A stretch of 64,000 nucleotides of DNA from an uncultured Veillonellaceae bacterium (lineage in GTDB: Bacteria > Bacillota > Negativicutes > Veillonellales > Dialisteraceae): contig CAKMIA010000001.1 of assembly GCA_927353735.1 (NCBI GenBank), positions 434,001 to 498,000 of the forward strand. Reading direction: 5' to 3'. Of this stretch, positions 1 to 64,000 are shown in pieces. Positions within the stretch are counted from its first letter, which is position 1, and each line of letters opens with the position of its first letter. The notes below the pieces were generated by a model. The model saw only the letters and a list, made by a program, of their open reading frames with translations, was not told the origin of the DNA and searched no databases. The translations under genes and the position numbers were made by a program.

Positions 1-41
1 CAGGCATCGCACAAAAGAGATGTCTGCTTTTTGTTTGTTCC

Positions 42-953
42 TTACTCTGTCACGAGCGTTCCCGTGAGCTCTGCCGCAGAAGCCACGCCGTTGGCATCGC
101 CCCACGCCGCCAGTTCGCCGGCAATGCGCGGAATGGCATCAGGGCTGGCGAGCGTCGCCGTGCCCACCTGTACGGCCGAAGCGCCGGCCACCAGGAATTC
201 CGCCGCATCCTCGCCGGTCATGATGCCGCCGAGGCCGCACACGGGGATCTTCACGGCCTTCGCCACCTGCCATACCATGCGCAGTGCGACGGGCTTGACC
301 GCCGGGCCGGAGAGTCCGCCGGTGATATTGCCCAGAATGGGCCGGCGGGTCCGGAGATCAATGGCCATGCCCATGAGCGTATTGATGAGGGAGATCGCAT
401 CCGCGCCGGCTTCTTCCACAGCCTTTGCGATCGATACGATGTCCGCCACGTTCGGAGACAGCTTCACCATCACGGGAAGATCTGTATGTTCCTTGACGAT
501 GCGGGTCACCTCTGCCGCCGTTTCCGGATGCGTTCCGAAAGCGAGGCTTCCGTTCTTGACGTTCGGGCAGGAAATATTCATTTCCAGTGCGGAGATGCCC
601 GGCACGGACAGCATTTCTGCCACCCGTCCGTATTCCTCCTCCGTATGGCCCACGATATTGGCAATCAGCGGCACATCATACCGGCGGAGCTCCGGCAGGA
701 AATATTTCTTGAAATATTCCGCGCCCGGATTTTCCAGACCGATGCAGTTCAGCATGCCCGCCGGCGTTTCCGCCACGCGCACGCCGCTGTTGCCCGCCCA
801 GGGCTCGCACGCCAGCCCCTTCAGGGAAATGGCGCCCACATCCTTATTGAGGTCTAAATATCTGCTGTATTCCAGTCCGAATCCGAACGTCCCCGAAGCG
901 GCGATGATCGGATTTTTCATGGACATGCCGAGGAAGTCGATGGCCAGATTCAT
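42..953 (-). CDS. pyrD: Dihydroorotate dehydrogenase B, catalytic subunit
   Basis: Oxidises dihydroorotate to orotate in pyrimidine synthesis, passing electrons from FMN to the PyrK subunit. The 303-residue TIM-barrel protein has the class 1B active-site segment EMNISCPNVKNG, with the catalytic cysteine at about residue 129, and C-terminal phosphate-binding glycines (GLGGIMTGEDAAE). The ATG at 953 overlaps the pyrK stop as ATGA, so the two are translationally coupled. It is the last pyr gene visible; pyrF and pyrE, if in this operon, would lie left of the window. Bases 1-41 downstream show no terminator. Confidence 0.96.
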   Translation of the reverse strand: MNLAIDFLGMSMKNPIIAASGTFGFGLEYSRYLDLNKDVGAISLKGLACEPWAGNSGVRVAETPAGMLNCIGLENPGAEYFKKYFLPELRRYDVPLIANIVGHTEEEYGRVAEMLSVPGISALEMNISCPNVKNGSLAFGTHPETAAEVTRIVKEHTDLPVMVKLSPNVADIVSIAKAVEEAGADAISLINTLMGMAIDLRTRRPILGNITGGLSGPAVKPVALRMVWQVAKAVKIPVCGLGGIMTGEDAAEFLVAGASAVQVGTATLASPDAIPRIAGELAAWGDANGVASAAELTGTLVTE

Positions 954-1717
954 AAAATGACCTCCTTCGTATTGAATACAGGACCGTTCAGGCAGACCTT
1001 GTAATGGCCCTTGCCGTCCCGCCGGTCACAGACGCAGGCCAGGCAGCCGCCGGTGCCGCAGCCCATGCGCCGCTCCAGAGAGGCTTCGCAGGGAATGCCT
1101 GCCGCTTCGGCCAGCTCTGCCGTTTTTCTCATCATGATGCCCGGGCCGCAGGTCACCACTTCTGCCACCGGACCTTTGGCAAAGATATCCGGCAGCGCCG
1201 CAATGGCAAATCCCTTGATGCCGCAGGAACCGTCATCGGTGGTGACGATCAGTTCCTTCAGCGTCTGCGGAAAGAAATCCTTCCAGAATACTTCCTCCTT
1301 ATTCCGGCCGCCGATGGCCACGGTCATCTGACCCGGCTTCGTACGCCGCGCCGTAAAGAGGATGGGCGCAATGCCCACGCCGCCGCCGACGCCGACGATA
1401 TGGCCGTCCGGAATGGTGAAGCCCCGCCCCAGCGGGCCGAGGCAGTCGATCACATCGCCCACCTTCAGATGGGACAGGATCTCCGTGCCTCTGCCGACGA
1501 CGCGGTAAAAAATCTCCGTGATGCCCCGTCCGGGGTATGTCCCTGCGATGGAAATGGGACGGCGGAGGATATGCAGGCCGTCCGGTACACGGATATTGAT
1601 GAACTGTCCGGGCACGGCTTCACCGGCCGTGCGGGGCAGCTCGATCTCCATGCGCCAGATATCAGGCCCTACCAGCTCATGACGGCGGATGGCGCCCTTT
1701 TCAAGATATCCAGCCAC
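950..1717 (-). CDS. pyrK: Dihydroorotate dehydrogenase B, electron-transfer subunit
   Basis: FAD- and 2Fe-2S-containing subunit that lets the class 1B dihydroorotate dehydrogenase reduce NAD+. The 255 residues show the FAD-binding RRPISIAG motif (about 52-59), the NAD-binding GGGVGIAP loop (about 111-118) and the C-terminal cluster ligands C220, C225, C228 and C242 (CGTGGCLAC...C). The start is GTG, chosen because an AGGAGGG ribosome site sits just upstream and the gene begins 3 bases after carB ends. Presence of pyrK is diagnostic for the NAD-linked Gram-positive-type enzyme. Confidence 0.96.
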   Translation of the reverse strand: MAGYLEKGAIRRHELVGPDIWRMEIELPRTAGEAVPGQFINIRVPDGLHILRRPISIAGTYPGRGITEIFYRVVGRGTEILSHLKVGDVIDCLGPLGRGFTIPDGHIVGVGGGVGIAPILFTARRTKPGQMTVAIGGRNKEEVFWKDFFPQTLKELIVTTDDGSCGIKGFAIAALPDIFAKGPVAEVVTCGPGIMMRKTAELAEAAGIPCEASLERRMGCGTGGCLACVCDRRDGKGHYKVCLNGPVFNTKEVIL

Positions 1718-1720
1718 GGC

Positions 1721-4700
1721 TCAGCCCTCCTTTACATAATCCTGCATGGCTTCCACGTGCGGTGCTTCCGACTGACCGGCCATGACGTTCAGCACTTCCC
1801 GTGCGGTGTCGAGGGAGGTCAGGCAGGGGATCGCCAGTTCTACGGCGATGCGGCGCAGATCATAGCCCTGCTGTTCGATTTCCGTGCCGTAGGAAATGGT
1901 ATTGATGACGGCATCGACACGGCCGGATTTCAGGTACTTCTCGCAGTTCTCGCCCTTTTCGTTCATCTTCTTGACGATCTCCACGGGAATGCCCTTTTCC
2001 TTGAAGTATGCGCCCGTGCCGGACGTGCAGATGATATGATAGCCTGCTTCTGCAAAGCCTCTGGCCACTTCGGCCGCCTCTTCCTTGTCGCGGTCGCTCA
2101 CCGTGATGAGGATATTGCCCTTTGCAGGCACATCCAGATTGGAGGCGACGACAGCCTTGTACAGCGCTTCCTGATAGGTATGGCCGATGCCCATGACTTC
2201 GCCGGTGGACTTCATTTCCGGTCCCAGCTTGATTTCCACGAGGCCCAGCTTCGAGAAGGAGAAGACCGGCGCCTTGATGGCCACATAGGGCTTCGGCGGC
2301 ATGAGTCCCAGCGGGATGCCCAGCGTCTTCAGCGGTTCACCCAGTGCAATGCGTACGGCATATTCCACCATGTTGATGCCGGTGACCTTGCTCATGAACG
2401 GAACGGTGCGGGACGCTCTCGGATTGACTTCGATGACGTATACCTTGCCGCCCACGACGATAAACTGGATATTGACGAGGCCCTTCACATTCATCGCGCA
2501 GGCGATGTCCTTCGTGTACTTCACGAGGGTGTCGATGATCTCCTGAGAGAGATGCTGCGGCGGATAGACGGCGAAGGAGTCGCCGGAATGAACGCCGGCC
2601 CGTTCGATCTGTTCCATGATGCCCGGGATGCACACGTCGATGCCGTCGGAAATGGCGTCAACTTCCACTTCACGGCCGACCATGTACTGGTCGATGAGGA
2701 CCGGATGTTCGTGGGAGGCCACGACGGCTTCCCGCAGATACTGGAGCAGTTCGCTTTCATCATAGACGATCTGCATGGCACGACCGCCCAGTACGTAGCT
2801 CGGACGGACGATGAGCGGATATTCCAGTTCCTTGGTCTTTTCCAGTGCTTCCTGCACGCTTTCCACGAGGCAGCCCTTCGGACGGGGAATCCCCAGCTGG
2901 CCCATGAGGGTATCGAACCGTTCACGGTCTTCGGCGAGGTCGATGCCTTCATTGGAGGTGCCGATGATGCGTACGCCCTGCTTGGCCATGGGCGTTGCCA
3001 GATTGATGGCCGTCTGGCCGCCGAACTGGCAGATGACGCCTTCCGGTTTTTCCTTGTCGATGATCTCCATCACGTCTTCTTCGGTGAGTGGTTCAAAATA
3101 CAGCGCATCCGAGGTATCGAAGTCGGTGGAAACCGTTTCCGGGTTGTTGTTAATGACGATGGCCTTTTTGCCTGCCTTGCGGAGCGCCCAGGAGGCATGG
3201 ACGGAGCAGTAGTCGAATTCAATGCCCTGGCCGATGCGGATCGGGCCGGAGCCGAAGACGATGACGGAATTGCTGCCCTGCGGTTTGACTTCGTCTTCCT
3301 GTCCGTAGGTGGAATAGTAGTACGGCGTATGGGCTTCAAATTCCGCGGCGCATGTATCGACCATCTTGTAGTCCGGATGGATATTGAGTTTCTTCTTCAG
3401 GCGAGTGACCGTCTTTTCATCTTCCGGAATGAAATGGGCAATGGCGCTGTCAGGCATCTGGATGCGCTTCGCATTGCGGAGCGTGTCTTCATTGAGGCCT
3501 TCCTTGCGGAGCCGTTCTTCCGCCATGATGATGTTCTTCATCTTGTACAGGAAGAACAGGTCGATCTTCGTGATGCGGTTGATTTCTTCCGGTTCGATGC
3601 CGCGCCACAGCGCTTCCGCGATGATGAAGAGGCGTTCATCGTCCACGCGGTGCAGGAGGCAGCGGATATCATACAGGGACTGGTTGTCCAGCTTGGCCAG
3701 ATGGATATAGCCCTCGCCCACTTCCAAGCAGCGCATGGCCTTGATAAGGGCGCCTTCAAAGGTGCGGTCGATGGCCATGACTTCGCCGGTGGCCTTCATC
3801 TGCGTGCCGATCTGACGGTCGGCGAGCGTGAATTTTTCGAAGGGCCAGCGCGGGAATTTCAGCACCACATAGTCAATGGACGGTTCGAAGCAGGCCTTCG
3901 TATTGCCGGTGATGGCATTGGTGATCTCATCGAGGTGCATGCCCAGTGCGATCTTCGCTGCCACCTTGGCGATCGGATAGCCCGTGGCCTTGGAGGCCAG
4001 CGCGGAGGAGCGGCTTACACGGGGATTGACTTCGATGACGTAATAGTTATTGGTGCGGGAGTCCAGTGCGTACTGTACGTTGCATCCGCCTTCGATTTTC
4101 AGATAGCGGATGATCTCGATGGAAGCCGTACGGAGCATCTGGAACTGCTGGTCCGTGAGCGTCTGGGTCGGCGCCACGACGATGGAATCGCCCGTATGGA
4201 CACCTACAGGGTCCACGTTTTCCATGGAGCAGACGATGATGCAGTTGTCTGCGCTGTCGCGCATGACTTCGAATTCGATTTCCTTCCAGCCGGCCACGCT
4301 CCGTTCCACCAGGATCTGATTGATCGGGGACAGCTTGATACCGCGGTTGGCGATTTCTTCCATTTCATAGCGGTCATGAGCGATGCCGCCGCCGGTGCCG
4401 CCCAGCGTGTAGGCCGGACGGATGATGACCGGATAGCCGATCTTATTGGCAAATTCCACGGCCGGTTCGAGGTCCTCAAAGATCTCCGATTCCGGGACCG
4501 GCTGATGGATCTCCTGCATGGCTTCCTTGAAGAGTTCCCGGTCTTCGGCATGCTGAATGGCATGGAGGGAGGACCCCAGAAGCTTGACATTGTATTTTTC
4601 CAGCACACCCGCATTGGCGAGCTGCACGGCCATATTCAGGCCCACCTGACCGCCCAGCGTGGCCAGCAGGGCATCGGGGCGTTCTTTCTTGATGACCTCC

Positions 4701-4921
4701 GTCACGAAGGGCAGAGTGATCGGTTCGATATAGACGCGGTCAGCGATATCCGCATCGGTCATGATGGTGGACGGGTTGCTGTTCACCAGAACGACTTCGA
4801 TGCCTTCCTCGCGGAGAGACCGGCAGGCCTGCGTGCCTGCATAGTCAAATTCGGCGGCCTGTCCGATGACAATCGGACCGGAACCGATGACCAGAACTTT
4901 TTTCACATCGGGATTAATCAT
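1721..4921 (-). CDS. carB: Carbamoyl-phosphate synthase, large subunit
   Basis: Makes carbamoyl phosphate from glutamine-derived ammonia, bicarbonate and two ATP, feeding PyrB and arginine synthesis. The 1,066 residues contain two homologous ATP-grasp halves, each opening with a Rossmann motif ([14 protein letters not shown] and [14 protein letters not shown]), and an MGS-like allosteric domain from about residue 935. The open frame extends upstream into carA, but the start is placed at the ATG at 4921 because [15 protein letters not shown] is the family N-terminus and a GGAGG site precedes it. It overlaps the end of carA by 8 bases. Only one carB is visible, so it may serve both pyrimidines and arginine. 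Confidence 0.97.
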
Positions 4922-5981
4922 TGGCTGCGGCCTCCATTGCTTCTTTAAACTGGGTGAAGAGGTAGAAATTGTCCGTCGGTCCGGGTGCGGCTTCCGGGTG
5001 GTACTGCACCGCCTGAATCGGAAGGGTCTTGTGACGGAAGCCCTCGATGGTCCCGTCATTGACGCTGCGGTACGTCACTTCCAGGCAGTCCGGGAAGCCT
5101 TCATCAGAAACGGCATAGCCGTGGTTCTGGCTCGTGATGTAGACGCGGCCGGTCCGGAGATCCTTGACCGGATGGTTGGCGCCGCGGTGGCCGAAGGGCA
5201 GCTTGAAGGTGTGCGCCCCGAAAGCGAGGGACAGCACCTGAATGCCCATGCAGATGCCGAAGATTGGTTTCTTGCCGATGAGCTTCTTCACGGTCTCCAC
5301 CACGTAGCCGAGGTCCTGCGGGTCCCCCGGTCCGGGCGAAAGGAAAATGCCGTCTGGATGAATTGCCAGCAGTTCTTCCGCCGGAGTGTGTGCCGGGAAG
5401 ACGTGCACGGTGCAGTCATTGGCCGCCAGGCTCACCAGAATGTTTCTCTTCAGGCCGCAGTCCAGCAGAGCCACCTGGTATTTCCCGCTGCCATAGGTAT
5501 AGGGAACGGCCGTGGTGACGCGCTCCACCTGATCGTGGTGCAGCGGACGGGACAGGAGCTCCCGGATCTCGTCTTCCGTGCGTTCCGCGCTGACGATGAC
5601 GCCCTTCATGACGCCCTGCGTGCGGAGAGTGCGCGTGATGGCGCGGGTGTCCACATGATACAGGCAGGGCACGCGGTACCGTTCAATGAAATCAGAGATG
5701 GGTTCCTTGCATTCCCAGTTGCTCGGATGGAAGCAGAGCTGGTCCACCACATAGCCGGCCGCTGCGGGCTTGGCATTCTGCATGAAATCATTGTTGGCCC
5801 CGTAATTGCCGATCAGCGGATAGGTCAGCGTCAGAATCTGCCCTTCATAGGACGGATCGGTGAAGCATTCCTGATAACCGGTCATGCCGGTATTGAATAC
5901 CACTTCGCCGATCCCCTCTGCTGTACCGAGGAGTTCCCCTTCAAAACGGGCACCGTTTTCCAGAATGAGATAACCTTTCAT
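4914..5981 (-). CDS. carA: Carbamoyl-phosphate synthase, small (glutaminase) subunit
   Basis: Class I glutamine amidotransferase that hydrolyses glutamine and tunnels ammonia to CarB. The 355-residue protein has the N-terminal CPSase domain ([10 protein letters not shown]) and the amidotransferase triad: nucleophile Cys in [15 protein letters not shown] and the His/Glu pair in QYHPEAAPG. Its ATG overlaps the pyrC stop (ATGA), which fixes the start. It lies between pyrC and carB in the pyr operon, so regulation is presumably by pyrimidines, although I see no PyrR-type attenuator. Confidence 0.97.
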
Positions 5982-7270
5982 TTCAGCACGTGTCCTTCCT
6001 TCATTACCACTTCACCGTCCACCACCGTGAGTACGGCCCGCCCCTTCAGGGTGATGCCTTCAAACGGCGTGAACAGTGCTTTTGTATACAGATCTTCTCC
6101 GTGGACCGTCCATTCCTGCTCGGGATTGATGACCGTCACGTCCGCCGGCATGCCTTCTGCCAGCACGCCCCCTTCCACGCCGAGGAGGCGGGACGGGTTG
6201 ACGGACATCACTTCCACGATGCGGTCCATGGAAAGCAGTTCCTTATGATACAGCGCCGTCATGACCGCAGACAGCGAGGTCTCCAGTCCGGCGATGCCGT
6301 TGGGCGCGCAGCAGAACGGCACGTCCTTTTCTTCATTGGTATGGGGCGCATGGTCCGTGATGACCGCGTCGATCGTTCCGTCCTGCAGCCCTTTGATGAG
6401 CGCCTGACGGTCTTCTTCCGTACGGATCGGCGGCGCCATCTTGAAGGCCGTATCGTAATTCCGCAGGCAGTCATCCGTGAAATACAGATGCTGTGCGGTG
6501 ACCTCCGTGGTGACGTTCAGTCCTTCCGCCTTGGCCCGGCGTACCAGTTCCACCGCACCGGCAGAGCTCAGGTGCGCCACATGGAGATGGCAGCCGGTGA
6601 GCTTCGACAGGATGATATCGCGGGCCACGGCCAGATCCTCGCCGGCGGCGGGGCGGCCGGTCACACCGATCCGGTAGGAGACCCTGCCTTCATTCATGTA
6701 GCCGGCGGCGCACATGGTCATGTCCTCTGCATGATCGATGACCATTTTGCCGAACATATTGGCATATTCCATGGCCCGGCGCATGAAGTTGGCGCTTTCC
6801 ACATAATGGCCGTCATCGGAGAAGGCCGCCGCACCGGCTGCGGCCATATCGCCCATTTCGGACAGCTGTCTCCCTTCCAGATTCCGGGAAACGGAGCCGA
6901 TGATGCTCACCTTCACCACGCCTTCCCGTTCCGCCCGTTCCTGTACATCTCTCAGGACCGCCGCATTGTCGATGACCGGCGTCGTATTGGCCATGGTGGC
7001 CACCCGGGTCACACCGCCGGCAGCCGCTGCCTGCGTGCCCGTATGGATATCTTCCTTCGCTTCCTGCCCCGGTTCCCGGAGATGGACATGCATATCAATC
7101 AGGCCCGGCGTGACAAAGCAGCCGGTAGCATCGTACACTTCTGCCGTCGGATCTTCTTCTGCGCAGCCGCCGACAGCAAGGATGCGCCCGTTTTTGATGA
7201 CCACATCGCCCGTCTCATGCTGGTGCATGGCCGGATTGATGATGGTGCCGTTTTTAATGATCAGCTTCAA
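5978..7270 (-). CDS. pyrC: Dihydroorotase
   Basis: Zinc amidohydrolase closing carbamoyl-aspartate to dihydroorotate. The 430 residues carry the class I DHOase metal motif DMHVHLREPG (HxH, about 59-68), later metal-site histidines (VIDHAED, VAHLSSAG) and the TDHAPH motif near residue 303. The start is a TTG at 7270, supported by a GGAGGG site 8 bases upstream and by the family N-terminus MKLIIKNGTIINP. It overlaps pyrB by 17 bases. This is the long, type I Gram-positive form, consistent with operon position directly after pyrB. Confidence 0.95.
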   Translation of the reverse strand: MKLIIKNGTIINPAMHQHETGDVVIKNGRILAVGGCAEEDPTAEVYDATGCFVTPGLIDMHVHLREPGQEAKEDIHTGTQAAAAGGVTRVATMANTTPVIDNAAVLRDVQERAEREGVVKVSIIGSVSRNLEGRQLSEMGDMAAAGAAAFSDDGHYVESANFMRRAMEYANMFGKMVIDHAEDMTMCAAGYMNEGRVSYRIGVTGRPAAGEDLAVARDIILSKLTGCHLHVAHLSSAGAVELVRRAKAEGLNVTTEVTAQHLYFTDDCLRNYDTAFKMAPPIRTEEDRQALIKGLQDGTIDAVITDHAPHTNEEKDVPFCCAPNGIAGLETSLSAVMTALYHKELLSMDRIVEVMSVNPSRLLGVEGGVLAEGMPADVTVINPEQEWTVHGEDLYTKALFTPFEGITLKGRAVLTVVDGEVVMKEGHVLK

Positions 7271-8219
7271 GGTCTTTTCCCTCCGTCAGTGTCAAATACA
7301 GAAGCGCCATGCGGATGGCTACGCCGTTGCGCACTTCTTCCTGAATCATGGACTGTTCGTCATAGGCCACGTCATAGGCGATTTCCACGCCGCGGTTCAT
7401 CGGTCCCGGATGCAGGACCACCGCATTCGGCTTCGCCAGACGGAGCCGCGCCGCGTTGAGGCCGAAGATCCGTGCATATTCCCGCAGGGTCGGGAAGAAG
7501 CCCGCTGCCGCCCGTTCCAGCTGGATGCGGAGCACATTGATTGCATCGGCGCCGCGGAGTGCGTCTTCCATGTTGTCATCGACGATGGCGCCCATGTCCT
7601 CCAGTTCCTTCGGCACCAGCGTGCGCGGTCCGTAGAGATGGACCTCCGCGCCCATCTTGAGGAAGCCGTAGATATCGCTTCTCGCCACGCGGGAGTGAAG
7701 GATATCCCCGAGGATGACATACTTCATGCCCTTGAAGGGGATGCCCGCCTGCCGCACGGTGTAGAGATCGAGCAGCGCCTGGCTGGGATGCGCATGAGCG
7801 CCGTCCCCTGCATTGAAAATGAGCGGCGTCTTGACCATGGGGCTCCATACTTTCGATGCAAAAACAGCGGCGCCCTCAGACGAATCACGAATAATCACTC
7901 CATCAACCCCCATGGCAGAAACTGTCAGAAGGGTATCTCTCATGCTTTCTCCTTTCGTCATCGAGCTGCCGCTCTTTGTAATATTGACCACATCGGCACC
8001 GAGATATTTTCCCGCCAGTTCGAAGGAACTGCGTGTGCGAGTGGACGCTTCCGAAAAAACAGTTACCAGAGATTTACCTTTCAGATAATCCTTCTTTTTG
8101 TTTTCCGAAAGCACTATCCGCTTCATCTGATCCGCCATTTCCAATACACGGCTGATTTCTTCTGCGGTAAGATCTTCCAGTCCCAGGATCGAGCGTCCCG
8201 TGAGCATGATCTTTCCCAT
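7254..8219 (-). CDS. pyrB: Aspartate carbamoyltransferase, catalytic chain
   Basis: Transfers carbamoyl phosphate to aspartate, the committed step of pyrimidine synthesis. The 321 residues include the carbamoyl-phosphate motif SEASTRTRSSFE (usual form is EPSTRTR, so Pro is replaced by Ala), the HPSQALLDL segment and HPGPMNRG near the C-terminus. No pyrI regulatory subunit gene is adjacent, as is usual for Firmicute unregulated trimers. It is the first gene of the operon; AAAGGAGG at 8224-8231 is its ribosome site and overlaps the stop of a possible 15-codon leader ORF. Confidence 0.96.
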   Translation of the reverse strand: MGKIMLTGRSILGLEDLTAEEISRVLEMADQMKRIVLSENKKKDYLKGKSLVTVFSEASTRTRSSFELAGKYLGADVVNITKSGSSMTKGESMRDTLLTVSAMGVDGVIIRDSSEGAAVFASKVWSPMVKTPLIFNAGDGAHAHPSQALLDLYTVRQAGIPFKGMKYVILGDILHSRVARSDIYGFLKMGAEVHLYGPRTLVPKELEDMGAIVDDNMEDALRGADAINVLRIQLERAAAGFFPTLREYARIFGLNAARLRLAKPNAVVLHPGPMNRGVEIAYDVAYDEQSMIQEEVRNGVAIRMALLYLTLTEGKDLEADH

Positions 8220-8231
8220 GTCGGCCTCCTT

Positions 8232-8279
8232 TCACATGCGCTGTTTTTGCGCAGCAGGAGAAAAACCCGCTGGAATCAT
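8232..8279 (-). CDS. Possible 15-codon leader peptide before pyrB
   Basis: A short frame, beginning MIPAGFSP and ending QKQRM, lies in the pyr leader. An AGGAGG sits 13 bases upstream, which is longer than ideal. Its stop codon is embedded in the pyrB ribosome-binding site, so translation of the leader could influence pyrB initiation. The overlapping hairpin CAGCGGG/CCTGCTG has no following T-run. I see neither a PyrR-binding consensus nor a terminator, so pyr control is unexplained. The call is speculative. Confidence 0.25.
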   Translation of the reverse strand: MIPAGFSPAAQKQRM

Positions 8280-8327
8280 ACCAATGAGTTTTCCTCCTGA
8301 TCATTCATAAAAATTTCATTCCCATAA

Positions 8328-8356
8328 ATGATATCGAAGATGAAGACAAAATTCAA
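8328..8356 (-). promoter_or_regulatory. Promoter of the pyr operon
   Basis: Read on the minus strand: TTGAAT (8351-8356), a 17-base spacer, and TATCAT (8328-8333). The predicted transcript starts about 100 bases before pyrB. Confidence 0.7.
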
Positions 8357-8360
8357 GAGC

Positions 8361-10010
8361 TTATATGGTCTCTTTTTCTCTTCCTCCGCTGCCTTCTGCA
8401 AAGGCCACCGCCGCCCGGATGACCCGACGGAAGGACGACGGGATCTCCTCCGCCGTCAGATGGAGCCCCAGCGAGCGTCCGATGATGACCCCCTTATTGC
8501 CGTAGAGCCAGGCGAAATAATAGAACTGAAGCGCCTTTTCGTCCCGTCCGGAAATGTTTTCCAGCTTCCGCGGGCGGTTGCTGAACCGCTGCAGCGCCAG
8601 CTTCTGAACGGCGCGCTTCACGAGCGCGGACGACACATAGGTGCTGGGCTCGCCCGTATCCCGTATGACCTGATCGAGCACCTTCCGCCGGTTCAGCGCC
8701 AGGCACGCATCCACCACATCCATCTCGTAACAGATGGCATCTGTATAGAACACATAGGGCGACGGCTTTTTCCCGTCCATCACGTCCCGGTCATAGAAGC
8801 ACACCGCCGGCACATGGAACCGGCGCATCAGCTGGGCGATCTTGCCGATGGAGCTCTCGCCCCGGGCATTGATGAGGCAGATGCCGTGATAATCGAAGTC
8901 CGCCTTGAGGGTGCGCGCAAAGTGCTCGAAGGAGCCGTACTCCGTCTCCCCCTCCACCAGCAGGGCGCACCGCGCATAAAGCGCTTCCTTCACCTCCGGG
9001 AAATGCATGATCAGGTGCTTCTCGATCTCCTGATCGAAATGGAAGGCGGCGCCGCAGGCGGCGCGCACCTCCTGCGCCTCGCTCCAGTAGAGGCGGATGA
9101 TGGTGCGGTAATCATTGATGAGCGCATCCGCCGAATGGGTCACCACAAAGATCTGCCCGTCCAGCCCGTCGATGCCGAGCACCTTCTGCAGCAGATGCAC
9201 AAAGAACGGCTCCCGGTTGTTCAGAATCCGCTGAAGGAAGGACAGCACCGCCCGCTGCATGTAAGGATGCAGATGCTGCTCCGGCTCGTCGATGCTCACC
9301 AGCACCGGCAGATAGCGCTTCCCCTTCCGGTCCGTCATGACGAGCTCCTCGAAGGGGACAGCCCGGCTCTTTTTCTTCTGATACAGCTTGGCGAGAATGT
9401 AGGTCCCCGCCGCAAACAGCAGCTGCATGGTGGACCGCCCCGCGCCGCGGCGCTGCTCCAAAAAGATGGCATGCATGAGGCGGAGCGCCGCCGTTTCACA
9501 TGAGCCGGAAATATCCACAGTGATGCCGGCCCGGGCGAAGGCGGCCTCCAGCTGGGCCCGCTCCTCTCCGGTCAGCAGGAAGCATGCCTCAAAGAGCTCC
9601 CGCACCTCCTCCGTGACGGCTGCGGCGTTTTCCCGCTGCATGGCCTCCGGCATGGACTGGGAAATATAGTACATGCGCCGGATATATTCCAGTGGAAGCG
9701 GCTCCCCTGTATCCTCATTCTCCAGCTTCGGCGCCGCCTCATGGACATACTGGGTGAGCTTAATCCGGCCGGTCTCCTCCTGTTCGGTATCCCCGGTGGA
9801 CAGCGTGTAGATCACGCGGATGGGCTGGTCCGCATCCAGAAAGTCCGATTCCCGGAAGCCCTGCCCGGACAGCGTGGTCTGCAGCAGATCCAGGAAATTG
9901 CTTTTCCCGATATTGTTGTCCCCCACCAGATAATTGACCCGTTCATGAAAGGTCATTTCCAGATGGCGGAACGTGCGGTAATTTTCAATCTCGATCTTGG
10001 AAAGATACAT
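8361..10010 (-). CDS. OLD-family ATP-dependent nuclease-like protein (AAA + TOPRIM)
   Basis: An ABC/SMC-type ATPase joined to a TOPRIM nuclease domain, as in the overcoming-lysogenization-defect family. The 549 residues start with MYLSKIEIENYRTF and have Walker A VGDNNIGKSN (about 31-40), a Walker B region near VSIDEPEQHLHP, and the TOPRIM segment ALLVEGETEYGSFEHF about 340 residues in. The ATG at 10010 is chosen over an upstream one because GGAGG precedes it and the predicted promoter's transcription start lies downstream of the earlier ATG. The gene is monocistronic with no helicase partner, so it is not a Gabija pair. The role (DNA repair or phage defence) is unknown. Confidence 0.8.
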   Translation of the reverse strand: MYLSKIEIENYRTFRHLEMTFHERVNYLVGDNNIGKSNFLDLLQTTLSGQGFRESDFLDADQPIRVIYTLSTGDTEQEETGRIKLTQYVHEAAPKLENEDTGEPLPLEYIRRMYYISQSMPEAMQRENAAAVTEEVRELFEACFLLTGEERAQLEAAFARAGITVDISGSCETAALRLMHAIFLEQRRGAGRSTMQLLFAAGTYILAKLYQKKKSRAVPFEELVMTDRKGKRYLPVLVSIDEPEQHLHPYMQRAVLSFLQRILNNREPFFVHLLQKVLGIDGLDGQIFVVTHSADALINDYRTIIRLYWSEAQEVRAACGAAFHFDQEIEKHLIMHFPEVKEALYARCALLVEGETEYGSFEHFARTLKADFDYHGICLINARGESSIGKIAQLMRRFHVPAVCFYDRDVMDGKKPSPYVFYTDAICYEMDVVDACLALNRRKVLDQVIRDTGEPSTYVSSALVKRAVQKLALQRFSNRPRKLENISGRDEKALQFYYFAWLYGNKGVIIGRSLGLHLTAEEIPSSFRRVIRAAVAFAEGSGGREKETI

Positions 10011-10053
10011 GAGCGCCTCCTCTCCGGCGGCCTGTGCCTGTTCTTTTATTTTC

Positions 10054-10062
10054 ATTATATCA
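10054..10062 (-). promoter_or_regulatory. Extended -10 promoter of the OLD-family gene
   Basis: Minus strand TGATATAATG: TATAAT at 10054-10059 with an upstream TG and no convincing -35. The transcript would begin near 10047, inside the longer open frame, supporting the ATG at 10010. Confidence 0.55.
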
Positions 10063-10108
10063 TTTCCGCCGGGGATTCTGCGGTCCCGGAGACCGTGGGA
10101 CAGGCAGC

Positions 10109-10136
10109 AAAAAAGCCCTCCGCAGGGAGAGCTTTT
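10109..10136 (-). terminator. Terminator after thiC
   Basis: Minus-strand hairpin AGCTCTCC/GGAGGGCT followed by TTTTTT. Confidence 0.8.
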
Positions 10137-10148
10137 CGCATGGCGCCG

Positions 10149-11435
10149 TTATTTCCGGTTCCGCCGTTCCAGAATGGCGGACATGGTCTTCATGGGGCAC
10201 ATGGGTCCGCACATGGTGCACGTATTTTCATCCTCCGGCCGGCTGCTTTCACGGTAGCGGCGGGCCTTCTCCGGATCGAGCGCCAGCGGGATCATGGCGC
10301 TGAAGTCCACCTTCTGCCGCGCCCGGCTCATCGCTTCATCCCAGTCCGCCGCATGGGGCACGCCCTTGGCCAGATCCGCCGCATGGCAGGCGATCTTCGA
10401 GGCGATGATGCCTTCCCGCACGTCGTCGATATCCGGCAGGCGGAGATGCTCTGCCGGCGTGACATAGCAGAGGAAATCCGCGCCGCACGCCGCGGAGAGC
10501 GTGCCGCCGATGGCCGCGGTGATGTGATCGTAGCCCGGCGCCACATCGGTCACGATCGGCCCCAGCACATAGAGCGGCGCGCCGTGGCAGAGCTTCTTCG
10601 CCACTTCCACGTTCATGCGGATCTCATTGAGCGTCATATGCCCCGGGCCTTCCACCATGACCTGCACGCCCGCTTCCCGCGCGCGGAGCACGAGCTCACC
10701 CAGATTGATCAGCTCGGAGATCTGCACGGCGTCCGTGGAATCATGGCAGCTGCCGCTCCGGCAGGCGTCGCCCAGCGAGAGCGTCACGTCGTAGGTGCGG
10801 CAGATCTCCAGCAGACGGTCATACTGCTCGTAGAAAGGATTTTCCCTGCCTTTCATGTACATCCACGCGAAGAGGATGGACCCGCCGCGGGATACCAGAT
10901 TCGTCAGGCGGTGGTTCTTCCACACGTGGCCGGCCACCTCCTGATTGATGCCCGCATGGATGGTCATGAAGTCCACGCCGTCTCTGGCGTGCTTTTCCAC
11001 CACGGAAAACAGATCATCGGCAGTCATGTCCTTCAGGCCCTTGCCGAGCAGGCCCACCGCATCATACATGGGCACCGTGCCGATCGCCGCCGGGCTGTTT
11101 GCGATGAGCCATTCCCGGAACGGCGCCGTCGTGCCGTAGCAGGACAGGTCCATGATCGCCTCAGCCTTCATGTCCGCCGCCAGCTGCGCCTTCGCCTTTT
11201 CCGTTTCATAATTGCATACATCCTTCGAAATTCCGAGGTTCACGTTCATCTTGGTGCGGAGCCCCTTTCCGATGCCCCACGGATGGAGCGTCCGGTGTCC
11301 GATATTGGCGGGGATGACCACCGTCCCCTCTGCGACCCGTTCCCGAACGGTCTCCTCACTGATGTGCTCCTCGGCGGCCACGGTTTTCATCGCCGCCGTG
11401 ATCTGGCCCTCACGGGCTGCTTCCAGCTGTGTCAT
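10149..11435 (-). CDS. thiC: Phosphomethylpyrimidine synthase
   Basis: Radical-SAM enzyme that converts aminoimidazole ribotide to HMP phosphate, the pyrimidine half of thiamine. The 428 residues include the conserved blocks [37 protein letters not shown] and [11 protein letters not shown]. The C-terminal cluster motif reads [12 protein letters not shown] (CxxCxxxC, one residue tighter than the E. coli CX2CX4C). The open frame continues upstream through the riboswitch, but the ATG at 11435 is right because AGGAGGAACT precedes it. It is monocistronic and controlled by the leader described below. Confidence 0.96.
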
Positions 11436-11462
11436 AGTTCCTCCTTCTCCGGAAATGACCAT

Positions 11463-11486
11463 AAAAAAATCCGCCCTGCGGCGGAA
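11463..11486 (-). terminator. Attenuator terminator in the thiC leader
   Basis: Minus-strand TCCGCC/GGCGGA hairpin followed by seven T residues, between the riboswitch and the thiC ribosome site. It is the likely expression platform, so TPP binding would cause premature termination. Confidence 0.8.
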
Positions 11487-11496
11487 ATCATCATCA

Positions 11497-11582
11497 TGCG
11501 TCTGCTTCCTTACGTCAGTACGAACTGCATCAAGTTCAAAGGGTCGGTCTCCGCCTCTCAGCCTTTCGGCTCCCCCAGCATT
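11497..11582 (-). ncRNA. TPP riboswitch (THI element) of thiC
   Basis: The minus strand shows the ordered THI-box blocks: GGGGGAGCC, GGCTGAGAG, GACCCTTTGAACTTGAT and ACGTAAGGAAGC. It has minor departures from the usual ACCTGAT and GTAGGGA. It lies directly upstream of thiC with a terminator after it. Both the pyrimidine-sensing arm and the pyrophosphate-sensing arm are recognisable. Confidence 0.93.
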
Positions 11583-11588
11583 GCCCTC

Positions 11589-11617
11589 ATTATAGCCGGA
11601 AGCCTCAGGCGGCGCAA
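11589..11617 (-). promoter_or_regulatory. Promoter of thiC
   Basis: Minus strand TTGCGC (11612-11617), 17-base spacer, TATAAT (11589-11594), placing the transcript start just before the riboswitch. Confidence 0.75.
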
Positions 11618-11623
11618 GGTGCC

Positions 11624-11652
11624 TTGACAAACGGGCCGTTTCCGCTCATGAT
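11624..11652 (+). promoter_or_regulatory. Promoter of the YbaK-type gene
   Basis: TTGACA (11624-11629), 17 bases, CATGAT (11647-11652). It is divergent from and nearly abuts the thiC promoter. Confidence 0.6.
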
Positions 11653-11683
11653 GGTACCAATATTTCCGAAAGAAGGACTCTTC

Positions 11684-12166
11684 ATGAAACACGAAAAGAA
11701 AACCAACGTCATGCGCATTCTCGACAAGGCCAAAATCCCCTACACCACAAAGACCTTCGAATTCAGCGAGGAGGAGCTCTCCGGCGTGGAAGCGGCGGAA
11801 GCGCTCGGCTTCGATCCCGCCATGGTCTTCAAGACCATCGTCACCCGCGGCGACAAGACGGGTCCCGTGGTCTTCTGCCTTCCCTCCGACAAAGAGATCG
11901 ACCTCAAGGCCGCTGCCCGGGTGAGCGGCAATAAGAGCGTCGCCATGGTGCACGTGAAGGAGCTGCAGGGACTCACTGGCTACATCCGCGGCGGCTGCTC
12001 CCCCATCGGCATGAAAAAGCAGTACCCCACCTACATCGATGCGTCCTGCGTGGAGCACGACATCATCAGCATCAGTGCCGGCCAGCGGGGCCATCAGGTA
12101 TGTCTCGCCCCGGCGGACCTCATCCACCTCATCGAAGCGGGCACAGCCGACCTCACCCAGAAATAA
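11684..12166 (+). CDS. ybaK: Cys-tRNA(Pro)/Cys-tRNA(Cys) deacylase, YbaK/EbsC family
   Basis: Trans-editing enzyme that hydrolyses Cys mischarged on tRNA(Pro). The 160-residue protein has the INS-like fold signature residues: a conserved lysine region VFKTIVTRGDK, the ARVSGNKSVAMV segment and GYIRGGCSPIGMKKQYPTYID, typical of YbaK. The ATG at 11684 has AAGGA a few bases upstream; the upstream in-frame codon lies inside the promoter and is rejected. The gene stands alone between thiC and a bidirectional terminator. Confidence 0.92.
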   Translation: MKHEKKTNVMRILDKAKIPYTTKTFEFSEEELSGVEAAEALGFDPAMVFKTIVTRGDKTGPVVFCLPSDKEIDLKAAARVSGNKSVAMVHVKELQGLTGYIRGGCSPIGMKKQYPTYIDASCVEHDIISISAGQRGHQVCLAPADLIHLIEAGTADLTQK

Positions 12167-12174
12167 AACCACAC

Positions 12175-12206
12175 AAAAAAGGCGCCCTCCGGGGCGCCTC
12201 TTTTTT
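12175..12206. terminator. Bidirectional terminator between ybaK and budA
   Basis: GGCGCC-CTCC-GGGGCGCC with A residues before and TTTTTT after, serving both convergent genes. Confidence 0.85.
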
Positions 12207-12208
12207 AA

Positions 12209-12958
12209 TTAGCCTTCCACGTCTTTCATGGCCTTTTCCATTTCGCCCGTATCGCACAGACGGATGCGGGAGAAAGATTTGCCTTCCGGCAGACGGATCA
12301 CGTGCTCGAAGATCGGATAGACCTGGAGATTCATGGAGTCCGCTTTCATGTCCAACAGATGGCCGCCGCAGGAGCAGTCGTCCGCGAGGAAATGGAAATG
12401 CCAGAACGGAATATTGACATTCATCATGAATTTCGGGAACAGGAATCCGAACACGGAGCCGGACACGCCGCTGTGGCGGAAGATCTTCTGTTCCTTGGAC
12501 GCTTCCACCAGCGTGGGATACGGCTTGTGCTGACGGCCGATGCTGCGCAGCTCCACCTCTGCGCCGTCCACGTGGCCCTTCACCGCATAGATAATGTTCG
12601 GATCTTCCAGCGTCCACGCGCTGAGCTTCTGCTCCAGTTCCTCCGTGCTGCCGATGCCCTCTACGCGGTGCAGCGGTGCAAAGCGGTCAAAATAGGTCAC
12701 CTGTGCGAAGGACACCTTTTCCTCCGGCGCCACCTCGACCACCGTGCCGTCGTCCCGGCAGTTGTAGGCCTTGTCGCCCCATACGATGAGCTCGCCGCCG
12801 AGCCCCTCAAAGGTGCCGATGCCGAAATCGCCGCGGCGGAGCAGCTCCTTCACGGAAATGACTCCTTCCATCACGCCCTGCATGAGCGCGTCGATTACCG
12901 ATACCTGATAGACGGAATGGGTATTGATCCATCTTTCTTTGTGAAATGCTTCCTGCAT
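12209..12958 (-). CDS. budA: Alpha-acetolactate decarboxylase
   Basis: Zinc enzyme that decarboxylates 2-acetolactate to acetoin. The 249 residues include the zinc-binding cluster FWHFHFLADDCSCGGHLLD (two His of WHFHF and the His of GGHLLD) and the active-site region RSIGRQHKPYPTLVEA. The ATG at 12958 has AGAAGGAGA upstream; a longer frame lacks a ribosome site. No acetolactate synthase gene is adjacent. It may divert pyruvate-derived acetolactate, and the nearby serine dehydratase is one pyruvate source, though that link is only inferred. Confidence 0.93.
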   Translation of the reverse strand: MQEAFHKERWINTHSVYQVSVIDALMQGVMEGVISVKELLRRGDFGIGTFEGLGGELIVWGDKAYNCRDDGTVVEVAPEEKVSFAQVTYFDRFAPLHRVEGIGSTEELEQKLSAWTLEDPNIIYAVKGHVDGAEVELRSIGRQHKPYPTLVEASKEQKIFRHSGVSGSVFGFLFPKFMMNVNIPFWHFHFLADDCSCGGHLLDMKADSMNLQVYPIFEHVIRLPEGKSFSRIRLCDTGEMEKAMKDVEG

Positions 12959-13027
12959 GATCGTTCTCCTTCTAAAACCTCCCGAAACAGGGAAAAAACA
13001 AGACACTGTTCTGAGATTTGTTTTTCT

Positions 13028-13036
13028 ATTATAGCA
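13028..13036 (-). promoter_or_regulatory. Extended -10 promoter of budA
   Basis: Minus strand TGCTATAATA: TATAAT at 13028-13033 with TG one base upstream; no good -35. Confidence 0.5.
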
Positions 13037-13083
13037 TGAATCACGCCCCGGCGCAGACCGCCCGCCGGCGGCAAAATTTCCTC

Positions 13084-13113
13084 TTGACAGTGTCCGGCCC
13101 CATCCGCTATACT
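13084..13113 (+). promoter_or_regulatory. Promoter of the serC T-box transcript
   Basis: TTGACA (13084-13089), 18-base spacer, TATACT (13108-13113). Confidence 0.8.
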
Positions 13114-13298
13114 ATCGGCAATACAGGACACAAGGACGAAGAAGGGACTTGGAATCCTTTCAGAGAGACAGCGGGTGGTGCGAGCTGTCAGGACGAAAAT
13201 GTCTTTCCGCTTCGGAGTGATGAGTGAGGAATTCATCGGGTCTGCCCGTTACAGCAGGTACAAGATGGCCGGAAGGCAATTTGGGTGGTATCGCGGGT

Positions 13299-13332
13299 TC
13301 TCTCGTCCCTTAGGGGTGAGAGGCTTTTTTAT
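13299..13332 (+). terminator. First T-box terminator
   Basis: CTCTCGTCCC/GGGGTGAGAG hairpin followed by a six-T run. Confidence 0.8.
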
Positions 13333-13370
13333 TACCAGACTGCATTCGGGCAAATTGGGTGGCACCGCGA

Positions 13371-13407
13371 GAAGAGAAGCTCGTCCCATGGGACGCTTCT
13401 CTTTTTT
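13371..13407 (+). terminator. Second T-box terminator
   Basis: AGAGAAGC..CGTCCC/GGGACG..CTTCTCT hairpin and TTTTTT directly before the serC ribosome site. Confidence 0.85.
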
Positions 13408-13432
13408 GTTTCCCTGAAAAGGAGGATTCATT

Positions 13433-14503
13433 ATGAAACGCGTATGGAATTTCAATGCAGGGCCTTCCCCGATGCCCCTTCCCGTGCTGGAGGAAATCCG
13501 GGAGGAATGGACCGATTTCCGCGGCACCGGCATGAGCATCATCGAGATGAGCCACCGCTCCGCCGAATTTCAGGCGCTCCTCGCCGAGACGAAGGCGCTC
13601 CTCACAGAGCTCCTCGAGCTGAAGGACGGACAGGAGATCGTCTTCATTCAGGGCGGCGGCACCATGCAGTTCCTCATGGAGGCCTGCAATTTCCTCCACA
13701 CCTGCGCGGCCTATGCGGACACCGGCGTGTGGGCCCACAAAGCGCGGGACGCGGCGAAGTTCTTCGGCGAGGCCTATGACGCCAATACGGCAAAGGACAA
13801 AAATTACACCTACATCCCGGACACCTACGACATCCGCCCCGGCACGGACTATCTCCACATCACCACAAACAACACCATCTACGGCACGGAATACTGGAAA
13901 TTCCCCGAGGTGGATGTGCCGGTCATCTGCGATATGTCCAGCGACATCCTCTCCCGCCGCGTGGACTGCAACCAGTTTGCCATGATCTGGGCGGGCATCC
14001 AGAAAAATCTCGGCGCCGCCGGCATGGCGCTTGCCGTCATCCGGAAGGAATTCCTTGAAACGGCCCGCACAGACGTGCCGGAATTTCTCCAGTACCGCAC
14101 CTTCGTCGCCAAGGATTCCGCCTACAATACGCCGGCGGTGTTCTGCATCTACACGCTGAACAAAATGCTCCACTGGATCAAGAACATGGGCGGCACCGCA
14201 GCCATGGAGATCCGCAACAAAAAGAAAGCGGACCTGCTCTACCACGTCATCGACGGAAGCGGCGGCTTCTACCGGGGCCACGCCGAACCGGCCCACCGAA
14301 GCCGCATGAACGTCACGTTCAATCTGGCCGCACCGGAACAGGAGAAGGATTTCATCACCCGGGCAAAGGAAAACGGATTTGTCGGCGTGGGAGGACACCG
14401 CCTCGTCGGCGGCTGCCGTGTCTCTCTCTACAACGCGGTCACGCCGGAAGCGGCCGAAGCCATCGCCGATTTCATGAAAGAATATATGCGCGCCAACGGG
14501 TAA
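13433..14503 (+). CDS. serC: Phosphoserine aminotransferase
   Basis: PLP enzyme converting 3-phosphohydroxypyruvate and glutamate to phosphoserine. The 356 residues begin with the family signature VWNFNAGPSPMPLPVLEEI, and the PLP lysine is in MIWAGIQKNLGAAGMA (about residue 188). A strong AAGGAGG lies upstream of the ATG. First gene of serC-serA-phosphatase behind the T-box leader, so expression should respond to serine-tRNA charging. Confidence 0.96.
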   Translation: MKRVWNFNAGPSPMPLPVLEEIREEWTDFRGTGMSIIEMSHRSAEFQALLAETKALLTELLELKDGQEIVFIQGGGTMQFLMEACNFLHTCAAYADTGVWAHKARDAAKFFGEAYDANTAKDKNYTYIPDTYDIRPGTDYLHITTNNTIYGTEYWKFPEVDVPVICDMSSDILSRRVDCNQFAMIWAGIQKNLGAAGMALAVIRKEFLETARTDVPEFLQYRTFVAKDSAYNTPAVFCIYTLNKMLHWIKNMGGTAAMEIRNKKKADLLYHVIDGSGGFYRGHAEPAHRSRMNVTFNLAAPEQEKDFITRAKENGFVGVGGHRLVGGCRVSLYNAVTPEAAEAIADFMKEYMRANG

Positions 14504-14529
14504 GCGCCGAACCATAAGGAGGAACCATC

Positions 14530-16122
14530 ATGTACAAGATCTTCATCACCAACGACGTCGCCAAAGAAGCCAAAGAATTTCTGGAAAAGGAATTTCTCGT
14601 GGACATCCGTCCGAACATGGACGAGGATGAGCTCTGCAAGGCCATCGGCAGCTATGACGCCATCATCACCCGCAGCCAGACCCGCATCACTGCCCGGGTC
14701 ATCGAAGCCGCCAAAAATCTGAAGGTCATCGGCCGCGCCGGCGTCGGCGTGGACGGCATCGACATCCCTGCCGCCACGAAGCACGGCATCACCGTGGTCA
14801 ATACGCCAGAATCCAATACCATCGCCGCCTGCGAGCACACCATCGCCCTCATGCTCGCCATGACCCGCCGCATTCCCCAGGCCCACCAGTCCATCATGGA
14901 AGGCCGCTGGGACCGGAAGAGCTTCACCGGCATCCAGCTCCTCGACAAAACCGTGGGCATCATCGGCGTGGGCCGCGTGGGCTCCAACGTGGCCAAGCGG
15001 CTCCAGGCCTTCAATATGCACACCATCGGCTACGACCCCTACATCCCGCTGGAACGGGGCAAGCAGCTCGGCGTGGAGCTGGTCGATCTGGATACGCTCC
15101 TCGCCTGCTCGGACTACATCACCCTCCATACGCCCCTCACCGATGAGACCCGCCACATGATCACCGCTAAGGAGATCGCCAAAATGAAGGACGGCGTGCG
15201 CATCGTCAATGCCAGCCGCGGCGCGGTCATCAAGATCGACGATCTGGCAGAGGCCCTCCGGAGCGGCAAGGTAGCCGGCGCCGGCATCGACGTGTGGGCC
15301 AAGGAGCCGCTCAAGCCGGAGGAAAATCCCTTCCTCGGCATGACCAATGTATGCCTCACGCCCCACCTCGGCGCCTCCACCATTGAAGCGCAGATCGGCG
15401 TGGCCACCGATGTAGCCCGCGGCGTGGCCGACGCCCTCCACGGCGAACCGGTCGCCACGGCAGTGAACGCCTCCCCCATCACGAAGAGCACTCTCGCCGT
15501 CATCCAGCCCTACTTCGAGCTGTGCGAACGCATGGGCAATATCGGCATCTATCTTGCAGACGGCCACATTTCCCGCGTCACCGTGGAATACACGGGCGAG
15601 CTGAAGGATACAGAAGTGGCACCGCTCACCACCGCCGTCGTGAAGGGGCTCCTCACGCCGGTCCTGCAGGCCACCGTCAATTTCGTCAATGCCCGGAACA
15701 TCGCCGAAGAACGCCACATGGAGGTGCGGGAGGTCAAGGGCAGCAAGGGCGCCTATTTCACCACCTCCATCACCGTCACCATTGAGACCGACAAGGGCAC
15801 CCACCAGATCACGGGCGTGCTCTTCGACCGGAAGGAAGCAAAGATCGTCCAGATCGACGGCTACCTCATGGACTTCGAGCCGAAGGGCTACCTCCTCATC
15901 GCGCCTCACGCAGACCGCCCGAATATGATCGGCCAGATCGCCGGCGTGCTCGGCCGGGCAGGCATCAACATCAACGGCATGCAGGTGGGCCGCACCCCGC
16001 AGGAGGGCACGAACATCATGGCCGTCGCCCTCGATGCGGACCTCCCCAACGACGTGCTCCTCGCCCTCCGCAATATCGAAGGCATCCTCGACCTCAAGGT
16101 CATTAACTGCGAAAAGCACTGA
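14530..16122 (+). CDS. serA: D-3-phosphoglycerate dehydrogenase
   Basis: First step of serine synthesis: oxidises 3-phosphoglycerate with NAD. The 530-residue long form has the substrate domain with RAGVGVDGID, the nucleotide motif VGIIGVGRVGSNVAK (about 143-157), the catalytic Arg/Glu/His set in NASRGAV, KEPL and TPHLGAST, then an intervening ASB domain (about 315-450) and a C-terminal ACT domain (GQIAGVLGRAGININGM). The ACT domain suggests serine feedback control. It starts 26 bases after serC with AGGAGGAACC upstream. Confidence 0.96.
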   Translation: MYKIFITNDVAKEAKEFLEKEFLVDIRPNMDEDELCKAIGSYDAIITRSQTRITARVIEAAKNLKVIGRAGVGVDGIDIPAATKHGITVVNTPESNTIAACEHTIALMLAMTRRIPQAHQSIMEGRWDRKSFTGIQLLDKTVGIIGVGRVGSNVAKRLQAFNMHTIGYDPYIPLERGKQLGVELVDLDTLLACSDYITLHTPLTDETRHMITAKEIAKMKDGVRIVNASRGAVIKIDDLAEALRSGKVAGAGIDVWAKEPLKPEENPFLGMTNVCLTPHLGASTIEAQIGVATDVARGVADALHGEPVATAVNASPITKSTLAVIQPYFELCERMGNIGIYLADGHISRVTVEYTGELKDTEVAPLTTAVVKGLLTPVLQATVNFVNARNIAEERHMEVREVKGSKGAYFTTSITVTIETDKGTHQITGVLFDRKEAKIVQIDGYLMDFEPKGYLLIAPHADRPNMIGQIAGVLGRAGININGMQVGRTPQEGTNIMAVALDADLPNDVLLALRNIEGILDLKVINCEKH

Positions 16123-16130
16123 GGTGCATC

Positions 16131-16769
16131 ATGGTACGGATCATTCTCGTCCGCCACGGAGAGACCACCTGGAATCTGGAAGGGCGCTATCAGGGACAGG
16201 TGGATACGCCCCTCTCCCCGCGGGGCATCGAACAGGGAAAAATGGCAGCGGAAGCGCTCCGTGACGTCCCGCTGGATTACTGCCTCGCCAGCCCGCTCTC
16301 CCGGGCGCAGGACACCTGCCGCTTCATCGCCGAGCTTCACGGACTCCCTGTCCACAGCGACCCCCGCCTCACGGAGATCGCCCACGGCGCCTGGGAGGGC
16401 ATCCACGCTGAGGACATCGAAAAGCAGTACCCGGAGGAATTTCATCTGTGGCACACCCATCCTGAAAATGTACAGATGCCCGGCGGGGAAAATCTGGAGG
16501 ATGTGCGCCGCCGCGTCCGCGCTGCCTTCGACGACATCGCCCGGGACCACGACGGGCAGACGGTGCTCGTCGCCGCCCATGACGCGGTGAACAAAGCCAT
16601 CCTCTGCGACATCCTCGGCCTCGGCATGGACCACTTCTGGCAGATCAAGCAGGACAATGCGTGCATCAATGTCATCGAATGCACAAACGGCACATGGCGC
16701 CTCGTCCTCATGAATTCCACCGTCCATCTGGGCTATCTGGTGAGCGGCATCGAGCAGAAGGGACTGTAA
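16131..16769 (+). CDS. Histidine-phosphatase family protein, probable metal-independent phosphoserine phosphatase
   Basis: Phosphoglycerate-mutase-like phosphatase of 212 residues with the phosphohistidine motif LVRHGETTWN at the N-terminus, SPLSRAQDT, and the second catalytic histidine in VAAHDAVNK (about residue 150). It starts 8 bases after serA in the same operon. Family members of this type are known to act as phosphoserine phosphatases in bacteria lacking the HAD-type SerB. Its position makes it the likely last step of serine synthesis here. Other substrates, such as alpha-ribazole phosphate (CobC), cannot be excluded from sequence alone. Confidence 0.82.
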   Translation: MVRIILVRHGETTWNLEGRYQGQVDTPLSPRGIEQGKMAAEALRDVPLDYCLASPLSRAQDTCRFIAELHGLPVHSDPRLTEIAHGAWEGIHAEDIEKQYPEEFHLWHTHPENVQMPGGENLEDVRRRVRAAFDDIARDHDGQTVLVAAHDAVNKAILCDILGLGMDHFWQIKQDNACINVIECTNGTWRLVLMNSTVHLGYLVSGIEQKGL

Positions 16770-16800
16770 TTTCCCTTTCCGCAAACATATACCATTGTAA

Positions 16801-16830
16801 GATACGGCCTCCTGCGGGCCGTATCTTTTT
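16801..16830 (+). terminator. Terminator of the serine operon
   Basis: GATACGGCC-TCCTGCG-GGCCGTATC hairpin followed by five T residues. Confidence 0.85.
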
Positions 16831-16850
16831 GATTGCCGGAACCGCGGCAC

Positions 16851-16886
16851 AAAAAAAGATGTACAGAAAAATCTGTACATCTTTTT
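16851..16886. terminator. Terminator after rpsI
   Basis: Symmetric AAAAAAAGATGTACAG/CTGTACATCTTTTT hairpin, usable on both strands; mainly the end of rplM-rpsI on the minus strand. Confidence 0.85.
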
Positions 16887-16899
16887 GCTGCATTCCGTA

Positions 16900-17292
16900 T
16901 CAGCGCTTGCTGAACTGGCTTGCTCTTCTTGCTTTTTTGAGGCCGTATTTCTTACGTTCTTTCATACGCGGATCACGGGTCAGGAGACCTGCGCTCTTCA
17001 GAACTTTTCTGTAGTCGCCGTCGACTTCCAGCAGTGCGCGGCTGATGCCGTGACGGATAGCGCCGGCCTGACCGGTGCGGCCGCCGCCCTGTACGTTGGC
17101 GATGACATCGTAAGCAGCGGTGGTTCCCGTGAGTTCCAGCGGCTGTTTAATGATCAGTTCAAGGGTTTTCAGATCGAAATAGTCGTCGAGAGTACGGCCG
17201 TTGATCGTGATGTTTCCCTGTCCCGGTACCAGACGGACTCTGGCAACGGATGTTTTTCTGCGGCCGGTGCCGTAGTAAGTAGCTTCTGCCAT
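16900..17292 (-). CDS. rpsI: 30S ribosomal protein S9
   Basis: Small-subunit ribosomal protein of 130 residues. It has the conserved [19 protein letters not shown] opening, the [19 protein letters not shown] core and the C-terminal [12 protein letters not shown] tail whose terminal Arg contacts P-site tRNA. It follows rplM by 24 bases with GGAAGGGGAAACA upstream. The rplM-rpsI pairing is the standard bacterial arrangement. Confidence 0.98.
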
Positions 17293-17316
17293 GTTGTTTC
17301 CCCTTCCCTTCTGGTA

Positions 17317-17757
17317 TTAACGGATATCGAATTTAATTTCTTCCGGCTGCTGTGCAGCATGCGGATGTTCAGCGCCTGCATAGACATGGAGCTTTCTGTA
17401 CATCTGATCGCCCAGCTTGTTTTTCGGAAGCATACCGCGGATAGCGTGTTCCACCATCTTGACCGGCTTGTATTTCAGCATGTAGTCCGCTTTTTCGTAA
17501 CGGTCACCGCCGATGTATCCGGTGTAGTGGAAATAAACTTTCTTCGTCAGTTTCTTGCCCGTGAGGACAACCTTGTCTGCGTTGATGACGATGACATAAT
17601 CACCGGTATCAACATGAGGCGTAAACGTGACTTTATTCTTACCCCGAAGGATTTCTGCAACTCCAGCAGCCAGACGGCCAAGAGTTTTGCCTTCAGCGTC
17701 AACGACATACCATTTCCGAGTGATGTTGCTCGAATTGGCCATAAATGTATCTTTCAT
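17317..17757 (-). CDS. rplM: 50S ribosomal protein L13
   Basis: Large-subunit assembly protein of 146 residues. Recognised by [17 protein letters not shown], the [18 protein letters not shown] block and [22 protein letters not shown]. The ATG at 17757 ([10 protein letters not shown]) has AAGGAGG upstream, and an internal Met6 is less likely. First gene of rplM-rpsI. Confidence 0.98.
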
Positions 17758-17769
17758 GCTGTTTCCTCC

Positions 17770-17835
17770 TTAATATACTGACCGCAAGATTCCATCCTTC
17801 CTCCGGGGCTAGTGGTTTCCGGACAAATCTCACAA
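17770..17835 (-). promoter_or_regulatory. Leader of rplM, possible L13 autoregulatory element
   Basis: The transcript leader contains a TCCGG/CCGGA hairpin around AAACCACTAGCC before the rplM ribosome site. Firmicutes often carry an L13 leader that binds L13 and represses its own operon. I cannot confirm a match to that family by eye. Confidence 0.35.
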
Positions 17836-17840
17836 AGGAC

Positions 17841-17869
17841 ATTTTATCGTTTTTTCGCACGATTGTCAA
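17841..17869 (-). promoter_or_regulatory. Promoter of rplM-rpsI
   Basis: Minus strand TTGACA (17864-17869), exactly 17 bases, TAAAAT (17841-17846). Near-consensus, as expected for ribosomal genes. Confidence 0.85.
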
Positions 17870-17932
17870 ATAGAATCCGGGCCTTTTCAAAACTTTTTCA
17901 GCGAAATTTTTCAGAAAAGATCCGGCGCCGGT

Positions 17933-18340
17933 TCATTCGTCACTGAGGAAGCGCTCTGTCCAGTCCGTCAGCTTTTCCCGCTCCTCCTCCGGCACCGCCG
18001 CAAAGAAGATCCGCCGAAGCAGAGAAGCCGCTTCCTGCTCCTCCATTCCGCCGGCAGCCAGCGCCGCAGCGATGCGGCGGAATTCCTCCGCGGTGAGCTC
18101 GCACGCCTCCAGATGGGCCGCCCGGTGGCAGCCGCTCTTCCGGCTGTACAGGATATAGGTCTTCTGCCGGCCGGCATCGTTCCGCGTATCCAGATACTGC
18201 CGGATGGCATCCAGATCCCGGCGGACGGACCGCTCGCAGATGCCGTGCTCCTCCGCCCATTCCCTGCGGTTCACGCTGCGCCCGGACATCAGGGCCTCAT
18301 AGAGCGCCAGGATGCGCTCTGCCTTGGACATCTCTTTCAT
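17933..18340 (-). CDS. Small DeoR/HTH_11-type transcriptional regulator
   Basis: A 135-residue protein whose N-terminal half is a winged helix-turn-helix: AERILALYEALMSGRSVNRREWAEEHGICERSVRRDLDAIRQYL resembles the N-terminus of WYL/DeoR regulators (described here by position, residues 7-50). The rest lacks a recognisable WYL domain and is short, with a helical tail, so this may be a stand-alone DNA-binding protein. ATG at 18340 has GAGGAGG upstream. It sits directly downstream of the sdaAB-sdaAA terminator with its own promoter. Its target is unknown. Confidence 0.7.
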   Translation of the reverse strand: MKEMSKAERILALYEALMSGRSVNRREWAEEHGICERSVRRDLDAIRQYLDTRNDAGRQKTYILYSRKSGCHRAAHLEACELTAEEFRRIAAALAAGGMEEQEAASLLRRIFFAAVPEEEREKLTDWTERFLSDE

Positions 18341-18362
18341 GGTGCCTCCTCTTTTTCCTTTT

Positions 18363-18371
18363 ATTATAGCA
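18363..18371 (-). promoter_or_regulatory. Extended -10 promoter of the small HTH gene
   Basis: Minus strand TGCTATAATA with TATAAT at 18363-18368; weak T-rich -35 region overlapping the preceding terminator tail. Confidence 0.5.
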
Positions 18372-18384
18372 TCCGCCGCGCACG

Positions 18385-18407
18385 AAAAAAGCGCCCCTTC
18401 GGGCGCT
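18385..18407 (-). terminator. Terminator after sdaAA
   Basis: Minus strand GCGCCC-GAAG-GGGCGC followed by TTTTTTCG. Confidence 0.8.
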
Positions 18408-18414
18408 TCCCTCA

Positions 18415-19296
18415 TCAGGAATTCCGGAGCTTCCGGTTCAGCTCTTCCGTGATGCGCCGGCCGGTGGGCGTCACTGCCAGCCCGGCCTGACTGGTCTCCC
18501 GGAGAGACGCCGGGAGGAGCCGGCCGATTTTGCCCATGGCCTCGATTACCTCGTCCGGCGGGATGACGCTGTGGATGCCCGCCAGCGCCATTTCCGCCGC
18601 TGTCAGAGCGATCACCGCATCCATGCCGTTCCGCTTCACGCAGGGCACTTCCACCAGCCCTGCCACGGGATCGCACACGAGGCCCAGCAGGTTTTTGATG
18701 CCCAGCGCCAGCGCGTCGCCCATCTGCTCCGTCGTGCCGCCCAGCAGATCCACCACGCCGGCCGCCGCCATGCCCACAGCGGTGCCGCATTCCGCCTGAC
18801 AGCCGCCAACCGCCCCGGCGATGGACGCGTTTTCCGCCACCACCCGGCCGATGGCGCCGGCCGTGAAGAGCGCCCGCGTATATTCGTCATCGGAGGCGTG
18901 GATCTCCCGGCCCACCACGCCGATCACCGCGGGAACGATGCCGCAGGACCCTGCCGTGGGGCAGGCTACGATGCGGTACATCTTCGCATTGGCTTCCGCC
19001 GCGGCGATGGCATAGGCGCAGGCCCGGCGGCATACCGGACTGAGGAAATGCATCCTTGCCCGGTACAGCCGGTTCGCATCGCCGCCGATCATGCCGCTGA
19101 GCGACCGGGTCTTGTCCGCCAGCCCCCGGCGGATGGAATGCTCGAAGATAGGAATGAGCTTCTTCATCCGGTCCCAGGCTTCCTCATAGGAAATATTCTG
19201 CTCCTCCGCCTCTTTCCGGCAGGCCAGGATGCCCGGCGAGCAGTGCCGGAGATCCGCTTCCTCAAACAGTTCTTTAATGGAATGATAGTCTTTCAT
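18415..19296 (-). CDS. sdaAA: L-serine dehydratase, alpha (catalytic, Fe-S) subunit
   Basis: Deaminates L-serine to pyruvate and ammonia with an oxygen-sensitive 4Fe-4S cluster. The 293 residues contain the characteristic cysteine segments ACPTAGSCGIVPA, GCQAECGTAVGMA and CDPVAGLVEVPC. The ATG at 19296 follows GAGGAGG and lies 10 bases after sdaAB. This is the two-subunit Gram-positive form and implies serine fermentation. Confidence 0.95.
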   Translation of the reverse strand: MKDYHSIKELFEEADLRHCSPGILACRKEAEEQNISYEEAWDRMKKLIPIFEHSIRRGLADKTRSLSGMIGGDANRLYRARMHFLSPVCRRACAYAIAAAEANAKMYRIVACPTAGSCGIVPAVIGVVGREIHASDDEYTRALFTAGAIGRVVAENASIAGAVGGCQAECGTAVGMAAAGVVDLLGGTTEQMGDALALGIKNLLGLVCDPVAGLVEVPCVKRNGMDAVIALTAAEMALAGIHSVIPPDEVIEAMGKIGRLLPASLRETSQAGLAVTPTGRRITEELNRKLRNS

Positions 19297-19306
19297 GGAG
19301 CCCTCC

Positions 19307-19969
19307 TCAGATGATATCCAGCGCCATGACCTGTTCCACATGGCGGTTGCACGCGCGCAGTTCGTCCGTGACATGATCCGGTACCTTTTCATCGGTGTGA
19401 ATGATCATCACCGCATCATCGCCGCGGCCCTTCCGGAAGACCTTCATATTGGAAATATTGAGGTGATGCCCTGCAAGCACGAGGCATACCTGGGCGATCA
19501 CGCCGGGCACGTCGTGATGGTGCGTGATGAGCGTGTATTCCTCGCCGCTGATCTCCACAGGATAGCCGTCGATATCGGTGATGAGCACGCGCCCTCCCCC
19601 GAGAGAGCGGCCCGTGACCGTCACGGAGCGGCCGCTCCGGCCCACGGCCCGGATGGATGCCACATTGGGATGACCCATATCCTCCTCGGAGAAGGAAAAA
19701 TGAAGGGCCACACCCTGCTTCCCCGCGAGCTCGATGGCGTTCCGGATCTTGTCCGACGACGGCAGGCAGCCCAACAGCCCCGCCGCGAGCGCCTTGTCCG
19801 TGCCGTGCCCGCGGCCGGTCTTGGCAAAGGACCCGTACAGCGTGATGTCCGCCGAGGCCAGCTCCTCCCCGAGAATTTCCAGAGCGAGCCGGCCGATGCG
19901 CGCCGCACCCGCAGTATGTGAACTGGACGGACCGATCATGACCGGCCCGATGATGTCAAAAATTCCCAT
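19307..19969 (-). CDS. sdaAB: L-serine dehydratase, beta subunit
   Basis: Partner of SdaAA. The 220 residues begin with the family motif FDIIGPVMIGPSSSHTAGA and end in an ACT domain (about 148-215, LITHHHDVPGVIAQVC), which probably senses serine. It is the first gene of the two-gene operon, with GGAGGAGC before the ATG. A GATAAAAT -10-like element lies 30 bases upstream, but no good -35 is visible. Confidence 0.95.
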   Translation of the reverse strand: MGIFDIIGPVMIGPSSSHTAGAARIGRLALEILGEELASADITLYGSFAKTGRGHGTDKALAAGLLGCLPSSDKIRNAIELAGKQGVALHFSFSEEDMGHPNVASIRAVGRSGRSVTVTGRSLGGGRVLITDIDGYPVEISGEEYTLITHHHDVPGVIAQVCLVLAGHHLNISNMKVFRKGRGDDAVMIIHTDEKVPDHVTDELRACNRHVEQVMALDII

Positions 19970-20033
19970 AGCTCCTCCACGAAAAAGAAAATTTTATCAT
20001 GTTCCCATGAAATAAAAGCATATCACAAACGGA

Positions 20034-20066
20034 AAAAATGGCGCCGCGTAAAAGGATGCGGCGTCG
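20034..20066 (-). terminator. Terminator after the membrane-anchored protein gene
   Basis: Minus strand CGCCGC-ATCCTTTTAC-GCGGCG followed by CCATTTTTT. Confidence 0.7.
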
Positions 20067-20105
20067 CTGCTGCGAAATGTTCTTTTGTGAGTTGTCTGTA
20101 TTATC

Positions 20106-21473
20106 TTACATCCAGTGCGAGAGGTCAAATTCCTCGCCGATGAGCTCCCGGATATGGACCTGTGCGATGTACATCCCCATCAGCGTCAGGGAGGACCGGC
20201 GGAGCAGGCTGCCGTCCCACACCTTCTGCAGCTCGGCCAGCGGCGGAGCCACCCGGGACAGGACGTGTTCCATTTCCCGCCGGTCATAAGCCACCGGACG
20301 GGAGTGGAGCAGCGCATTGAGAAGCGTCTGCTCCTTCGCACTGTCGATATGGTACTTCTCGAAATACTCCGGCAGCACCGCATCGTCGATGACCGCCGCC
20401 TTATAATAGGAGTTAAATAAACTGGAGACGACCGAGCCCGCAGGCCATTCGCTCCGGATGCTCTCCAGCTCGGATTTCATGCAGCCCCGGAACGCAAAGA
20501 TCAGCGGATAGGAATCCCGGAGCACCTGTCCGAAAGCGGTGTCCTTATTTTCCAGCGATACGCAGTGGAGATATTCCAGCTGCTGATAGCCGCTGTATTC
20601 ATGGGGCAGTTCCCGGAGCAGGGGCTCCACATACCGGTCCGCATAGGCGCGGAGCGCTTCTGCGTCCACATTGTCCATATTGCGGGAATAGTAGAAAAGC
20701 AGCAGCAGAGACAGCGCGTGGAACTGGCCCATTTCCATGCGGGGCATCACCCGCAGGGCATCGTAGGCGAGAATCGTCCGCGTATCGGTGCGGCTCCCCC
20801 GGGCCACATCGTAGAACGCGTCCTCCACCATGCCCAGCACCGTCTCATTGGGGAGCATCACATAGGTGCGCTGTGCATTCTGGAGCGCTTCCTGCACCAT
20901 GATGTGCGTCAGCACATCGGACGCGTCCTTGCCGGCCAGCGACCGGGCCCGCTCCACCAGCCGGTGGGTGACGGTGCGCGTATCCTGCGCGGCCGTGCGG
21001 GACACCGCGCCGTACTGATTCAGGAAATGCCGGACGAAATATTCCTCCAGGATCTCCGGCGGCTGAGGCGATTCCATCACCTCCGGCTCAGGCTCCAGCA
21101 CAAAGCCCCGCGGCGCGGTCTCCTTCTCCCTGTGCTCCGCGGCCGGGCGAAGCTCCTCCGTCGAAGAAAAGACCCGCGTCCGTTCGTTGTCCTCTTCCCC
21201 GCCGGCGCCGCCGAAATTGAATACCTGCGTCGCCTCGTTCACCGCAGCGGCCGGTGCCGCAGCCGGCGTCTCCTCCGCAGGCCGGCTTTCCGCCGCCTCC
21301 GGCTGTTCCTCCCGGGCCGGGGCATGATGCCGGTGTGCCGAAGCCGCCGTCTTTCTGTGCACCGCGCCGGTCCGGCGCTTCCGTGGCAGTCCGCATACCG
21401 CCACCCAGCAGACGCCGAAAAACGCGGCCGCCACAAGGATCACCACCGCTATGGAAAAATAAATGGACAGCAC
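20106..21473 (-). CDS. Membrane-anchored protein of unknown function
   Basis: I do not recognise this 455-residue protein. It has one N-terminal membrane helix (about 5-29, IYFSIAVVILVAAAFFGVCW), a basic stretch, a low-complexity Ala/Pro/Glu linker (about 38-145), and a mostly helical domain to the C-terminus (about 145-455) without catalytic motifs I can name. The topology suggests a cytoplasmic domain tethered to the inner membrane. GTG start at 21473 with AAGGAAGGAACGC upstream. Monocistronic, divergent from cbiZ. A TTGATT...TATACC promoter-like pair lies upstream but with 16-base spacing. Confidence 0.7.
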   Translation of the reverse strand: MLSIYFSIAVVILVAAAFFGVCWVAVCGLPRKRRTGAVHRKTAASAHRHHAPAREEQPEAAESRPAEETPAAAPAAAVNEATQVFNFGGAGGEEDNERTRVFSSTEELRPAAEHREKETAPRGFVLEPEPEVMESPQPPEILEEYFVRHFLNQYGAVSRTAAQDTRTVTHRLVERARSLAGKDASDVLTHIMVQEALQNAQRTYVMLPNETVLGMVEDAFYDVARGSRTDTRTILAYDALRVMPRMEMGQFHALSLLLLFYYSRNMDNVDAEALRAYADRYVEPLLRELPHEYSGYQQLEYLHCVSLENKDTAFGQVLRDSYPLIFAFRGCMKSELESIRSEWPAGSVVSSLFNSYYKAAVIDDAVLPEYFEKYHIDSAKEQTLLNALLHSRPVAYDRREMEHVLSRVAPPLAELQKVWDGSLLRRSSLTLMGMYIAQVHIRELIGEEFDLSHWM

Positions 21474-21632
21474 CGCGTTCCTTCCTTTCCCAGTCTATTA
21501 TCCGGTATACATATTCAGAGAAAAAAATCAATTTCATGTTATCATAATTGAGAAAATCCTTCAAGAAACGGCAGTAAAATCCCCCGGCCCGTGCAGGCGG
21601 AGGCGCCGTTTCACAAGCTACAGGAGGCCTGT

Positions 21633-22400
21633 ATGATCTCACTTGCCTGCGGCGGCACTCTTACCGCTTCCGATACGTCACTGCTTCTTTCCTTTCCCTC
21701 GCCCCGTCCCGCGCTGTCCACGGCGCTCTGGGGCGGCGGCTTCCGCTCCGTCCGGTGGGCGCTCAACCAGAAGCTCACCGGCTACTGGCCGCGGCCGCAG
21801 GACTTCCCCGGCGGCTCTCCCGCCGCCTTTCTCCGGCAGTCCCTTGAGGCGCAGGGCGCCGAGCCGGAGGAGAGCTGCGCCTTCCTCACCTCCGCCCGGA
21901 TGGACCGCTTCCGCCATGTGGTGAAGCGCGCTGACGGCCTCACCGTGGAGATCGCTGCCACGGGCGGCGTGGAAAAGACTGCGGCCCGCGCGGGCGATCC
22001 GCCCCTCTACCACGAGGAGGACGGCCGGTTCTTCCCGACGGGCACCATCAATCTCATCGTCCTCGTGAGCGCTGCCCTCCCGCCATACGCCATGGTGCGG
22101 GCCGTGCTGACCCTCACCGAGGGAAAGACCGCCGCCCTGCAGGATCTGGGCATCGCCAGCGCCATCACCGGCCGGCCCGCCACGGGCACCGCCACGGACG
22201 GCCTCATCCTCCTCACGGACCCCGACGCGCCGGAGCTCACCGATGCGGGCACCTTTTCCCTGCTGGGCTCGCTCCTCGCGGACGCCGCCCATGAAGCCGT
22301 CACCCGCTGCCTCTCCGATTTCTCCCTTCCGTGGAACGCCTTCGACGCGCTCCGCACGCCCCCGGCGGCAGACCTGACCGGGAAAAAGCCCCGCCGATGA
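21633..22400 (+). CDS. cbiZ: Adenosylcobinamide amidohydrolase
   Basis: Hydrolyses adenosylcobinamide or pseudocobalamin side chains to adenosylcobyric acid, for cobamide salvage and remodelling. The 255 residues fit the CbiZ family: an early ALSTALWGGGF segment, a central INLIVLVSAALPPYAMVRA strand region, and the signature-like TGRPATGTATDGLIL near residue 185. ATG at 21633 is preceded by CAGGAGG. It stands alone, but the window also holds cobA-hemD and cobalamin-dependent queG, so a cobamide economy is consistent. Confidence 0.85.
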   Translation: MISLACGGTLTASDTSLLLSFPSPRPALSTALWGGGFRSVRWALNQKLTGYWPRPQDFPGGSPAAFLRQSLEAQGAEPEESCAFLTSARMDRFRHVVKRADGLTVEIAATGGVEKTAARAGDPPLYHEEDGRFFPTGTINLIVLVSAALPPYAMVRAVLTLTEGKTAALQDLGIASAITGRPATGTATDGLILLTDPDAPELTDAGTFSLLGSLLADAAHEAVTRCLSDFSLPWNAFDALRTPPAADLTGKKPRR

Positions 22401-22447
22401 CTTTCTTTTTATATACCGCTTTTATAAAGCATCCGGAAATTTTTTCA

Positions 22448-22476
22448 TCGACAAAAGCTATGGCTTTTGTTATGAT
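22448..22476 (+). promoter_or_regulatory. Promoter with embedded palindrome before the zeta-like gene
   Basis: TCGACA (22448-22453), 17-base spacer, TATGAT (22471-22476). The spacer and the end of the -35 box form a perfect 8+8 inverted repeat, ACAAAAGC-TATG-GCTTTTGT (22451-22470). A repressor bound here would block RNA polymerase directly. Confidence 0.7.
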
Positions 22477-22547
22477 GAGTCCAGAATTGTAAAGAAACGG
22501 AAATCTTCAGCTCATCAGTGAATTCAGGAAAGAGAAGTGGTACGGCA

Positions 22548-23591
22548 ATGCCTTATGACGAGCGAACAGTCCGCGAATTGATCGAATCAGCGGAAATCAC
22601 CCCCATGGGAATCCAGCTGGAAGTGAATGCAGAGATCTTCACCACCATTCACAACCTGCTTGCAGGAATGCGGGACATCTCCGACATCTCCCCCGACGAT
22701 GAAGCCACCCTGTACAATCTGTGGCGCAAGACCGTGCGGGAAATGTCCAAGGTGGAGCTCCGCAATGGCTACGGCATCCCCATGGAGGATCAGATCGCCA
22801 TGCTCCGGCAGGCCTTTGCCATCGAGTGCAAATACATTCCGGATCAGGTGTTCCGCTCCATTTCCGGCGTGAAGCTCACCAAAAAACTTATTGAAAAGGA
22901 AAGCGCCTTCGACGAGGATGAAATGCGCCTCCTCTTTGAGAATAAGGTATGGCCGTCTATCGCGCAGAACAAGACAGGCGATCTGGAACGGCCCGCCGCC
23001 TACATCGTGGCCGGGCAGCCCGGCTCGGGCAAGACGCGCATGTCCTCCGTCATCATCGAGGAATACAATGCGGATATCATCCAGTCCATGGGCGACAACT
23101 TCCGCGGCTTCCATCCCCGCTATCAGGAGCTCATGCGGAAATACGGCCAGTACTGCGCCTATTTCTCCCTGCCCCAGGCCCACTTCCTGTCGGAGCTCAC
23201 GCTACACCGCGCCGCCGAAGGCCGGTACAACATCATTCAGGAGGGCGCGCTGGAAAATGTGAAGCACACCATGCGCACCATCGAATACCTGAAGAGCAAG
23301 GGCTACAGCATCGTCATCGTGCTCCGCGCCTGCCCGCGGAAAAAGAGCTGGAAGGCCATCCATCAGCTGTTCCTCCAGCAGCGTCTGAAGGCGCCCGGCC
23401 TGTCCCGGATCATCACGAAGGAATATCACGATGCGGCGTGCCTGTCCTTCCTCTCCGCCACGAACGATCTGGTGAAGCAGAATCTGATGGACCGGCTCAT
23501 CATCAAGAGCCCGAAGGGGCTCCTCTACGACAGCGACGATCTCCCCACGGAACGGGTGGCGGACATCCTCGCCAAGCGCATGAAACAGTAA
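22548..23591 (+). CDS. Zeta-toxin-like ATP-binding kinase with long N-terminal extension
   Basis: The 347-residue protein has a C-terminal zeta-toxin/PezT-type domain: Walker A AGQPGSGKT (about 155-163), SMGDNFRGFHPRY, IIQEGALEN and VLRACPRKKSWKAI. Zeta toxins phosphorylate UDP-N-acetylglucosamine. The first 150 residues are a helical extension absent from classical zeta, and no epsilon-like antitoxin gene is adjacent. The ATG at 22548 is preferred over an upstream GTG, though neither has a strong ribosome site. It may be a self-inhibited single-protein toxin or a housekeeping kinase of the same fold. Confidence 0.72.
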   Translation: MPYDERTVRELIESAEITPMGIQLEVNAEIFTTIHNLLAGMRDISDISPDDEATLYNLWRKTVREMSKVELRNGYGIPMEDQIAMLRQAFAIECKYIPDQVFRSISGVKLTKKLIEKESAFDEDEMRLLFENKVWPSIAQNKTGDLERPAAYIVAGQPGSGKTRMSSVIIEEYNADIIQSMGDNFRGFHPRYQELMRKYGQYCAYFSLPQAHFLSELTLHRAAEGRYNIIQEGALENVKHTMRTIEYLKSKGYSIVIVLRACPRKKSWKAIHQLFLQQRLKAPGLSRIITKEYHDAACLSFLSATNDLVKQNLMDRLIIKSPKGLLYDSDDLPTERVADILAKRMKQ

Positions 23592-23618
23592 GCAGCAGCG
23601 ATGCTGCTTTTTCTTTTA
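23591..23618 (+). terminator. Weak hairpin between the zeta-like gene and queG
   Basis: AGCAGC-AGCGAT-GCTGCT followed by TTTTCTTTT. The short stem may act as a partial terminator. Confidence 0.45.
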
Positions 23619-23629
23619 CGGAGGCTCCT

Positions 23630-24529
23630 ATGACTCTTGCTGATTCCATCCGCCGCGCCGCGGCCGATCTCGGTCTCGACGCGTGCGGCTTCTGTGCCCG
23701 CACGGACGATCAGGCCCTCGCCGGGCGCCTGGAAGAAGCGGGCCCCGTCCCCTTTGCGCCGCCGGCGGCGGAGCGCCTGTCCTGGGACGCGGTGCTTCCC
23801 GGCGCGGCCTCGGCCATCGTCTGCCTCTTCCCCTACAAGCCCGCAGAAGAGGAGGAGGGAAATATCGCGCTCTACGCCCGTCCGGAGGATTATCACCGGG
23901 TGAACCGGCGCTACCTGCTCCGACTGGAGGAACGCATCGCCCCCCTCTGTCCTGACGCCCGGTTCGCCGCCATCACGGACACGAGCCCTCTCGCCGACCG
24001 CTGGCTCGCCTGGCGGGCCGGGCTGGGCTTCTTCGGCACCAACCGCTGTCTCATCCATCCGAAATACGGCTCGCTCTTCACCATCGGCGCCCTGCTCACC
24101 ACGGTGGAGCTGCCGCCGGATGCACCCATGAAGGGCTCCTGCGGAAACTGCGGCCGCTGCATCGAAGCCTGCCCCGGCCATGCCCTTCGGGAGGACCGCT
24201 TCCATCCCTGGACCTGCCGGTCCTATCTCACCCAGAAAAAGGAGCCTCTCACCGAAGAAGAGGAAGCCATCCTGCGCCGCACGGCGCTTCTCTTCGGCTG
24301 CGACGAATGCCAGCGCGTCTGTCCGTGGAACCGGAGGGCCGACCCCTCGCCCCTTCCGGAGACCGCCGCCCATCGCGTGGCCTCTCTTTCCGCGGAGGAG
24401 CTGGACGCCCTCTCGGTCCGCGCCTTTGAGCGGAAATACAAAGCCTATGCCTTCGCCTGGCGGGGCAAAAAGATCCTCGCCCGCAACCTGTTCATTCTGG
24501 AGAAGGACAGCGACCAATCCGGACAATAA
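23630..24529 (+). CDS. queG: Epoxyqueuosine reductase
   Basis: Cobalamin-dependent Fe-S enzyme making queuosine in tRNA. The 299 residues have the active-site segment ADRWLAWRAGLGFFGTN and two ferredoxin-type clusters, CGNCGRCIEACP (about 169-180) and CDECQRVCPWN (about 224-234). The frame is open far upstream through the zeta-like gene, but the ATG at 23630 is preceded by GGAGG. It is shorter than E. coli QueG, lacking a C-terminal HEAT-repeat extension, which is common in this class. Confidence 0.92.
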   Translation: MTLADSIRRAAADLGLDACGFCARTDDQALAGRLEEAGPVPFAPPAAERLSWDAVLPGAASAIVCLFPYKPAEEEEGNIALYARPEDYHRVNRRYLLRLEERIAPLCPDARFAAITDTSPLADRWLAWRAGLGFFGTNRCLIHPKYGSLFTIGALLTTVELPPDAPMKGSCGNCGRCIEACPGHALREDRFHPWTCRSYLTQKKEPLTEEEEAILRRTALLFGCDECQRVCPWNRRADPSPLPETAAHRVASLSAEELDALSVRAFERKYKAYAFAWRGKKILARNLFILEKDSDQSGQ

Positions 24530-24571
24530 AAAAATCCTCCCGCAGCCGAAGCTGCCGGGAGATATTTTTTT
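24528..24571. terminator. Bidirectional terminator after queG
   Basis: AAAAAAATCCTCCCGCAGC-CGAA-GCTGCCGGGAGATATTTTTTT, shared by converging genes. Confidence 0.85.
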
Positions 24572-24588
24572 GCCGTCAAGCAGGAATG

Positions 24589-25080
24589 TCAGCGGCTTCC
24601 GCAGGTAATGCCCACCACCTTGCTGTAGCTCACGCAGAAGACCAGACGGCTCGGCGATACGTCATCGGAAAAATACCACAGGTAATCCACCTCGCCGTCG
24701 ATCTGCCGGAGATCGGGCGCCCCGTAGGCGCCGAGCACGCTGTTCAGTGAAGAGCCGATGCCGATCCCCTCCGGCGTGGTCATCGCATTGGGCGTATCCT
24801 GCGCCATGGCCCACCGCACGCGGTGGTCCGCTTCCGTGACCAGCACGAAAAAGGAATCGCCGTAATTGTATTCCCGCACATACTGATCCTGCGCCGCGGA
24901 AAAATTCCGCACGATCGTTTTCGGTGGTCCGTATATCCGGTACAGCTCCGCTTCCGCCGTGCCCTCGCGGATGCCGCCCAGCGCCATATGGGACGAATCG
25001 ATGCGCGCCTCCGCCGTCCCCGCACTCCACAGGCTGAGACACAGCGCCGCAGCCAGTACGGCCTTTTTTCTCCAGTGCAT
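24589..25080 (-). CDS. Small secreted protein with two OmlA/SmpA-like repeats
   Basis: Unrecognised 163-residue protein with a clear signal peptide (AVLAAALCLSLWSAGTAEA, about 7-25) and no lipobox cysteine, so it is probably periplasmic. Two related segments, MALGGIREGTAEAELYRIYG (about 32) and GIGIGSSLNSVLGAYGAP (about 105), resemble the G-x-s-x-x-V-x-x-x-x-G-x-P motif of BamE/OmlA-type folds. Cysteines C149 and C160 near the end could form a disulfide. Start ATG with AGGAGGCAGGGC upstream. The function is unknown. Confidence 0.65.
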   Translation of the reverse strand: MHWRKKAVLAAALCLSLWSAGTAEARIDSSHMALGGIREGTAEAELYRIYGPPKTIVRNFSAAQDQYVREYNYGDSFFVLVTEADHRVRWAMAQDTPNAMTTPEGIGIGSSLNSVLGAYGAPDLRQIDGEVDYLWYFSDDVSPSRLVFCVSYSKVVGITCGSR

Positions 25081-25206
25081 GCCCTGCCTCCTTTCATTTC
25101 CTGTATTCTAACACAGGCGGTTTTCCTTTTTTGAAAAAAATTTAGGTCTGTAGTAAGCTGTAACAAATATGACGATTTCCCGGATTGCAATCAAACGGAG
25201 GCTTTC

Positions 25207-26226
25207 ATGAAAAAATTTATCGCCCTGCTGCTCGCTCTTTTCACCGCACTGGCCGCGGCCGGCTGCGGCAATACGGCAGACAAACCATCGGCGGGCGCCG
25301 GAGAGCCCGTCAAAGTATCGCTGGGCATGCTCCGCCTCACCAGCAGCGCCCCGCTCTTCCTCGCCATGGATAAGGGCTATTTCAAGGAAGAAGGCATCGA
25401 GATCGACCCGCAGTGGTTCGATGCGGCCCAGCCCATCGCTGTGGCCGCCGCGTCGTCCCGCATTGATGTGGGCGCTACGGGCATCACCGCCGGCCTCTAC
25501 AATATGGCCGCCAAGGGACAGAAGCTCCGCATCGTCGCCGACAAGGGCCGTGAGGAAAAGGGCTATCCCTCCTCTGCCCTGCTGGCCGGTACAGACGCGT
25601 ACAATGCGGGGCTCCGGTCCATCGAATCCCTCCGGGGCAAACGGATCGGCATCACCCAGAAGGGCTCCACCTATGAGTACATGGCCGGCCGCCTCCTCGA
25701 ATCGAAGGGGCTCTCCCTCGACGACGTGACGCTCGTCCCGCTGGGCAAGCTCTCCGCGGTCATGGCGGCGCTCCAGAGCGGCCAGATCGACGCGTGCATC
25801 CTGAATGAACCGAATGTAACGAAGGCCCAGTCCGAGGACTACGGCCGCCTCATCACCCAGGTGGGCGACGTCATCCCCTATCAGACCTCCGCCATTTTCT
25901 ATTCTCCCGCCTTCGCGGAGCAGACCGAAGCAGGCGTACGGTTCATGAAGGCCTACCGCCGCGCCTGCGAGGACTATTACGATGCTCTCACCGCACAGGA
26001 CCCCGCCGCGCGGGATGAGGTGGTGCAGATCATCGCCGGATACGTGCAGAGCCCCGAGGCGGATATCCGGGCGGCCCTCCCCTATATCGACCGGGAAGGT
26101 GCGCTCCTGACGGACGACATCCAGACCCAGATCGACTGGTACACCTCACACGGCCTGATGGACGGCACACTGCAGGCGGACGACATCGTCGATTCCTCTT
26201 TCCTCACCGCGGCCGCCGGTCACTGA
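25207..26226 (+). CDS. ABC transporter substrate-binding lipoprotein (NMT1/SsuA-like)
   Basis: Solute-binding lipoprotein of 339 residues: lipobox LAAAGC with lipidated Cys20, then a two-lobe NMT1/THI5/SsuA-type fold (GMLRLTSSAPLFLAMDKGYF; GSTYEYMAGRLLESKGL). Relatives bind alkanesulfonates, taurine, nitrate or thiamine precursors. No sulfonatase or monooxygenase gene and no riboswitch are nearby, so the ligand is not predictable. Operon with ATPase, permease and deoC. ATG with CGGAGGCTTTC upstream. Confidence 0.85.
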   Translation: MKKFIALLLALFTALAAAGCGNTADKPSAGAGEPVKVSLGMLRLTSSAPLFLAMDKGYFKEEGIEIDPQWFDAAQPIAVAAASSRIDVGATGITAGLYNMAAKGQKLRIVADKGREEKGYPSSALLAGTDAYNAGLRSIESLRGKRIGITQKGSTYEYMAGRLLESKGLSLDDVTLVPLGKLSAVMAALQSGQIDACILNEPNVTKAQSEDYGRLITQVGDVIPYQTSAIFYSPAFAEQTEAGVRFMKAYRRACEDYYDALTAQDPAARDEVVQIIAGYVQSPEADIRAALPYIDREGALLTDDIQTQIDWYTSHGLMDGTLQADDIVDSSFLTAAAGH

Positions 26227-26281
26227 TTGTATTTCCTCCGTCTGCCCCGGCGCAGGCGGATTTTCTTTTGTGGGAGGCTCC

Positions 26282-27067
26282 ATGCAGCTCGTCATCGATC
26301 ACATCTGTCAGTCCTTTCCCGCCGGCGGAGGCCGAGTGCTTCCCGTGCTGGAGGACATTTCCCTCACCCTCCGGGAGGAGGAATTCGTCGCCCTCGTCGG
26401 CCCCTCCGGCTGCGGCAAGTCCACCCTGCTCAATCTCTGTGCCGGGCTTCTGCCGCCGGTCTCCGGCTCCATCCGCTTCACCGGAGACGACCTGACCGCC
26501 GAGCTCCGCGTCTCCATCGTCTTTCAGGAGACGGGCCTCATGCCGTGGCGCAATGTGTATGACAATATCGCCTTCGGCCTCGAAGCGGGGCATCTCCTGC
26601 CGCCGGCAGAGCGGGATGAACGGATACGCCATTACATCCGGCTCACCGGACTTTCCGGCTTTGAAAAGGCCTATCCCCATCAGCTCTCGGGCGGCATGCG
26701 CCAGCGCGTGGGCATCGCCCGGGCTCTGGCCGTCCGGCCGGATCTGCTCCTCATGGACGAGCCCTTCTCCGCACTGGACGCGCAGACCCGCCTCCTCATG
26801 CAGGAGGAGCTGGTCTCCCTCTGGGAAAAGACCCGCCTCACCACCCTCTACGTGACCCACAATATCCGGGAAGCGGTGATGCTCGCCGACCGGGTGGTCC
26901 TGCTGTCCCGCCGGCCGGGACGCGTGAAGGACATCCTCGAGATCCGCATTCCCCGGGCCGAGCGTGCGCTCCCTGAGCACAGCGCGGAGATCGCCGGTCT
27001 GGAAAGCCGCATCTGGTCTCACATCAGCCGCGATGCCCGGGAAGCCATGACGGAGGTGCAGCCATGA
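26282..27067 (+). CDS. ABC transporter ATP-binding protein (SsuB/TauB type)
   Basis: ATPase of the importer, 261 residues: Walker A GPSGCGKST, Q-loop VFQETGLMPW, signature LSGGMRQRVGIARAL, Walker B LLMDEPFSALD and the switch His in YVTHNIREAV. The ATG at 26282 is chosen because GGGAGGCTCC precedes it. Overlaps the permease start by 4 bases (ATGA). Confidence 0.93.
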   Translation: MQLVIDHICQSFPAGGGRVLPVLEDISLTLREEEFVALVGPSGCGKSTLLNLCAGLLPPVSGSIRFTGDDLTAELRVSIVFQETGLMPWRNVYDNIAFGLEAGHLLPPAERDERIRHYIRLTGLSGFEKAYPHQLSGGMRQRVGIARALAVRPDLLLMDEPFSALDAQTRLLMQEELVSLWEKTRLTTLYVTHNIREAVMLADRVVLLSRRPGRVKDILEIRIPRAERALPEHSAEIAGLESRIWSHISRDAREAMTEVQP

Positions 27068-27855
27068 AATCCTATGAAGTACAGGACAATATGCGCCGCT
27101 GGCGCCGCCGCTATCCGGCATATGTCTCCCTGATCGCGCTGTTCTGCGTGCTGGCGCTCTGGGAAGCGGTGTGCCGCTCCGGCGCGGTGTCGCCCCTGTT
27201 TCTGCCGGCGCCCACAGCCATTCTGGCCGCGCTTGTCGATATGATCGCCGACGGCGAGATCGGCGACAGCCTCGCCGCCAGCCTGTTCCGCATCGCCGCG
27301 GGCTTTGCGGCCGGCGCCGCGGCGGGCCTCATCACGGGGCTCGTGGCAGGCACCTCCTCGCTGGCTGACCGCGCCGCCATGCCCATCGTCAATGCGCTCT
27401 ACCCCATCCCGAAAATCGCGCTCCTGCCCCTCTTCATTCTCTGGCTCGGCATCGGCGAGCTCTCCAAGGTCACCATCATTGCCATGGGCGTCTTTTTCCC
27501 CATCGCCATGAACACCTACTCCGGCGTAAAAAATGTGGACCCGCTCCTCATCAGGGTGGCCGTGAGCTTCCGCGCGGGCTGGCTCTTCACCATGCGCCAT
27601 GTGGTGCTCCCCTACGCGCTGCCCATGATCTTCGCCGGCTTCCGGATCGCCGCCGGCACGGCACTGCTCCTCCTCGTGGCTGCGGAAATGATCGCCGCGG
27701 ACAAGGGCATCGGCGCCCTCATCCTCCACTACGGCGACCTCATGATCACCGACCGTCTCATGGCAGGCGTCATCGTGCTCTCCCTGCTGGGCCTGCTTTT
27801 CCATCTGTTTCTCACCGTTCTTGAAAAACGGCTCATTCCCTGGCACAGACCGTAA
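27064..27855 (+). CDS. ABC transporter permease (SsuC type)
   Basis: Membrane subunit of 263 residues with about six hydrophobic segments and the EAA-like cytoplasmic loop (about 171-200; NVDPLLIRVAVSFRAG...YALPMIFAGFRIA). The first helix is ALFCVLALWEAV. Its ATG overlaps the ATPase stop, with GAGGTGCAGCC upstream. Together with the two preceding genes it forms a complete importer. Confidence 0.92.
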   Translation: MKSYEVQDNMRRWRRRYPAYVSLIALFCVLALWEAVCRSGAVSPLFLPAPTAILAALVDMIADGEIGDSLAASLFRIAAGFAAGAAAGLITGLVAGTSSLADRAAMPIVNALYPIPKIALLPLFILWLGIGELSKVTIIAMGVFFPIAMNTYSGVKNVDPLLIRVAVSFRAGWLFTMRHVVLPYALPMIFAGFRIAAGTALLLLVAAEMIAADKGIGALILHYGDLMITDRLMAGVIVLSLLGLLFHLFLTVLEKRLIPWHRP

Positions 27856-27867
27856 GGAGGCATTTCC

Positions 27868-28530
27868 ATGACTGCACAGGATATTCTTTCTCACGTGGAC
27901 CACACCCTGCTCAGAGCCGATGCGGCATGGCCGGACATCCGCCGCCTCTGCGAAGAGGCGCTCCGTTACCACACCGCCTCCGTCTGCATCCCCTCGTCCT
28001 TCGTCCGCCGTGCCCATGAGGCCTTCCCGGCGCTCACGATCTGCACCGTCGTGGGATTCCCGCTGGGCAATGCCAGCCTCGCCGCCAAGGAGGCGGAAAC
28101 GCGGCAGGCCCTCGCAGACGGCGCTGCGGAGATCGATATGGTCATCCCCATCGGCGCGCTGAAAAACGGCGAGACCGATGCGGTCACCGCCGAGATCCGC
28201 GCCCTGAAGGCCATCGCCGGGCCCCATCTGCTGAAGGTCATCCTTGAGACCTGCTATCTCACCGATGAAGAAAAGATCGCCGCCTGCCGCTGTGCAGACG
28301 AAGGCGGCGCCGACTTCGTCAAGACCTCCACGGGCTTCGGCCCGGCGGGCGCACAGCTCGCGGACATTGCTCTCTTCCGGGCCCATCTCAGCCCCCGCGT
28401 GAAGATCAAGGCCGCCGGCGGCATCCGCACCCGGGACGCGATGGAAGCCTTCCTCCGGGCCGGGTGCGAACGCATCGGCGCTTCCGCCGCCGTATCGATT
28501 CTCGCGCCGGAGATCGACGGGCAGGCCTGA
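27868..28530 (+). CDS. deoC: Deoxyribose-phosphate aldolase
   Basis: Cleaves 2-deoxyribose 5-phosphate to acetaldehyde and glyceraldehyde 3-phosphate. The 220 residues contain the Schiff-base lysine motif FVKTSTGFGPAGA, the VGFPLGNASLAAKEAE region and the second lysine VKIKAAGGIR. It begins 12 bases after the permease with AAGGAGGC, so it is probably co-transcribed with the ABC importer. This is an unusual pairing that could hint at a deoxyribose- or nucleoside-linked substrate, or be coincidental. Confidence 0.95.
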   Translation: MTAQDILSHVDHTLLRADAAWPDIRRLCEEALRYHTASVCIPSSFVRRAHEAFPALTICTVVGFPLGNASLAAKEAETRQALADGAAEIDMVIPIGALKNGETDAVTAEIRALKAIAGPHLLKVILETCYLTDEEKIAACRCADEGGADFVKTSTGFGPAGAQLADIALFRAHLSPRVKIKAAGGIRTRDAMEAFLRAGCERIGASAAVSILAPEIDGQA

Positions 28531-28541
28531 AACCGGCACAT

Positions 28542-28577
28542 AAAAAAGAGGCAGCTCCTCTGGCTGCCTCTTTTTTT
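28542..28577. terminator. Bidirectional terminator between deoC and folC
   Basis: AAAAAAGAGGCAG-CTCCTCTG-GCTGCCTCTTTTTTT. Confidence 0.9.
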
Positions 28578-28583
28578 ATGGAA

Positions 28584-29957
28584 TTATTCTTTCGTTTCCG
28601 GAGCTTCCGCCGGTTCTTCTGCGGCTTTCGGCTGTTCCGCCGCTTCCGTCTTCAGCTCGGCTTCCTTCTGCTCCATCCACGTGAGCGCTTCGCCCAGAAT
28701 GTACAGGGAGCCGCACACGAGAACCATATCGCCCTCGCCGGCCTCCGCCACCGCATCGGCCAGCGCCTGCGCGACGCCCGGTTCCTCTTTCGTCTCGCAG
28801 GTGAACATGCCTGCCAGCTCGGACGTCTTCCGCGAACGCGGCGTGGGCGCCTCGGTGAGGAATACCTTGTCATCCTTCCGCACCAGCAGGGAGATCACCG
28901 TATCCGTATCCTTGTCCTGCAGGGAGGCGAACACGATGAGACGCCGCTTGTCCGGATACTGTTCCGCCAGCGATTCCGAAAGGGCTTCCGCGCCGGCCGG
29001 ATTGTGCGCGCCGTCGAAGACCACCGGGATGCCCCGCACGTCGTGAATCTCGAAGCGGCCCATCCAGCGCGCCCGGGCCAGCCCCTCGCGGAGGTCGTTT
29101 TCATTCACCCGGTCGTCCTGCTTCATCACGATGGTGAGCGCCATGGTGGCCACGGCGGCATTCACCGCCTGATGGGGTCCGACGAAGGGAACGAAAAGAA
29201 GGCCCTTCTCCAGATCCTTCGGCATATCCTTGCGCTTCACCACCACGACCTGGCCGTTCTTCCATTTGCTGCGGCTGTCGATCTCGAAGTCCCGTCCGTA
29301 GAAATAGAGGCGGGATTTTTTCGCGTGCGCTTCCTTCTTGATCGTCTTGAGCGGGATGTGCTGTGCTGCAGTCACCACGGGCACGCCTTCCTTGATGATG
29401 CCCGCCTTCTGGTGCGCGATCTTTTCCAGCGTATCTCCCAGATAAGCCATGTGGTCCATGGCGACATTGGTGATCACGGAGACCACCGGCTCCACCACGT
29501 TGGTGGAATCCAGCAGACCACCGAGGCCCACCTCGACCACGGCATAGTCCACCTTCTGCTCCCGGAAATACCAGAACGCCATGGCGGTGAGCAGTTCAAA
29601 TTCCGTGGGCGCCTCCGTCCCCTCCGCCTGTACGGCCTCGGCGGCGTTCCGCACCGCGTCCGCTGCGCGGGCGAAATCCTCTCTGGAGATGTCGTGCCCG
29701 TTGCAGTAGATCCGTTCCGTGTATTCGATGAGGTGCGGGGATACATAGCGGCCCACCTTCAGCGTGGCGTTTTCCAGCACGCTGGTGATCATGGCGCAGA
29801 CGCTCCCCTTGCCGTTCGTGCCGGTCACGTGGATGACGCGGTACGCCTTTTCCGGGTGGTCCAGATGATCCAGCAGCGCCTGAATGCGTTCCATCCCCGG
29901 CTTGATGCCGAAGGAAGCGGCCTGTTCCAGCCAGGCGATAGATTCTTCGTAAGTCAT
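28584..29957 (-). CDS. folC: Folylpolyglutamate synthase / dihydrofolate synthase
   Basis: Adds glutamates to folate (and possibly glutamate to dihydropteroate). The 457 residues include the Mur-ligase-type P-loop HVTGTNGKGSV (about 43-53), SVITNVAMDHM, and the C-terminal domain VVFDGAHNPAG. The tail (about 428-457) is a low-complexity Glu/Ala/Lys/Pro stretch not typical of the family. ATG at 29957 has AGGAGCAACC upstream; a longer upstream frame is rejected. Lies 75 bases after valS, and may be co-transcribed with it. Confidence 0.94.
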   Translation of the reverse strand: MTYEESIAWLEQAASFGIKPGMERIQALLDHLDHPEKAYRVIHVTGTNGKGSVCAMITSVLENATLKVGRYVSPHLIEYTERIYCNGHDISREDFARAADAVRNAAEAVQAEGTEAPTEFELLTAMAFWYFREQKVDYAVVEVGLGGLLDSTNVVEPVVSVITNVAMDHMAYLGDTLEKIAHQKAGIIKEGVPVVTAAQHIPLKTIKKEAHAKKSRLYFYGRDFEIDSRSKWKNGQVVVVKRKDMPKDLEKGLLFVPFVGPHQAVNAAVATMALTIVMKQDDRVNENDLREGLARARWMGRFEIHDVRGIPVVFDGAHNPAGAEALSESLAEQYPDKRRLIVFASLQDKDTDTVISLLVRKDDKVFLTEAPTPRSRKTSELAGMFTCETKEEPGVAQALADAVAEAGEGDMVLVCGSLYILGEALTWMEQKEAELKTEAAEQPKAAEEPAEAPETKE

Positions 29958-30032
29958 GGTTGCTCCTTGATCCTGTGACAGTCCGTCACACAAGCGAAGC
30001 CGGTGCACCGCACCGGCCGCTCTTTTTATCCA

Positions 30033-32684
30033 TTACAGCTGCGCCAGGAAGGCCAGACGTTCATCCAGCGAGGCGAGCTTTTCTTCCAGCTCTTTCAGCT
30101 TGTTTCTTTCCTTTTCCACCACGGCCTGCGGTGCCTTTGCGAGGAAGCCTTCATTGGAGAGCTTCTTCTGCGTGCGGGCGATTTCCTTTTCTGCCGCTTC
30201 CTTGTCCTTCATGATGCGGGCCTTTTCCTTGTCCGCATCGATGAGGCCCTTCAGTTCCAGATAGACTTCCATACCGGTCACGACCGCTGCCAGCGCATTG
30301 TCCGGCTTGGCCGCATCTCTGGCAAGCAGTTCCAGACTTTCCACATGAGCCAGCTTTTCGAAGTACGCACGGTGGGTGTCCACGGCGTTCCGCAGATCCT
30401 CGCGGTCCACGGCAATCTGCACGGAGCAGGCCTTATTGGGCTGTACGTGTGCTTCAGCGCGCATATTGCGGATGGCCTTTACCGCATCCATGATGCGTTC
30501 CATCTGTTCCTCTTCCTGTGGGAAGCGCAGCTCCGGATCGGCCTTCGGCCACGCCGCGCGGGCGAGGCATTCGCCGTCATGAGGCAGATGCTGCCAGATG
30601 TGTTCGGTGATGAACGGCATGAACGGATGGAGCAGCGCCAGCATCCGGGTGAGCGTGTACACCAGCACGTACTGGGTCACGCGGCGGTCCTCATTGTGTT
30701 CGCCGTAGAGGCGGGCCTTGGCTGTTTCGATGTACCAGTCGCAGAAGCAGTTCCATGCGAAATTGTAGATGCTGTCTGCGGCTTCGCCCAGCTCGAATTT
30801 ATCCAGATTCTGGGACACATATTCTTCCGTCCGGGCGAGGCGTTCCAGGATCCAGCGGTCTGCCAGCGTGTACTGTTCCTTCTTCGGCACAAAGGATTCA
30901 TCATAATCGTCCAGATTCATGATGGTGAATTTCGCCGCGTTCCAGATCTTGTTGGCGAAATTGCGGTTGCCTTCCACACGTTCATAGTAGAAGCGCATAT
31001 CATTGCCCGGCGTATTGCCCGTGACGAGGGTGAAGCGGAGTGCATCGGCGCCATATTGCTTGATCACTTCCAGCGGATCGATGCCGTTGCCGAGGGACTT
31101 GGACATCTTGCGGCCCTGCGAGTCGCGGACGAGGCCGTGGATAAACACGTATTTGAACGGGATCTCATGCATGAATTCCATGGCCATGAACATCATACGG
31201 GCCACCCAGAAGAAAATGATGTCGTAGCCCGTGACGAGGACGCTCGTGGGGTACCATTTCTTCAGCAGCTCCGTCTGATCCGGCCAGCCCATGGTGGAGA
31301 ACGGCCACAGCGCAGAGGAGAACCACGTATCCAGCACGTCCGGGTCCTGATGGATGTGGTGGCTGCCGCAGTGCGGGCAGGCCTCTACGTCCGTGCGGGA
31401 CACGATGGTCTTGCCGCAGTCATCGCAGTACCATACGGGGATGCGGTGGCCCCACCAGAGCTGACGGGAAATGCACCAGTCATGGATATTTTCCAGCCAC
31501 TGGATGTAGGTATTGGCAAAGCGGTCCGGTACGAACTTCGTCCTGCCTTCCTTGACGGCCTGCATGGCCGGGCCGGCGAGAGGCTTCATCTTCACGAACC
31601 ACTGCTTCGTGGTCATCGGTTCCACCGTGGTGTGGCAGCGGGAGCAATGGCCGACGGCGTGCTTCGTTTCCTCGATCTTCACGAGGAGGCCCATGTCCTT
31701 CAGGTCCGCAATGATCTGCTTCCGAGCTTCCTCGCGGGTCATGCCGTTGTACTTGCCCGCCTTTTCATTGAGCGTGCCGTCCAGATTCATGATCACGATG
31801 GATTCGAGATTGTGCCGTTCCCCTACGGCAAAGTCATTCGGGTCGTGTGCCGGGGTGATCTTCACGCAGCCGGTGCCGTATTTCGGATCGACGTATTCAT
31901 CGGCGATGACCGGAATTTCACGGCCCACGGTGGGCAGAAGGAGTTTCTTGCCGATGAGGCTGCTGAACCGTTCATCTTCCGGATTGACCGCCACCGCGGT
32001 ATCGCCGGGGATGGTTTCCGGACGGGTCGTGGCGATCTGCACATAGCTGTCCTCGCCGACGACAGGATAATTGATGTAATACAGATGGCCCACTTCATCC
32101 TCATGCTCCACTTCGATATCGGAGAGAGCGGTCTGGCAGCGGGGGCACCAGTTCGTGATGCGGTTGCCCTGATAGATCAGGCCCTTTTCATAGAGGGAGC
32201 AGAATACTTCCCGTACAGCGCGGGCGCATACGGGGTCCATGGTGAAGCGTTCCCGGGTCCAGTCGCAGGAGGAACCCAGCTTGCGGATCTGACGGCCGAT
32301 GGTATTGCCGTATTTTTCCTTCCACTGCCATACCCGTTCCAGGAATTTTTCACGGCCCAGATCGTACTTCGTGAGGCCTTCCTCGGCGATCTGCTTCTCC
32401 ACCTTGACCTGCGTGGCAATGCCTGCATGGTCCTTGCCGGGGAGCCAGAGCACATTGTAGCCCTGCATGCGCTTGTAGCGGATGAGGATATCCTGCAGGG
32501 TGCCGTCCAGTGCGTGGCCCATGTGCAGCTGTCCCGTGACGTTCGGCGGCGGCAGAACGATGCTGAACGGTTCCGCCCCTTCCTTCGGTTCGTCATGGAA
32601 TACGCCGTGCGTTTCCCAGTAGTCGTACCATTTTTCCTCGATCTGTGAGGGATCGTAGCTTCCCAGATTCTCGTACTTGTTCAT
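30033..32684 (-). CDS. valS: Valyl-tRNA synthetase
   Basis: Class Ia synthetase of 883 residues charging tRNA(Val). It shows the HIGH motif as PPNVTGQLHMGHALDG (about 48-63), the editing CP1 domain with TTRPETIPGDTAVAV, the KMSKS motif in GRKMSKSLGNG (about 523-533), and the C-terminal coiled coil (about 810-883). Preceded by a T-box leader with a Val specifier. ATG with AAGGAGTGGAAAC upstream. Confidence 0.97.
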   Translation of the reverse strand: MNKYENLGSYDPSQIEEKWYDYWETHGVFHDEPKEGAEPFSIVLPPPNVTGQLHMGHALDGTLQDILIRYKRMQGYNVLWLPGKDHAGIATQVKVEKQIAEEGLTKYDLGREKFLERVWQWKEKYGNTIGRQIRKLGSSCDWTRERFTMDPVCARAVREVFCSLYEKGLIYQGNRITNWCPRCQTALSDIEVEHEDEVGHLYYINYPVVGEDSYVQIATTRPETIPGDTAVAVNPEDERFSSLIGKKLLLPTVGREIPVIADEYVDPKYGTGCVKITPAHDPNDFAVGERHNLESIVIMNLDGTLNEKAGKYNGMTREEARKQIIADLKDMGLLVKIEETKHAVGHCSRCHTTVEPMTTKQWFVKMKPLAGPAMQAVKEGRTKFVPDRFANTYIQWLENIHDWCISRQLWWGHRIPVWYCDDCGKTIVSRTDVEACPHCGSHHIHQDPDVLDTWFSSALWPFSTMGWPDQTELLKKWYPTSVLVTGYDIIFFWVARMMFMAMEFMHEIPFKYVFIHGLVRDSQGRKMSKSLGNGIDPLEVIKQYGADALRFTLVTGNTPGNDMRFYYERVEGNRNFANKIWNAAKFTIMNLDDYDESFVPKKEQYTLADRWILERLARTEEYVSQNLDKFELGEAADSIYNFAWNCFCDWYIETAKARLYGEHNEDRRVTQYVLVYTLTRMLALLHPFMPFITEHIWQHLPHDGECLARAAWPKADPELRFPQEEEQMERIMDAVKAIRNMRAEAHVQPNKACSVQIAVDREDLRNAVDTHRAYFEKLAHVESLELLARDAAKPDNALAAVVTGMEVYLELKGLIDADKEKARIMKDKEAAEKEIARTQKKLSNEGFLAKAPQAVVEKERNKLKELEEKLASLDERLAFLAQL

Positions 32685-32721
32685 GTTTCCACTCCTTTAT
32701 CTCGCGCTTCCGTCCGGCAAT

Positions 32722-32756
32722 AAAAAAAGCCTTTCATCCCATAGGACGAAAGACAC
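32722..32756 (-). terminator. T-box terminator of valS
   Basis: Minus strand hairpin CTTTCGTCC-TAT-GGGATGAAAG followed by GCTTTTTTTATT. Confidence 0.85.
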
Positions 32757-32945
32757 TTCCGCGGTACCACCTAAATAGCTGACTCAGTCAGCCTCTCTTG
32801 TGCGGATAACGCCCGCCTGCGGTACAGCTCTCGCTGCCGGCTCCGGGGTGACCTGCCGCTCTCTTTCCACCGCTCTCCCAGCCATGGAGCGGTTCTCTGC
32901 GGGAAATCCTCTGCGGCTTCTTCCCATCTACGCTGTTCATATACA
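32722..32945 (-). ncRNA. Valine T-box leader of valS
   Basis: On the minus strand, stem I has GCCGC/GCGGC next to AGGTCACC, giving GTC (32850-32852), a Val codon followed by A, as specifier. The T-box AGGTGGTACCGCGG lies at 32759-32772. The terminator GTGTCTTTCGTCC/GGGATGAAAGGC with a seven-T run ends near 32722. Uncharged tRNA(Val) would favour read-through. This accounts for most of the 495-base gap to the next gene; bases 32980-33135 hold nothing I can identify. Confidence 0.92.
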
Positions 32946-32950
32946 GCTGT

Positions 32951-32979
32951 ATCATACCAGCACGGCCGGAAATTTGCAA
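32951..32979 (-). promoter_or_regulatory. Promoter of the valS transcript
   Basis: Minus strand TTGCAA (32974-32979), 17 bases, TATGAT (32951-32956). Confidence 0.8.
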
Positions 32980-33135
32980 GGCATCCGGCCGGCTGCGAAC
33001 CGGAATTTTTCTACCGCCGTTCCGCGCGATCCGTTCGGTGCGCCGGCGCCCGTTTCATCCGGAAGCGCCCCTCCGCCGGCTGCGTTTCATTCCCCTGCGC
33101 CGCGCCGCCGGCGGAAAGCCATGTATTTTCCCGTG

Positions 33136-33170
33136 AAAAAACGCCCCTTCCCGAAAGAAGGAGCGTTTTT
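33136..33170 (-). terminator. Terminator after the PepT-like peptidase
   Basis: Minus strand AACGCTCCTT-CTTTCGG-GAAGGGGCGTT followed by TTTT. Confidence 0.8.
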
Positions 33171-33179
33171 ATTTGCTGA

Positions 33180-34301
33180 TCAGTTGCCTGCGTTGATCTT
33201 TACGATCTCCACAGCCTGCTCTGCGCATTTCACCAGATCCTGAATGACCTGATATTCGCTGCTGGTGTGGCATTTAAAATTGCCGGTGCCGATGCCCACG
33301 GCCTGAATGCCGTGTTCATTGAAGTGGTTGGCGTCCATTCCGCCGCCCCCTTCCTTGAAAAAGGGATCGACGCCGACGCGGCGGCAGGCCTCTGCGGCGA
33401 GCACGCACGGACGGGCGGTCTCTTCCAGCGAGAAGGCATGGTAGAGCGTCTGGATGTCCACGTCGACGGGCGTGTCGTATTTTTTGGAAATGGCGTCTGC
33501 TGCGGCGTGGATCTTTTCAGAGATGCCCTCATATTCCGCGGCGATGCGGCTGCGCTGTTCGCCGGTGATGGTCACCAGGTCACACACGACGTTCGTGGCG
33601 CTTCCTGCCTGCAGCATGGAGAAATTGGCCGTGGAGGCCGGGGACAGGCGGCTGTCCGGGAGCTGCATGATGAGATCCGCAGCGACCTTGACGGCGTTCA
33701 GTCCCTTTTCCGGTTCATTCCCTGCATGGGCGGTGCGTCCGTGGACGCGGATGGTAACGCGGCCCTTGCTCGGTGCGGCCACGACGATGGTGCCTGCTCT
33801 GCCGGAGGCGTCGTACACGAAGCACGATTTCGACCGGAACTGGGAGAAATCATACTGGCGGGAGCCTTCCACACCGCTTTCCTCGCACACGGAGAACGCC
33901 ACTTCGATGGTGCCGTGAGGAATTTTTTCTTCCTGTACGGTGCGGAGCATGGCGAGGATGGCGCACACGCCGCCGATGTCGTCGCCGGCGAGGATGGTCT
34001 TGCCGTCAGAATGAATGATGCCTTCCTCTTCGTTGATGACCGGGCTGATGTGGCCGTTGTTGGCTACGCGGTCCATATGCGCGGAGAACAGCACCGGTTC
34101 AATGGACGGGTCGCCGGGCAGTACGGCGTACAGATTGCCCGTGTCGCCGCCGAGGATCTCTCCTGCTCCGTCTTCCGTTACGGTGAGGCCGAGATCGGTG
34201 AGTTTCTTCTTCAGTACGTCCGCGATGGCCCGTTCTTTGCGGGAATACACCTCGATCGATACCAGTTCCTTAAATTCTTCAATGATGCGCTGCTGGTCCA
34301 T
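33180..34301 (-). CDS. M20-family peptidase (PepT-like tripeptidase)
   Basis: Di-zinc aminopeptidase-like protein of 373 residues. Metal and catalytic positions are visible: SAHMDRV (about 74-80), KTILAGDDIGG, the CEESGVEGS Glu pair, VYDASG and the late HTSSEYQ histidine. Dimerisation-domain motif is VHGRTAHAGNEPEKG. Relatives cleave N-terminal residues from tripeptides (PepT) or are called YqjE. AAGGAGGTTCT precedes the ATG. Distinct from the two M20 genes at 54.8-57.2 kb. Confidence 0.88.
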   Translation of the reverse strand: MDQQRIIEEFKELVSIEVYSRKERAIADVLKKKLTDLGLTVTEDGAGEILGGDTGNLYAVLPGDPSIEPVLFSAHMDRVANNGHISPVINEEEGIIHSDGKTILAGDDIGGVCAILAMLRTVQEEKIPHGTIEVAFSVCEESGVEGSRQYDFSQFRSKSCFVYDASGRAGTIVVAAPSKGRVTIRVHGRTAHAGNEPEKGLNAVKVAADLIMQLPDSRLSPASTANFSMLQAGSATNVVCDLVTITGEQRSRIAAEYEGISEKIHAAADAISKKYDTPVDVDIQTLYHAFSLEETARPCVLAAEACRRVGVDPFFKEGGGGMDANHFNEHGIQAVGIGTGNFKCHTSSEYQVIQDLVKCAEQAVEIVKINAGN

Positions 34302-34344
34302 AGAACCTCCTTTATTTGAAATTCATGCAGACTTTTGCTGCGAA

Positions 34345-34374
34345 ATTTTACCCATCTGTATGGTATCACAGATG
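34345..34374 (-). promoter_or_regulatory. Palindrome abutting the -10 of the PepT-like gene
   Basis: A -10 TAAAAT (34345-34350 on the minus strand) is preceded by a perfect 7+7 inverted repeat, CATCTGT and ACAGATG, separated by 8 bases (34353-34374). It covers the expected -35 position, suggesting a transcription-factor site. No regulator is assigned. Confidence 0.5.
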
Positions 34375-34411
34375 CTTTCTCCCTGTCACGGCCCGCCTCT
34401 TTCCGTTCGTC

Positions 34412-34434
34412 AAAAAACGCCCCGAAGGGCGTTT
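34412..34434 (-). terminator. Terminator after the flavocytochrome gene
   Basis: Minus strand ACGCCC-TTCG-GGGCGT followed by TTTTTG. Confidence 0.8.
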
Positions 34435-34454
34435 CCTTTCCGGTTTGTCCGGCA

Positions 34455-35774
34455 TCACAGCGAGAACCGTTCCTCGTGGAACCGGTCGGAGGGCACGTGC
34501 AGCTCCGCCATGATCCGGCTCACAGTCTTTCTGAGCGGCTCCGGCCCGCAGTAATAGAAGGCCGCGTCCTCCGGACGAATGCCGCACTGCGCCATGGCCC
34601 GCTTCATAATGTCTCCGGACAGATGGCCGTGCGCACAGCCCTCCGCCTCTTCCCGGGACAGGACGGGCAGAATGGTGAGCGACGGCAGTTTCTTCTGCAG
34701 CCCCGTCCATTCCTCCTTCCGGATGAGATCGTCCCGGCTGCGCACGCACCAGAGGAGCAGCATCCGCTCCTTCGTCCCCCGGAGGCACGCATCGTGAAGA
34801 ATGCTCATCATGGGCGTGATGCCCACGCCGCCGGCGATGAATACGGACGGACGATCCGGGTACAGCAGCGGGCTGAACCGGCCGTACGGCCCGTCGAGCT
34901 CGGCCAGACTGCCCGGCCGGATCTCATGGACGCGGGACGACCAGTCTCCCAGATCCTTGATGGTGACCGCCAGGGGTTCCTTCGGCGACGAGGACAGCGT
35001 GAACGGATGGGATTCCTCGGTCAGCGCCGGATCATGGAAGCGGAAATAGGCAAACTGCCCGGGCATGTAGTCGAAAACCTTCGCGCCGGCCGGCTCCAGA
35101 CGGAGCGTCGTCATGCCCGCTCCTTCCCGGATGACCTCGGTCACGCGGTAGGCGCAGCCCTTCCGGAGGAAAATATGCCAGATCCAGCACGCCACGGACA
35201 CGACGCAGCAGAGCACGGACAGCGCCGCAAAGGGGCCGTTGTCCCAGAACTGCTTCATCCGGACCGCCAGATGGAAAAACAGGATCACCACGGCGAGCGC
35301 CATGAGATTGTGCAGGAGAAGCTGGGCGTGATACCGGGACAGCTGGCACGCGGCGTAGAGCTTTTTCTGCAGAGCCGCCGCACCCTTCCACCGGCCGGTG
35401 ATGACATTGGACATAAAGAAAAGAGCCAGCACCGTCAGCACCACGAAAAGAGCCAGCGCCACTTCCCCGTAACGGAGGCGCGGCGTGAAAAGCCCCCAGT
35501 GGATCTCAAAGGCATGGACGAAGGACAGCGCGATCGCCGCCAGCGCCGCGATGCCGTGAAAACGCAGCAGGCTGTCCTGCCCGAAGGCCCGTTCGATGGG
35601 AGGAATCCGGGCGGTGATGATGAGCTGGGCACAGAGCATCACATAGGCCACGGAGCCGAGCGCCAGCCCGCCGAGACGCACCGAGGACAGCCCCGCCGTG
35701 GCGGGATGCAGCAGCAGCGCGGCGATCATCAGCACCGGATAGAGAATATATAAAAAAATACACAATTTTTTCAT
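34455..35774 (-). CDS. Ferric-reductase-like transmembrane flavocytochrome
   Basis: Membrane oxidoreductase of 439 residues combining a ferric-reductase-like haem-binding membrane region (about six helices, residues 5-205, with paired His such as FHGIAALAAIALSFVHAFEIHWG and YHAQLLLHNLMALAVVILFFH, given by position about 72-95 and 150-172) with a ferredoxin-NADP reductase-type module: FAD motif HPFTLSSS (about 261-268), and NAD motif GGVGITPMMS. Likely moves electrons from NAD(P)H across the membrane to ferric iron or another acceptor. Monocistronic; a Fur-like inverted repeat lies upstream. Confidence 0.8.
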   Translation of the reverse strand: MKKLCIFLYILYPVLMIAALLLHPATAGLSSVRLGGLALGSVAYVMLCAQLIITARIPPIERAFGQDSLLRFHGIAALAAIALSFVHAFEIHWGLFTPRLRYGEVALALFVVLTVLALFFMSNVITGRWKGAAALQKKLYAACQLSRYHAQLLLHNLMALAVVILFFHLAVRMKQFWDNGPFAALSVLCCVVSVACWIWHIFLRKGCAYRVTEVIREGAGMTTLRLEPAGAKVFDYMPGQFAYFRFHDPALTEESHPFTLSSSPKEPLAVTIKDLGDWSSRVHEIRPGSLAELDGPYGRFSPLLYPDRPSVFIAGGVGITPMMSILHDACLRGTKERMLLLWCVRSRDDLIRKEEWTGLQKKLPSLTILPVLSREEAEGCAHGHLSGDIMKRAMAQCGIRPEDAAFYYCGPEPLRKTVSRIMAELHVPSDRFHEERFSL

Positions 35775-35865
35775 ACGGAGATTCCTCCCTTCCCGCAGCA
35801 GAAATCACAGAGCCTGTCCCGGCAGGATGCCTTTTATTGTATTATGCCACGCCCGCCGCGATGAA

Positions 35866-35879
35866 AGAATAACGATTCT
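35866..35879. promoter_or_regulatory. Fur-box-like inverted repeat upstream of the flavocytochrome
   Basis: AGAATAACGATTCT, with TGAGAATCGTTATTC on the minus strand, matches about 10 of 14 positions of the 7-1-7 Fur consensus. It lies upstream of a CATAAT -10-like element. It fits an iron-responsive reductase but is short and unverified. Confidence 0.35.
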
Positions 35880-35906
35880 CACAAATTTTACAGAAAATTG
35901 ACAATT

Positions 35907-35937
35907 AAAAACAGCGCCTCTTCGGAGACGCTGTTTT
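35907..35937 (-). terminator. Terminator after hemL
   Basis: Minus strand CAGCGTCTC-CGAA-GAGGCGCTG followed by TTTTTAATT, ending the tetrapyrrole operon. Confidence 0.8.
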
Positions 35938-35947
35938 GTAAAATGGA

Positions 35948-37254
<1,307 letters not shown>

Positions 37255-37258
<4 letters not shown>

Positions 37259-38241
37259 TTCCCGGCTTCCTCCTTCATCCACTTCACCGCATCCATGGCA
37301 TGGTAGGTGATGATGATATCCGCACCGGCGCGCTTCATGCTGGTCAGTTCTTCCAGAACGATGCGCTTTTCATCGATCCAGCCGTTGGCTGCAGCGGCCT
37401 TGACCATGGCATATTCGCCGCTTACGTTGTATACCGCCACCGGACGGTTGATGTGCTCGCGCACCTGATGGACCACATCCAGATAGCTCAGAGCCGGCTT
37501 GACCATGATGATGTCCGCTCCTTCATCCATGTCGAGGTCCACTTCCTTCATGGCTTCGCGCATGTTGGCCGGGTCCATCTGGTAGCCGCGGCGGTCGCCG
37601 AAATGCGGTGCCGAATCGGCGGCATCACGGAACGGACCGTAGAAAGCAGACGCGTATTTGACGGCGTAGGACATGATGATCGTATTCTGCAGGCCGTCCT
37701 GATCGAGAGCTTCACGGAGCGCAGCGATGCGGCCGTCCATCATGTCGGACGGAGCGATGATGTCTGCGCCGCATTCTGCCTGGGAAACGGCGACCTTGGC
37801 GAGCAGCGGCAGGGTCTTGTCGTTGTCCACTTCATGACCGCAGAGGCAGCCGCAGTGGCCGTGAGACGTATACTGACAGAGGCATACATCCCCTACGATG
37901 ACCATATCCGGCACGGCTTCACGGATGGCCTTGATGGCGCGCTGTACCGGGCTCGTCATATCCCATGCGGACGAGCCGATCTCATCCTTGTATTCCGGAA
38001 GGCCGAAGACTTCCACGGCGGGGATGCCCATTTCATAGAGCTTTTCCGCCAGCTTGACCGCATTGTCCACCGACAGATGGTAGCAGTTCGGCATGCTCGG
38101 GATCTCTTCCTTCACGTTCGTACCGGGTACGACGAAAATCGGATAAACGAAATCCGAGGGCTGAAGCACAGTCTCACGGACCATGCTGCGGATAGCTGCC
38201 GTTCTTCTGAGACGACGAGGACGTAATGCATTGAATTTCAT
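37255..38241 (-). CDS. hemB: Delta-aminolevulinic acid dehydratase (porphobilinogen synthase)
   Basis: Condenses two aminolevulinates to porphobilinogen. The 328 residues show the zinc-type cysteine cluster [15 protein letters not shown] (about 116-130), the active-site lysines in [18 protein letters not shown] and [12 protein letters not shown]. The ATG at 38241 has GTGGAG 8 bases upstream; an in-frame GTG three codons earlier is less favoured. Zinc rather than magnesium dependence is predicted from the cysteines. Confidence 0.96.
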
Positions 38242-38268
38242 TTCTGTCACTCCACTTTCTTTTTATAT

Positions 38269-38289
38269 ACAAACGTGCGGAAGAGTCCG
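38269..38289 (-). repeat. Inverted repeat between cobA-hemD and hemB
   Basis: GTGCGG-AAGAGT-CCGCAC hairpin with only a mixed T-rich stretch after it on the minus strand. Possible processing or partial termination site inside the operon. Confidence 0.4.
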
Positions 38290-38301
38290 CACCGTCTGTC
38301 C

Positions 38302-39816
38302 TTATTTTTCTGCGGCGGCGATGGCTTCCGTCAGGCCGTCAATGGTATATACATCGGAAACAACGCCCGGCGTAAGGCCGTAGCTCCGGCAGGCATCGGC
38401 GGTGATCGGTCCGATGCAGGCCAGCATGCACCGCCTGATGGCGTCCAGCTTGTCCGGCGCCATGGCGATGAGATTGTGCACCGTGGAGGAGCTGGTGAGC
38501 GTGATGATGTCCACGCTGCCTTTGTCCAGCAGGTCATTGAGCTTTTTGCGGCTCTCCTCCTCGCAGACGGTACAGTACGCTTCCGCCACATCCACGTCAG
38601 CCCCCATATCCCGGAGGCCGTCCACGAGGATCTCCCGCGCCACCTTCGCTCGGGGCAGGAAGATCTTCGTGCCTTTCTCCACTTCCGGCGCAAGCGCTTC
38701 CAGCAGGCCTTCCGCCCGGTATTCCTTCGGCAGGCAGTCCGCATGAACGCCGTACTGGCGGAGCGCCAGATCCGTGGCCGGTCCGATGCAGGCGATCTTC
38801 GCATGGCCGAGGAGCCGTGCGTCGCCGCCCTTTTCATAGAGCCGGCGGAAGAAGCAGTCCACGCCGTTCTGGCTGGTGAATACCACCCAGTCATAGGACG
38901 GCAGCTTTTCGATGCCCGCATCCATGCTCTGGAAATGATCGGACGGCTCTGCAATGGAGATCACGGGGATCTCGATGCATTCCGCGCCGAGCGATGCCAG
39001 ATGCTGCGTCAGGCGGGAGGCCTGGCTGCGGGACCGGGTGACCACCACCCGCTTCCCGAACAGCGGCTTGTTGTCGAACCAGCGCATGTCTTCCCGGAGT
39101 CGCACCACGTCGCCCACCACGAAGACCGCCGGCGGCTGGATGTGCTTTTTCTCCACATCCTCCGCAGCGCGGCTCAGCGTGGTCTCGAAGACCTCCTGAT
39201 AGGGCCGGGTGCCCCAGCGGACGAAAGCCGCCGGCGTATCCGGGCTGCGGCCGTAGCGGATGAGATTCTCCGCGATGTGTTCTGCCTGATGGACGCCCAT
39301 CAGGAAGATCAGCGTGTCCACACCGCCGGCGAGCTTGTCCCAGTGGATGGACGATTCCTTCTTCGTGGGGTCCTCATGACCGGTGATGACCGCAAAGGAA
39401 GCGGCCACCTTCCGGTGCGTCACGGGGATGCCTGCATAGGCCGGCGCCGCAATGGCGGATGTCACGCCCGGCACCACCTCATAGGGCACGCCTTCCCGGC
39501 GCAGCTCCAGGATCTCCTCGCCGCCGCGGCCGAATACAAAGGGGTCCCCGCCCTTCAGACGGGCCACCACTTTGCCTTCTTTCCCTTTTTCCGCGATGAG
39601 GCGGCTGATATCCTCCTGCTGCATGGCATGGTTGCCGCACATTTTCCCTACATAAATATACTCCGCTTTCGGATTGGCGAAGGCGAGCAGGCGTTTGTCC
39701 GCCAGATAATCGCCCACAATGACATCCGCCTCTTCCAGGCAGCGCTTCCCCTTCAGCGTCAGCAGCTCCGGATCTCCCGGGCCTGCTCCGATCAGATACA
39801 CAATCCCTTTTCCCAT
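38302..39816 (-). CDS. cobA-hemD: Uroporphyrinogen-III C-methyltransferase / uroporphyrinogen-III synthase fusion
   Basis: Two enzymes in one 504-residue protein. Residues 1-240 are the SAM-dependent methyltransferase making precorrin-2 (VYLIGAGPGDPELLTLKG, VVARLKGGDPFVFGRGGEE, MGVHQAEHIAENLI). Residues 250-504 are uroporphyrinogen-III synthase (GKRVVVTRSRSQASRLTQHL ... TLTSSSTVHNL). Such fusions occur in clostridia and Negativicutes. Bound between hemC and hemB. The order lets one transcript take porphobilinogen to precorrin-2. Confidence 0.95.
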   Translation of the reverse strand: MGKGIVYLIGAGPGDPELLTLKGKRCLEEADVIVGDYLADKRLLAFANPKAEYIYVGKMCGNHAMQQEDISRLIAEKGKEGKVVARLKGGDPFVFGRGGEEILELRREGVPYEVVPGVTSAIAAPAYAGIPVTHRKVAASFAVITGHEDPTKKESSIHWDKLAGGVDTLIFLMGVHQAEHIAENLIRYGRSPDTPAAFVRWGTRPYQEVFETTLSRAAEDVEKKHIQPPAVFVVGDVVRLREDMRWFDNKPLFGKRVVVTRSRSQASRLTQHLASLGAECIEIPVISIAEPSDHFQSMDAGIEKLPSYDWVVFTSQNGVDCFFRRLYEKGGDARLLGHAKIACIGPATDLALRQYGVHADCLPKEYRAEGLLEALAPEVEKGTKIFLPRAKVAREILVDGLRDMGADVDVAEAYCTVCEEESRKKLNDLLDKGSVDIITLTSSSTVHNLIAMAPDKLDAIRRCMLACIGPITADACRSYGLTPGVVSDVYTIDGLTEAIAAAEK

Positions 39817-39842
39817 ACAATCTCCTCAACTCTGTAATGCTG

Positions 39843-40772
39843 TCACTGTATTGCGATTTCCTCGAGCACCTCGCGGCCGCCGTCATCCAGCAGCGAGTCC
39901 GCGATGGAGGCGCCCAGCGATTCCGCTTCGGCCGCATTTCCGGAAATGGAACGGCGGTAGAACCGCTGCCCGTCCTCGGAAGAAATGAAGGCGTCCACCC
40001 GAAGGCGGCCGTCCTCTGCTTCCTGTGCGAAGGCGCCCGCCGGCACCTTGCAGTCGCCGCCGACCCGGCCGAGGAAGGCCCGCTCCGCCGCGATGCACGA
40101 GGCCACGGTCTCATTATGGAGAAATGCCAGCATCTGCTGCAGCTCCGCATCGTCCTTCCGGACCTCGATGGCCATGACGCCCTGCCCCGCCGCGGGGATG
40201 CTGTCGTCGATGGAGAGATAGGACCGGATGCGGTCTCCGAGGCCGAGGCGCTTCAGGCCTGCGGCGGCGAGGATCACTGCATCATACTGCCCCTCATCCA
40301 GCTTGCGGAGCCGCGTCTGTACATTGCCGCGGAGCGACTCGATGTGGAGATCGCTCCGGCGGTGGAGCAGCTGCGACTGCCGGCGGAGACTGGAGGTCCC
40401 CACCTTCGAGCCCGCAGGCATTTCCTCAAAGGACCGGTATTTCAGAGAAACGAAGGCGTCTCTCGGGTCCTCCCGGTCCGTCACGGCGGCCAGTGCGAAA
40501 TCCGGCGGCAGATCGGCCGGCATGTCCTTCAGGCTGTGCACGGCCATATCCGCTTTTCCCTCGCGGATAAGGTATTCCAGCTCCTGAATGAACAGCCCCT
40601 TGCCCCCGATCTGTGCCAGCGGCATATTGAGGATCTCGTCGCCCCGGGTGGAGACCGGCAGAAGCTCCACCGTCACATCGGGATAGGCCTTCCGCAGACG
40701 GTCTGCCACATATTCGGCCTGCCACAGAGCGAGCACGCTTTTGCGCGTGCCGATGACGATCTTATTTCTCAC
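39843..40772 (-). CDS. hemC: Porphobilinogen deaminase (hydroxymethylbilane synthase)
   Basis: Polymerises four porphobilinogens on a dipyrromethane cofactor. The 309 residues include IGTRKSVLALWQAEYV, the substrate-binding RGNVQTRLRKLDEGQYDAVILA region (about 148-169) and the cofactor-attaching cysteine in VGGDCKVPAGA (about residue 240). GTG start at 40772 overlaps the end of hemA by 11 bases. Confidence 0.96.
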   Translation of the reverse strand: MRNKIVIGTRKSVLALWQAEYVADRLRKAYPDVTVELLPVSTRGDEILNMPLAQIGGKGLFIQELEYLIREGKADMAVHSLKDMPADLPPDFALAAVTDREDPRDAFVSLKYRSFEEMPAGSKVGTSSLRRQSQLLHRRSDLHIESLRGNVQTRLRKLDEGQYDAVILAAAGLKRLGLGDRIRSYLSIDDSIPAAGQGVMAIEVRKDDAELQQMLAFLHNETVASCIAAERAFLGRVGGDCKVPAGAFAQEAEDGRLRVDAFISSEDGQRFYRRSISGNAAEAESLGASIADSLLDDGGREVLEEIAIQ

Positions 40773-42051
40773 CTGCGGCCTCCTCCTTTACGTCCAGCTG
40801 GAAAATGCGTTCCATCGTCTCCTTTTCCAGTCCCTCCTGCGGTGTGCCGGCCGCCGTATTCAGCCGGATCATCGGCTCCCGGAGGAGCTTCCGCACGATC
40901 ATATGCGTCATGTGGTCGATGATTTTCTCATCCTCCTCAGTGAGTCCCTCGATCTTGGCGAGCGCCTTCCGCTGTTCCCTTTCGCGGATGTGCTCCGCCT
41001 TGTCGGACAGAGAGACCATGACCGGACGGGTGCTGAGATAGGTGAACCGTTCCTCGATGGAGGCGATCTCCTCCTCGATGATGACCTTTGCCTGCTCTGC
41101 CTCGCCCTCGCGGAACCGGATATTTTCCTCCACGATCTGCTGCAGATCATCGATATTGATGAGCGTCACGCCCTTGATATTGCCCACTTCCGGGTCGGAG
41201 TCGCGGGGCACGGCGATATCGATAATGATGACCGGCCGGTTGCCCCGGCGGTTCATGAGCTGCCGCACATCCCACGGCTTGATGATGTACTGCGTCGCGC
41301 CGGTGGAGCTGATGAGGATATCCGCCTCGTCAGCCGCCTCAAAGGCGCGGTCAAACGGCACGGCCCGGCCGCCCATGCGGAGTGCCAGCGCTTCCGCACG
41401 GTCCAGATGGCGGTTCGTAACGATCACATTTTTGAGTCCTTTGCCCTGCAGGTTCTTCACCGTCAGCTCGGCGGTCTCGCCGGCGCCGAAAATGAGCGCC
41501 GTACGCCCTTCCAGCGAGCCGAGGATATGCTGGGCCATCTGGACCGCCGCATAGCTCACGGACACCGCGTTGTAGGAAATATGGGTCTCCGTGCGCACCC
41601 GCTTGCCCGTAGTGATCGCCCGGTGGAACAGCGTATTGAGGATCGTCCCCGTCGCCTTTTCCGCCAGCGCCATCGTATAGGCCGTCTTGACCTGATTCAG
41701 GATCTGGCTCTCGCCGAGCACCATGGAATCCAGTCCGGACACCACGTCGAACAGGTGCCGGATGCATTCCTCTCCTTCAAAATAATAGAAATACTCCGGC
41801 TTCGCATCGGCCTTCGTATTGCCGGATACCGTGAGGAAAAAATTCCGCAGCGATTCTTTCCCTGCATCGCTGCTCAGAACGGCATACATCTCCGTCCGGT
41901 TGCACGTAGAGAGGATGACTGCCTCCTCCATGCCCTCCAGGTCATGGATATGACGGAGACCGCTTTTGATGCTCTCCGCCGTCATCGCAAATTTTTCACG
42001 AATCTCTACAGGAACCGTCTTATGATTCAGCCCCAAAACCACCCATTGCAT
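40762..42051 (-). CDS. hemA: Glutamyl-tRNA reductase
   Basis: Reduces Glu-tRNA to glutamate-1-semialdehyde, the committed step. The 429 residues have the catalytic cysteine motif STCNRTEMY (about 48-56), the NADPH motif ALIFGAGETAELTVKNL (about 190) and a C-terminal helical dimerisation arm. ATG at 42051; it overlaps the preceding siroheme-synthase-like gene by 32 bases. First dedicated C5-pathway gene of the operon. Confidence 0.96.
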   Translation of the reverse strand: MQWVVLGLNHKTVPVEIREKFAMTAESIKSGLRHIHDLEGMEEAVILSTCNRTEMYAVLSSDAGKESLRNFFLTVSGNTKADAKPEYFYYFEGEECIRHLFDVVSGLDSMVLGESQILNQVKTAYTMALAEKATGTILNTLFHRAITTGKRVRTETHISYNAVSVSYAAVQMAQHILGSLEGRTALIFGAGETAELTVKNLQGKGLKNVIVTNRHLDRAEALALRMGGRAVPFDRAFEAADEADILISSTGATQYIIKPWDVRQLMNRRGNRPVIIIDIAVPRDSDPEVGNIKGVTLINIDDLQQIVEENIRFREGEAEQAKVIIEEEIASIEERFTYLSTRPVMVSLSDKAEHIREREQRKALAKIEGLTEEDEKIIDHMTHMIVRKLLREPMIRLNTAAGTPQEGLEKETMERIFQLDVKEEAAGEK

Positions 42052-42658
42052 TTCGAATATACTCCTCTGCTTCTTCTAAATGTCCCGATGCGGCCAGCGC
42101 CATGACGTCGCTGCTGAAGGCGGCGCGCCAGAAGCGCTCCCGTTCCGCGCTCGTACGGATTTTCCCTTTTGCTTCGCCGCGGAGCGCGGACAGCCGGTCC
42201 AGCCATGCCCCGAAATCCTCGGGAATGGACTCCTCCAGCCAGTTTTTGATGTATTTCGCAAAAGCGGGCGACTGCCCCGCTGTGGAAACGGCAATCATCA
42301 GGCTCCCCCGCTCAAAATGAGCAGGCAGCGTGCAGTTTCCCAGTACAGGGAAATCCGCCGCATTGTACAGAAAGCCCTCTGCATCGGCCGCCTCCGACAG
42401 ATACCGGGCCGCCGCCTCATCCCCCGCTGTGGAAATGACCAGCGCAAAGCCCCGCTCCTCACCGGGCGCGAAGCACTGCATCCGGTACCGGATGCGCCCG
42501 GACTCCGCCAGCTGCTGAATTTCCGCCGAGGCCTCCGGCGCGGTGACCGTCACGCACGCCGAAGCGGCCAGCAGGCCCCGTACCTTGCGGAGCGCCACAT
42601 GGCCCGCTCCCACCACCAGACAGGGACGGCCGTCGGCCTTCCAGTTCAGCGGATACAT
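42020..42658 (-). CDS. Precorrin-2 dehydrogenase / sirohydrochlorin ferrochelatase (CysG N-domain type)
   Basis: NAD-dependent oxidation of precorrin-2 and possibly iron insertion for siroheme. The 212 residues start MYPLNWKADGRPCLVVGAGHVALRKVRGLL-like (positions 1-30) with the Rossmann GAGHVA motif, and share the dimerisation arrangement of Met8p/SirC proteins. It is first in the tetrapyrrole operon, just ahead of hemA. No haem ferrochelatase or coproporphyrinogen oxidase is visible in the window. Confidence 0.88.
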   Translation of the reverse strand: MYPLNWKADGRPCLVVGAGHVALRKVRGLLAASACVTVTAPEASAEIQQLAESGRIRYRMQCFAPGEERGFALVISTAGDEAAARYLSEAADAEGFLYNAADFPVLGNCTLPAHFERGSLMIAVSTAGQSPAFAKYIKNWLEESIPEDFGAWLDRLSALRGEAKGKIRTSAERERFWRAAFSSDVMALAASGHLEEAEEYIRNAMGGFGAES

Positions 42659-42771
42659 CTAATCACCTCTTAACCATTTTATCACTATACGCAAGGGAAG
42701 CCGAACTTAAACTATAAGAAATTCGTTTTCCTTCCCGATTTTATTTCCATCTGCCGGTACGGATTCTTTTC

Positions 42772-43560
42772 TCATTTTTCTATATAGAAATGGGCCCGCC
42801 CGTCCTCCAGCATGGACCGCACAGGATCGAAGCTTTTCCGGTGGATCGGCGTGATGCCGTACCGCTCGATGGCCGCGATGTGTTCCGCCGTCCCGTATCC
42901 CTTGTTCTGGGCAAAGCCGTATTCCGGATAGGTCCTGTCGTACTCCTCCATGAGATGGTCCCGGTGCACCTTGGCCACGATGGACGCCGCCGCGACGGAA
43001 GCGCTCCGGGCATCCCCGTGCACCAGCGACAGCGTGGGCACGGAGAAATGAAGGGGCATGGCATCCACGATGACCGCCTCCGGCGGGATAGAGAGCTTCT
43101 TCACCGCCTCATACATCGCCGTGAGCGTCGCGTCGTAGATATTCAGCGAATCGATCTCCTCCGGCGGCAGGCTGACGATGGAAACCGCCACCGCCTCCTT
43201 CTGAATTTTTTCCGCCAGGATCTCCCGGTGATGGGGCGTGACCTTTTTCGAATCGTTCAGCCCTTCCGCGAACCAGTGGGGCTTCAGGATGACCGCCGCC
43301 ACCGTGACCGGCCCGGCCAGCGGCCCACGGCCCACCTCGTCGATGCCGGCGATATAGCGGATGCCCTTTTTATACTGTTCCGATTCATACTGGTACATGG
43401 CCTCCACCCGGGCCATTTCCGCATTGGCCCGCTCCATGCGGCGCATATACGCCGCCAGCAGGTTCTGTACGCCCTTTCTCGGGTCCTCCGCCAGTGCGGT
43501 GATCACCTCCGGATCGGCCTTGTCCTCCCGGAGCAGCGCCCGGATCTCCCCGACTGTCAT
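42772..43560 (-). CDS. rnhB: Ribonuclease HII
   Basis: Removes ribonucleotides and RNA primers from DNA. The 262 residues have a Firmicute-type N-terminal extension of about 70 residues, then the catalytic core: GIDEVGRGPLAGPV (Asp/Glu, about 71-84), a VIVDAMPL Asp and the SIVAKVHRDHLM segment. The ATG overlaps the rbgA stop (ATGA). rbgA-rnhB pairing is common in Firmicutes. Confidence 0.96.
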   Translation of the reverse strand: MTVGEIRALLREDKADPEVITALAEDPRKGVQNLLAAYMRRMERANAEMARVEAMYQYESEQYKKGIRYIAGIDEVGRGPLAGPVTVAAVILKPHWFAEGLNDSKKVTPHHREILAEKIQKEAVAVSIVSLPPEEIDSLNIYDATLTAMYEAVKKLSIPPEAVIVDAMPLHFSVPTLSLVHGDARSASVAAASIVAKVHRDHLMEEYDRTYPEYGFAQNKGYGTAEHIAAIERYGITPIHRKSFDPVRSMLEDGRAHFYIEK

Positions 43561-44414
43561 GCGTCCGCCTCCGGGACCGCGTCCAGCGTGATCCGCCCGA
43601 GCCGGCCGTTGCGGAAATCGAAAAGGATCGCCTGCTGCGCCCGGCCGTAATCCACATGACCGCCCGGCAGGAGGCAGCCCCGGCGCTTTCCTGCGGCCTC
43701 GATGAGAAGCTGCGGGTCTGCGTGTACATCCTCGATGCCGTATTTCTCCTTCAGCGTCTCCGGCGTCACCTCTGCCAGCGTCGTCATGAGCGCCGGCACG
43801 ATCTCATCGGGGTCGAACACATCCCCCGCGATGGCCCCCGTCGCCGCGAGCCGCATGGCCGCCGTCTGGTCCTCAAATTTCGGCCACAGCACCCCCGGCG
43901 TATCCAGCAGATCCATGCCGTCCTGGAGGCGCACCCACTGCTTGCCCCGGGTATGCCCCGGCGTATTGGCCGTACGGGTGGCCTTCGTCCCGGCGAGCCG
44001 GTTGATCAGTGTGGACTTCCCCACGTTCGGGATGCCAAGGATCATGAGCCGCACCGGACGGTTCCGCAGCCCCCTGCGGAGCCATTTCTGAATCACCGGC
44101 TGCGCCGTCTCGTGGATCGCCCGGATCAGCACCTTCTTGCTCTGGGGCTTCGTGCTGTCCAGCGGGATCGCCTGCAGGCCCTTCGCACGATAATACGCCG
44201 TCCACTGCTTCGTCGCCTCCGGATCAGCCAGATCGGCCTTATTCAGGATGACCACACGGGGCTTTCCCGCGGTAAGCTCGGAAATCATCGGATTGGCGCT
44301 CGACTGGGGAATGCGCGCATCCAGCAGCTCCGCCACCAGATCCACCGCCTTCAGATGCTCCGTGATGAGCCGCTTCGTCTTGGCCATATGGCCGGGAAAC
44401 CATTGTATCAGCAT
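43557..44414 (-). CDS. rbgA: Ribosome biogenesis GTPase YlqF/RbgA
   Basis: Late 50S assembly GTPase, 285 residues. It is circularly permuted: the G4 motif LNKADL (about 57-62) precedes the G1 P-loop GIPNVGKSTLINRLAG (about 126-141) and the G3 DTPGVLWP. The start MLIQWFPGHMAKTKR is typical. Operon with rnhB. Confidence 0.96.
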   Translation of the reverse strand: MLIQWFPGHMAKTKRLITEHLKAVDLVAELLDARIPQSSANPMISELTAGKPRVVILNKADLADPEATKQWTAYYRAKGLQAIPLDSTKPQSKKVLIRAIHETAQPVIQKWLRRGLRNRPVRLMILGIPNVGKSTLINRLAGTKATRTANTPGHTRGKQWVRLQDGMDLLDTPGVLWPKFEDQTAAMRLAATGAIAGDVFDPDEIVPALMTTLAEVTPETLKEKYGIEDVHADPQLLIEAAGKRRGCLLPGGHVDYGRAQQAILFDFRNGRLGRITLDAVPEADA

Positions 44415-44494
44415 ATGCTTCTCCTTATATAAACACTTCTTTTATCATATCACACCCGCCGGAAATTTTTTACCGTTTCCCCGCGCAGGCACAG

Positions 44495-44522
44495 CAAAAG
44501 CCGGCCTCTTCCGAGACCGGCC
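44495..44522 (-). terminator. Terminator after the phosphate transporter gene
   Basis: Minus strand GCCGGTCTC-GGAA-GAGGCCGGC followed by TTTTGC. Confidence 0.7.
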
Positions 44523-44527
44523 TCCTG

Positions 44528-45520
44528 TCAGAATACGTGGGAAATGAGGAGATACACCCCTGCGCCGACTGCCGCCGTACAGGGAATGGTCATCACCCAT
44601 GCCGATACCATCTGGTACGCCACATTCCAGTGCACCGCACGGAACCGCTTCGCCCAGCCGACGCCCATGATGGACCCCGTCACCACGTGCGTGGTCGATA
44701 CGGGCAGATGCATCATCGTCGCCGTGAAAATCGTAATGGACGAATTCAGATCCGCCGCCAGCCCGTGTACCGGCTGCATGCGGAAGATCTTATTGCCCAC
44801 CGTGCGGATGATGCGCCAGCCGCCGACGCTCGTCCCGGCGCACATCGCCAGCGCGCAGGCGATCTTCACCAGATCCGGCACCTCCAGCTCGGCGATATAG
44901 CCGCCGGACAGCAGCGCCAGCGTGATGATGCCCATGGACTTCTGCGCGTCATTCGAACCATGGGAAAAGGCCATGAGCGCCGCCGAGCAGATCTGTACCT
45001 TCGTGGAAATATAATTCACTCTCGACTTGTCTACATTGCGGAATACGATATAAAGGATCGTCATCAGCGTATACCCGGTGAACATGGCGATCATCGGCGA
45101 GAGCACCAGCCCCAGCACGATGGTGAGCACGCCGGCGGCGTTGATGGCGCCGAAGCCGTAGGAAATGATCACCGCGCCGAGCACGCCCCCGATCAGCGCA
45201 TGGGACGAGCTGGACGGCATGCCGATCCACCACGTGAACAGATTCCACACGATGGCCGCCGTCAGTGCTGCGATAAGCACCACCGAGTCCACCATAGAAG
45301 GAGACGTGACAATATCTCCGCCGATGGTCTTGGCCACGCCCGTGGAAATCATCGCTCCGAGGAAATTCAGAAAAGCCGACATAATGATGGCCACCTGCGG
45401 CGACAGCGCCCGCGTTGCCACCGACGTGGCAATGGCATTGGCCGTATCGTGAAAGCCGTTAATAAAGTCAAACGCCAGCGCCAGTGCAATGACCAGGCCG
45501 ATGAGGTAAATATCAGGCAT
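44528..45520 (-). CDS. pit: Low-affinity inorganic phosphate transporter, Pit family
   Basis: Membrane transporter of 330 residues with about ten hydrophobic segments and the duplicated Pit signature: FINGFHDTANAIATSVATRAL (about 20-40; given as positions) and FSHGSNDAQKSMG (about 195). Moves phosphate with a cation. Its start overlaps the end of the DUF47 gene by 8 bases, the standard pair in which the PhoU-like partner modulates Pit. Confidence 0.94.
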   Translation of the reverse strand: MPDIYLIGLVIALALAFDFINGFHDTANAIATSVATRALSPQVAIIMSAFLNFLGAMISTGVAKTIGGDIVTSPSMVDSVVLIAALTAAIVWNLFTWWIGMPSSSSHALIGGVLGAVIISYGFGAINAAGVLTIVLGLVLSPMIAMFTGYTLMTILYIVFRNVDKSRVNYISTKVQICSAALMAFSHGSNDAQKSMGIITLALLSGGYIAELEVPDLVKIACALAMCAGTSVGGWRIIRTVGNKIFRMQPVHGLAADLNSSITIFTATMMHLPVSTTHVVTGSIMGVGWAKRFRAVHWNVAYQMVSAWVMTIPCTAAVGAGVYLLISHVF

Positions 45521-46139
45521 ACTTCATGACCACCTCTTTAATAATGTTGCCCACCTTTTCTGCCTGATCCGCCGTCGTCTCCAGGGCCTCCATGATCTCC
45601 TTCCAGCGGATGATCTCCATCACCTCATGGCTTCCGTCGAACAGATCGGAAATGAAATCGCGGTATACCTGATCCGCCTCGCTCTCCAGCTGATTGATCC
45701 GGCGCGCCCGCTTGGCGATCTCCGTTTCATTCTTGTCGATGTCCTTCAGCAGACGGAACAGAACGATCAGCTCCGACGACATCTCCACCAGAATATCCGC
45801 CATGCGGAGCGGCTCCTCCCCGGACAGCCCAGCGTGATACAGCTTCAGGCTCATCACCACATCCTGCATATCATCCACGCAGTCGTCCAGATTGCTCGTG
45901 AGCATGTAAAAATCCTCCCGGTCGATAGGCGTGATGAAGACCCGCTTCATCCGCGCCACGATCTCTGCCGTCACCGCGTCCGCCGAATGCTCCAGCTCCC
46001 GCACATCCTTGATGTACCGTTCCAGCTTGGACATATCGCCCATCACTTCCCGGGCCATCATCGTCCCCTTGTGGAAATACTCCGCATTCGTTACCAGATA
46101 ATCAAAAAATTCCTCGTGCTTGTTGACAAGGCTGAACAT
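45513..46139 (-). CDS. PhoU-like DUF47 protein, Pit accessory
   Basis: All-helical 208-residue protein of the DUF47/TIGR00153 family, related to PhoU and encoded next to Pit transporters. Seen features: VRELEHSADAVTAEIVARM, NLDDCVDDMQDVVM and LESEADQVYRDFISDLF, the acidic E/DxxxD repeats that bind metal in PhoU-like proteins. ATG at 46139 with AGGAGG upstream; the longer upstream frame covers the promoter and is rejected. Confidence 0.9.
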   Translation of the reverse strand: MFSLVNKHEEFFDYLVTNAEYFHKGTMMAREVMGDMSKLERYIKDVRELEHSADAVTAEIVARMKRVFITPIDREDFYMLTSNLDDCVDDMQDVVMSLKLYHAGLSGEEPLRMADILVEMSSELIVLFRLLKDIDKNETEIAKRARRINQLESEADQVYRDFISDLFDGSHEVMEIIRWKEIMEALETTADQAEKVGNIIKEVVMKYA

Positions 46140-46217
46140 ATACAGCCGCCCTCCTGTTTCTCCTCTGACTTCTTCAGAAACTCTCGTGTAGATTGACCGC
46201 GTCAATTCTCTTTTCTT

Positions 46218-46249
46218 ATCATATCTGTGCAATGTAAATTTTGTGTAAA
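46218..46249 (-). promoter_or_regulatory. Pho-box-like repeat and promoter of the DUF47-pit operon
   Basis: Minus strand: TTTACA (46244-46249), five bases, TTTACA (46233-46238), then TATGAT (46218-46223). Two TT(A/T)ACA units 11 bases apart, over a poor -35, match the arrangement of Firmicute PhoP sites. The 396-base gap 46140-46535 otherwise holds only the rubrerythrin control region. Confidence 0.55.
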
Positions 46250-46436
46250 TTTCTTTTACATAAAATGATCCCCGTCCCGGAAAGGCGCATGCCATTCTCT
46301 CCTTTTTGCCGGAAATACCGCCTGTCAGCCTCTTCTTCCCTCCGGCGCAGCGGCTTCTGCGGTAAACAGAAACTTTACAGAGCCGCCGGCATGCCTCCCC
46401 GTTTTTTCGGCGCCGGTTCTTCCGCACCATCGCAAT

Positions 46437-46464
46437 TTGACAAATCACCGAAATCCGCTATCAT
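46437..46464 (+). promoter_or_regulatory. Promoter of rubrerythrin
   Basis: TTGACA (46437-46442), 16 bases, TATCAT (46459-46464). Confidence 0.65.
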
Positions 46465-46501
46465 GAATAGGTAAGCTGTATCAGCTCATCATTGATAAGG
46501 T

Positions 46502-46516
46502 TTACAATTATTATAT
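46502..46516. promoter_or_regulatory. PerR-box-like operator before rubrerythrin
   Basis: TTACAATTATTATAT matches 13 of 15 positions of the PerR box TTATAATNATTATAA and lies between the promoter and the ribosome site. Rubrerythrin genes are classical PerR targets in anaerobic Firmicutes. Confidence 0.6.
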
Positions 46517-46535
46517 GTAAAACAGGAGGATCAGT

Positions 46536-47099
46536 ATGTACGAAGAAAATTTACTTCCCGAAGCTGCCAAACTGAAAGGCACCCAGACGGAACAGAATCT
46601 GCGTGCAGCTTTTGCCGGCGAATCCCAGGCTCATGTGAAATACCAGCTCTTCGCCGCCAAGGCCAAGAAAGACGCATCTGAAGAAATCGCCGCGATTTTC
46701 CAGGAAACCGCAAATAATGAAAGAGCCCATGCCAAGGTATGGTTCTGGCTCGTAGGCGACCTCTCCGACAACACCGCCGACAACCTGAAAGCAGCAGCTG
46801 CCGGTGAAAACGGAGAATGGACCTCCATGTATCCGGAATTCGCCAAGACCGCCCGTGAAGAAGGCTTCCCGCGCATTGCCGATCTCTTCGACAAAGTCGG
46901 CGCCGTGGAAAAACGTCATGAAAAACGTTACAAAATGCTCCTCGCCAACGTGGAAAACGGCAAGCTCTTCAAGTCCGGCGAAAAGAAGCTCTGGATGTGT
47001 GCAAACTGCGGCTTCATCTGCGAATCCGTAGAAGCTCCGAAGGAATGCCCCGTATGCGGCCATCCCCAGTCCTTCTTCGCAGTAACCAACGAAGACTGA
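46536..47099 (+). CDS. rbr: Rubrerythrin
   Basis: Non-haem di-iron peroxidase protecting anaerobes. The 187 residues comprise a ferritin-like four-helix domain with ExxH iron ligands ([23 protein letters not shown]) and a C-terminal rubredoxin-type Fe(Cys)4 domain, CANCGFICE ... CPVCGHP (about 152-175). AGGAGGATCAGT precedes the ATG. Monocistronic with a strong terminator. Confidence 0.96.
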
Positions 47100-47105
47100 T
47101 CACGC

Positions 47106-47138
47106 AGAAAAAAGCTCCTGCCCCGCGGGAGCTTTTTT
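47106..47138 (+). terminator. Terminator after rubrerythrin
   Basis: AAAAAAGCTCCTGC-CCC-GCGGGAGCTTTTTT. Confidence 0.9.
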
Positions 47139-47161
47139 CGTGCCTGCCTGTAAATCCAGCA

Positions 47162-47197
47162 ATAAAAAAGACCGGAAATCTCCGGTCTTTTTTATTG
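47162..47197 (-). terminator. Terminator after the autotransporter
   Basis: Near-symmetric AAAAAAGACCGGA-AATC-TCCGGTCTTTTTTA. Confidence 0.9.
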
Positions 47198-47209
47198 AAA
47201 CATTCAGGC

Positions 47210-50200
47210 TCAGAAAGCTCTGTTCAGTCCGATATTGATCTGGTACGTATCCTCATTGTCATTCCCGAAGGAGTGTTCCACGTCGAGGAACATATAGCTG
47301 TCTTCGCCCATGCGGTGCGAGAAGCCGAAGCCCACGTCGTACCACGTGCCTTCATTGTCGTAGGTCGTATCAAGTGCCCCTGTGATATCCGACGCATGGA
47401 CTCTCTGATCGCCCAGGAATTCGTGAAGGATGTCCGCCTTGAAGTACACCGTATTGCCCTCGCTCGTGTCCCGGCCCAGTCGGAAACCGGCGCGCCCGAT
47501 CAGGCTGTCGATCCCGTCCAGCGAAACCTTCGTATTCTGGCTCGTCGTGTAATCCGCGCTCGTCACATAGGCATACTGCAGCTGCGCCTGCGGTTCGAAG
47601 TACCATTCGTTGCCGATGTCCTTCTTCCGCCCGTATTCCGCACTGGCGCTCCATACATCGTTGTCATAGTCTCCGCTGATCTTATCTGCCGTTGTCGGCG
47701 CAAAGATGTCGAAATCATTGGAGAGGTGTCCGTATTTCACCACATAATCGCTGTAGTGCCCCTTATCGCCGAGCCACGTATCGTAGAGCCATACGCCCGC
47801 TCTGCGCACGTCGCCGCTGCCCATGACATTCGTGTAATCCGCTTCGCCGCGCATGTAGTCGAAGGCCACGCCCCGGCGGTGTTCGCCGTCCTTCTGGTCC
47901 TGCACCTTCCGATCATAGCCCAGCTCGAACATGGTGTTCATGCTGCGGAAGGCGTCTTCTCTGCCGATGCGGTCATGACGGAGGCGCACCCACAGGCCGT
48001 CGTCGCCCTCGATATACCGGGCCTCGCCCATGCGCTTGTTCAGACGGTCCATGTATACTGCGTTGGAGTAATTCACTTTCGACATGGCCACTATGGCTTT
48101 GCCGGCGCTGGAGATTTCTTCATCGGCACGGCCGATCAGCTTATAGTTGATTGCGCCTGTGTTCTGGATATCCGCCTCTGCATCAGTTTCCGACAAAACC
48201 ATATAATTGGCAGACGATGTGGTATCGTCAGCCGAACCTACAGGAGTACCGTCACTTTCAAAGAAACCGTCCACCATGGCATCCCCCGGCTTTTCGGAGT
48301 TCCCGGAAGCAGTGCCGTCTTCCGCCGTACTGTTATACTCCTCATTTTCCTCATTATTATCATAGGAGTCTGTTCCGACTTCATATTCCACATTCAGTAC
48401 GCCCTGATCGATCGTAACGGCACGGAAAGTTACAGCAGAATCTTTCCCGACCGTAGCAAACCGCAGGCCGTTAAAGAGTTCCCCGTTATCTCTCCTGGCA
48501 TACATATCATCCAGCGTGACCGGATCGACCACATTGATGATGTAAGCGCCCTTGGCATTCTTCATGTACAGCATATCGCTCACATCGCGGTTTCCATCGA
48601 GGCTCATATTGAAGACCGCGTCGCCCTGCATTTCATAGATGGTCATGGCATGAGCATACTGATTTTGGTCCGTATTGGCAGAAACCAGATCGATCGTCGC
48701 CATATCTTTCATCGCTTTGATGGGATCTTCCGCGTTTAATACATTCTCAATGGTTTCTGCCTCTTCCGTATTGATGCTTGTAACCCAGCTCTGGCCCGTC
48801 ACATTCCACCGGGCCCCCTTGCCCATGGTGAGATTCACTGCGCCGCCTTTATAAATATCGCTGCTGAATGCAGGATGGCGGAAACTATTTTCAGTATAAC
48901 CATTCGTCGTAACCACGCCTGCATCGCCGTAATCATCTGCGCGGCCTTCCAGTACGCCTCCGTTGCCCAGATCCACAGTCAGGATGCCGCCATTACCGGC
49001 CAGCAGGTTGCCCTCAATATTGATTTTTGCATTCGCTGCTCCATCTTGCTTTTTGATATTTACCTGTCCTGCATAAGCAGAAACGATATCTCCCGTAATG
49101 GAGCTGGCCACGGTATTGCCCTCATTGTCTGCATAGGAATCATAATTCACGGTCACCACAGCATGATCAATGCCGTCAGGATTTGCTACCGCATTTTCGA
49201 CATTCTCTTTTGTAAGATTGACAGCCGTACCGGCAGCAATGGCGATATCCGCGCTGTTTGCACTCTTTTCATAACTGTCCGTGCTGATGGTGGTCGTCCC
49301 ATCCACCGTGATATCGGCCCCGTTATAGGCCCAGATCACACGTTCCAGCTGGTCTGAATCGTTTGAATCTGCCTTGGTCAGGAATGTATTGCTCTGACCG
49401 GATGATACCTTGATATCGGCGCCGTCCTCCGCATACAGCGCAGAAATGACACTCTTATTCTTAAATTGATCATCCGTAGAAGTATTCAAATCACCGGCAT
49501 CAGCGATAACAGATTCAGACGAAATATAGTTTGCATTTGCACTGCTCAGAGAATAGGTGCTTTTCTTAATATCGGTATCAGAAACTTTATTTGTACCGGA
49601 CGCAATGACCGCGCCAAGCTGATAGGCTCCCCAGGAATTTCCGTTATTGTCAGTTTTTTCACCTGTCGTTCCCAAATCGATTAACCCACCATTTTCGACA
49701 AGCATATCTCCTACAGCATACAAAGTATTGAGTTCCTTGCCGGTGATACTGTTTGCCTTATGCTCAGTTGTATCATCTACGCCTTCCGCATACATGGCAT
49801 AACTGTTGTCTCCCTGCATGGAAATGGAAACATCCTTTCCTTCGCCCAGCATCACCGAAGTGCCATGTGTATTTGCAGAATGATCTAAATTGGGTATTTC
49901 AATCAAGCTACCAACCTTAAATGTATTACCGTAAACCAGATTTGAATCCTTCGCTGCGATTCCGTAGGAATTATCTGCAACAGAAATGATATTCAAATCT
50001 CCATTAACCTTGATAGTACCATTCTTCCCTGCATACAGCCCGTATCCTCCTTGATTGTTTTGGCCTTTCAGTATCGTAAGAGTGGTATCATTAAGGCTAA
50101 TTATTCCCTGCCCAATCGACTGATTGCCAAAACTTGTAAAAAAATCAAAATAATACATATCATCGCCGGCATATACCGCTGCCGGTGCATATTTACCACT

Positions 50201-50854
50201 TACAGTTATGGAGTTTAACTGTGCTGATTTCTCTATCATCTCTCCATTGATGGTGATATTGGTCGCTCCCTCTACATTAATAACAGACTCATATCCTGTA
50301 AATGTTTTGTCGGAAACATATTTATCCGAAACTGCACTGGCACGAATCCCGTTGCCGTTATCTACTATAAGGCCATCCGCCTGACCGATGCTTCCAACAT
50401 TTAATATATTGGATCCGCCTGCTTCGTTACCAATACTGATGCCGTCAGACTTAGCCGCATAAATTGCCCCGGAAAAATCACCGATGGTAACCTTAGTATT
50501 ATTTCCCGTAATATGCAATCCATCCGCATTTTCATTCTCCCCATTTTTATCAACAGTGATTTTAAAATTCGTATCCTTCAAATTAACTACAGAATCTTTT
50601 CCATTAATCACGGCTGCAAAGTCTCTTTGTGATTGATTTGCTGTGTGATTTATTTGTATTGTTGTAAATTGGGCAAGCGGTGTGCCCGGCACCGGAGATG
50701 CACCTGTTAAGTTAAGAGTTTCATTCTTACCAGATGATGACACAAGAGTATTCCCGTCTTCGATTACCTCCCATGCCCATGCCTGCCCGGCCGGCACCAT
50801 GGCGGCCATGGCGAGCGCCATGAGAATATGCTTTGTCAGAATTTTCTTTTTCAT
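47210..50854 (-). CDS. Autotransporter (type Va) surface protein
   Basis: Outer-membrane/surface protein of 1,214 residues. A signal peptide (about 1-27, ALAMAAMVPAGQAWA) precedes a long passenger rich in Asn, Gly, Ser and Thr with recurring short beta strands, as in pertactin-like beta helices. A C-terminal autotransporter barrel (about 945-1214) ends in GLNRAF with the terminal Phe needed for BAM recognition. The passenger gene part is more AT-rich than its neighbours. No catalytic triad is evident, so adhesion is more likely than proteolysis. It lies 42 bases after a zinc-finger gene and may share its transcript. Confidence 0.9.
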   Translation of the reverse strand: MKKKILTKHILMALAMAAMVPAGQAWAWEVIEDGNTLVSSSGKNETLNLTGASPVPGTPLAQFTTIQINHTANQSQRDFAAVINGKDSVVNLKDTNFKITVDKNGENENADGLHITGNNTKVTIGDFSGAIYAAKSDGISIGNEAGGSNILNVGSIGQADGLIVDNGNGIRASAVSDKYVSDKTFTGYESVINVEGATNITINGEMIEKSAQLNSITVSGKYAPAAVYAGDDMYYFDFFTSFGNQSIGQGIISLNDTTLTILKGQNNQGGYGLYAGKNGTIKVNGDLNIISVADNSYGIAAKDSNLVYGNTFKVGSLIEIPNLDHSANTHGTSVMLGEGKDVSISMQGDNSYAMYAEGVDDTTEHKANSITGKELNTLYAVGDMLVENGGLIDLGTTGEKTDNNGNSWGAYQLGAVIASGTNKVSDTDIKKSTYSLSSANANYISSESVIADAGDLNTSTDDQFKNKSVISALYAEDGADIKVSSGQSNTFLTKADSNDSDQLERVIWAYNGADITVDGTTTISTDSYEKSANSADIAIAAGTAVNLTKENVENAVANPDGIDHAVVTVNYDSYADNEGNTVASSITGDIVSAYAGQVNIKKQDGAANAKINIEGNLLAGNGGILTVDLGNGGVLEGRADDYGDAGVVTTNGYTENSFRHPAFSSDIYKGGAVNLTMGKGARWNVTGQSWVTSINTEEAETIENVLNAEDPIKAMKDMATIDLVSANTDQNQYAHAMTIYEMQGDAVFNMSLDGNRDVSDMLYMKNAKGAYIINVVDPVTLDDMYARRDNGELFNGLRFATVGKDSAVTFRAVTIDQGVLNVEYEVGTDSYDNNEENEEYNSTAEDGTASGNSEKPGDAMVDGFFESDGTPVGSADDTTSSANYMVLSETDAEADIQNTGAINYKLIGRADEEISSAGKAIVAMSKVNYSNAVYMDRLNKRMGEARYIEGDDGLWVRLRHDRIGREDAFRSMNTMFELGYDRKVQDQKDGEHRRGVAFDYMRGEADYTNVMGSGDVRRAGVWLYDTWLGDKGHYSDYVVKYGHLSNDFDIFAPTTADKISGDYDNDVWSASAEYGRKKDIGNEWYFEPQAQLQYAYVTSADYTTSQNTKVSLDGIDSLIGRAGFRLGRDTSEGNTVYFKADILHEFLGDQRVHASDITGALDTTYDNEGTWYDVGFGFSHRMGEDSYMFLDVEHSFGNDNEDTYQINIGLNRAF

Positions 50855-50896
50855 AGCCTTTTTCCTTTCTGAATTTGCGGGACCGTGTCCCTTCTA

Positions 50897-51319
50897 TCAT
50901 GAATTTCCGGGGTTGCGGCGATGCTGTTCCCTCTGCCAGATGAGCCGGCAGAGATCGCTGCAGAAAACGCGCCGGCGGGAACGGGGATCGGTAATCGTCA
51001 CTTCCTTCCCGCACTGGCGGCACCGGAAGGTACGGCAGACCTCCTTCGGGTGGGTATCCCCGGAATGCTTCCAGTAGAGCCGCTCGCAATGGGAGGAGCA
51101 GAATTTCTTTCTCCGGTCGGAGGCGCTGGTCACATTGACGACCCGACCGCAACGGGCACAGACAAAACTCCGCAATACCGGACCGTCCGTTTCTTCTTCA
51201 TACGGCTTCGGCCGTCTCCTGTATGCCAGCTTCCGGCATGCATCGGAACAGAAGCGCTTATGAGGCATGGTCGTGGTAAATGACTTACCGCACATTTCAC
51301 AAATCTTTTTCATTTCCAT
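50897..51319 (-). CDS. Triple zinc-finger protein of unknown function
   Basis: I do not recognise this 140-residue basic protein. It consists of three similar CxxC...CxxxC modules: CEMCGKSF..RFCSDACRK, CARCGRVV..KFCSSHCER and CRQCGKEV..VFCSDLCRL, each about 45 residues. Such treble-clef/ribbon units usually bind zinc and often nucleic acid. Start uncertain: ATG at 51319, 51313 or 51355; the last lies on the tail of a terminator. None has a strong ribosome site, which suggests coupling to upstream translation. The gene directly precedes the autotransporter. Confidence 0.65.
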   Translation of the reverse strand: MEMKKICEMCGKSFTTTMPHKRFCSDACRKLAYRRRPKPYEEETDGPVLRSFVCARCGRVVNVTSASDRRKKFCSSHCERLYWKHSGDTHPKEVCRTFRCRQCGKEVTITDPRSRRRVFCSDLCRLIWQREQHRRNPGNS

Positions 51320-51355
51320 AACTGGTGAATGGCTCCGTTTTCTGAAAACAGGCAT

Positions 51356-51385
51356 AGAAAAAAGGCCGCATCAAAAGCAGCCTTT
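51356..51385 (-). terminator. Intrinsic terminator in front of the zinc-finger gene (candidate attenuator)
   Basis: Minus strand AAGGCTGC-TTTTGAT-GCGGCCTT followed by TTTTCT. The stop codon of the 54-codon ORF lies in its loop and that ORF's last codons form the 5' arm, so a translating ribosome would prevent hairpin formation. Confidence 0.65.
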
Positions 51386-51535
51386 GTATATCTCTATCAG
51401 GGCATACCGATCCCTGATGATGCTCTTTTTCTTCCACAGAGGATGTAAGCTTCGGTGCTTCACCCCCCCCAGTCTGAGTGCCACATGACTCATCATTGGC
51501 ATCATGCCCGACACGGTATAACGAACGGAGCACAT
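51371..51535 (-). CDS. Short 54-codon ORF containing a G8 tract
   Basis: Small frame starting MCSVRYTVSG and ending IEIYKGCF, with a good ribosome site (GGGAGGTGGAAGA) and its own promoter. It is basic, with a KHRSLHPLWKKK stretch. Eight consecutive G residues (C8 on the plus strand, 51473-51480) lie in frame. Adding one G would shift reading into a frame open through the terminator to about 51297. It ends inside the attenuator-like hairpin. No family is recognised; it may be a leader peptide rather than a functional protein. Confidence 0.5.
   Translation of the reverse strand: MCSVRYTVSGMMPMMSHVALRLGGVKHRSLHPLWKKKSIIRDRYALIEIYKGCF
51473..51480 (-). repeat. Homopolymeric G8 tract
   Basis: Eight G residues on the coding (minus) strand within the 54-codon ORF. 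Runs of this length are prone to slippage. Confidence 0.85.
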
Positions 51536-51566
51536 TCTTCCACCTCCCTTCTATGGTATTTTATTA

Positions 51567-51597
51567 ATCACACCCCAGTATTAGTATATCACACCCC
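51567..51597 (-). promoter_or_regulatory. Two direct repeats flanking the -10 of the short-ORF promoter
   Basis: On the minus strand, GGGGTGTGAT occurs at 51588-51597 and again at 51567-51576, exactly 21 bases apart, i.e. two helical turns on the same DNA face. They bracket the TATACT -10 element, which is typical for a repressor or activator binding as a dimer of dimers. Confidence 0.55.
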
Positions 51598-51611
51598 TGC
51601 ATTTTCTTAAA
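51583..51611 (-). promoter_or_regulatory. Promoter of the short-ORF/zinc-finger/autotransporter transcript
   Basis: Minus strand TTTAAG (51606-51611), 17 bases, TATACT (51583-51588). Confidence 0.6.
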
Positions 51612-51685
51612 CAGATTTTTATATCGATTGAATATAGTAAAATACTCATATGACTATTTTTTCTTATTACATCCAGATTTTAGGC

Positions 51686-51719
51686 AAAATTAAAAAGCAG
51701 CCGTTTTTCAGCTGCTTTC
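51686..51719 (-). terminator. Terminator after the OmpH-like gene
   Basis: Minus strand AAAGCAGC-TGAAAAACG-GCTGCTTT followed by TTAATTTT. Confidence 0.85.
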
Positions 51720-51725
51720 TATGAT

Positions 51726-52133
51726 TTACAGGCGGGCTTTCACCGTTTCTGTGATGTCGCCGTCGGCGGTGCCGTACAGGAGGCTCCGCGCCCGGACGAC
51801 GGTATCGTAGCCCTGCTCCTTTGCCACCTCGGCGATGATGGCGGTCACCTGTTCATAGGTCTCTCTCATGTCCGTCCGTTCGTCGGCGCGGAATTTTTCC
51901 CGGTATTCCTGGATCAGCGCCGCCAACGCCTGACCTGTGAGGCCCTCTGACCGCTGGTCAAATTCCCGTTCCAGCTGAGCGCGGCGTTCGGCGGCGTGCC
52001 GCGCGGAGGCCTGCCACGACGGATTGTCTGTAAAAAGGGCACGCATATCGACGGTGGCGACGGCTGCCTCGGCGGTGCCGCCTGCCAGCAGGCCGGCCGC
52101 CACGCAAAGAGCGGCAAGAAATTTCTTTCTCAT
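51726..52133 (-). CDS. OmpH/Skp-like periplasmic protein
   Basis: 135-residue exported protein with signal peptide (FLAALCVAAGLLAGGTAEA, about 5-23), then VATVDMRALFTDNP and a charged helical hairpin (about 45-115; AAERRAQLEREFDQRSEG ... YREKFRADERTDMRE). The VDMxxLF start plus helical arms and the C-terminal strand matches Skp/OmpH outer-membrane-protein chaperones, common in Negativicutes. It is shorter than classical Skp. ATG with AGGAGGAATTCCG upstream. Divergent from the HAD gene. Confidence 0.78.
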   Translation of the reverse strand: MRKKFLAALCVAAGLLAGGTAEAAVATVDMRALFTDNPSWQASARHAAERRAQLEREFDQRSEGLTGQALAALIQEYREKFRADERTDMRETYEQVTAIIAEVAKEQGYDTVVRARSLLYGTADGDITETVKARL

Positions 52134-52262
52134 CGGAATTCCTCCTTTCCGGGCGGATGCGCCCGAATCCCATGGGCTTTTTCTCCATCTTGCCCTTTTA
52201 TTTCCGGGCTGTCAACGGGATATGGTATACTGAAATCATCGCTATCAACAGAAAGGAATCCT

Positions 52263-52937
52263 ATGAAATCATACACTTCCGTCCTCTTTGATCTGGACGG
52301 CACCATTTCCCGGTCGGCGCCGGGCATCATCCGTTCTCTCCAGTACGGGCTGGACAGCATCGGCATCCATGAAAAAGACCCGTCCCGCCTCACCCGCTTC
52401 ATCGGGCCACCGCTCAATGTGGAGCTCCGCGCGGCCTACGGCCTCCCCGCCGGGCAAATCGAAAAGGTGATCTCCCGCTTCCGGGAGCGCTATGAAACGG
52501 AGGGCATCTTCGAATGCGAGCTCTACCCGGGCATCGCCGATGTGGTGCGGGACTGCGCTGCCGCGGGGCTCCGCCTCGCCGTGGCATCCAGCAAGCCGGA
52601 GCCCCATGTGCAGACGCTCATGCGCCATTTCGGCATCGCTGCGTGCTTCGCCGTCATCAGCGGCAGCCGCATCGAAGATGAGCTGGACAACCGCACCGGC
52701 GCGGACAACAAGGACCGGGTGATCGCCAAGACGCTCAGCCGGCTCGGCGGCCATGCGCTCCCGGCCGTGATGGTGGGCGATACCAAATACGATATCCTCG
52801 GCGCGCACCACAACGGACTGGACTCCATCGCCGTGACCTACGGCTACGGGTCCCGGGAGGAGCTCCGGGAAGCCGGGCCCACCTTCACCGCCGGTTCCGC
52901 TGCGGACCTGCGGGCACTCCTCCTCCACGGGAAATAA
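52263..52937 (+). CDS. HAD-superfamily phosphatase (phosphoglycolate-phosphatase-like)
   Basis: 224-residue hydrolase with all HAD motifs: FDLDGTISRSAPG (Asp nucleophile, about 9), ASSKPEPH (Ser/Lys) and VMVGDTKYDILGA (acidic pair, about 175). A helical cap lies between motifs 1 and 2. Closest types are Gph and PpaX; substrate cannot be assigned. ATG at 52263 has AAAGGAATCCT upstream; the longer upstream frame is antisense to the OmpH-like gene. Confidence 0.88.
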   Translation: MKSYTSVLFDLDGTISRSAPGIIRSLQYGLDSIGIHEKDPSRLTRFIGPPLNVELRAAYGLPAGQIEKVISRFRERYETEGIFECELYPGIADVVRDCAAAGLRLAVASSKPEPHVQTLMRHFGIAACFAVISGSRIEDELDNRTGADNKDRVIAKTLSRLGGHALPAVMVGDTKYDILGAHHNGLDSIAVTYGYGSREELREAGPTFTAGSAADLRALLLHGK

Positions 52938-52939
52938 AT

Positions 52940-52979
52940 AAAAAAAGCCTGTCTCTTGCAAGAGAACAGGTCTTTTTTA
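52940..52979. terminator. Bidirectional terminator after the HAD gene
   Basis: AAAAAAGCCTGT-CTCTTGCAAGAG-AACAGGTCTTTTTT. Confidence 0.85.
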
Positions 52980-52982
52980 TTG

Positions 52983-53534
52983 TCAGAAGGAAAAGCCCGC
53001 TGCCCGGAGCAGTGCCTCCGCCTCTTCCAGACTGCGGATGAAATGCAGGCCCCGGCGGTCCTCGTCCGAAAGGAAGCCGTTATCCTCCATGGCATGGAAA
53101 TAGCTGTCGAGCCGGTCATAGCAGTGCGCCGCGTTGTACACGAGGACGGGCTTGTGGTGCCGGCCGAGGCGGTACAGGGAGTAGGTCTCGGCGATTTCCT
53201 CGAGGGTCCCCGGCCCGCCGGGCAGCGCGAGGAAGGCGTCTCCCATGGCGATCATCTTTTCTTTCCGCTCAGCCATGGTCTCCACGGTGATCATGGCCGT
53301 GAGGCCGGTGTGGGCTTCTTCCCGCGTCTTCAGGAAGGACGGGATGACGCCCACCGCTTCGCCGCCGGCGGCGAGGAGCGCATCGGCGCAGGCTCCCATG
53401 AGGCCGGTGCGGCCGCCGCCGTAGATCATGCGGATGTGACGGCGCGCCAGCCAGCGGCCAGTCTCTTCCGCGGCCCGGCGGAACGCGGGATCGCGGCCGG
53501 GATTGGCCCCGCAGTACACGGTGAGCTGTTTCAT
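52983..53534 (-). CDS. LOG-family protein (cytokinin riboside monophosphate phosphoribohydrolase-like)
   Basis: 183-residue Rossmann-fold protein of the TIGR00730 family. The signatures IYGGGRTGLMGACADALL and ALPGGPGTLEEIAE are intact, the latter being the PGGxGTxxE nucleotide/catalytic motif. LOG proteins hydrolyse nucleotide N-glycosidic bonds such as AMP or N6-modified AMP. Its start overlaps the GNAT gene stop (ATGA). Confidence 0.88.
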   Translation of the reverse strand: MKQLTVYCGANPGRDPAFRRAAEETGRWLARRHIRMIYGGGRTGLMGACADALLAAGGEAVGVIPSFLKTREEAHTGLTAMITVETMAERKEKMIAMGDAFLALPGGPGTLEEIAETYSLYRLGRHHKPVLVYNAAHCYDRLDSYFHAMEDNGFLSDEDRRGLHFIRSLEEAEALLRAAGFSF

Positions 53535-53992
53535 ACAGTGCTCCTTTCTGTTTCCATGACGAGATTCTCCAGCCTGACGCCGCGGCGCACTACGGTCTGC
53601 CGCCGCACGATACGCCAGCCCCGGGCGAGGAAGAATGGCCGCGCCGTGAGGGAGGCTTCCGTGCGGAGACGCCGCGCCCCCGCCGCACGGACGAGCGCCG
53701 CGAGGAGCGCCGTCCCGATGCCTTCGCCCTGCCGGGCCGCGTGGACGAAGAGGCGGTCCACGTACCCGTCCGGCCGGACGTCTCCGAAGCCGAGGAGCGC
53801 GCCTTCCTCTTCCGCGGCGAAGGCCGGATGTCCCGCAAAGGACGCGGTCCACGCGGCTTCGTCCTCCGCGCCCGCGGCCCACGCGCGGCAGGCGCTCTCG
53901 CTGTAGTCTTTCCGGTTCACAGCGAGGACGGTCTCCCGGAAGAGCCGCGCCGCGGCGGGGCCGTCTTCGGGACGGAATGGCCGGATGTGCAT
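53531..53992 (-). CDS. GNAT-family N-acetyltransferase
   Basis: 153-residue acyl-CoA-dependent transferase: starts MHIRPFRPEDGPAAARLF, has the acyl-CoA loop RLFVHAARQGEGIGTALLAAL (about 86-106, motif A Q/RxxGxG/A) and the late beta strands TARPFFLARGWRIV. Substrate unknown. It forms a two-gene operon with the LOG-family gene. It resembles the YafP/ElaA-like small GNATs. Confidence 0.85.
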   Translation of the reverse strand: MHIRPFRPEDGPAAARLFRETVLAVNRKDYSESACRAWAAGAEDEAAWTASFAGHPAFAAEEEGALLGFGDVRPDGYVDRLFVHAARQGEGIGTALLAALVRAAGARRLRTEASLTARPFFLARGWRIVRRQTVVRRGVRLENLVMETERSTV

Positions 53993-54017
53993 GGGATTTC
54001 CTCCTCTCTCCGGACAA

Positions 54018-54046
54018 AGAAAAAAGATACGGGACAGCCCGTATCC
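54018..54046 (-). terminator. Terminator after thiW
   Basis: Minus strand GATACGGG-CTGT-CCCGTATC followed by TTTTTTC. Confidence 0.85.
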
Positions 54047-54052
54047 CTGTTT

Positions 54053-54583
54053 TCACGCTCTGCGGTCGTAGACCTGGATGCCCAGTTTCCGCTGAAATTC
54101 CCGGAGCGTGCCGTTCCGGGAGAGGACGGTGAGCAGAGCAAAGGCGATGGACCCGCCGATGAGGGTACCGCAGATGAAGCTGGGCACGTAGTACATCCAC
54201 GAGAGGCCCGTGCGTCCGTAGAGAAATTCCATCACCGGATAGGAGACCACCGCGCCAATGAGGCCCGTACCGATGACCTCACCCAGCACCGCCGCCAGAA
54301 TGCGTCCGCCCGACGCCCGGTACAGGATGCCCGACAGCGCCGCGCCGAAGACCGCCCCGGTGAGTGCCAGCGGCGGGATGCCCATGAGCACCATGCGGAT
54401 GATGCCGATGAGCGTCGCACAGAGCAGGGAATACCACGGCCCCATGAAAACCGAGCAGATGATATTGATCAGGTGCGCCATGGGACACATGCCCTCGATG
54501 CGCAGGATTGGGGAAATAACGACCCCCAGCCCGATCATCATCGCCAGAAACACAAGGCGCAGTACGTGATTTTCTTTTTCCAT
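54053..54583 (-). CDS. thiW: ECF transporter substrate-specific component ThiW
   Basis: 176-residue membrane S-component thought to take up the thiazole precursor of thiamine with a shared energy-coupling module. About five hydrophobic helices; family landmarks are HLINIICSVFMGPWYSLLCA (about 37-56), GIPPLALTGAVFGAALSG and GEVIGTGLIGAVVSYPVMEF. ATG at 54583 preceded by GGAGGGGTGAAGAAA. No adjacent thiazole kinase gene (thiM). Controlled by the unusual leader below. Confidence 0.85.
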   Translation of the reverse strand: MEKENHVLRLVFLAMMIGLGVVISPILRIEGMCPMAHLINIICSVFMGPWYSLLCATLIGIIRMVLMGIPPLALTGAVFGAALSGILYRASGGRILAAVLGEVIGTGLIGAVVSYPVMEFLYGRTGLSWMYYVPSFICGTLIGGSIAFALLTVLSRNGTLREFQRKLGIQVYDRRA

Positions 54584-54645
54584 TTTCTTCACCCCTCCGA
54601 AGATCCCGGGCATCCGCCGGTCCCGCAGGCCGTGAAGCGTCATTC

Positions 54646-54739
54646 CAATACACAACCTCCCCCAGCGGATCGATGCCGGACGGTCGGCACTCCCTAGTGC
54701 CCTCTCACCCCGAAACACGGGTTCCCTCGCTATGTACTG
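54646..54739 (-). ncRNA. Remodelled TPP-riboswitch-like leader of thiW
   Basis: On the minus strand, a 9-base helix CAGTACATA/TGTGTATTG (54731-54739 with 54646-54654, G-U pairs allowed) closes an element. Inside lie GAGGGAACCCG-TGTTT-CGGGGTGAGAG, a perfect GGCACT/AGTGCC hairpin and GACCGT. These match the P1, P2/P3 and optional P3a parts of high-GC TPP riboswitches in order. The second arm, where ACCTGAT...TAAT...GTAGGGA is expected, is only CATCGATCCGCTGGGGGAGG. It may therefore be a variant or a decayed aptamer. Confidence 0.5.
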
Positions 54740-54774
54740 AAACAGATCCAGGGCGCTCCCCCTCGATCTTCCCT

Positions 54775-54803
54775 TAGTATACCAGACCGAAAAAAAATCA
54801 CAA
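54775..54803 (-). promoter_or_regulatory. Promoter of the thiW leader
   Basis: Minus strand TTGTGA, 16 bases, TATACT directly before the leader RNA. Confidence 0.6.
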
Positions 54804-54820
54804 CCGCCCCTGTCCGGTAC

Positions 54821-54852
54821 AAAAAATAAGGACACGGTCTCCCGTGTCCTTA
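54821..54852 (-). terminator. Terminator after the M20 operon
   Basis: Minus strand AAGGACACGG-GAGA-CCGTGTCCTT followed by ATTTTTT. Confidence 0.9.
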
Positions 54853-54865
54853 CCTTTTATATCCA

Positions 54866-56038
54866 TCATTCGATGACGTCTCTGTCTCTGACCTTCAGCA
54901 GAATGCCTGCCATCTGCTTGGTGCGGCGGAAGAGGCTTTCCACATCGGCCCATTCTTCCACGGTGTGATTTCTTGCGCCCTCCACACCGACAGCGCAGAG
55001 GGTGGGCACGCCCGCTGCCGTGGTATAGGCTGCATCGCTGCCGCCGCCGCAGAGCCGCGCTTCCGGTTTCCGGAAGCCGCTTTCTTCGGCCACTTCCTGC
55101 GCGATAGAGAGAAGAGTCATATTGCCTGCCAGACGGGGCATGACCGCAAAACCCACATTGTCCGAGACCTTCGTGGTCGTGTCCGGCACATAGGTCTTTG
55201 CACAGACGTCCGCCACCTTCTGGCGGAGCACCGGCAGATCTTCCGGATGGGTATAGCGGAAATCGCATTCCACCTTGCAGTAGGCCGGCGCCGCATTGGC
55301 CACGGTGCCGCCCTCAATGGTGCCGACATTGACGTTGTATTCCTTCGAGAAGTCCGTCAGTTTTTCGATCTCGATGATCTTGTGAGCCATTTCAAGGATG
55401 GCGCTCCGGCCGTTTTCCGGATCGTTGCCCACATGACAGCCGCGGCCGTACACTTCCACGAAGAAGCGCCAGCAGCCCTTGCGCTGTACCACGAGACTGT
55501 TGTCCGTAAAGCCGGTCTCGAAATTGAAGGCGCATTTGGCACCGACGGCTTCCTTCCGGATCACCTCCGGCGCATCGGAGAAGCAGTGGGCCGGTTCTTC
55601 ATCGGCATCCAGAATGACCTTCACCGGGAAATCGGACACACCGGCCGCTTCCAGTGCCTGCAGCGTGGACAGAAGAATGGTGACGCCGCCTTTCATATCG
55701 AGCACGCCCGGACCGTAAGCCTTGCCAGCCTTGATGGTGAACGGACGGCGTTCCGGCTCTCCCTTGAAAAATACGGTATCCATATGTCCCATGAGGATCA
55801 CGAAGGGCTTTGTCATATCGCCCCGTTCGGCAATGATGGTATCCCCGCATTTTTCATAGGACACACGGCGGATGGAGAATCCCAGCTTTTCCAGAATCCC
55901 TGCACAGAGATTTCCCATGGCCATGCCGCCTTCTTTGACGCCGATGCCGGAGTCGATGGTCACCATGTCCTTCCAGAGACTGACCATGTCATCCCGATGT
56001 GCATCGACCCACTGATACGCTTTTTCTCTTTCGTCCAT
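54866..56038 (-). CDS. M20-family carboxypeptidase/acylase-like hydrolase (copy 1)
   Basis: Di-zinc hydrolase of 390 residues related to glutamate carboxypeptidase (CPG2) and N-acyl-amino-acid deacylases. Metal-site motifs: LMGHMDTVF (about 88-96), GPGVLDMKGG, the Glu pair in LDADEEPAH and GGGSDAAY near the end; it has the lid/dimerisation domain (about 190-300). The ATG at 56038 is chosen by homology to copy 2 and lies 20 bases after it. Last gene of MFS-racemase-M20-M20. Candidate role: hydrolysing an N-acyl or peptide bond after racemisation. Confidence 0.87.
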   Translation of the reverse strand: MDEREKAYQWVDAHRDDMVSLWKDMVTIDSGIGVKEGGMAMGNLCAGILEKLGFSIRRVSYEKCGDTIIAERGDMTKPFVILMGHMDTVFFKGEPERRPFTIKAGKAYGPGVLDMKGGVTILLSTLQALEAAGVSDFPVKVILDADEEPAHCFSDAPEVIRKEAVGAKCAFNFETGFTDNSLVVQRKGCWRFFVEVYGRGCHVGNDPENGRSAILEMAHKIIEIEKLTDFSKEYNVNVGTIEGGTVANAAPAYCKVECDFRYTHPEDLPVLRQKVADVCAKTYVPDTTTKVSDNVGFAVMPRLAGNMTLLSIAQEVAEESGFRKPEARLCGGGSDAAYTTAAGVPTLCAVGVEGARNHTVEEWADVESLFRRTKQMAGILLKVRDRDVIE

Positions 56039-56058
56039 AGTATATGTATGCCTCCTTA

Positions 56059-57210
56059 TTACAGCTTCATGAGCAGAGCCGCCGAGAGCTTTGTCCGTTC
56101 GGTGAGAGAGCTTTCTTTCGCCCATTCTCTCACGGTGTGATTGAACTGGCCTTTGACGCCCATGGCACACAGTGCCGGCACTCCCTCTGCGGTAATGTAA
56201 GCGGAATCACTGCCGCCGCCGACGGCGATGGCTTTCATTTCCGGAAGTCCTGCCTCCCTGGCGATCTGATTGGCTTTGTCAAAGAGCTCCTCCGAGGAAG
56301 CCAGCCGCTCCATGGCGCCCATTTTGACTTCACAGCGGCACGTGGTCTGTACCTGATCGATATAGACCTTGTCCGTGATCTCCTTCAGCGCTTTTTCCAC
56401 CCGTTCGATGCCGGCCATGGTGCGGAACCGCACATCCACGCGGCACCACGCATTTTCCGGAATGGCATTGGGCACGGTCCCGCCGGCGATGACGCCTACA
56501 TTGACGGTCGTTCCCTCGGCCATATCGGTGAGGGCTTCCATATCGAGCGCCTTATGACAGAGCTCCTTCACAGCGCTGCGGCCGTCTTCCGGATTGTTTC
56601 CCGCATGGGCGCCCACACCGTGGAAATCGAAGCGATACTGCGCACAGCCCTTCCGTTCCAGCACGATGCCGTTATCGATGAAGCCGGTCTCGTAATTGAA
56701 GGCCATGAGTGCGCCCCGGGCTTCCTTCCGGTAATCCTGTGCGGCATCAGACCAGCCGTGGCCTACTTCTTCATCCCCGGCGAGAATGATCTTCAGAGGA
56801 TATCTGTTCCAGCCGCTTTCCAGCAGGGTCTTCACCGCATAAAGCATGACCGTGATGCCGCCCTTCATATCGAGGACACCCGGGCCAGTCACCCGTCCGT
56901 CCTGCACGGTGAAGGGACGTTCCGCTGCCGTGCCGTCTGCAAAGACGGTGTCCATGTGTCCGGTGAGGATCACAAAGGGCTTCGTCATATCCCCATATTC
57001 AGCGACAAGCATATTGCCTGCCTTTTCATATTCATGGAACCGGACCATAAATCCGAGCGGTTCGAGGAAGCGCCGGATATCCTGTCCCACGCTGTCCACG
57101 CCGGCTTTATTTCCGGAGCCGCAGTCCCGGTTGACCAGCGACTTCCAGGTATCCATCATGGCCGGCTTTGCCTGGTCGATGCTCTGAAATATTTCTTCCA
57201 GTGTCCTCAT
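56059..57210 (-). CDS. M20-family carboxypeptidase/acylase-like hydrolase (copy 2)
   Basis: 383-residue paralogue of the preceding gene with the same motifs: LTGHMDTVFADG, GPGVLDMKGGI, LAGDEEVGHGWSDAA and GGGSDSAYI. Conserved FNYETGFIDN versus FNFETGFTDN shows recent common ancestry. Its ATG overlaps the racemase stop (ATGA). Two copies may handle different acyl groups, different stereoisomers or form a heteromer; none of this is determined by sequence. Confidence 0.87.
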   Translation of the reverse strand: MRTLEEIFQSIDQAKPAMMDTWKSLVNRDCGSGNKAGVDSVGQDIRRFLEPLGFMVRFHEYEKAGNMLVAEYGDMTKPFVILTGHMDTVFADGTAAERPFTVQDGRVTGPGVLDMKGGITVMLYAVKTLLESGWNRYPLKIILAGDEEVGHGWSDAAQDYRKEARGALMAFNYETGFIDNGIVLERKGCAQYRFDFHGVGAHAGNNPEDGRSAVKELCHKALDMEALTDMAEGTTVNVGVIAGGTVPNAIPENAWCRVDVRFRTMAGIERVEKALKEITDKVYIDQVQTTCRCEVKMGAMERLASSEELFDKANQIAREAGLPEMKAIAVGGGSDSAYITAEGVPALCAMGVKGQFNHTVREWAKESSLTERTKLSAALLMKL

Positions 57211-58319
57211 TTGTTATACTCCCATTTTTCCAGCGTGTGTTCATCCACTACCTTCTGATTCAGCTCGAAGCCCGTTCCCGGAAGTTCCGGCAGGCGAACC
57301 ATGGCATGGCTGTCGATATAGGTGGACGGCGTGACGATGTCCACGCCGTAATAGCGGTCGCTGCTCGGAATATCATTGGGATAGCGGTAATAGGGCAGCG
57401 TCGCCACAGCCAGATTGTGGCCGCGGGCCACGCCGTCGTCCACCATGCCGCCGCACCAGCAGTATACGCCGTGCTCGCCGGCATATTTCTGAATGCGCCG
57501 TGCTTCCGTGAGGCCGCCTACGCGGGCCACCTTGATATTGATGATCTTGCAGCTGCCCAGTTCAATGGCTCTGCGTGCGTCATCCAGAGAAATGATGCTT
57601 TCATCAAGACAGATCGGCGTCTTGATGACCTCCTGAAGATGACGGTGATCCACGATGTCATCCGATTCCAGCGGCTGTTCGATCATGAGCAAGTTCAGGT
57701 CATCCATTTCGCGGAACAGATTGATGTCGTCCAGCGTGTAGGCAGAATTGGCATCGGCCATGAGCATGATGTCCCCGAATTCCCTGCGGACAGCGCTGAG
57801 ATAATTGATGTCGTGACCCGGCTTGATCTTGCATTTGATCCGGCGGTAGCCCTGCTTCATGTATTCTTCTATCGTGTGGAGCAGTTTGTCCGGCGTTTCC
57901 TCAATGCCGAGGGAGACTCCTGCCTCGATTTCATTCTTTACGCCGCCGAGAGCCTTATATTCCGGCACACCCAGTTCCTTGGAATACAGTTCCCACAGAG
58001 CGCAATCCACTGCGGCGCGGGCCATGCGGTTCCGGCGGATCCACGCGGTCTCGTCAAAGAAATGCTCCGGCGTGCTGATATCTCCCATATCGAACAGAGC
58101 GGGGATGAGGTAATTCTGGATCACATACAGGGCGCCGATGGTGGTTTCTTCGTTATACCACGGACGCAGGAATGCGGAGCACGCACCGCGGCCCACATTG
58201 CCTTCCTCATCGTACAGTTCAATGATGGAAAAATCCTTCTGGATGAGGCCGAAGCTCGTGCGGAACGGCTTTTTGAAATCCAGATGCATACGGCGTAAAA
58301 CAACTTTATTGATTTTCAT
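57207..58319 (-). CDS. Enolase-superfamily racemase, NSAR/OSBS family (copy 1)
   Basis: 370-residue member of the muconate-lactonising subgroup. The acid/base and metal residues are all present: KxK in RIKCKIKPG (about 161-169), metal ligands in MADANSAY, MIEQPLE and CLDESI, and the second lysine in INIKVARVGG. Relatives racemise N-succinyl- or N-acylamino acids or make o-succinylbenzoate. No menaquinone genes are near, so OSBS is unlikely. A segment near the C-terminus (GGMVDDGVARGHNLAVATLP) departs from the usual GGMxExGIGRAxN. In operon with two M20 hydrolases and an MFS transporter. Confidence 0.85.
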   Translation of the reverse strand: MKINKVVLRRMHLDFKKPFRTSFGLIQKDFSIIELYDEEGNVGRGACSAFLRPWYNEETTIGALYVIQNYLIPALFDMGDISTPEHFFDETAWIRRNRMARAAVDCALWELYSKELGVPEYKALGGVKNEIEAGVSLGIEETPDKLLHTIEEYMKQGYRRIKCKIKPGHDINYLSAVRREFGDIMLMADANSAYTLDDINLFREMDDLNLLMIEQPLESDDIVDHRHLQEVIKTPICLDESIISLDDARRAIELGSCKIINIKVARVGGLTEARRIQKYAGEHGVYCWCGGMVDDGVARGHNLAVATLPYYRYPNDIPSSDRYYGVDIVTPSTYIDSHAMVRLPELPGTGFELNQKVVDEHTLEKWEYNK

Positions 58320-58345
58320 GCTGCAACCTCCTTACTTGTGCAGTA

Positions 58346-58386
58346 AGAGCCGGTCCCGTATCCCTCAGGGATGCCAGACCGGCTCT
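58346..58386 (-). repeat. Long inverted repeat between MFS and racemase genes
   Basis: AGAGCCGGTC ... GACCGGCTCT (10+10) enclosing a second small palindrome TCCC-TCA-GGGA. There is no T-run on the minus strand, so it is more likely an mRNA processing or stabilising hairpin than a terminator. Confidence 0.55.
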
Positions 58387-58392
58387 CATCAT

Positions 58393-59613
58393 TTATGCAT
58401 TGGTCTGATCTCCCGGCTTTCTGCGGATCGTCATGGCAAATACCGCACAGAGAGCCCCCATCGTGATGAGATAGTAGAAAACGGCGCTGAAAGAACCATT
58501 GAAAGCATAGACCAGATAGCCTATGAAGGCCGGCGACAGGAAACCTGCCACCTGTCCGCCCATATTGACCAGAGCGGACGCCGAACCGGAAATAGCGCCC
58601 GTAACGACCTTCAGCGTCAGGCCCACAGTAAGCGCCATGATGGTGGATTTGAAGAAATACACGCCGCACTGGAAAATAACGACGGTGGCGATGGTCTCTG
58701 CGTGATACATCAGGAAGAGGAAGAATGCCGTACCGGCGCCGGACAGCGCGATGAGATATTTTTCTCTGTGATCAAAGAATTTATCCATGATCCATCCGCA
58801 GGAGGCGCTGGATACAAAGGACGCGATGAACGGGATCGGCGTGAGATAGCCGACGGCCTTGAGGTCGATGCCGCGTTCCGCGATCAGATACGTCGGGATC
58901 CAGGCGTCCAGCCCCTTATTGATGCAGGATACACAGAAAGCGCAGAGGATCAGCTTCCACACCAGCGGCATTTTCAGCAGCTGAATGAAATATTTGGACT
59001 GATTTTTCTTGTCCTCCGTCTTTTCCTCTGCCGGTTTTTTCGATTTGACCAGAATGACATAAAGGAATACATAAAGCAGGCCAATGAGCCCGAGGATCTG
59101 GAACATGCCGCGCCATCCGAACCAGAGAATGAGCGGTACGACCACGACCGGTGCCAGCGCGCTGCCGATATAGTTCGAGGAAAGAACGAAACCGGTATAT
59201 TTCGCACGCACTTCACGGGGGAAGTATTCCGCCACAGCGCGGAAGCAGGAACCGGCATACGGTCCTTCACAGAGACCGAAGACGAACCGGAGAAACAGCA
59301 AGCCGGACAGGGTCTGCGCATGGCCGGTGGTGAAGGTAAAGATGGACCAGAGCGCCAGTGCCACGCAGATGACGGTTTTTGACCCGAATTTATCTGCAAA
59401 CCACCCGCCCGGTATCTGCATAATGGAGTAGCCGATAAAGAATACACTGATGATGACCCCCATTTCCGTCGGAGCCAGATTGAAGTCCTTCGACACGGAC
59501 GGCAGCGCCAGCCCGATCGCCGAACGGTCTATATAGGAGATACAGAATCCTATATAGAGGAAGAAGAAAACCATGTATCGGTTTTCCGTTTGGAATTTTT
59601 TCAGCCAGCTCAA
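58393..59613 (-). CDS. MFS transporter, anion:cation symporter-like
   Basis: 406-residue secondary transporter with 12 hydrophobic segments, GGWFADKFGSKTV (loop 2-3 MFS motif) and RFVFGLCEGPYAGS resembling hexuronate/phthalate-type ACS transporters. The start is the TTG at 59613, 8 bases after GGGAGG; no ATG gives the typical N-terminus SWLKKFQTENRYMVF. First gene of the catabolic operon, divergent from the regulator; it probably imports the substrate acted on by the racemase and hydrolases. Confidence 0.85.
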   Translation of the reverse strand: MSWLKKFQTENRYMVFFFLYIGFCISYIDRSAIGLALPSVSKDFNLAPTEMGVIISVFFIGYSIMQIPGGWFADKFGSKTVICVALALWSIFTFTTGHAQTLSGLLFLRFVFGLCEGPYAGSCFRAVAEYFPREVRAKYTGFVLSSNYIGSALAPVVVVPLILWFGWRGMFQILGLIGLLYVFLYVILVKSKKPAEEKTEDKKNQSKYFIQLLKMPLVWKLILCAFCVSCINKGLDAWIPTYLIAERGIDLKAVGYLTPIPFIASFVSSASCGWIMDKFFDHREKYLIALSGAGTAFFLFLMYHAETIATVVIFQCGVYFFKSTIMALTVGLTLKVVTGAISGSASALVNMGGQVAGFLSPAFIGYLVYAFNGSFSAVFYYLITMGALCAVFAMTIRRKPGDQTNA

Positions 59614-59687
59614 AGTTAAGACCTCCCATCTGCACAGAAAGCCACAGGAGCACATGTATCTGCGCTCTGCGGCTCCCTTGCCGGCAG

Positions 59688-59703
59688 GCTTCCGCCTGCG
59701 TGT
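59688..59703. repeat. Inverted repeat in the regulator/MFS intergenic region
   Basis: GCAGGC-TTCC-GCCTGC next to the divergent promoters. It could be an operator or a hairpin in the MFS leader. Confidence 0.4.
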
Positions 59704-59731
59704 TTACTAAAATTGTACTTGCGTATATGAT
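59703..59731 (+). promoter_or_regulatory. Promoter of the regulator gene
   Basis: TTTACT (59703-59708), 17 bases, TATGAT (59726-59731). The opposing MFS promoter must overlap this region, but I cannot define it. Confidence 0.6.
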
Positions 59732-59787
59732 AAGGGAAACACAATGTCCTGAATAGACCTTTATTCTGTCTGAAATTAGGTGGTCTC

Positions 59788-61113
59788 ATGAAAATCGGCC
59801 TTGTCGCTCCGGAAAAGCTCATGCAGGAAATTTTTTCTTTCGTCGGCAGAGAATTTCCTGACGAAGAATTCATCCCCTTCTCCTATCGCTCCATACTGGA
59901 TCTGCCTTCGCTTCTTTCCGGACAGCAGAACCGGGCGGATGCCTTCCTGTTTCTCGGGGAAACGGCACGGCGCTTTGCCGCAAAATCCATCGTGCCGGCC
60001 GTTCCATGGGTGGCCATTCCCCGTTCCTCCTCGGCGCTCCTCCGCCTCCTGTTCCGCGCAGCGGTGGCCGGCCGGGCCATGCACATCGCCACCGACTGGC
60101 CGAGAGAAGATCTCTTCCAGCTCGCCTTCCATGAGATCGGAATCCCGCCGGAGCAGTACCGGCTTCATTTCTGTCCGGTCCACGCCTACAATGAAGAGAT
60201 CCTGTCTCTGGAAGCCGACCGCATGGCGGAACTCTGCCGTACCGGAGAAGCAGATTTCTGCATCACCATATTTTACCGGATCGAAAAGATTCTCTCCGAC
60301 CGCCAGATCCCGGTGTACGTGCTCCAGCCGTCTTTCGAAGATATCCGTGCGGGCATCGAGCGTCTCATCCTCTCCGACCAGCTTCGCCGGAGCCACGACA
60401 CCCCGCTTGCCTGCGCCGCTATGCGTCTCTCCATCCCGGAGGACCAGTATCCGGCCGAGCATGGCTATGATCTGGCAGAAGCCCGCCTGTCCGCTGCACA
60501 CCTCATCTGGCAGTTTGCCAGAGAGACTGAAGCGGCCTGCATCGAGCGGCCTCCATGGGGCTGGCTTCTCTTTTCCACCCGGTCCCTTATGGAAAATGCC
60601 ACCGCCCATTATCATCACCTTCCGCTGCTGGCCCGGATGCGCAGTACCGGTCCCTTCACCCTGTCCATCGGCTTCGGCATCGGCTCCTCTGCAGAGGAAT
60701 CCAAGCTCCACGCCGAACGGGCACTGGACCGGGCCGTTCTTCGCGGCGGCGATCAGGCTTATCTTATGGGACCCGGACTTTCCCTTCCTGTCCCGCCGGC
60801 ACAGGGCGACCGGCTGACGCAGCAGGTCCCGATGCTCTCCATTCAGGAACAATTCCTGCCCCTCGCCCAGTTGTCCGGCGTCAGCGTACGCATTCTCACG
60901 CTGCTGTACCGCGCCTGCCGGGATACGGACCGCACCTGCTTCACCTCGGCCGAGCTTGCCGATTTTGCCGGCGTCACGCCCCGAACCATGAACCGCATTC
61001 TGCAGAAGCTCATGGACCGGGATCTGGCGCGGGAAGTGGGACTGCAGTTCACCGCCCGCACCGGCCGGCCGAGCCGCCTCATCGAGCTCCGCTTTCAGCC
61101 CCAGAATCTGTGA
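59788..61113 (+). CDS. Multidomain transcriptional regulator with C-terminal winged helix
   Basis: 441-residue protein without a family I can name. The C-terminus (about 360-441) is a winged helix-turn-helix: SAELADFAGVTPRTMNRILQ, then RTGRPSR. The middle (about 265-330) has FTLSIGFGIGSSAEESKLHAERALDRA, resembling a degenerate nucleotide-cyclase/GGDEF or archaeal GTP-cyclohydrolase III-like fold without the GGDEF residues. The N-terminus (about 1-200) looks like an alpha/beta ligand-binding domain. Divergent from the MFS-racemase-M20 operon, so it is its likely regulator. Confidence 0.65.
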   Translation: MKIGLVAPEKLMQEIFSFVGREFPDEEFIPFSYRSILDLPSLLSGQQNRADAFLFLGETARRFAAKSIVPAVPWVAIPRSSSALLRLLFRAAVAGRAMHIATDWPREDLFQLAFHEIGIPPEQYRLHFCPVHAYNEEILSLEADRMAELCRTGEADFCITIFYRIEKILSDRQIPVYVLQPSFEDIRAGIERLILSDQLRRSHDTPLACAAMRLSIPEDQYPAEHGYDLAEARLSAAHLIWQFARETEAACIERPPWGWLLFSTRSLMENATAHYHHLPLLARMRSTGPFTLSIGFGIGSSAEESKLHAERALDRAVLRGGDQAYLMGPGLSLPVPPAQGDRLTQQVPMLSIQEQFLPLAQLSGVSVRILTLLYRACRDTDRTCFTSAELADFAGVTPRTMNRILQKLMDRDLAREVGLQFTARTGRPSRLIELRFQPQNL

Positions 61114-61152
61114 AATTGCCCGAAATACTTTTCATAAGAAAGGACACCCCGT

Positions 61153-61767
61153 ATGTTTAAAGATAGACTTTTTTACCTGCGGAAGCAGAAGAAACTCTCC
61201 CAGGATGAGCTGGGGCAGCTCATTGGTGTCTCCCAGCAGGCAGTAGCAAAATGGGAAGGCGGCAGTGCCTTTCCCAATCAACAATCCATGGAGCAATTAT
61301 GTGATTTTTTCGGTGTAACCATGGATTTTTTGTTTGATAACTCGCCCAGCAGAGGTACAAAACTTCCTGTTCTAAACACCATCATACCAGGCGTTCCTAT
61401 GGAAAACCTGCTCGATATAGACGGCTATGAAGAAATTTCTGAATCCATGGCTGAAAGCGGAACCTATTTCGCAGTTAAAATCAACGATCATGCCATAGCC
61501 CCACGCATTCTGCCCGGTGATATCGCTATTGTGCAGTCACAGGAATCCTATACAGACGGAGATTTCTGTCTTGTACAGATTGGTGGAAATCCTCCCTCCA
61601 TAAGACAGCTCTATCAAAAAACGGGCGGCCTCATTCTCATCGCTCTGAATTCTGTGTGTTTTCCGCCTCAATTCCTCACGACAGAGGATATTCACAGTCT
61701 CCCGCTGCGCATCCTCGGCATTGTGCGGGAATTGCGCATCAGGCAGCTGACAGGCTCCGATATCTGA
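61153..61767 (+). CDS. XRE-family regulator with degenerate S24/LexA-like domain
   Basis: 204 residues: an N-terminal Cro/CI helix-turn-helix (LSQDELGQLIGVSQQAVAKW, about 15-34) and a C-terminal LexA/S24-like fold. The catalytic serine motif GDSM is replaced by INDHAIAPRILPGD, and the position of the catalytic lysine reads LIALNS, so self-cleavage is not expected. The gene is more AT-rich than its neighbours and starts 39 bases after the preceding regulator, probably co-transcribed. It may use the dead protease fold for dimerisation or ligand sensing. Confidence 0.8.
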   Translation: MFKDRLFYLRKQKKLSQDELGQLIGVSQQAVAKWEGGSAFPNQQSMEQLCDFFGVTMDFLFDNSPSRGTKLPVLNTIIPGVPMENLLDIDGYEEISESMAESGTYFAVKINDHAIAPRILPGDIAIVQSQESYTDGDFCLVQIGGNPPSIRQLYQKTGGLILIALNSVCFPPQFLTTEDIHSLPLRILGIVRELRIRQLTGSDI

Positions 61768-61800
61768 GCATCATTGTATCCGAGCTTATCTCCTCCCATA

Positions 61801-61837
61801 AAAAAAGACCATATCCATAAAGGATACGGTCTTTTTT
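61801..61837. terminator. Bidirectional terminator between the regulator and racemase 2
   Basis: AAAAAAGACCATATCC-ATAAA-GGATACGGTCTTTTTT. Confidence 0.85.
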
Positions 61838-61838
61838 C

Positions 61839-62951
61839 TTACCGGTAGATCCAGTGTCCGGCGGTCATGCGGTCTACGGCTGCTTCGTCCACGCGGTATT
61901 CGATGCCATTATCTTCATCAGGCACCACGATCGTGCAGCGGTCCGTGATGTCCACCATCGGATCGGTGATGTCCTTTTCAAAATACCGGCTTGCCGCCGC
62001 CACATCATGGGCCAGTTCCGTGAAGCCCGGCAGGCTGGCAAAGGACACATTCTGCGCCCGGCCGATGCCGAGCTCCGTCATCCCGCCGCACCATACGGGA
62101 ATCCCGTGAGCCAGGCACAGATCATGGATGCGTTTCCCTTCGTAGATCCCGCCGCAGCGGCTCGATTTGATATTGATGACCCGGCAGCTGCCCAGACGGA
62201 TGGCCGCTTCCGCCGCCTCATAGGAGACGATGCTTTCATCGAGGCAGATCGGCGTTTCAATGGCTTTCTGCAAAATGGCATGGTCTGCGATGTCTTCTTC
62301 ACCAAGCGGCTGTTCGATGTACTGGAGATGGTATTCATCCATGGCGCGGAACAGTTCGATGTCCTCCAACGTATAGGCGGAATTGGCATCTACCGTGAGC
62401 GTGATGTCACCGAATTCCTTCCGGATGGCCTTCACCACCTCGATATCCTTTCCGGGATGGATCTTGATCTTGGTGCGGTGGTAGCCCAGCTCCAGATAAT
62501 GTTCGATCTCATGGAGAAGCACGTTGATATCCTTTTCGATGCCCAGAGAAACGCCCACGCGGATCTCCTTCTGCGTGCCCCCGAGAAGCGTTTTAAGCGA
62601 TTTCCCGGTGCGCTTCACCATCAGATCCCACAGGGCATTTTCCACGGCCGCCTTGGCCAGACGGTTTCCGCGGATATAGGAAAAGCTCTTCATGAAGGCT
62701 TCCGGGCTCTCCACATCCTGATGCAGGATGCGGGGAATGATGATGTCTCCCAGCACATGGAGCACAGTCCCGTTGTCCTCCGGATTATAGAACGGGCCGT
62801 AAAAGGCTTTGCATTCGCCCCAGCCGATGAGTCCCTCGGAATAGATCTTCACCAGAAGGGCATCCCGGTTTTCAAAACGGGTAAAGCTTGTCTGAAAAGG
62901 ATGCCGGAACGGATTCAGCACCCGGATGATGTCTATGCGGTCAATTCTCAT
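61839..62951 (-). CDS. Enolase-superfamily racemase, NSAR/OSBS family (copy 2)
   Basis: 370-residue paralogue of the racemase at 57.2 kb, same length and layout: KxK in RTKIKIHPG, metal ligands VDANSAY, YIEQPLGEED and CLDESI, general lysine INIKSSRCGG. Unlike copy 1 it keeps the canonical GGMTELGIGRAQN loop, so substrate preference probably differs. It has its own promoter and lies 62 bases downstream of the YjiG/YjiH-like pair. Confidence 0.85.
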   Translation of the reverse strand: MRIDRIDIIRVLNPFRHPFQTSFTRFENRDALLVKIYSEGLIGWGECKAFYGPFYNPEDNGTVLHVLGDIIIPRILHQDVESPEAFMKSFSYIRGNRLAKAAVENALWDLMVKRTGKSLKTLLGGTQKEIRVGVSLGIEKDINVLLHEIEHYLELGYHRTKIKIHPGKDIEVVKAIRKEFGDITLTVDANSAYTLEDIELFRAMDEYHLQYIEQPLGEEDIADHAILQKAIETPICLDESIVSYEAAEAAIRLGSCRVINIKSSRCGGIYEGKRIHDLCLAHGIPVWCGGMTELGIGRAQNVSFASLPGFTELAHDVAAASRYFEKDITDPMVDITDRCTIVVPDEDNGIEYRVDEAAVDRMTAGHWIYR

Positions 62952-62980
62952 AACGCACCTCCATTGTGTAATACGCTCCC

Positions 62981-62989
62981 ATTATAGCA
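62981..62989 (-). promoter_or_regulatory. Extended -10 promoter of racemase 2
   Basis: Minus strand TGCTATAATG, TATAAT at 62981-62986; -35 weak. Confidence 0.5.
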
Positions 62990-63013
62990 AAAAGTCTATG
63001 GAAAGGGAGTTTT

Positions 63014-63676
63014 TTATTCTGCGGTGGATTTTTTGCGGCGGGCCGCCAGATAGAGGCGGACGAGGTTGGCACCGATGAATTTCACCACGACGATGAGCGC
63101 GATGATGATGCCCACCGGCAGGACGGTGATCGGCAGGAGCGCCGCGCCGGAGCCGATGGTGTTGTTGATGGTGGCGGAGCCGGCGTACTGGTAGGCCGCA
63201 AAGATGGTGCGGTGATCGTCGGTGATGAGCTTTTCGTCGGCCATGTTTTTCGTCATGAAGGCTGCCACGTCGGAGGAGGTGAAGCTGGATACGAAGGCCA
63301 GCCCCACCGTGCCGGGCACGCCGAGGAGCACCCGAAAGAAAGGCTGGAAAAGCTTCCCTGCGGCGGTGATGGCCCCCAGATGCTGGCAGACCTCAATGAG
63401 TCCCTGCGCCATCATGGTGGTGGGGACCATGGTCAGCGCCAGAATGAAGGCCTCCCGCGCGCCGGAGCCGCCGGTCCCCTGTATGCTCACCTTCGCACCT
63501 TCTGCATGGCCGAACTGGCCGAGGAGAGCTGTGAAGTCAAAGGCGCGGAGGAAATTGTCCTGATGGGCAAAAACGCCGGAAAAGCAGAGAATGAGAAAAA
63601 TCAGGGAAGCCCAGCCTTTCCAGGTCACTTTCTGTCCGCGAAGCGTTGTGGATGTCTGTTTCTGATCCATTTGCAT
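63014..63676 (-). CDS. YjiG/SpmB-like membrane protein (nucleoside-recognition/GATE domain)
   Basis: 220-residue inner-membrane protein with about five hydrophobic segments and the gate-type motifs GTGGSGAREAFILALTMVPTT (about 67-87, given by position) and VSSFTSSDVAAFMTKN. The fold is shared with spore-maturation protein SpmB and E. coli YjiG. In E. coli, yjiG-yjiH sit beside the isoaspartyl dipeptidase iadA; here the pair sits beside racemases and M20 hydrolases, supporting a role in moving amino acids or small peptides. Confidence 0.8.
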   Translation of the reverse strand: MQMDQKQTSTTLRGQKVTWKGWASLIFLILCFSGVFAHQDNFLRAFDFTALLGQFGHAEGAKVSIQGTGGSGAREAFILALTMVPTTMMAQGLIEVCQHLGAITAAGKLFQPFFRVLLGVPGTVGLAFVSSFTSSDVAAFMTKNMADEKLITDDHRTIFAAYQYAGSATINNTIGSGAALLPITVLPVGIIIALIVVVKFIGANLVRLYLAARRKKSTAE

Positions 63677-63684
63677 TCACCTCC

Positions 63685-64000
63685 TCAGCGGTACAGCGCG
63701 AGCACGAGCCGCGTCAGCACCATAACGATCGCCGCATCGATGAGCGGCGTGGCCAGCATGATCGGATAATAGACGGGCCGCACCTTACACACCAGCACGA
63801 TGCGGGCAAAGTGCCCCACCAGCGTGCCCATGGTGATGCACGCCGGGAAGAGGATCGTCGCCTCCTCCGCAGTGAGCACGCCTGCCGCATAGAGAGACGC
63901 CGCCGTGGCTGCGCCCGCCGCCTTGGCAAAAAAAGCGGCCAGCAGCACCACCGAGGCCTCGCCGGGCAGGCCGAAGAGGCCCATCACCGGTCCGAGCAGC
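63685..64000 (-). CDS. YjiH-like membrane protein, truncated by the window edge
   Basis: C-terminal part of about 105 residues; the frame stays open to the right edge, so the true start is outside. Hydrophobic, with MGLFGLPGEASVVLLAAFFAK and FPACITMGTLVGHFARIVLV, typical of YjiH nucleoside-recognition proteins. It ends 8 bases before the YjiG-like gene and forms a pair with it. Confidence 0.75.
   Translation of the reverse strand, partial: LLGPVMGLFGLPGEASVVLLAAFFAKAAGAATAASLYAAGVLTAEEATILFPACITMGTLVGHFARIVLVCKVRPVYYPIMLATPLIDAAIVMVLTRLVLALYR

Follow-up and report, generated by a model that had tools for sequence, protein, structure and literature searches.

Two genes for racemases of the NSAR/OSBS subfamily lie within a few kilobases of each other in the 1.77 Mb genome of an uncultured Veillonellaceae bacterium, together with M20 hydrolases, carriers and regulators. 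This raises the question of what such a gene set is for and why it should hold two racemases. The DNA analysed was a stretch of 64,000 nucleotides (contig positions 434001-498000), referred to here as the window. A first-pass annotation had proposed that the locus imports N-acylated or peptide-linked amino acids, equalises their stereochemistry and releases the free amino acid by hydrolysis. We know of no description of a dual-racemase gene set with its own regulator and box, and literature searches, which covered the specialist NSAR literature only in part, returned no account of one. The use of N-acylated and D-amino acids by gut and rumen anaerobes is, to our knowledge, poorly mapped.

Gene content and layout of the locus

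The first group of genes lies on the minus strand and comprises an MFS carrier (58393-59655), the racemase RacA (P0003; 57207-58319) and two carboxypeptidase G2-like M20 hydrolases, M20_2 (P0002; 56059-57210) and M20_1 (P0001; 54866-56038). The best start of M20_1 is the ATG at 56038, a longer GTG open reading frame running into M20_2. Neighbouring genes in this group overlap or are no more than about 75 bp apart, so that an operon, as claimed by the first-pass annotation, is plausible. A second minus-strand group comprises a YjiG homologue (63685-64167), a YjiH homologue (63014-63676) and the second racemase, RacB (P0007; 61839-62951). The YjiG gene is cut by the window end at 64000, with 167 bp lying beyond it, and is whole in the extended locus (L003, 286-768). 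Two regulator genes on the plus strand, reg1 (59788-61113) and a gene recognised by its domain matches as an XRE-family regulator with an S24 peptidase domain (61153-61767), separate the two groups. All of the genes named in the first-pass annotation, the two regulators included, are real open reading frames, and those for the carrier, racemases, hydrolases and YjiG/YjiH have strong family matches. Its "one locus" is thus correct, while "one operon" plausibly fits MFS-RacA-M20-M20 only.

The two hydrolases are 46% identical. M20_1 matches the Pfam families Peptidase_M20 and M20_dimer, and M20_2 likewise gives a family match. Both keep the residues of carboxypeptidase G2 that we take to be the metal ligands, the catalytic Asp and Glu and the carboxylate-binding Asn and Arg. 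The MFS carrier (MFS_1, E 2e-60) is nearest to the D-galactonate transporter model TIGR00893, at 212 bits and below the cut-off of 395. The YjiH homologue, which matches Pfam Gate, is 39% identical to E. coli YjiH and the YjiG homologue 38% identical to E. coli YjiG; as two adjacent Gate-domain genes they match the E. coli-type YjiHG pair and may form a second transport system.

RacA and RacB belong to separate conserved lineages

RacA and RacB share 44% identity and score 320 and 345 bits, respectively, against TIGR01928, well above its curated cut-off of 200.65. No other protein of the genome matches the enolase C-terminal family. Among solved structures, N-acylamino acid racemases and Listeria Lin2664 rank as their best or near-best matches. 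To place them, a tree of 79 sequences including five solved reference enzymes was built; this was a quick tree with some long branches, and deep placement in it is unsure. RacA fell into a clade of 25 sequences and RacB into a clade of 22, the latter with a long stem and short internal branches, each with an SH-aLRT value of 100. None of the five solved references lay inside either clade. RacA and RacB are therefore two separate conserved racemase lineages, and they add two groups apart from the solved references to the question of how NSAR/OSBS specificity diverges.

The active sites are intact throughout. The K-x-K, D, E, D, K catalytic and metal-binding set is complete in every RacA and RacB sequence, and K161, K163, D189, E214, D239, K263, R266, S135 and R299 (Amycolatopsis numbering, as below) are invariant across all 25 RacA and 22 RacB sequences. 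R266 was considered as a discriminator between NSAR and OSBS and was dropped, since a men-linked relative (L116) also carries it; the residues tested fail to tell the two activities apart. Around the pocket the lineages differ. The clade-specific changes lie near positions 291 and 323, at which the alignments show wild-type 1sja to deviate from the variant 4a6g. At position 293, RacB has Thr in 21 of its 22 sequences, where RacA has Leu or Val; position 294 holds Asp in RacA but Glu in RacB; and the two clades diverge in the loop 311-318. Since both lineages depart from the characterised enzymes at these pocket-near positions, they may act on something other than a classical N-acyl amino acid.

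Conservation of the gene set, Reg1 and its box

The nearest named relatives of the locus are in metagenome-assembled genomes of the Veillonellales/Veillonellaceae, with RacA identities of 87-90%, and five of 12 family genomes carry both racemases. Across 250 Negativicutes genomes, a strong racemase match was found in 29. When these were sorted by the tree, RacB was present in 21 genomes, RacA in 18 and both in 16, a tally that spans eight families and in which the pair always shares a locus (Fisher p 4e-19 for co-occurrence, with genomes counted as independent and kinship ignored). The racemase genes were 4 to 4341 bp apart in the 13 two-racemase Negativicutes loci measured, the window and two congeners making up the remainder of the 16, and 44 bp apart in Geosporobacter. 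The recurring neighbours are a CPG2-like M20 hydrolase, Reg1 and at least one carrier (MFS, DUF5058 with its partner, YjiHG or a YfcC/DcuC-like protein), with YjiHG present at the locus in few genomes only. Profile comparisons detected no relationship of the DUF5058 protein or its partner to YjiH, so this pair was discarded as a distant YjiH relative and is a stand-in by position only; no paper in the literature searched mentions DUF5058. The clustering is found again in sister species and sister genera as well as in other families and is thus not due to chance, and the co-occurrence extends over the Negativicutes and some Clostridia. The first-pass annotation had held that an absence of co-occurrence in related genomes would count against it; instead, M20, carrier and Reg1 genes recur widely with RacA and RacB.

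The smallest clear version of the set is that of Geosporobacter (L026), in which Reg1 is divergent from yfcC-racB-racA-M20. Two racemases are here served by one hydrolase, which indicates that the second hydrolase is optional. RacA is found without RacB in Clostridium (L031-L033), and RacB without RacA at three other loci (L098, L100 and L105), with M20 or Reg1 present in these cases. Neither racemase thus strictly needs the other, which favours parallel specificities over sequential roles. Several related loci also hold genes for D-amino acid metabolism. L105 has a D-serine ammonia-lyase above cut-off and an Amidohydro_3 enzyme, to which proteins at L106 and L109 are 57-58% identical; at L109 there is also a PLP enzyme that resembles 3-hydroxy-D-aspartate aldolase but scores below the cut-off of that model; and alanine-racemase or alanine-racemase-fold genes occur at L031, L032 and L100. 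These neighbours support the handling of D- or N-acyl-D-amino acids and leave the precise substrate unfixed.

Of the "divergent regulator pair" of the first-pass annotation, Reg1 proved to be conserved at rac loci. For the XRE-S24 gene, the corresponding loci of sister genomes gave no match; it is lineage-specific and was dropped as a core regulator. Reg1 has no full-length family match in Pfam or NCBIfam, and its C-terminal part shows a weak helix-turn-helix match (HTH_Crp_2). A structure of Reg1 was predicted (pLDDT 83; pTM 0.48, so that the domain arrangement is uncertain) and used for fold searches. Residues 1-202 matched the PrpR sensor domain (2pju, 2q5c; Z 15-17), and residues ~181-340 matched GGDEF/cyclase folds. 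Reg1 is thus predicted to combine a sensor of the PrpR type with a GGDEF-like domain and a helix-turn-helix. No Pfam match to the AAA+ domain of sigma-54 activators was found in Reg1, the middle domain being GGDEF/cyclase-like.

Searching for inverted repeats alone upstream of reg1 gave nothing useful. Comparison of the intergenic regions revealed a box of 26 bp, TGTCCTGAATAGACCTTTATTCTGTC, which is roughly an 11-bp direct repeat and lies upstream of reg1, at 59745-59770 on the plus strand. Three congeneric genomes share the box without any change, two other genera have it in slightly altered form, and its position is kept across genera and families. In these two genera, second copies lie before a second MFS gene (G003) and before RacB (G011). 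A matrix was made from ten sites. Outside this building set, it picked out sites at the rac operons of Clostridium and of other families; these scored 22-28, whereas the maxima for shuffled windows were 9-12. With the strict pattern, 18 exact matches were obtained in 16 genomes, 17 of which were in rac or Reg1 loci. Among the six matches that were held out, being neither in the building set nor identical to it, five were at such loci, and one marked a previously unsuspected second Reg1-MFS pair (G150). Matches with one mismatch were about as frequent as those of the reversed control pattern and were excluded. The genome-wide pattern ties the box to Reg1 as a candidate operator. Only a single strong box occurs within the window and none was found at RacB-YjiHG in the genome examined, leaving control of YjiG-YjiH-RacB by Reg1 unsupported. 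What is new here is this recurring box at Reg1 and rac loci, together with the predicted domain make-up of Reg1.

Proposed function and comparison with known systems

Collectively, these results suggest that the locus is probably a catabolic salvage set for the uptake, racemisation and hydrolysis of N-acylated amino acids. Many N-acyl amino acids can be racemised by NSAR enzymes, for which tandem use with amidohydrolases is established (PMC7431475), and the chemistry of related NSAR enzymes involves two lysine bases and a metal-bound substrate (PMC8142540). In the proposed scheme, the MFS carrier, and perhaps also YjiHG, would bring in N-acyl amino acids, either as D forms or as mixtures of both configurations; it counts against the scheme that no acyltransferase accounts for the source of these compounds, which would therefore have to be imported. 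RacA and RacB, with differing substrate preferences, would then interconvert the two enantiomers, a proton being passed between the paired lysines while the metal binds the carboxylate. The M20 enzymes would cleave one enantiomer and so pull the mixture towards free amino acid and acyl acid. Reg1 may sense a small molecule and, through the 26-bp box, control its own gene and the divergent MFS-RacA-M20-M20 genes. The import, equalisation and hydrolysis put forward in the first-pass annotation hence stand as the best reading, given the intact active sites and the co-occurrence; its GNAT branch found no support, and its dipeptide-epimerase branch was weakened.

That latter branch assumes peptide-linked substrates (isoaspartyl, gamma-glutamyl or other dipeptides), with the racemases epimerising the C-terminal residue and the M20 enzymes acting as dipeptidases. 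The YjiH/YjiG homologues speak for it, since E. coli yjiH-yjiG is directly followed by the isoaspartyl dipeptidase gene iadA, as do M20 dipeptidase-type genes at some related loci; moreover, a beta-aspartyl group amounts chemically to a succinyl group bearing an amino substituent, so that an NSAR-type pocket might accept it. However, YjiHG is present at these loci in few genomes only, and the D-x-D after the last barrel strand, which we take to be the dipeptide-epimerase motif, is replaced by P-x-D in 25 of 25 RacA and by A-x-D in 22 of 22 RacB sequences. Its first Asp is missing from all 47 sequences aligned, and the motif is visible in distant relatives (L140 and L137). We therefore regard dipeptide substrates as unlikely. 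Somewhat less likely again is that one of the racemases carries out a different alpha-proton reaction (elimination, cycloisomerisation or epimerisation of a second centre of the same compound), the two acting sequentially or in a mixed complex. The clade-specific residues near the pocket would fit such a role, as would the joint retention of both lineages in 16 genomes, at least one of which (L026) pairs them with a single hydrolase, but the loci at which each racemase occurs by itself with M20 or Reg1 argue against strict interdependence.

In Firmicutes, a pathway of NSAR, an M20 desuccinylase and a GNAT enzyme converts D- to L-amino acids: the GNAT succinylates the D-amino acid, NSAR racemises the product and the hydrolase removes succinate. 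An NSAR-subfamily racemase and M20 hydrolases are present here, and a GNAT gene lies at 53531-53992 and in two congeneric loci. This gene is restricted to the window's own genus and is missing from the loci of other genera, none of the acetyltransferase families is seen a second time among 62 conserved-neighbourhood proteins, and it is carriers, instead of an acyltransferase, that are strongly linked to the racemases; M20, carrier and Reg1 recur with them and a succinyltransferase does not. GNAT-based succinylation is thus unsupported, and we consider this pathway improbable. The name menC borne by TIGR01928 would suggest that both racemases act as o-succinylbenzoate synthases in menaquinone synthesis. 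A search of the 12 family genomes detected MenD in none, and MenB gave only weak matches far below its cut-off, which none of the 12 passed, although both models detect their targets in control genomes; no men genes lie near the locus. The first-pass annotation had named true OSBS enzymes with a distant men cluster lacking menC as the finding that would speak against it, and these searches turned up no such cluster. A menaquinone role was rejected; it is refuted in its simple form and retains next to no credibility.

A more specific version of the salvage reading is that RacA and RacB are non-redundant and jointly process a single class of imported compound, such as a substrate with two racemisable carboxylate centres, and that the released acyl acid, for example succinate, is fermented. 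We offer this as speculation with rather low odds; if true, it would be a previously undescribed, regulated energy pathway from N-acyl D/L-amino acids. The conserved set offers a direct route to the substrate, since the compound would be identified by the ligand of Reg1 and by the locus phenotype, and it supplies possible catalysts for the production of optically pure amino acids.

Compared with known systems, RacA and RacB share the subfamily and the full catalytic set of the N-succinylamino acid/N-acylamino acid racemases of Amycolatopsis (1sja), Deinococcus (1r0m) and Thermus (2zc8) and of Listeria Lin2664 (1wuf), but form two separate clades with changes at positions 293-294 and 311-318. 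The NSAR-desuccinylase-GNAT pathway likewise has a racemase adjoining an M20 hydrolase, whereas the present locus has two racemases, dedicated carriers and a regulator, and no conserved acyltransferase. Carboxypeptidase G2 (1cg2) is the closest solved relative of M20_2 and its catalytic residues are kept in both M20 proteins; at ~131 bits only, its substrate specificity is not transferable. The adjacent YjiH and YjiG homologues (38-39% identical) recall the E. coli yjiH-yjiG-iadA operon, but are linked here to RacB rather than to an isoaspartyl dipeptidase. Finally, the predicted fold of Reg1 residues 1-202 resembles the PrpR sensor domain (2pju, 2q5c), whereas the rest of Reg1 is made up of a GGDEF-like domain and a helix-turn-helix, with no sigma-54 activator domain found.

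Regulators and a possible promoter around racB

The gap between racB, one of the two NSAR/OSBS-subfamily racemase genes, and the upstream membrane protein gene yjiH (62951-63014) contains an extended -10-like sequence, TGCTATAAT. Similar TATAAT sequences are present in this gap in both genomes of the same genus, suggesting that racB may have a promoter of its own. The XRE-S24 regulator gene (61153-61767) is an insertion between racB and the divergent regulator gene reg1 that was found in the window's genome only; weak relatives occur at other places in genomes of the family. In G003, the reg1 homologue is apparently split into two ORFs (L066:3571-4971), and two MFS carrier genes lie in tandem, each preceded by a Reg1 box, the candidate operator.

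RacA relatives in other phyla

Relatives of the other racemase, RacA, with 70-75% identity (L017 and L020) come from two other phyla: Synergistota, represented by a Pyramidobacter MAG, and Pseudomonadota, represented by Sutterella seckii. In the tree, both sequences nest among Negativicutes, which suggests transfer between phyla, with misbinning a possible alternative source of the Pyramidobacter sequence.

Surface-protein ORF and enzymes adjoining the racemases

Elsewhere in the window, a 1214-aa ORF on the minus strand (47210-50854), judged by its translated sequence, looks like an autotransporter-type surface protein.

At related loci, Amidohydro_3 enzymes with 57-58% identity repeatedly adjoin RacB (L105, L106 and L109), in one case together with a D-serine ammonia-lyase. 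These enzymes may represent an N-acyl-D-amino acid deacylase branch. At two further loci, genes for a glycyl radical enzyme, its activase and a GntR regulator (L102:3401-7476 and L104:11676-15715) are flanked by M20 hydrolase genes and adjoin RacA-RacB. The substrate of this enzyme, whose nearest model is choline trimethylamine-lyase at a score well under the model's cut-off, could point to the product of the RacA-RacB pathway.
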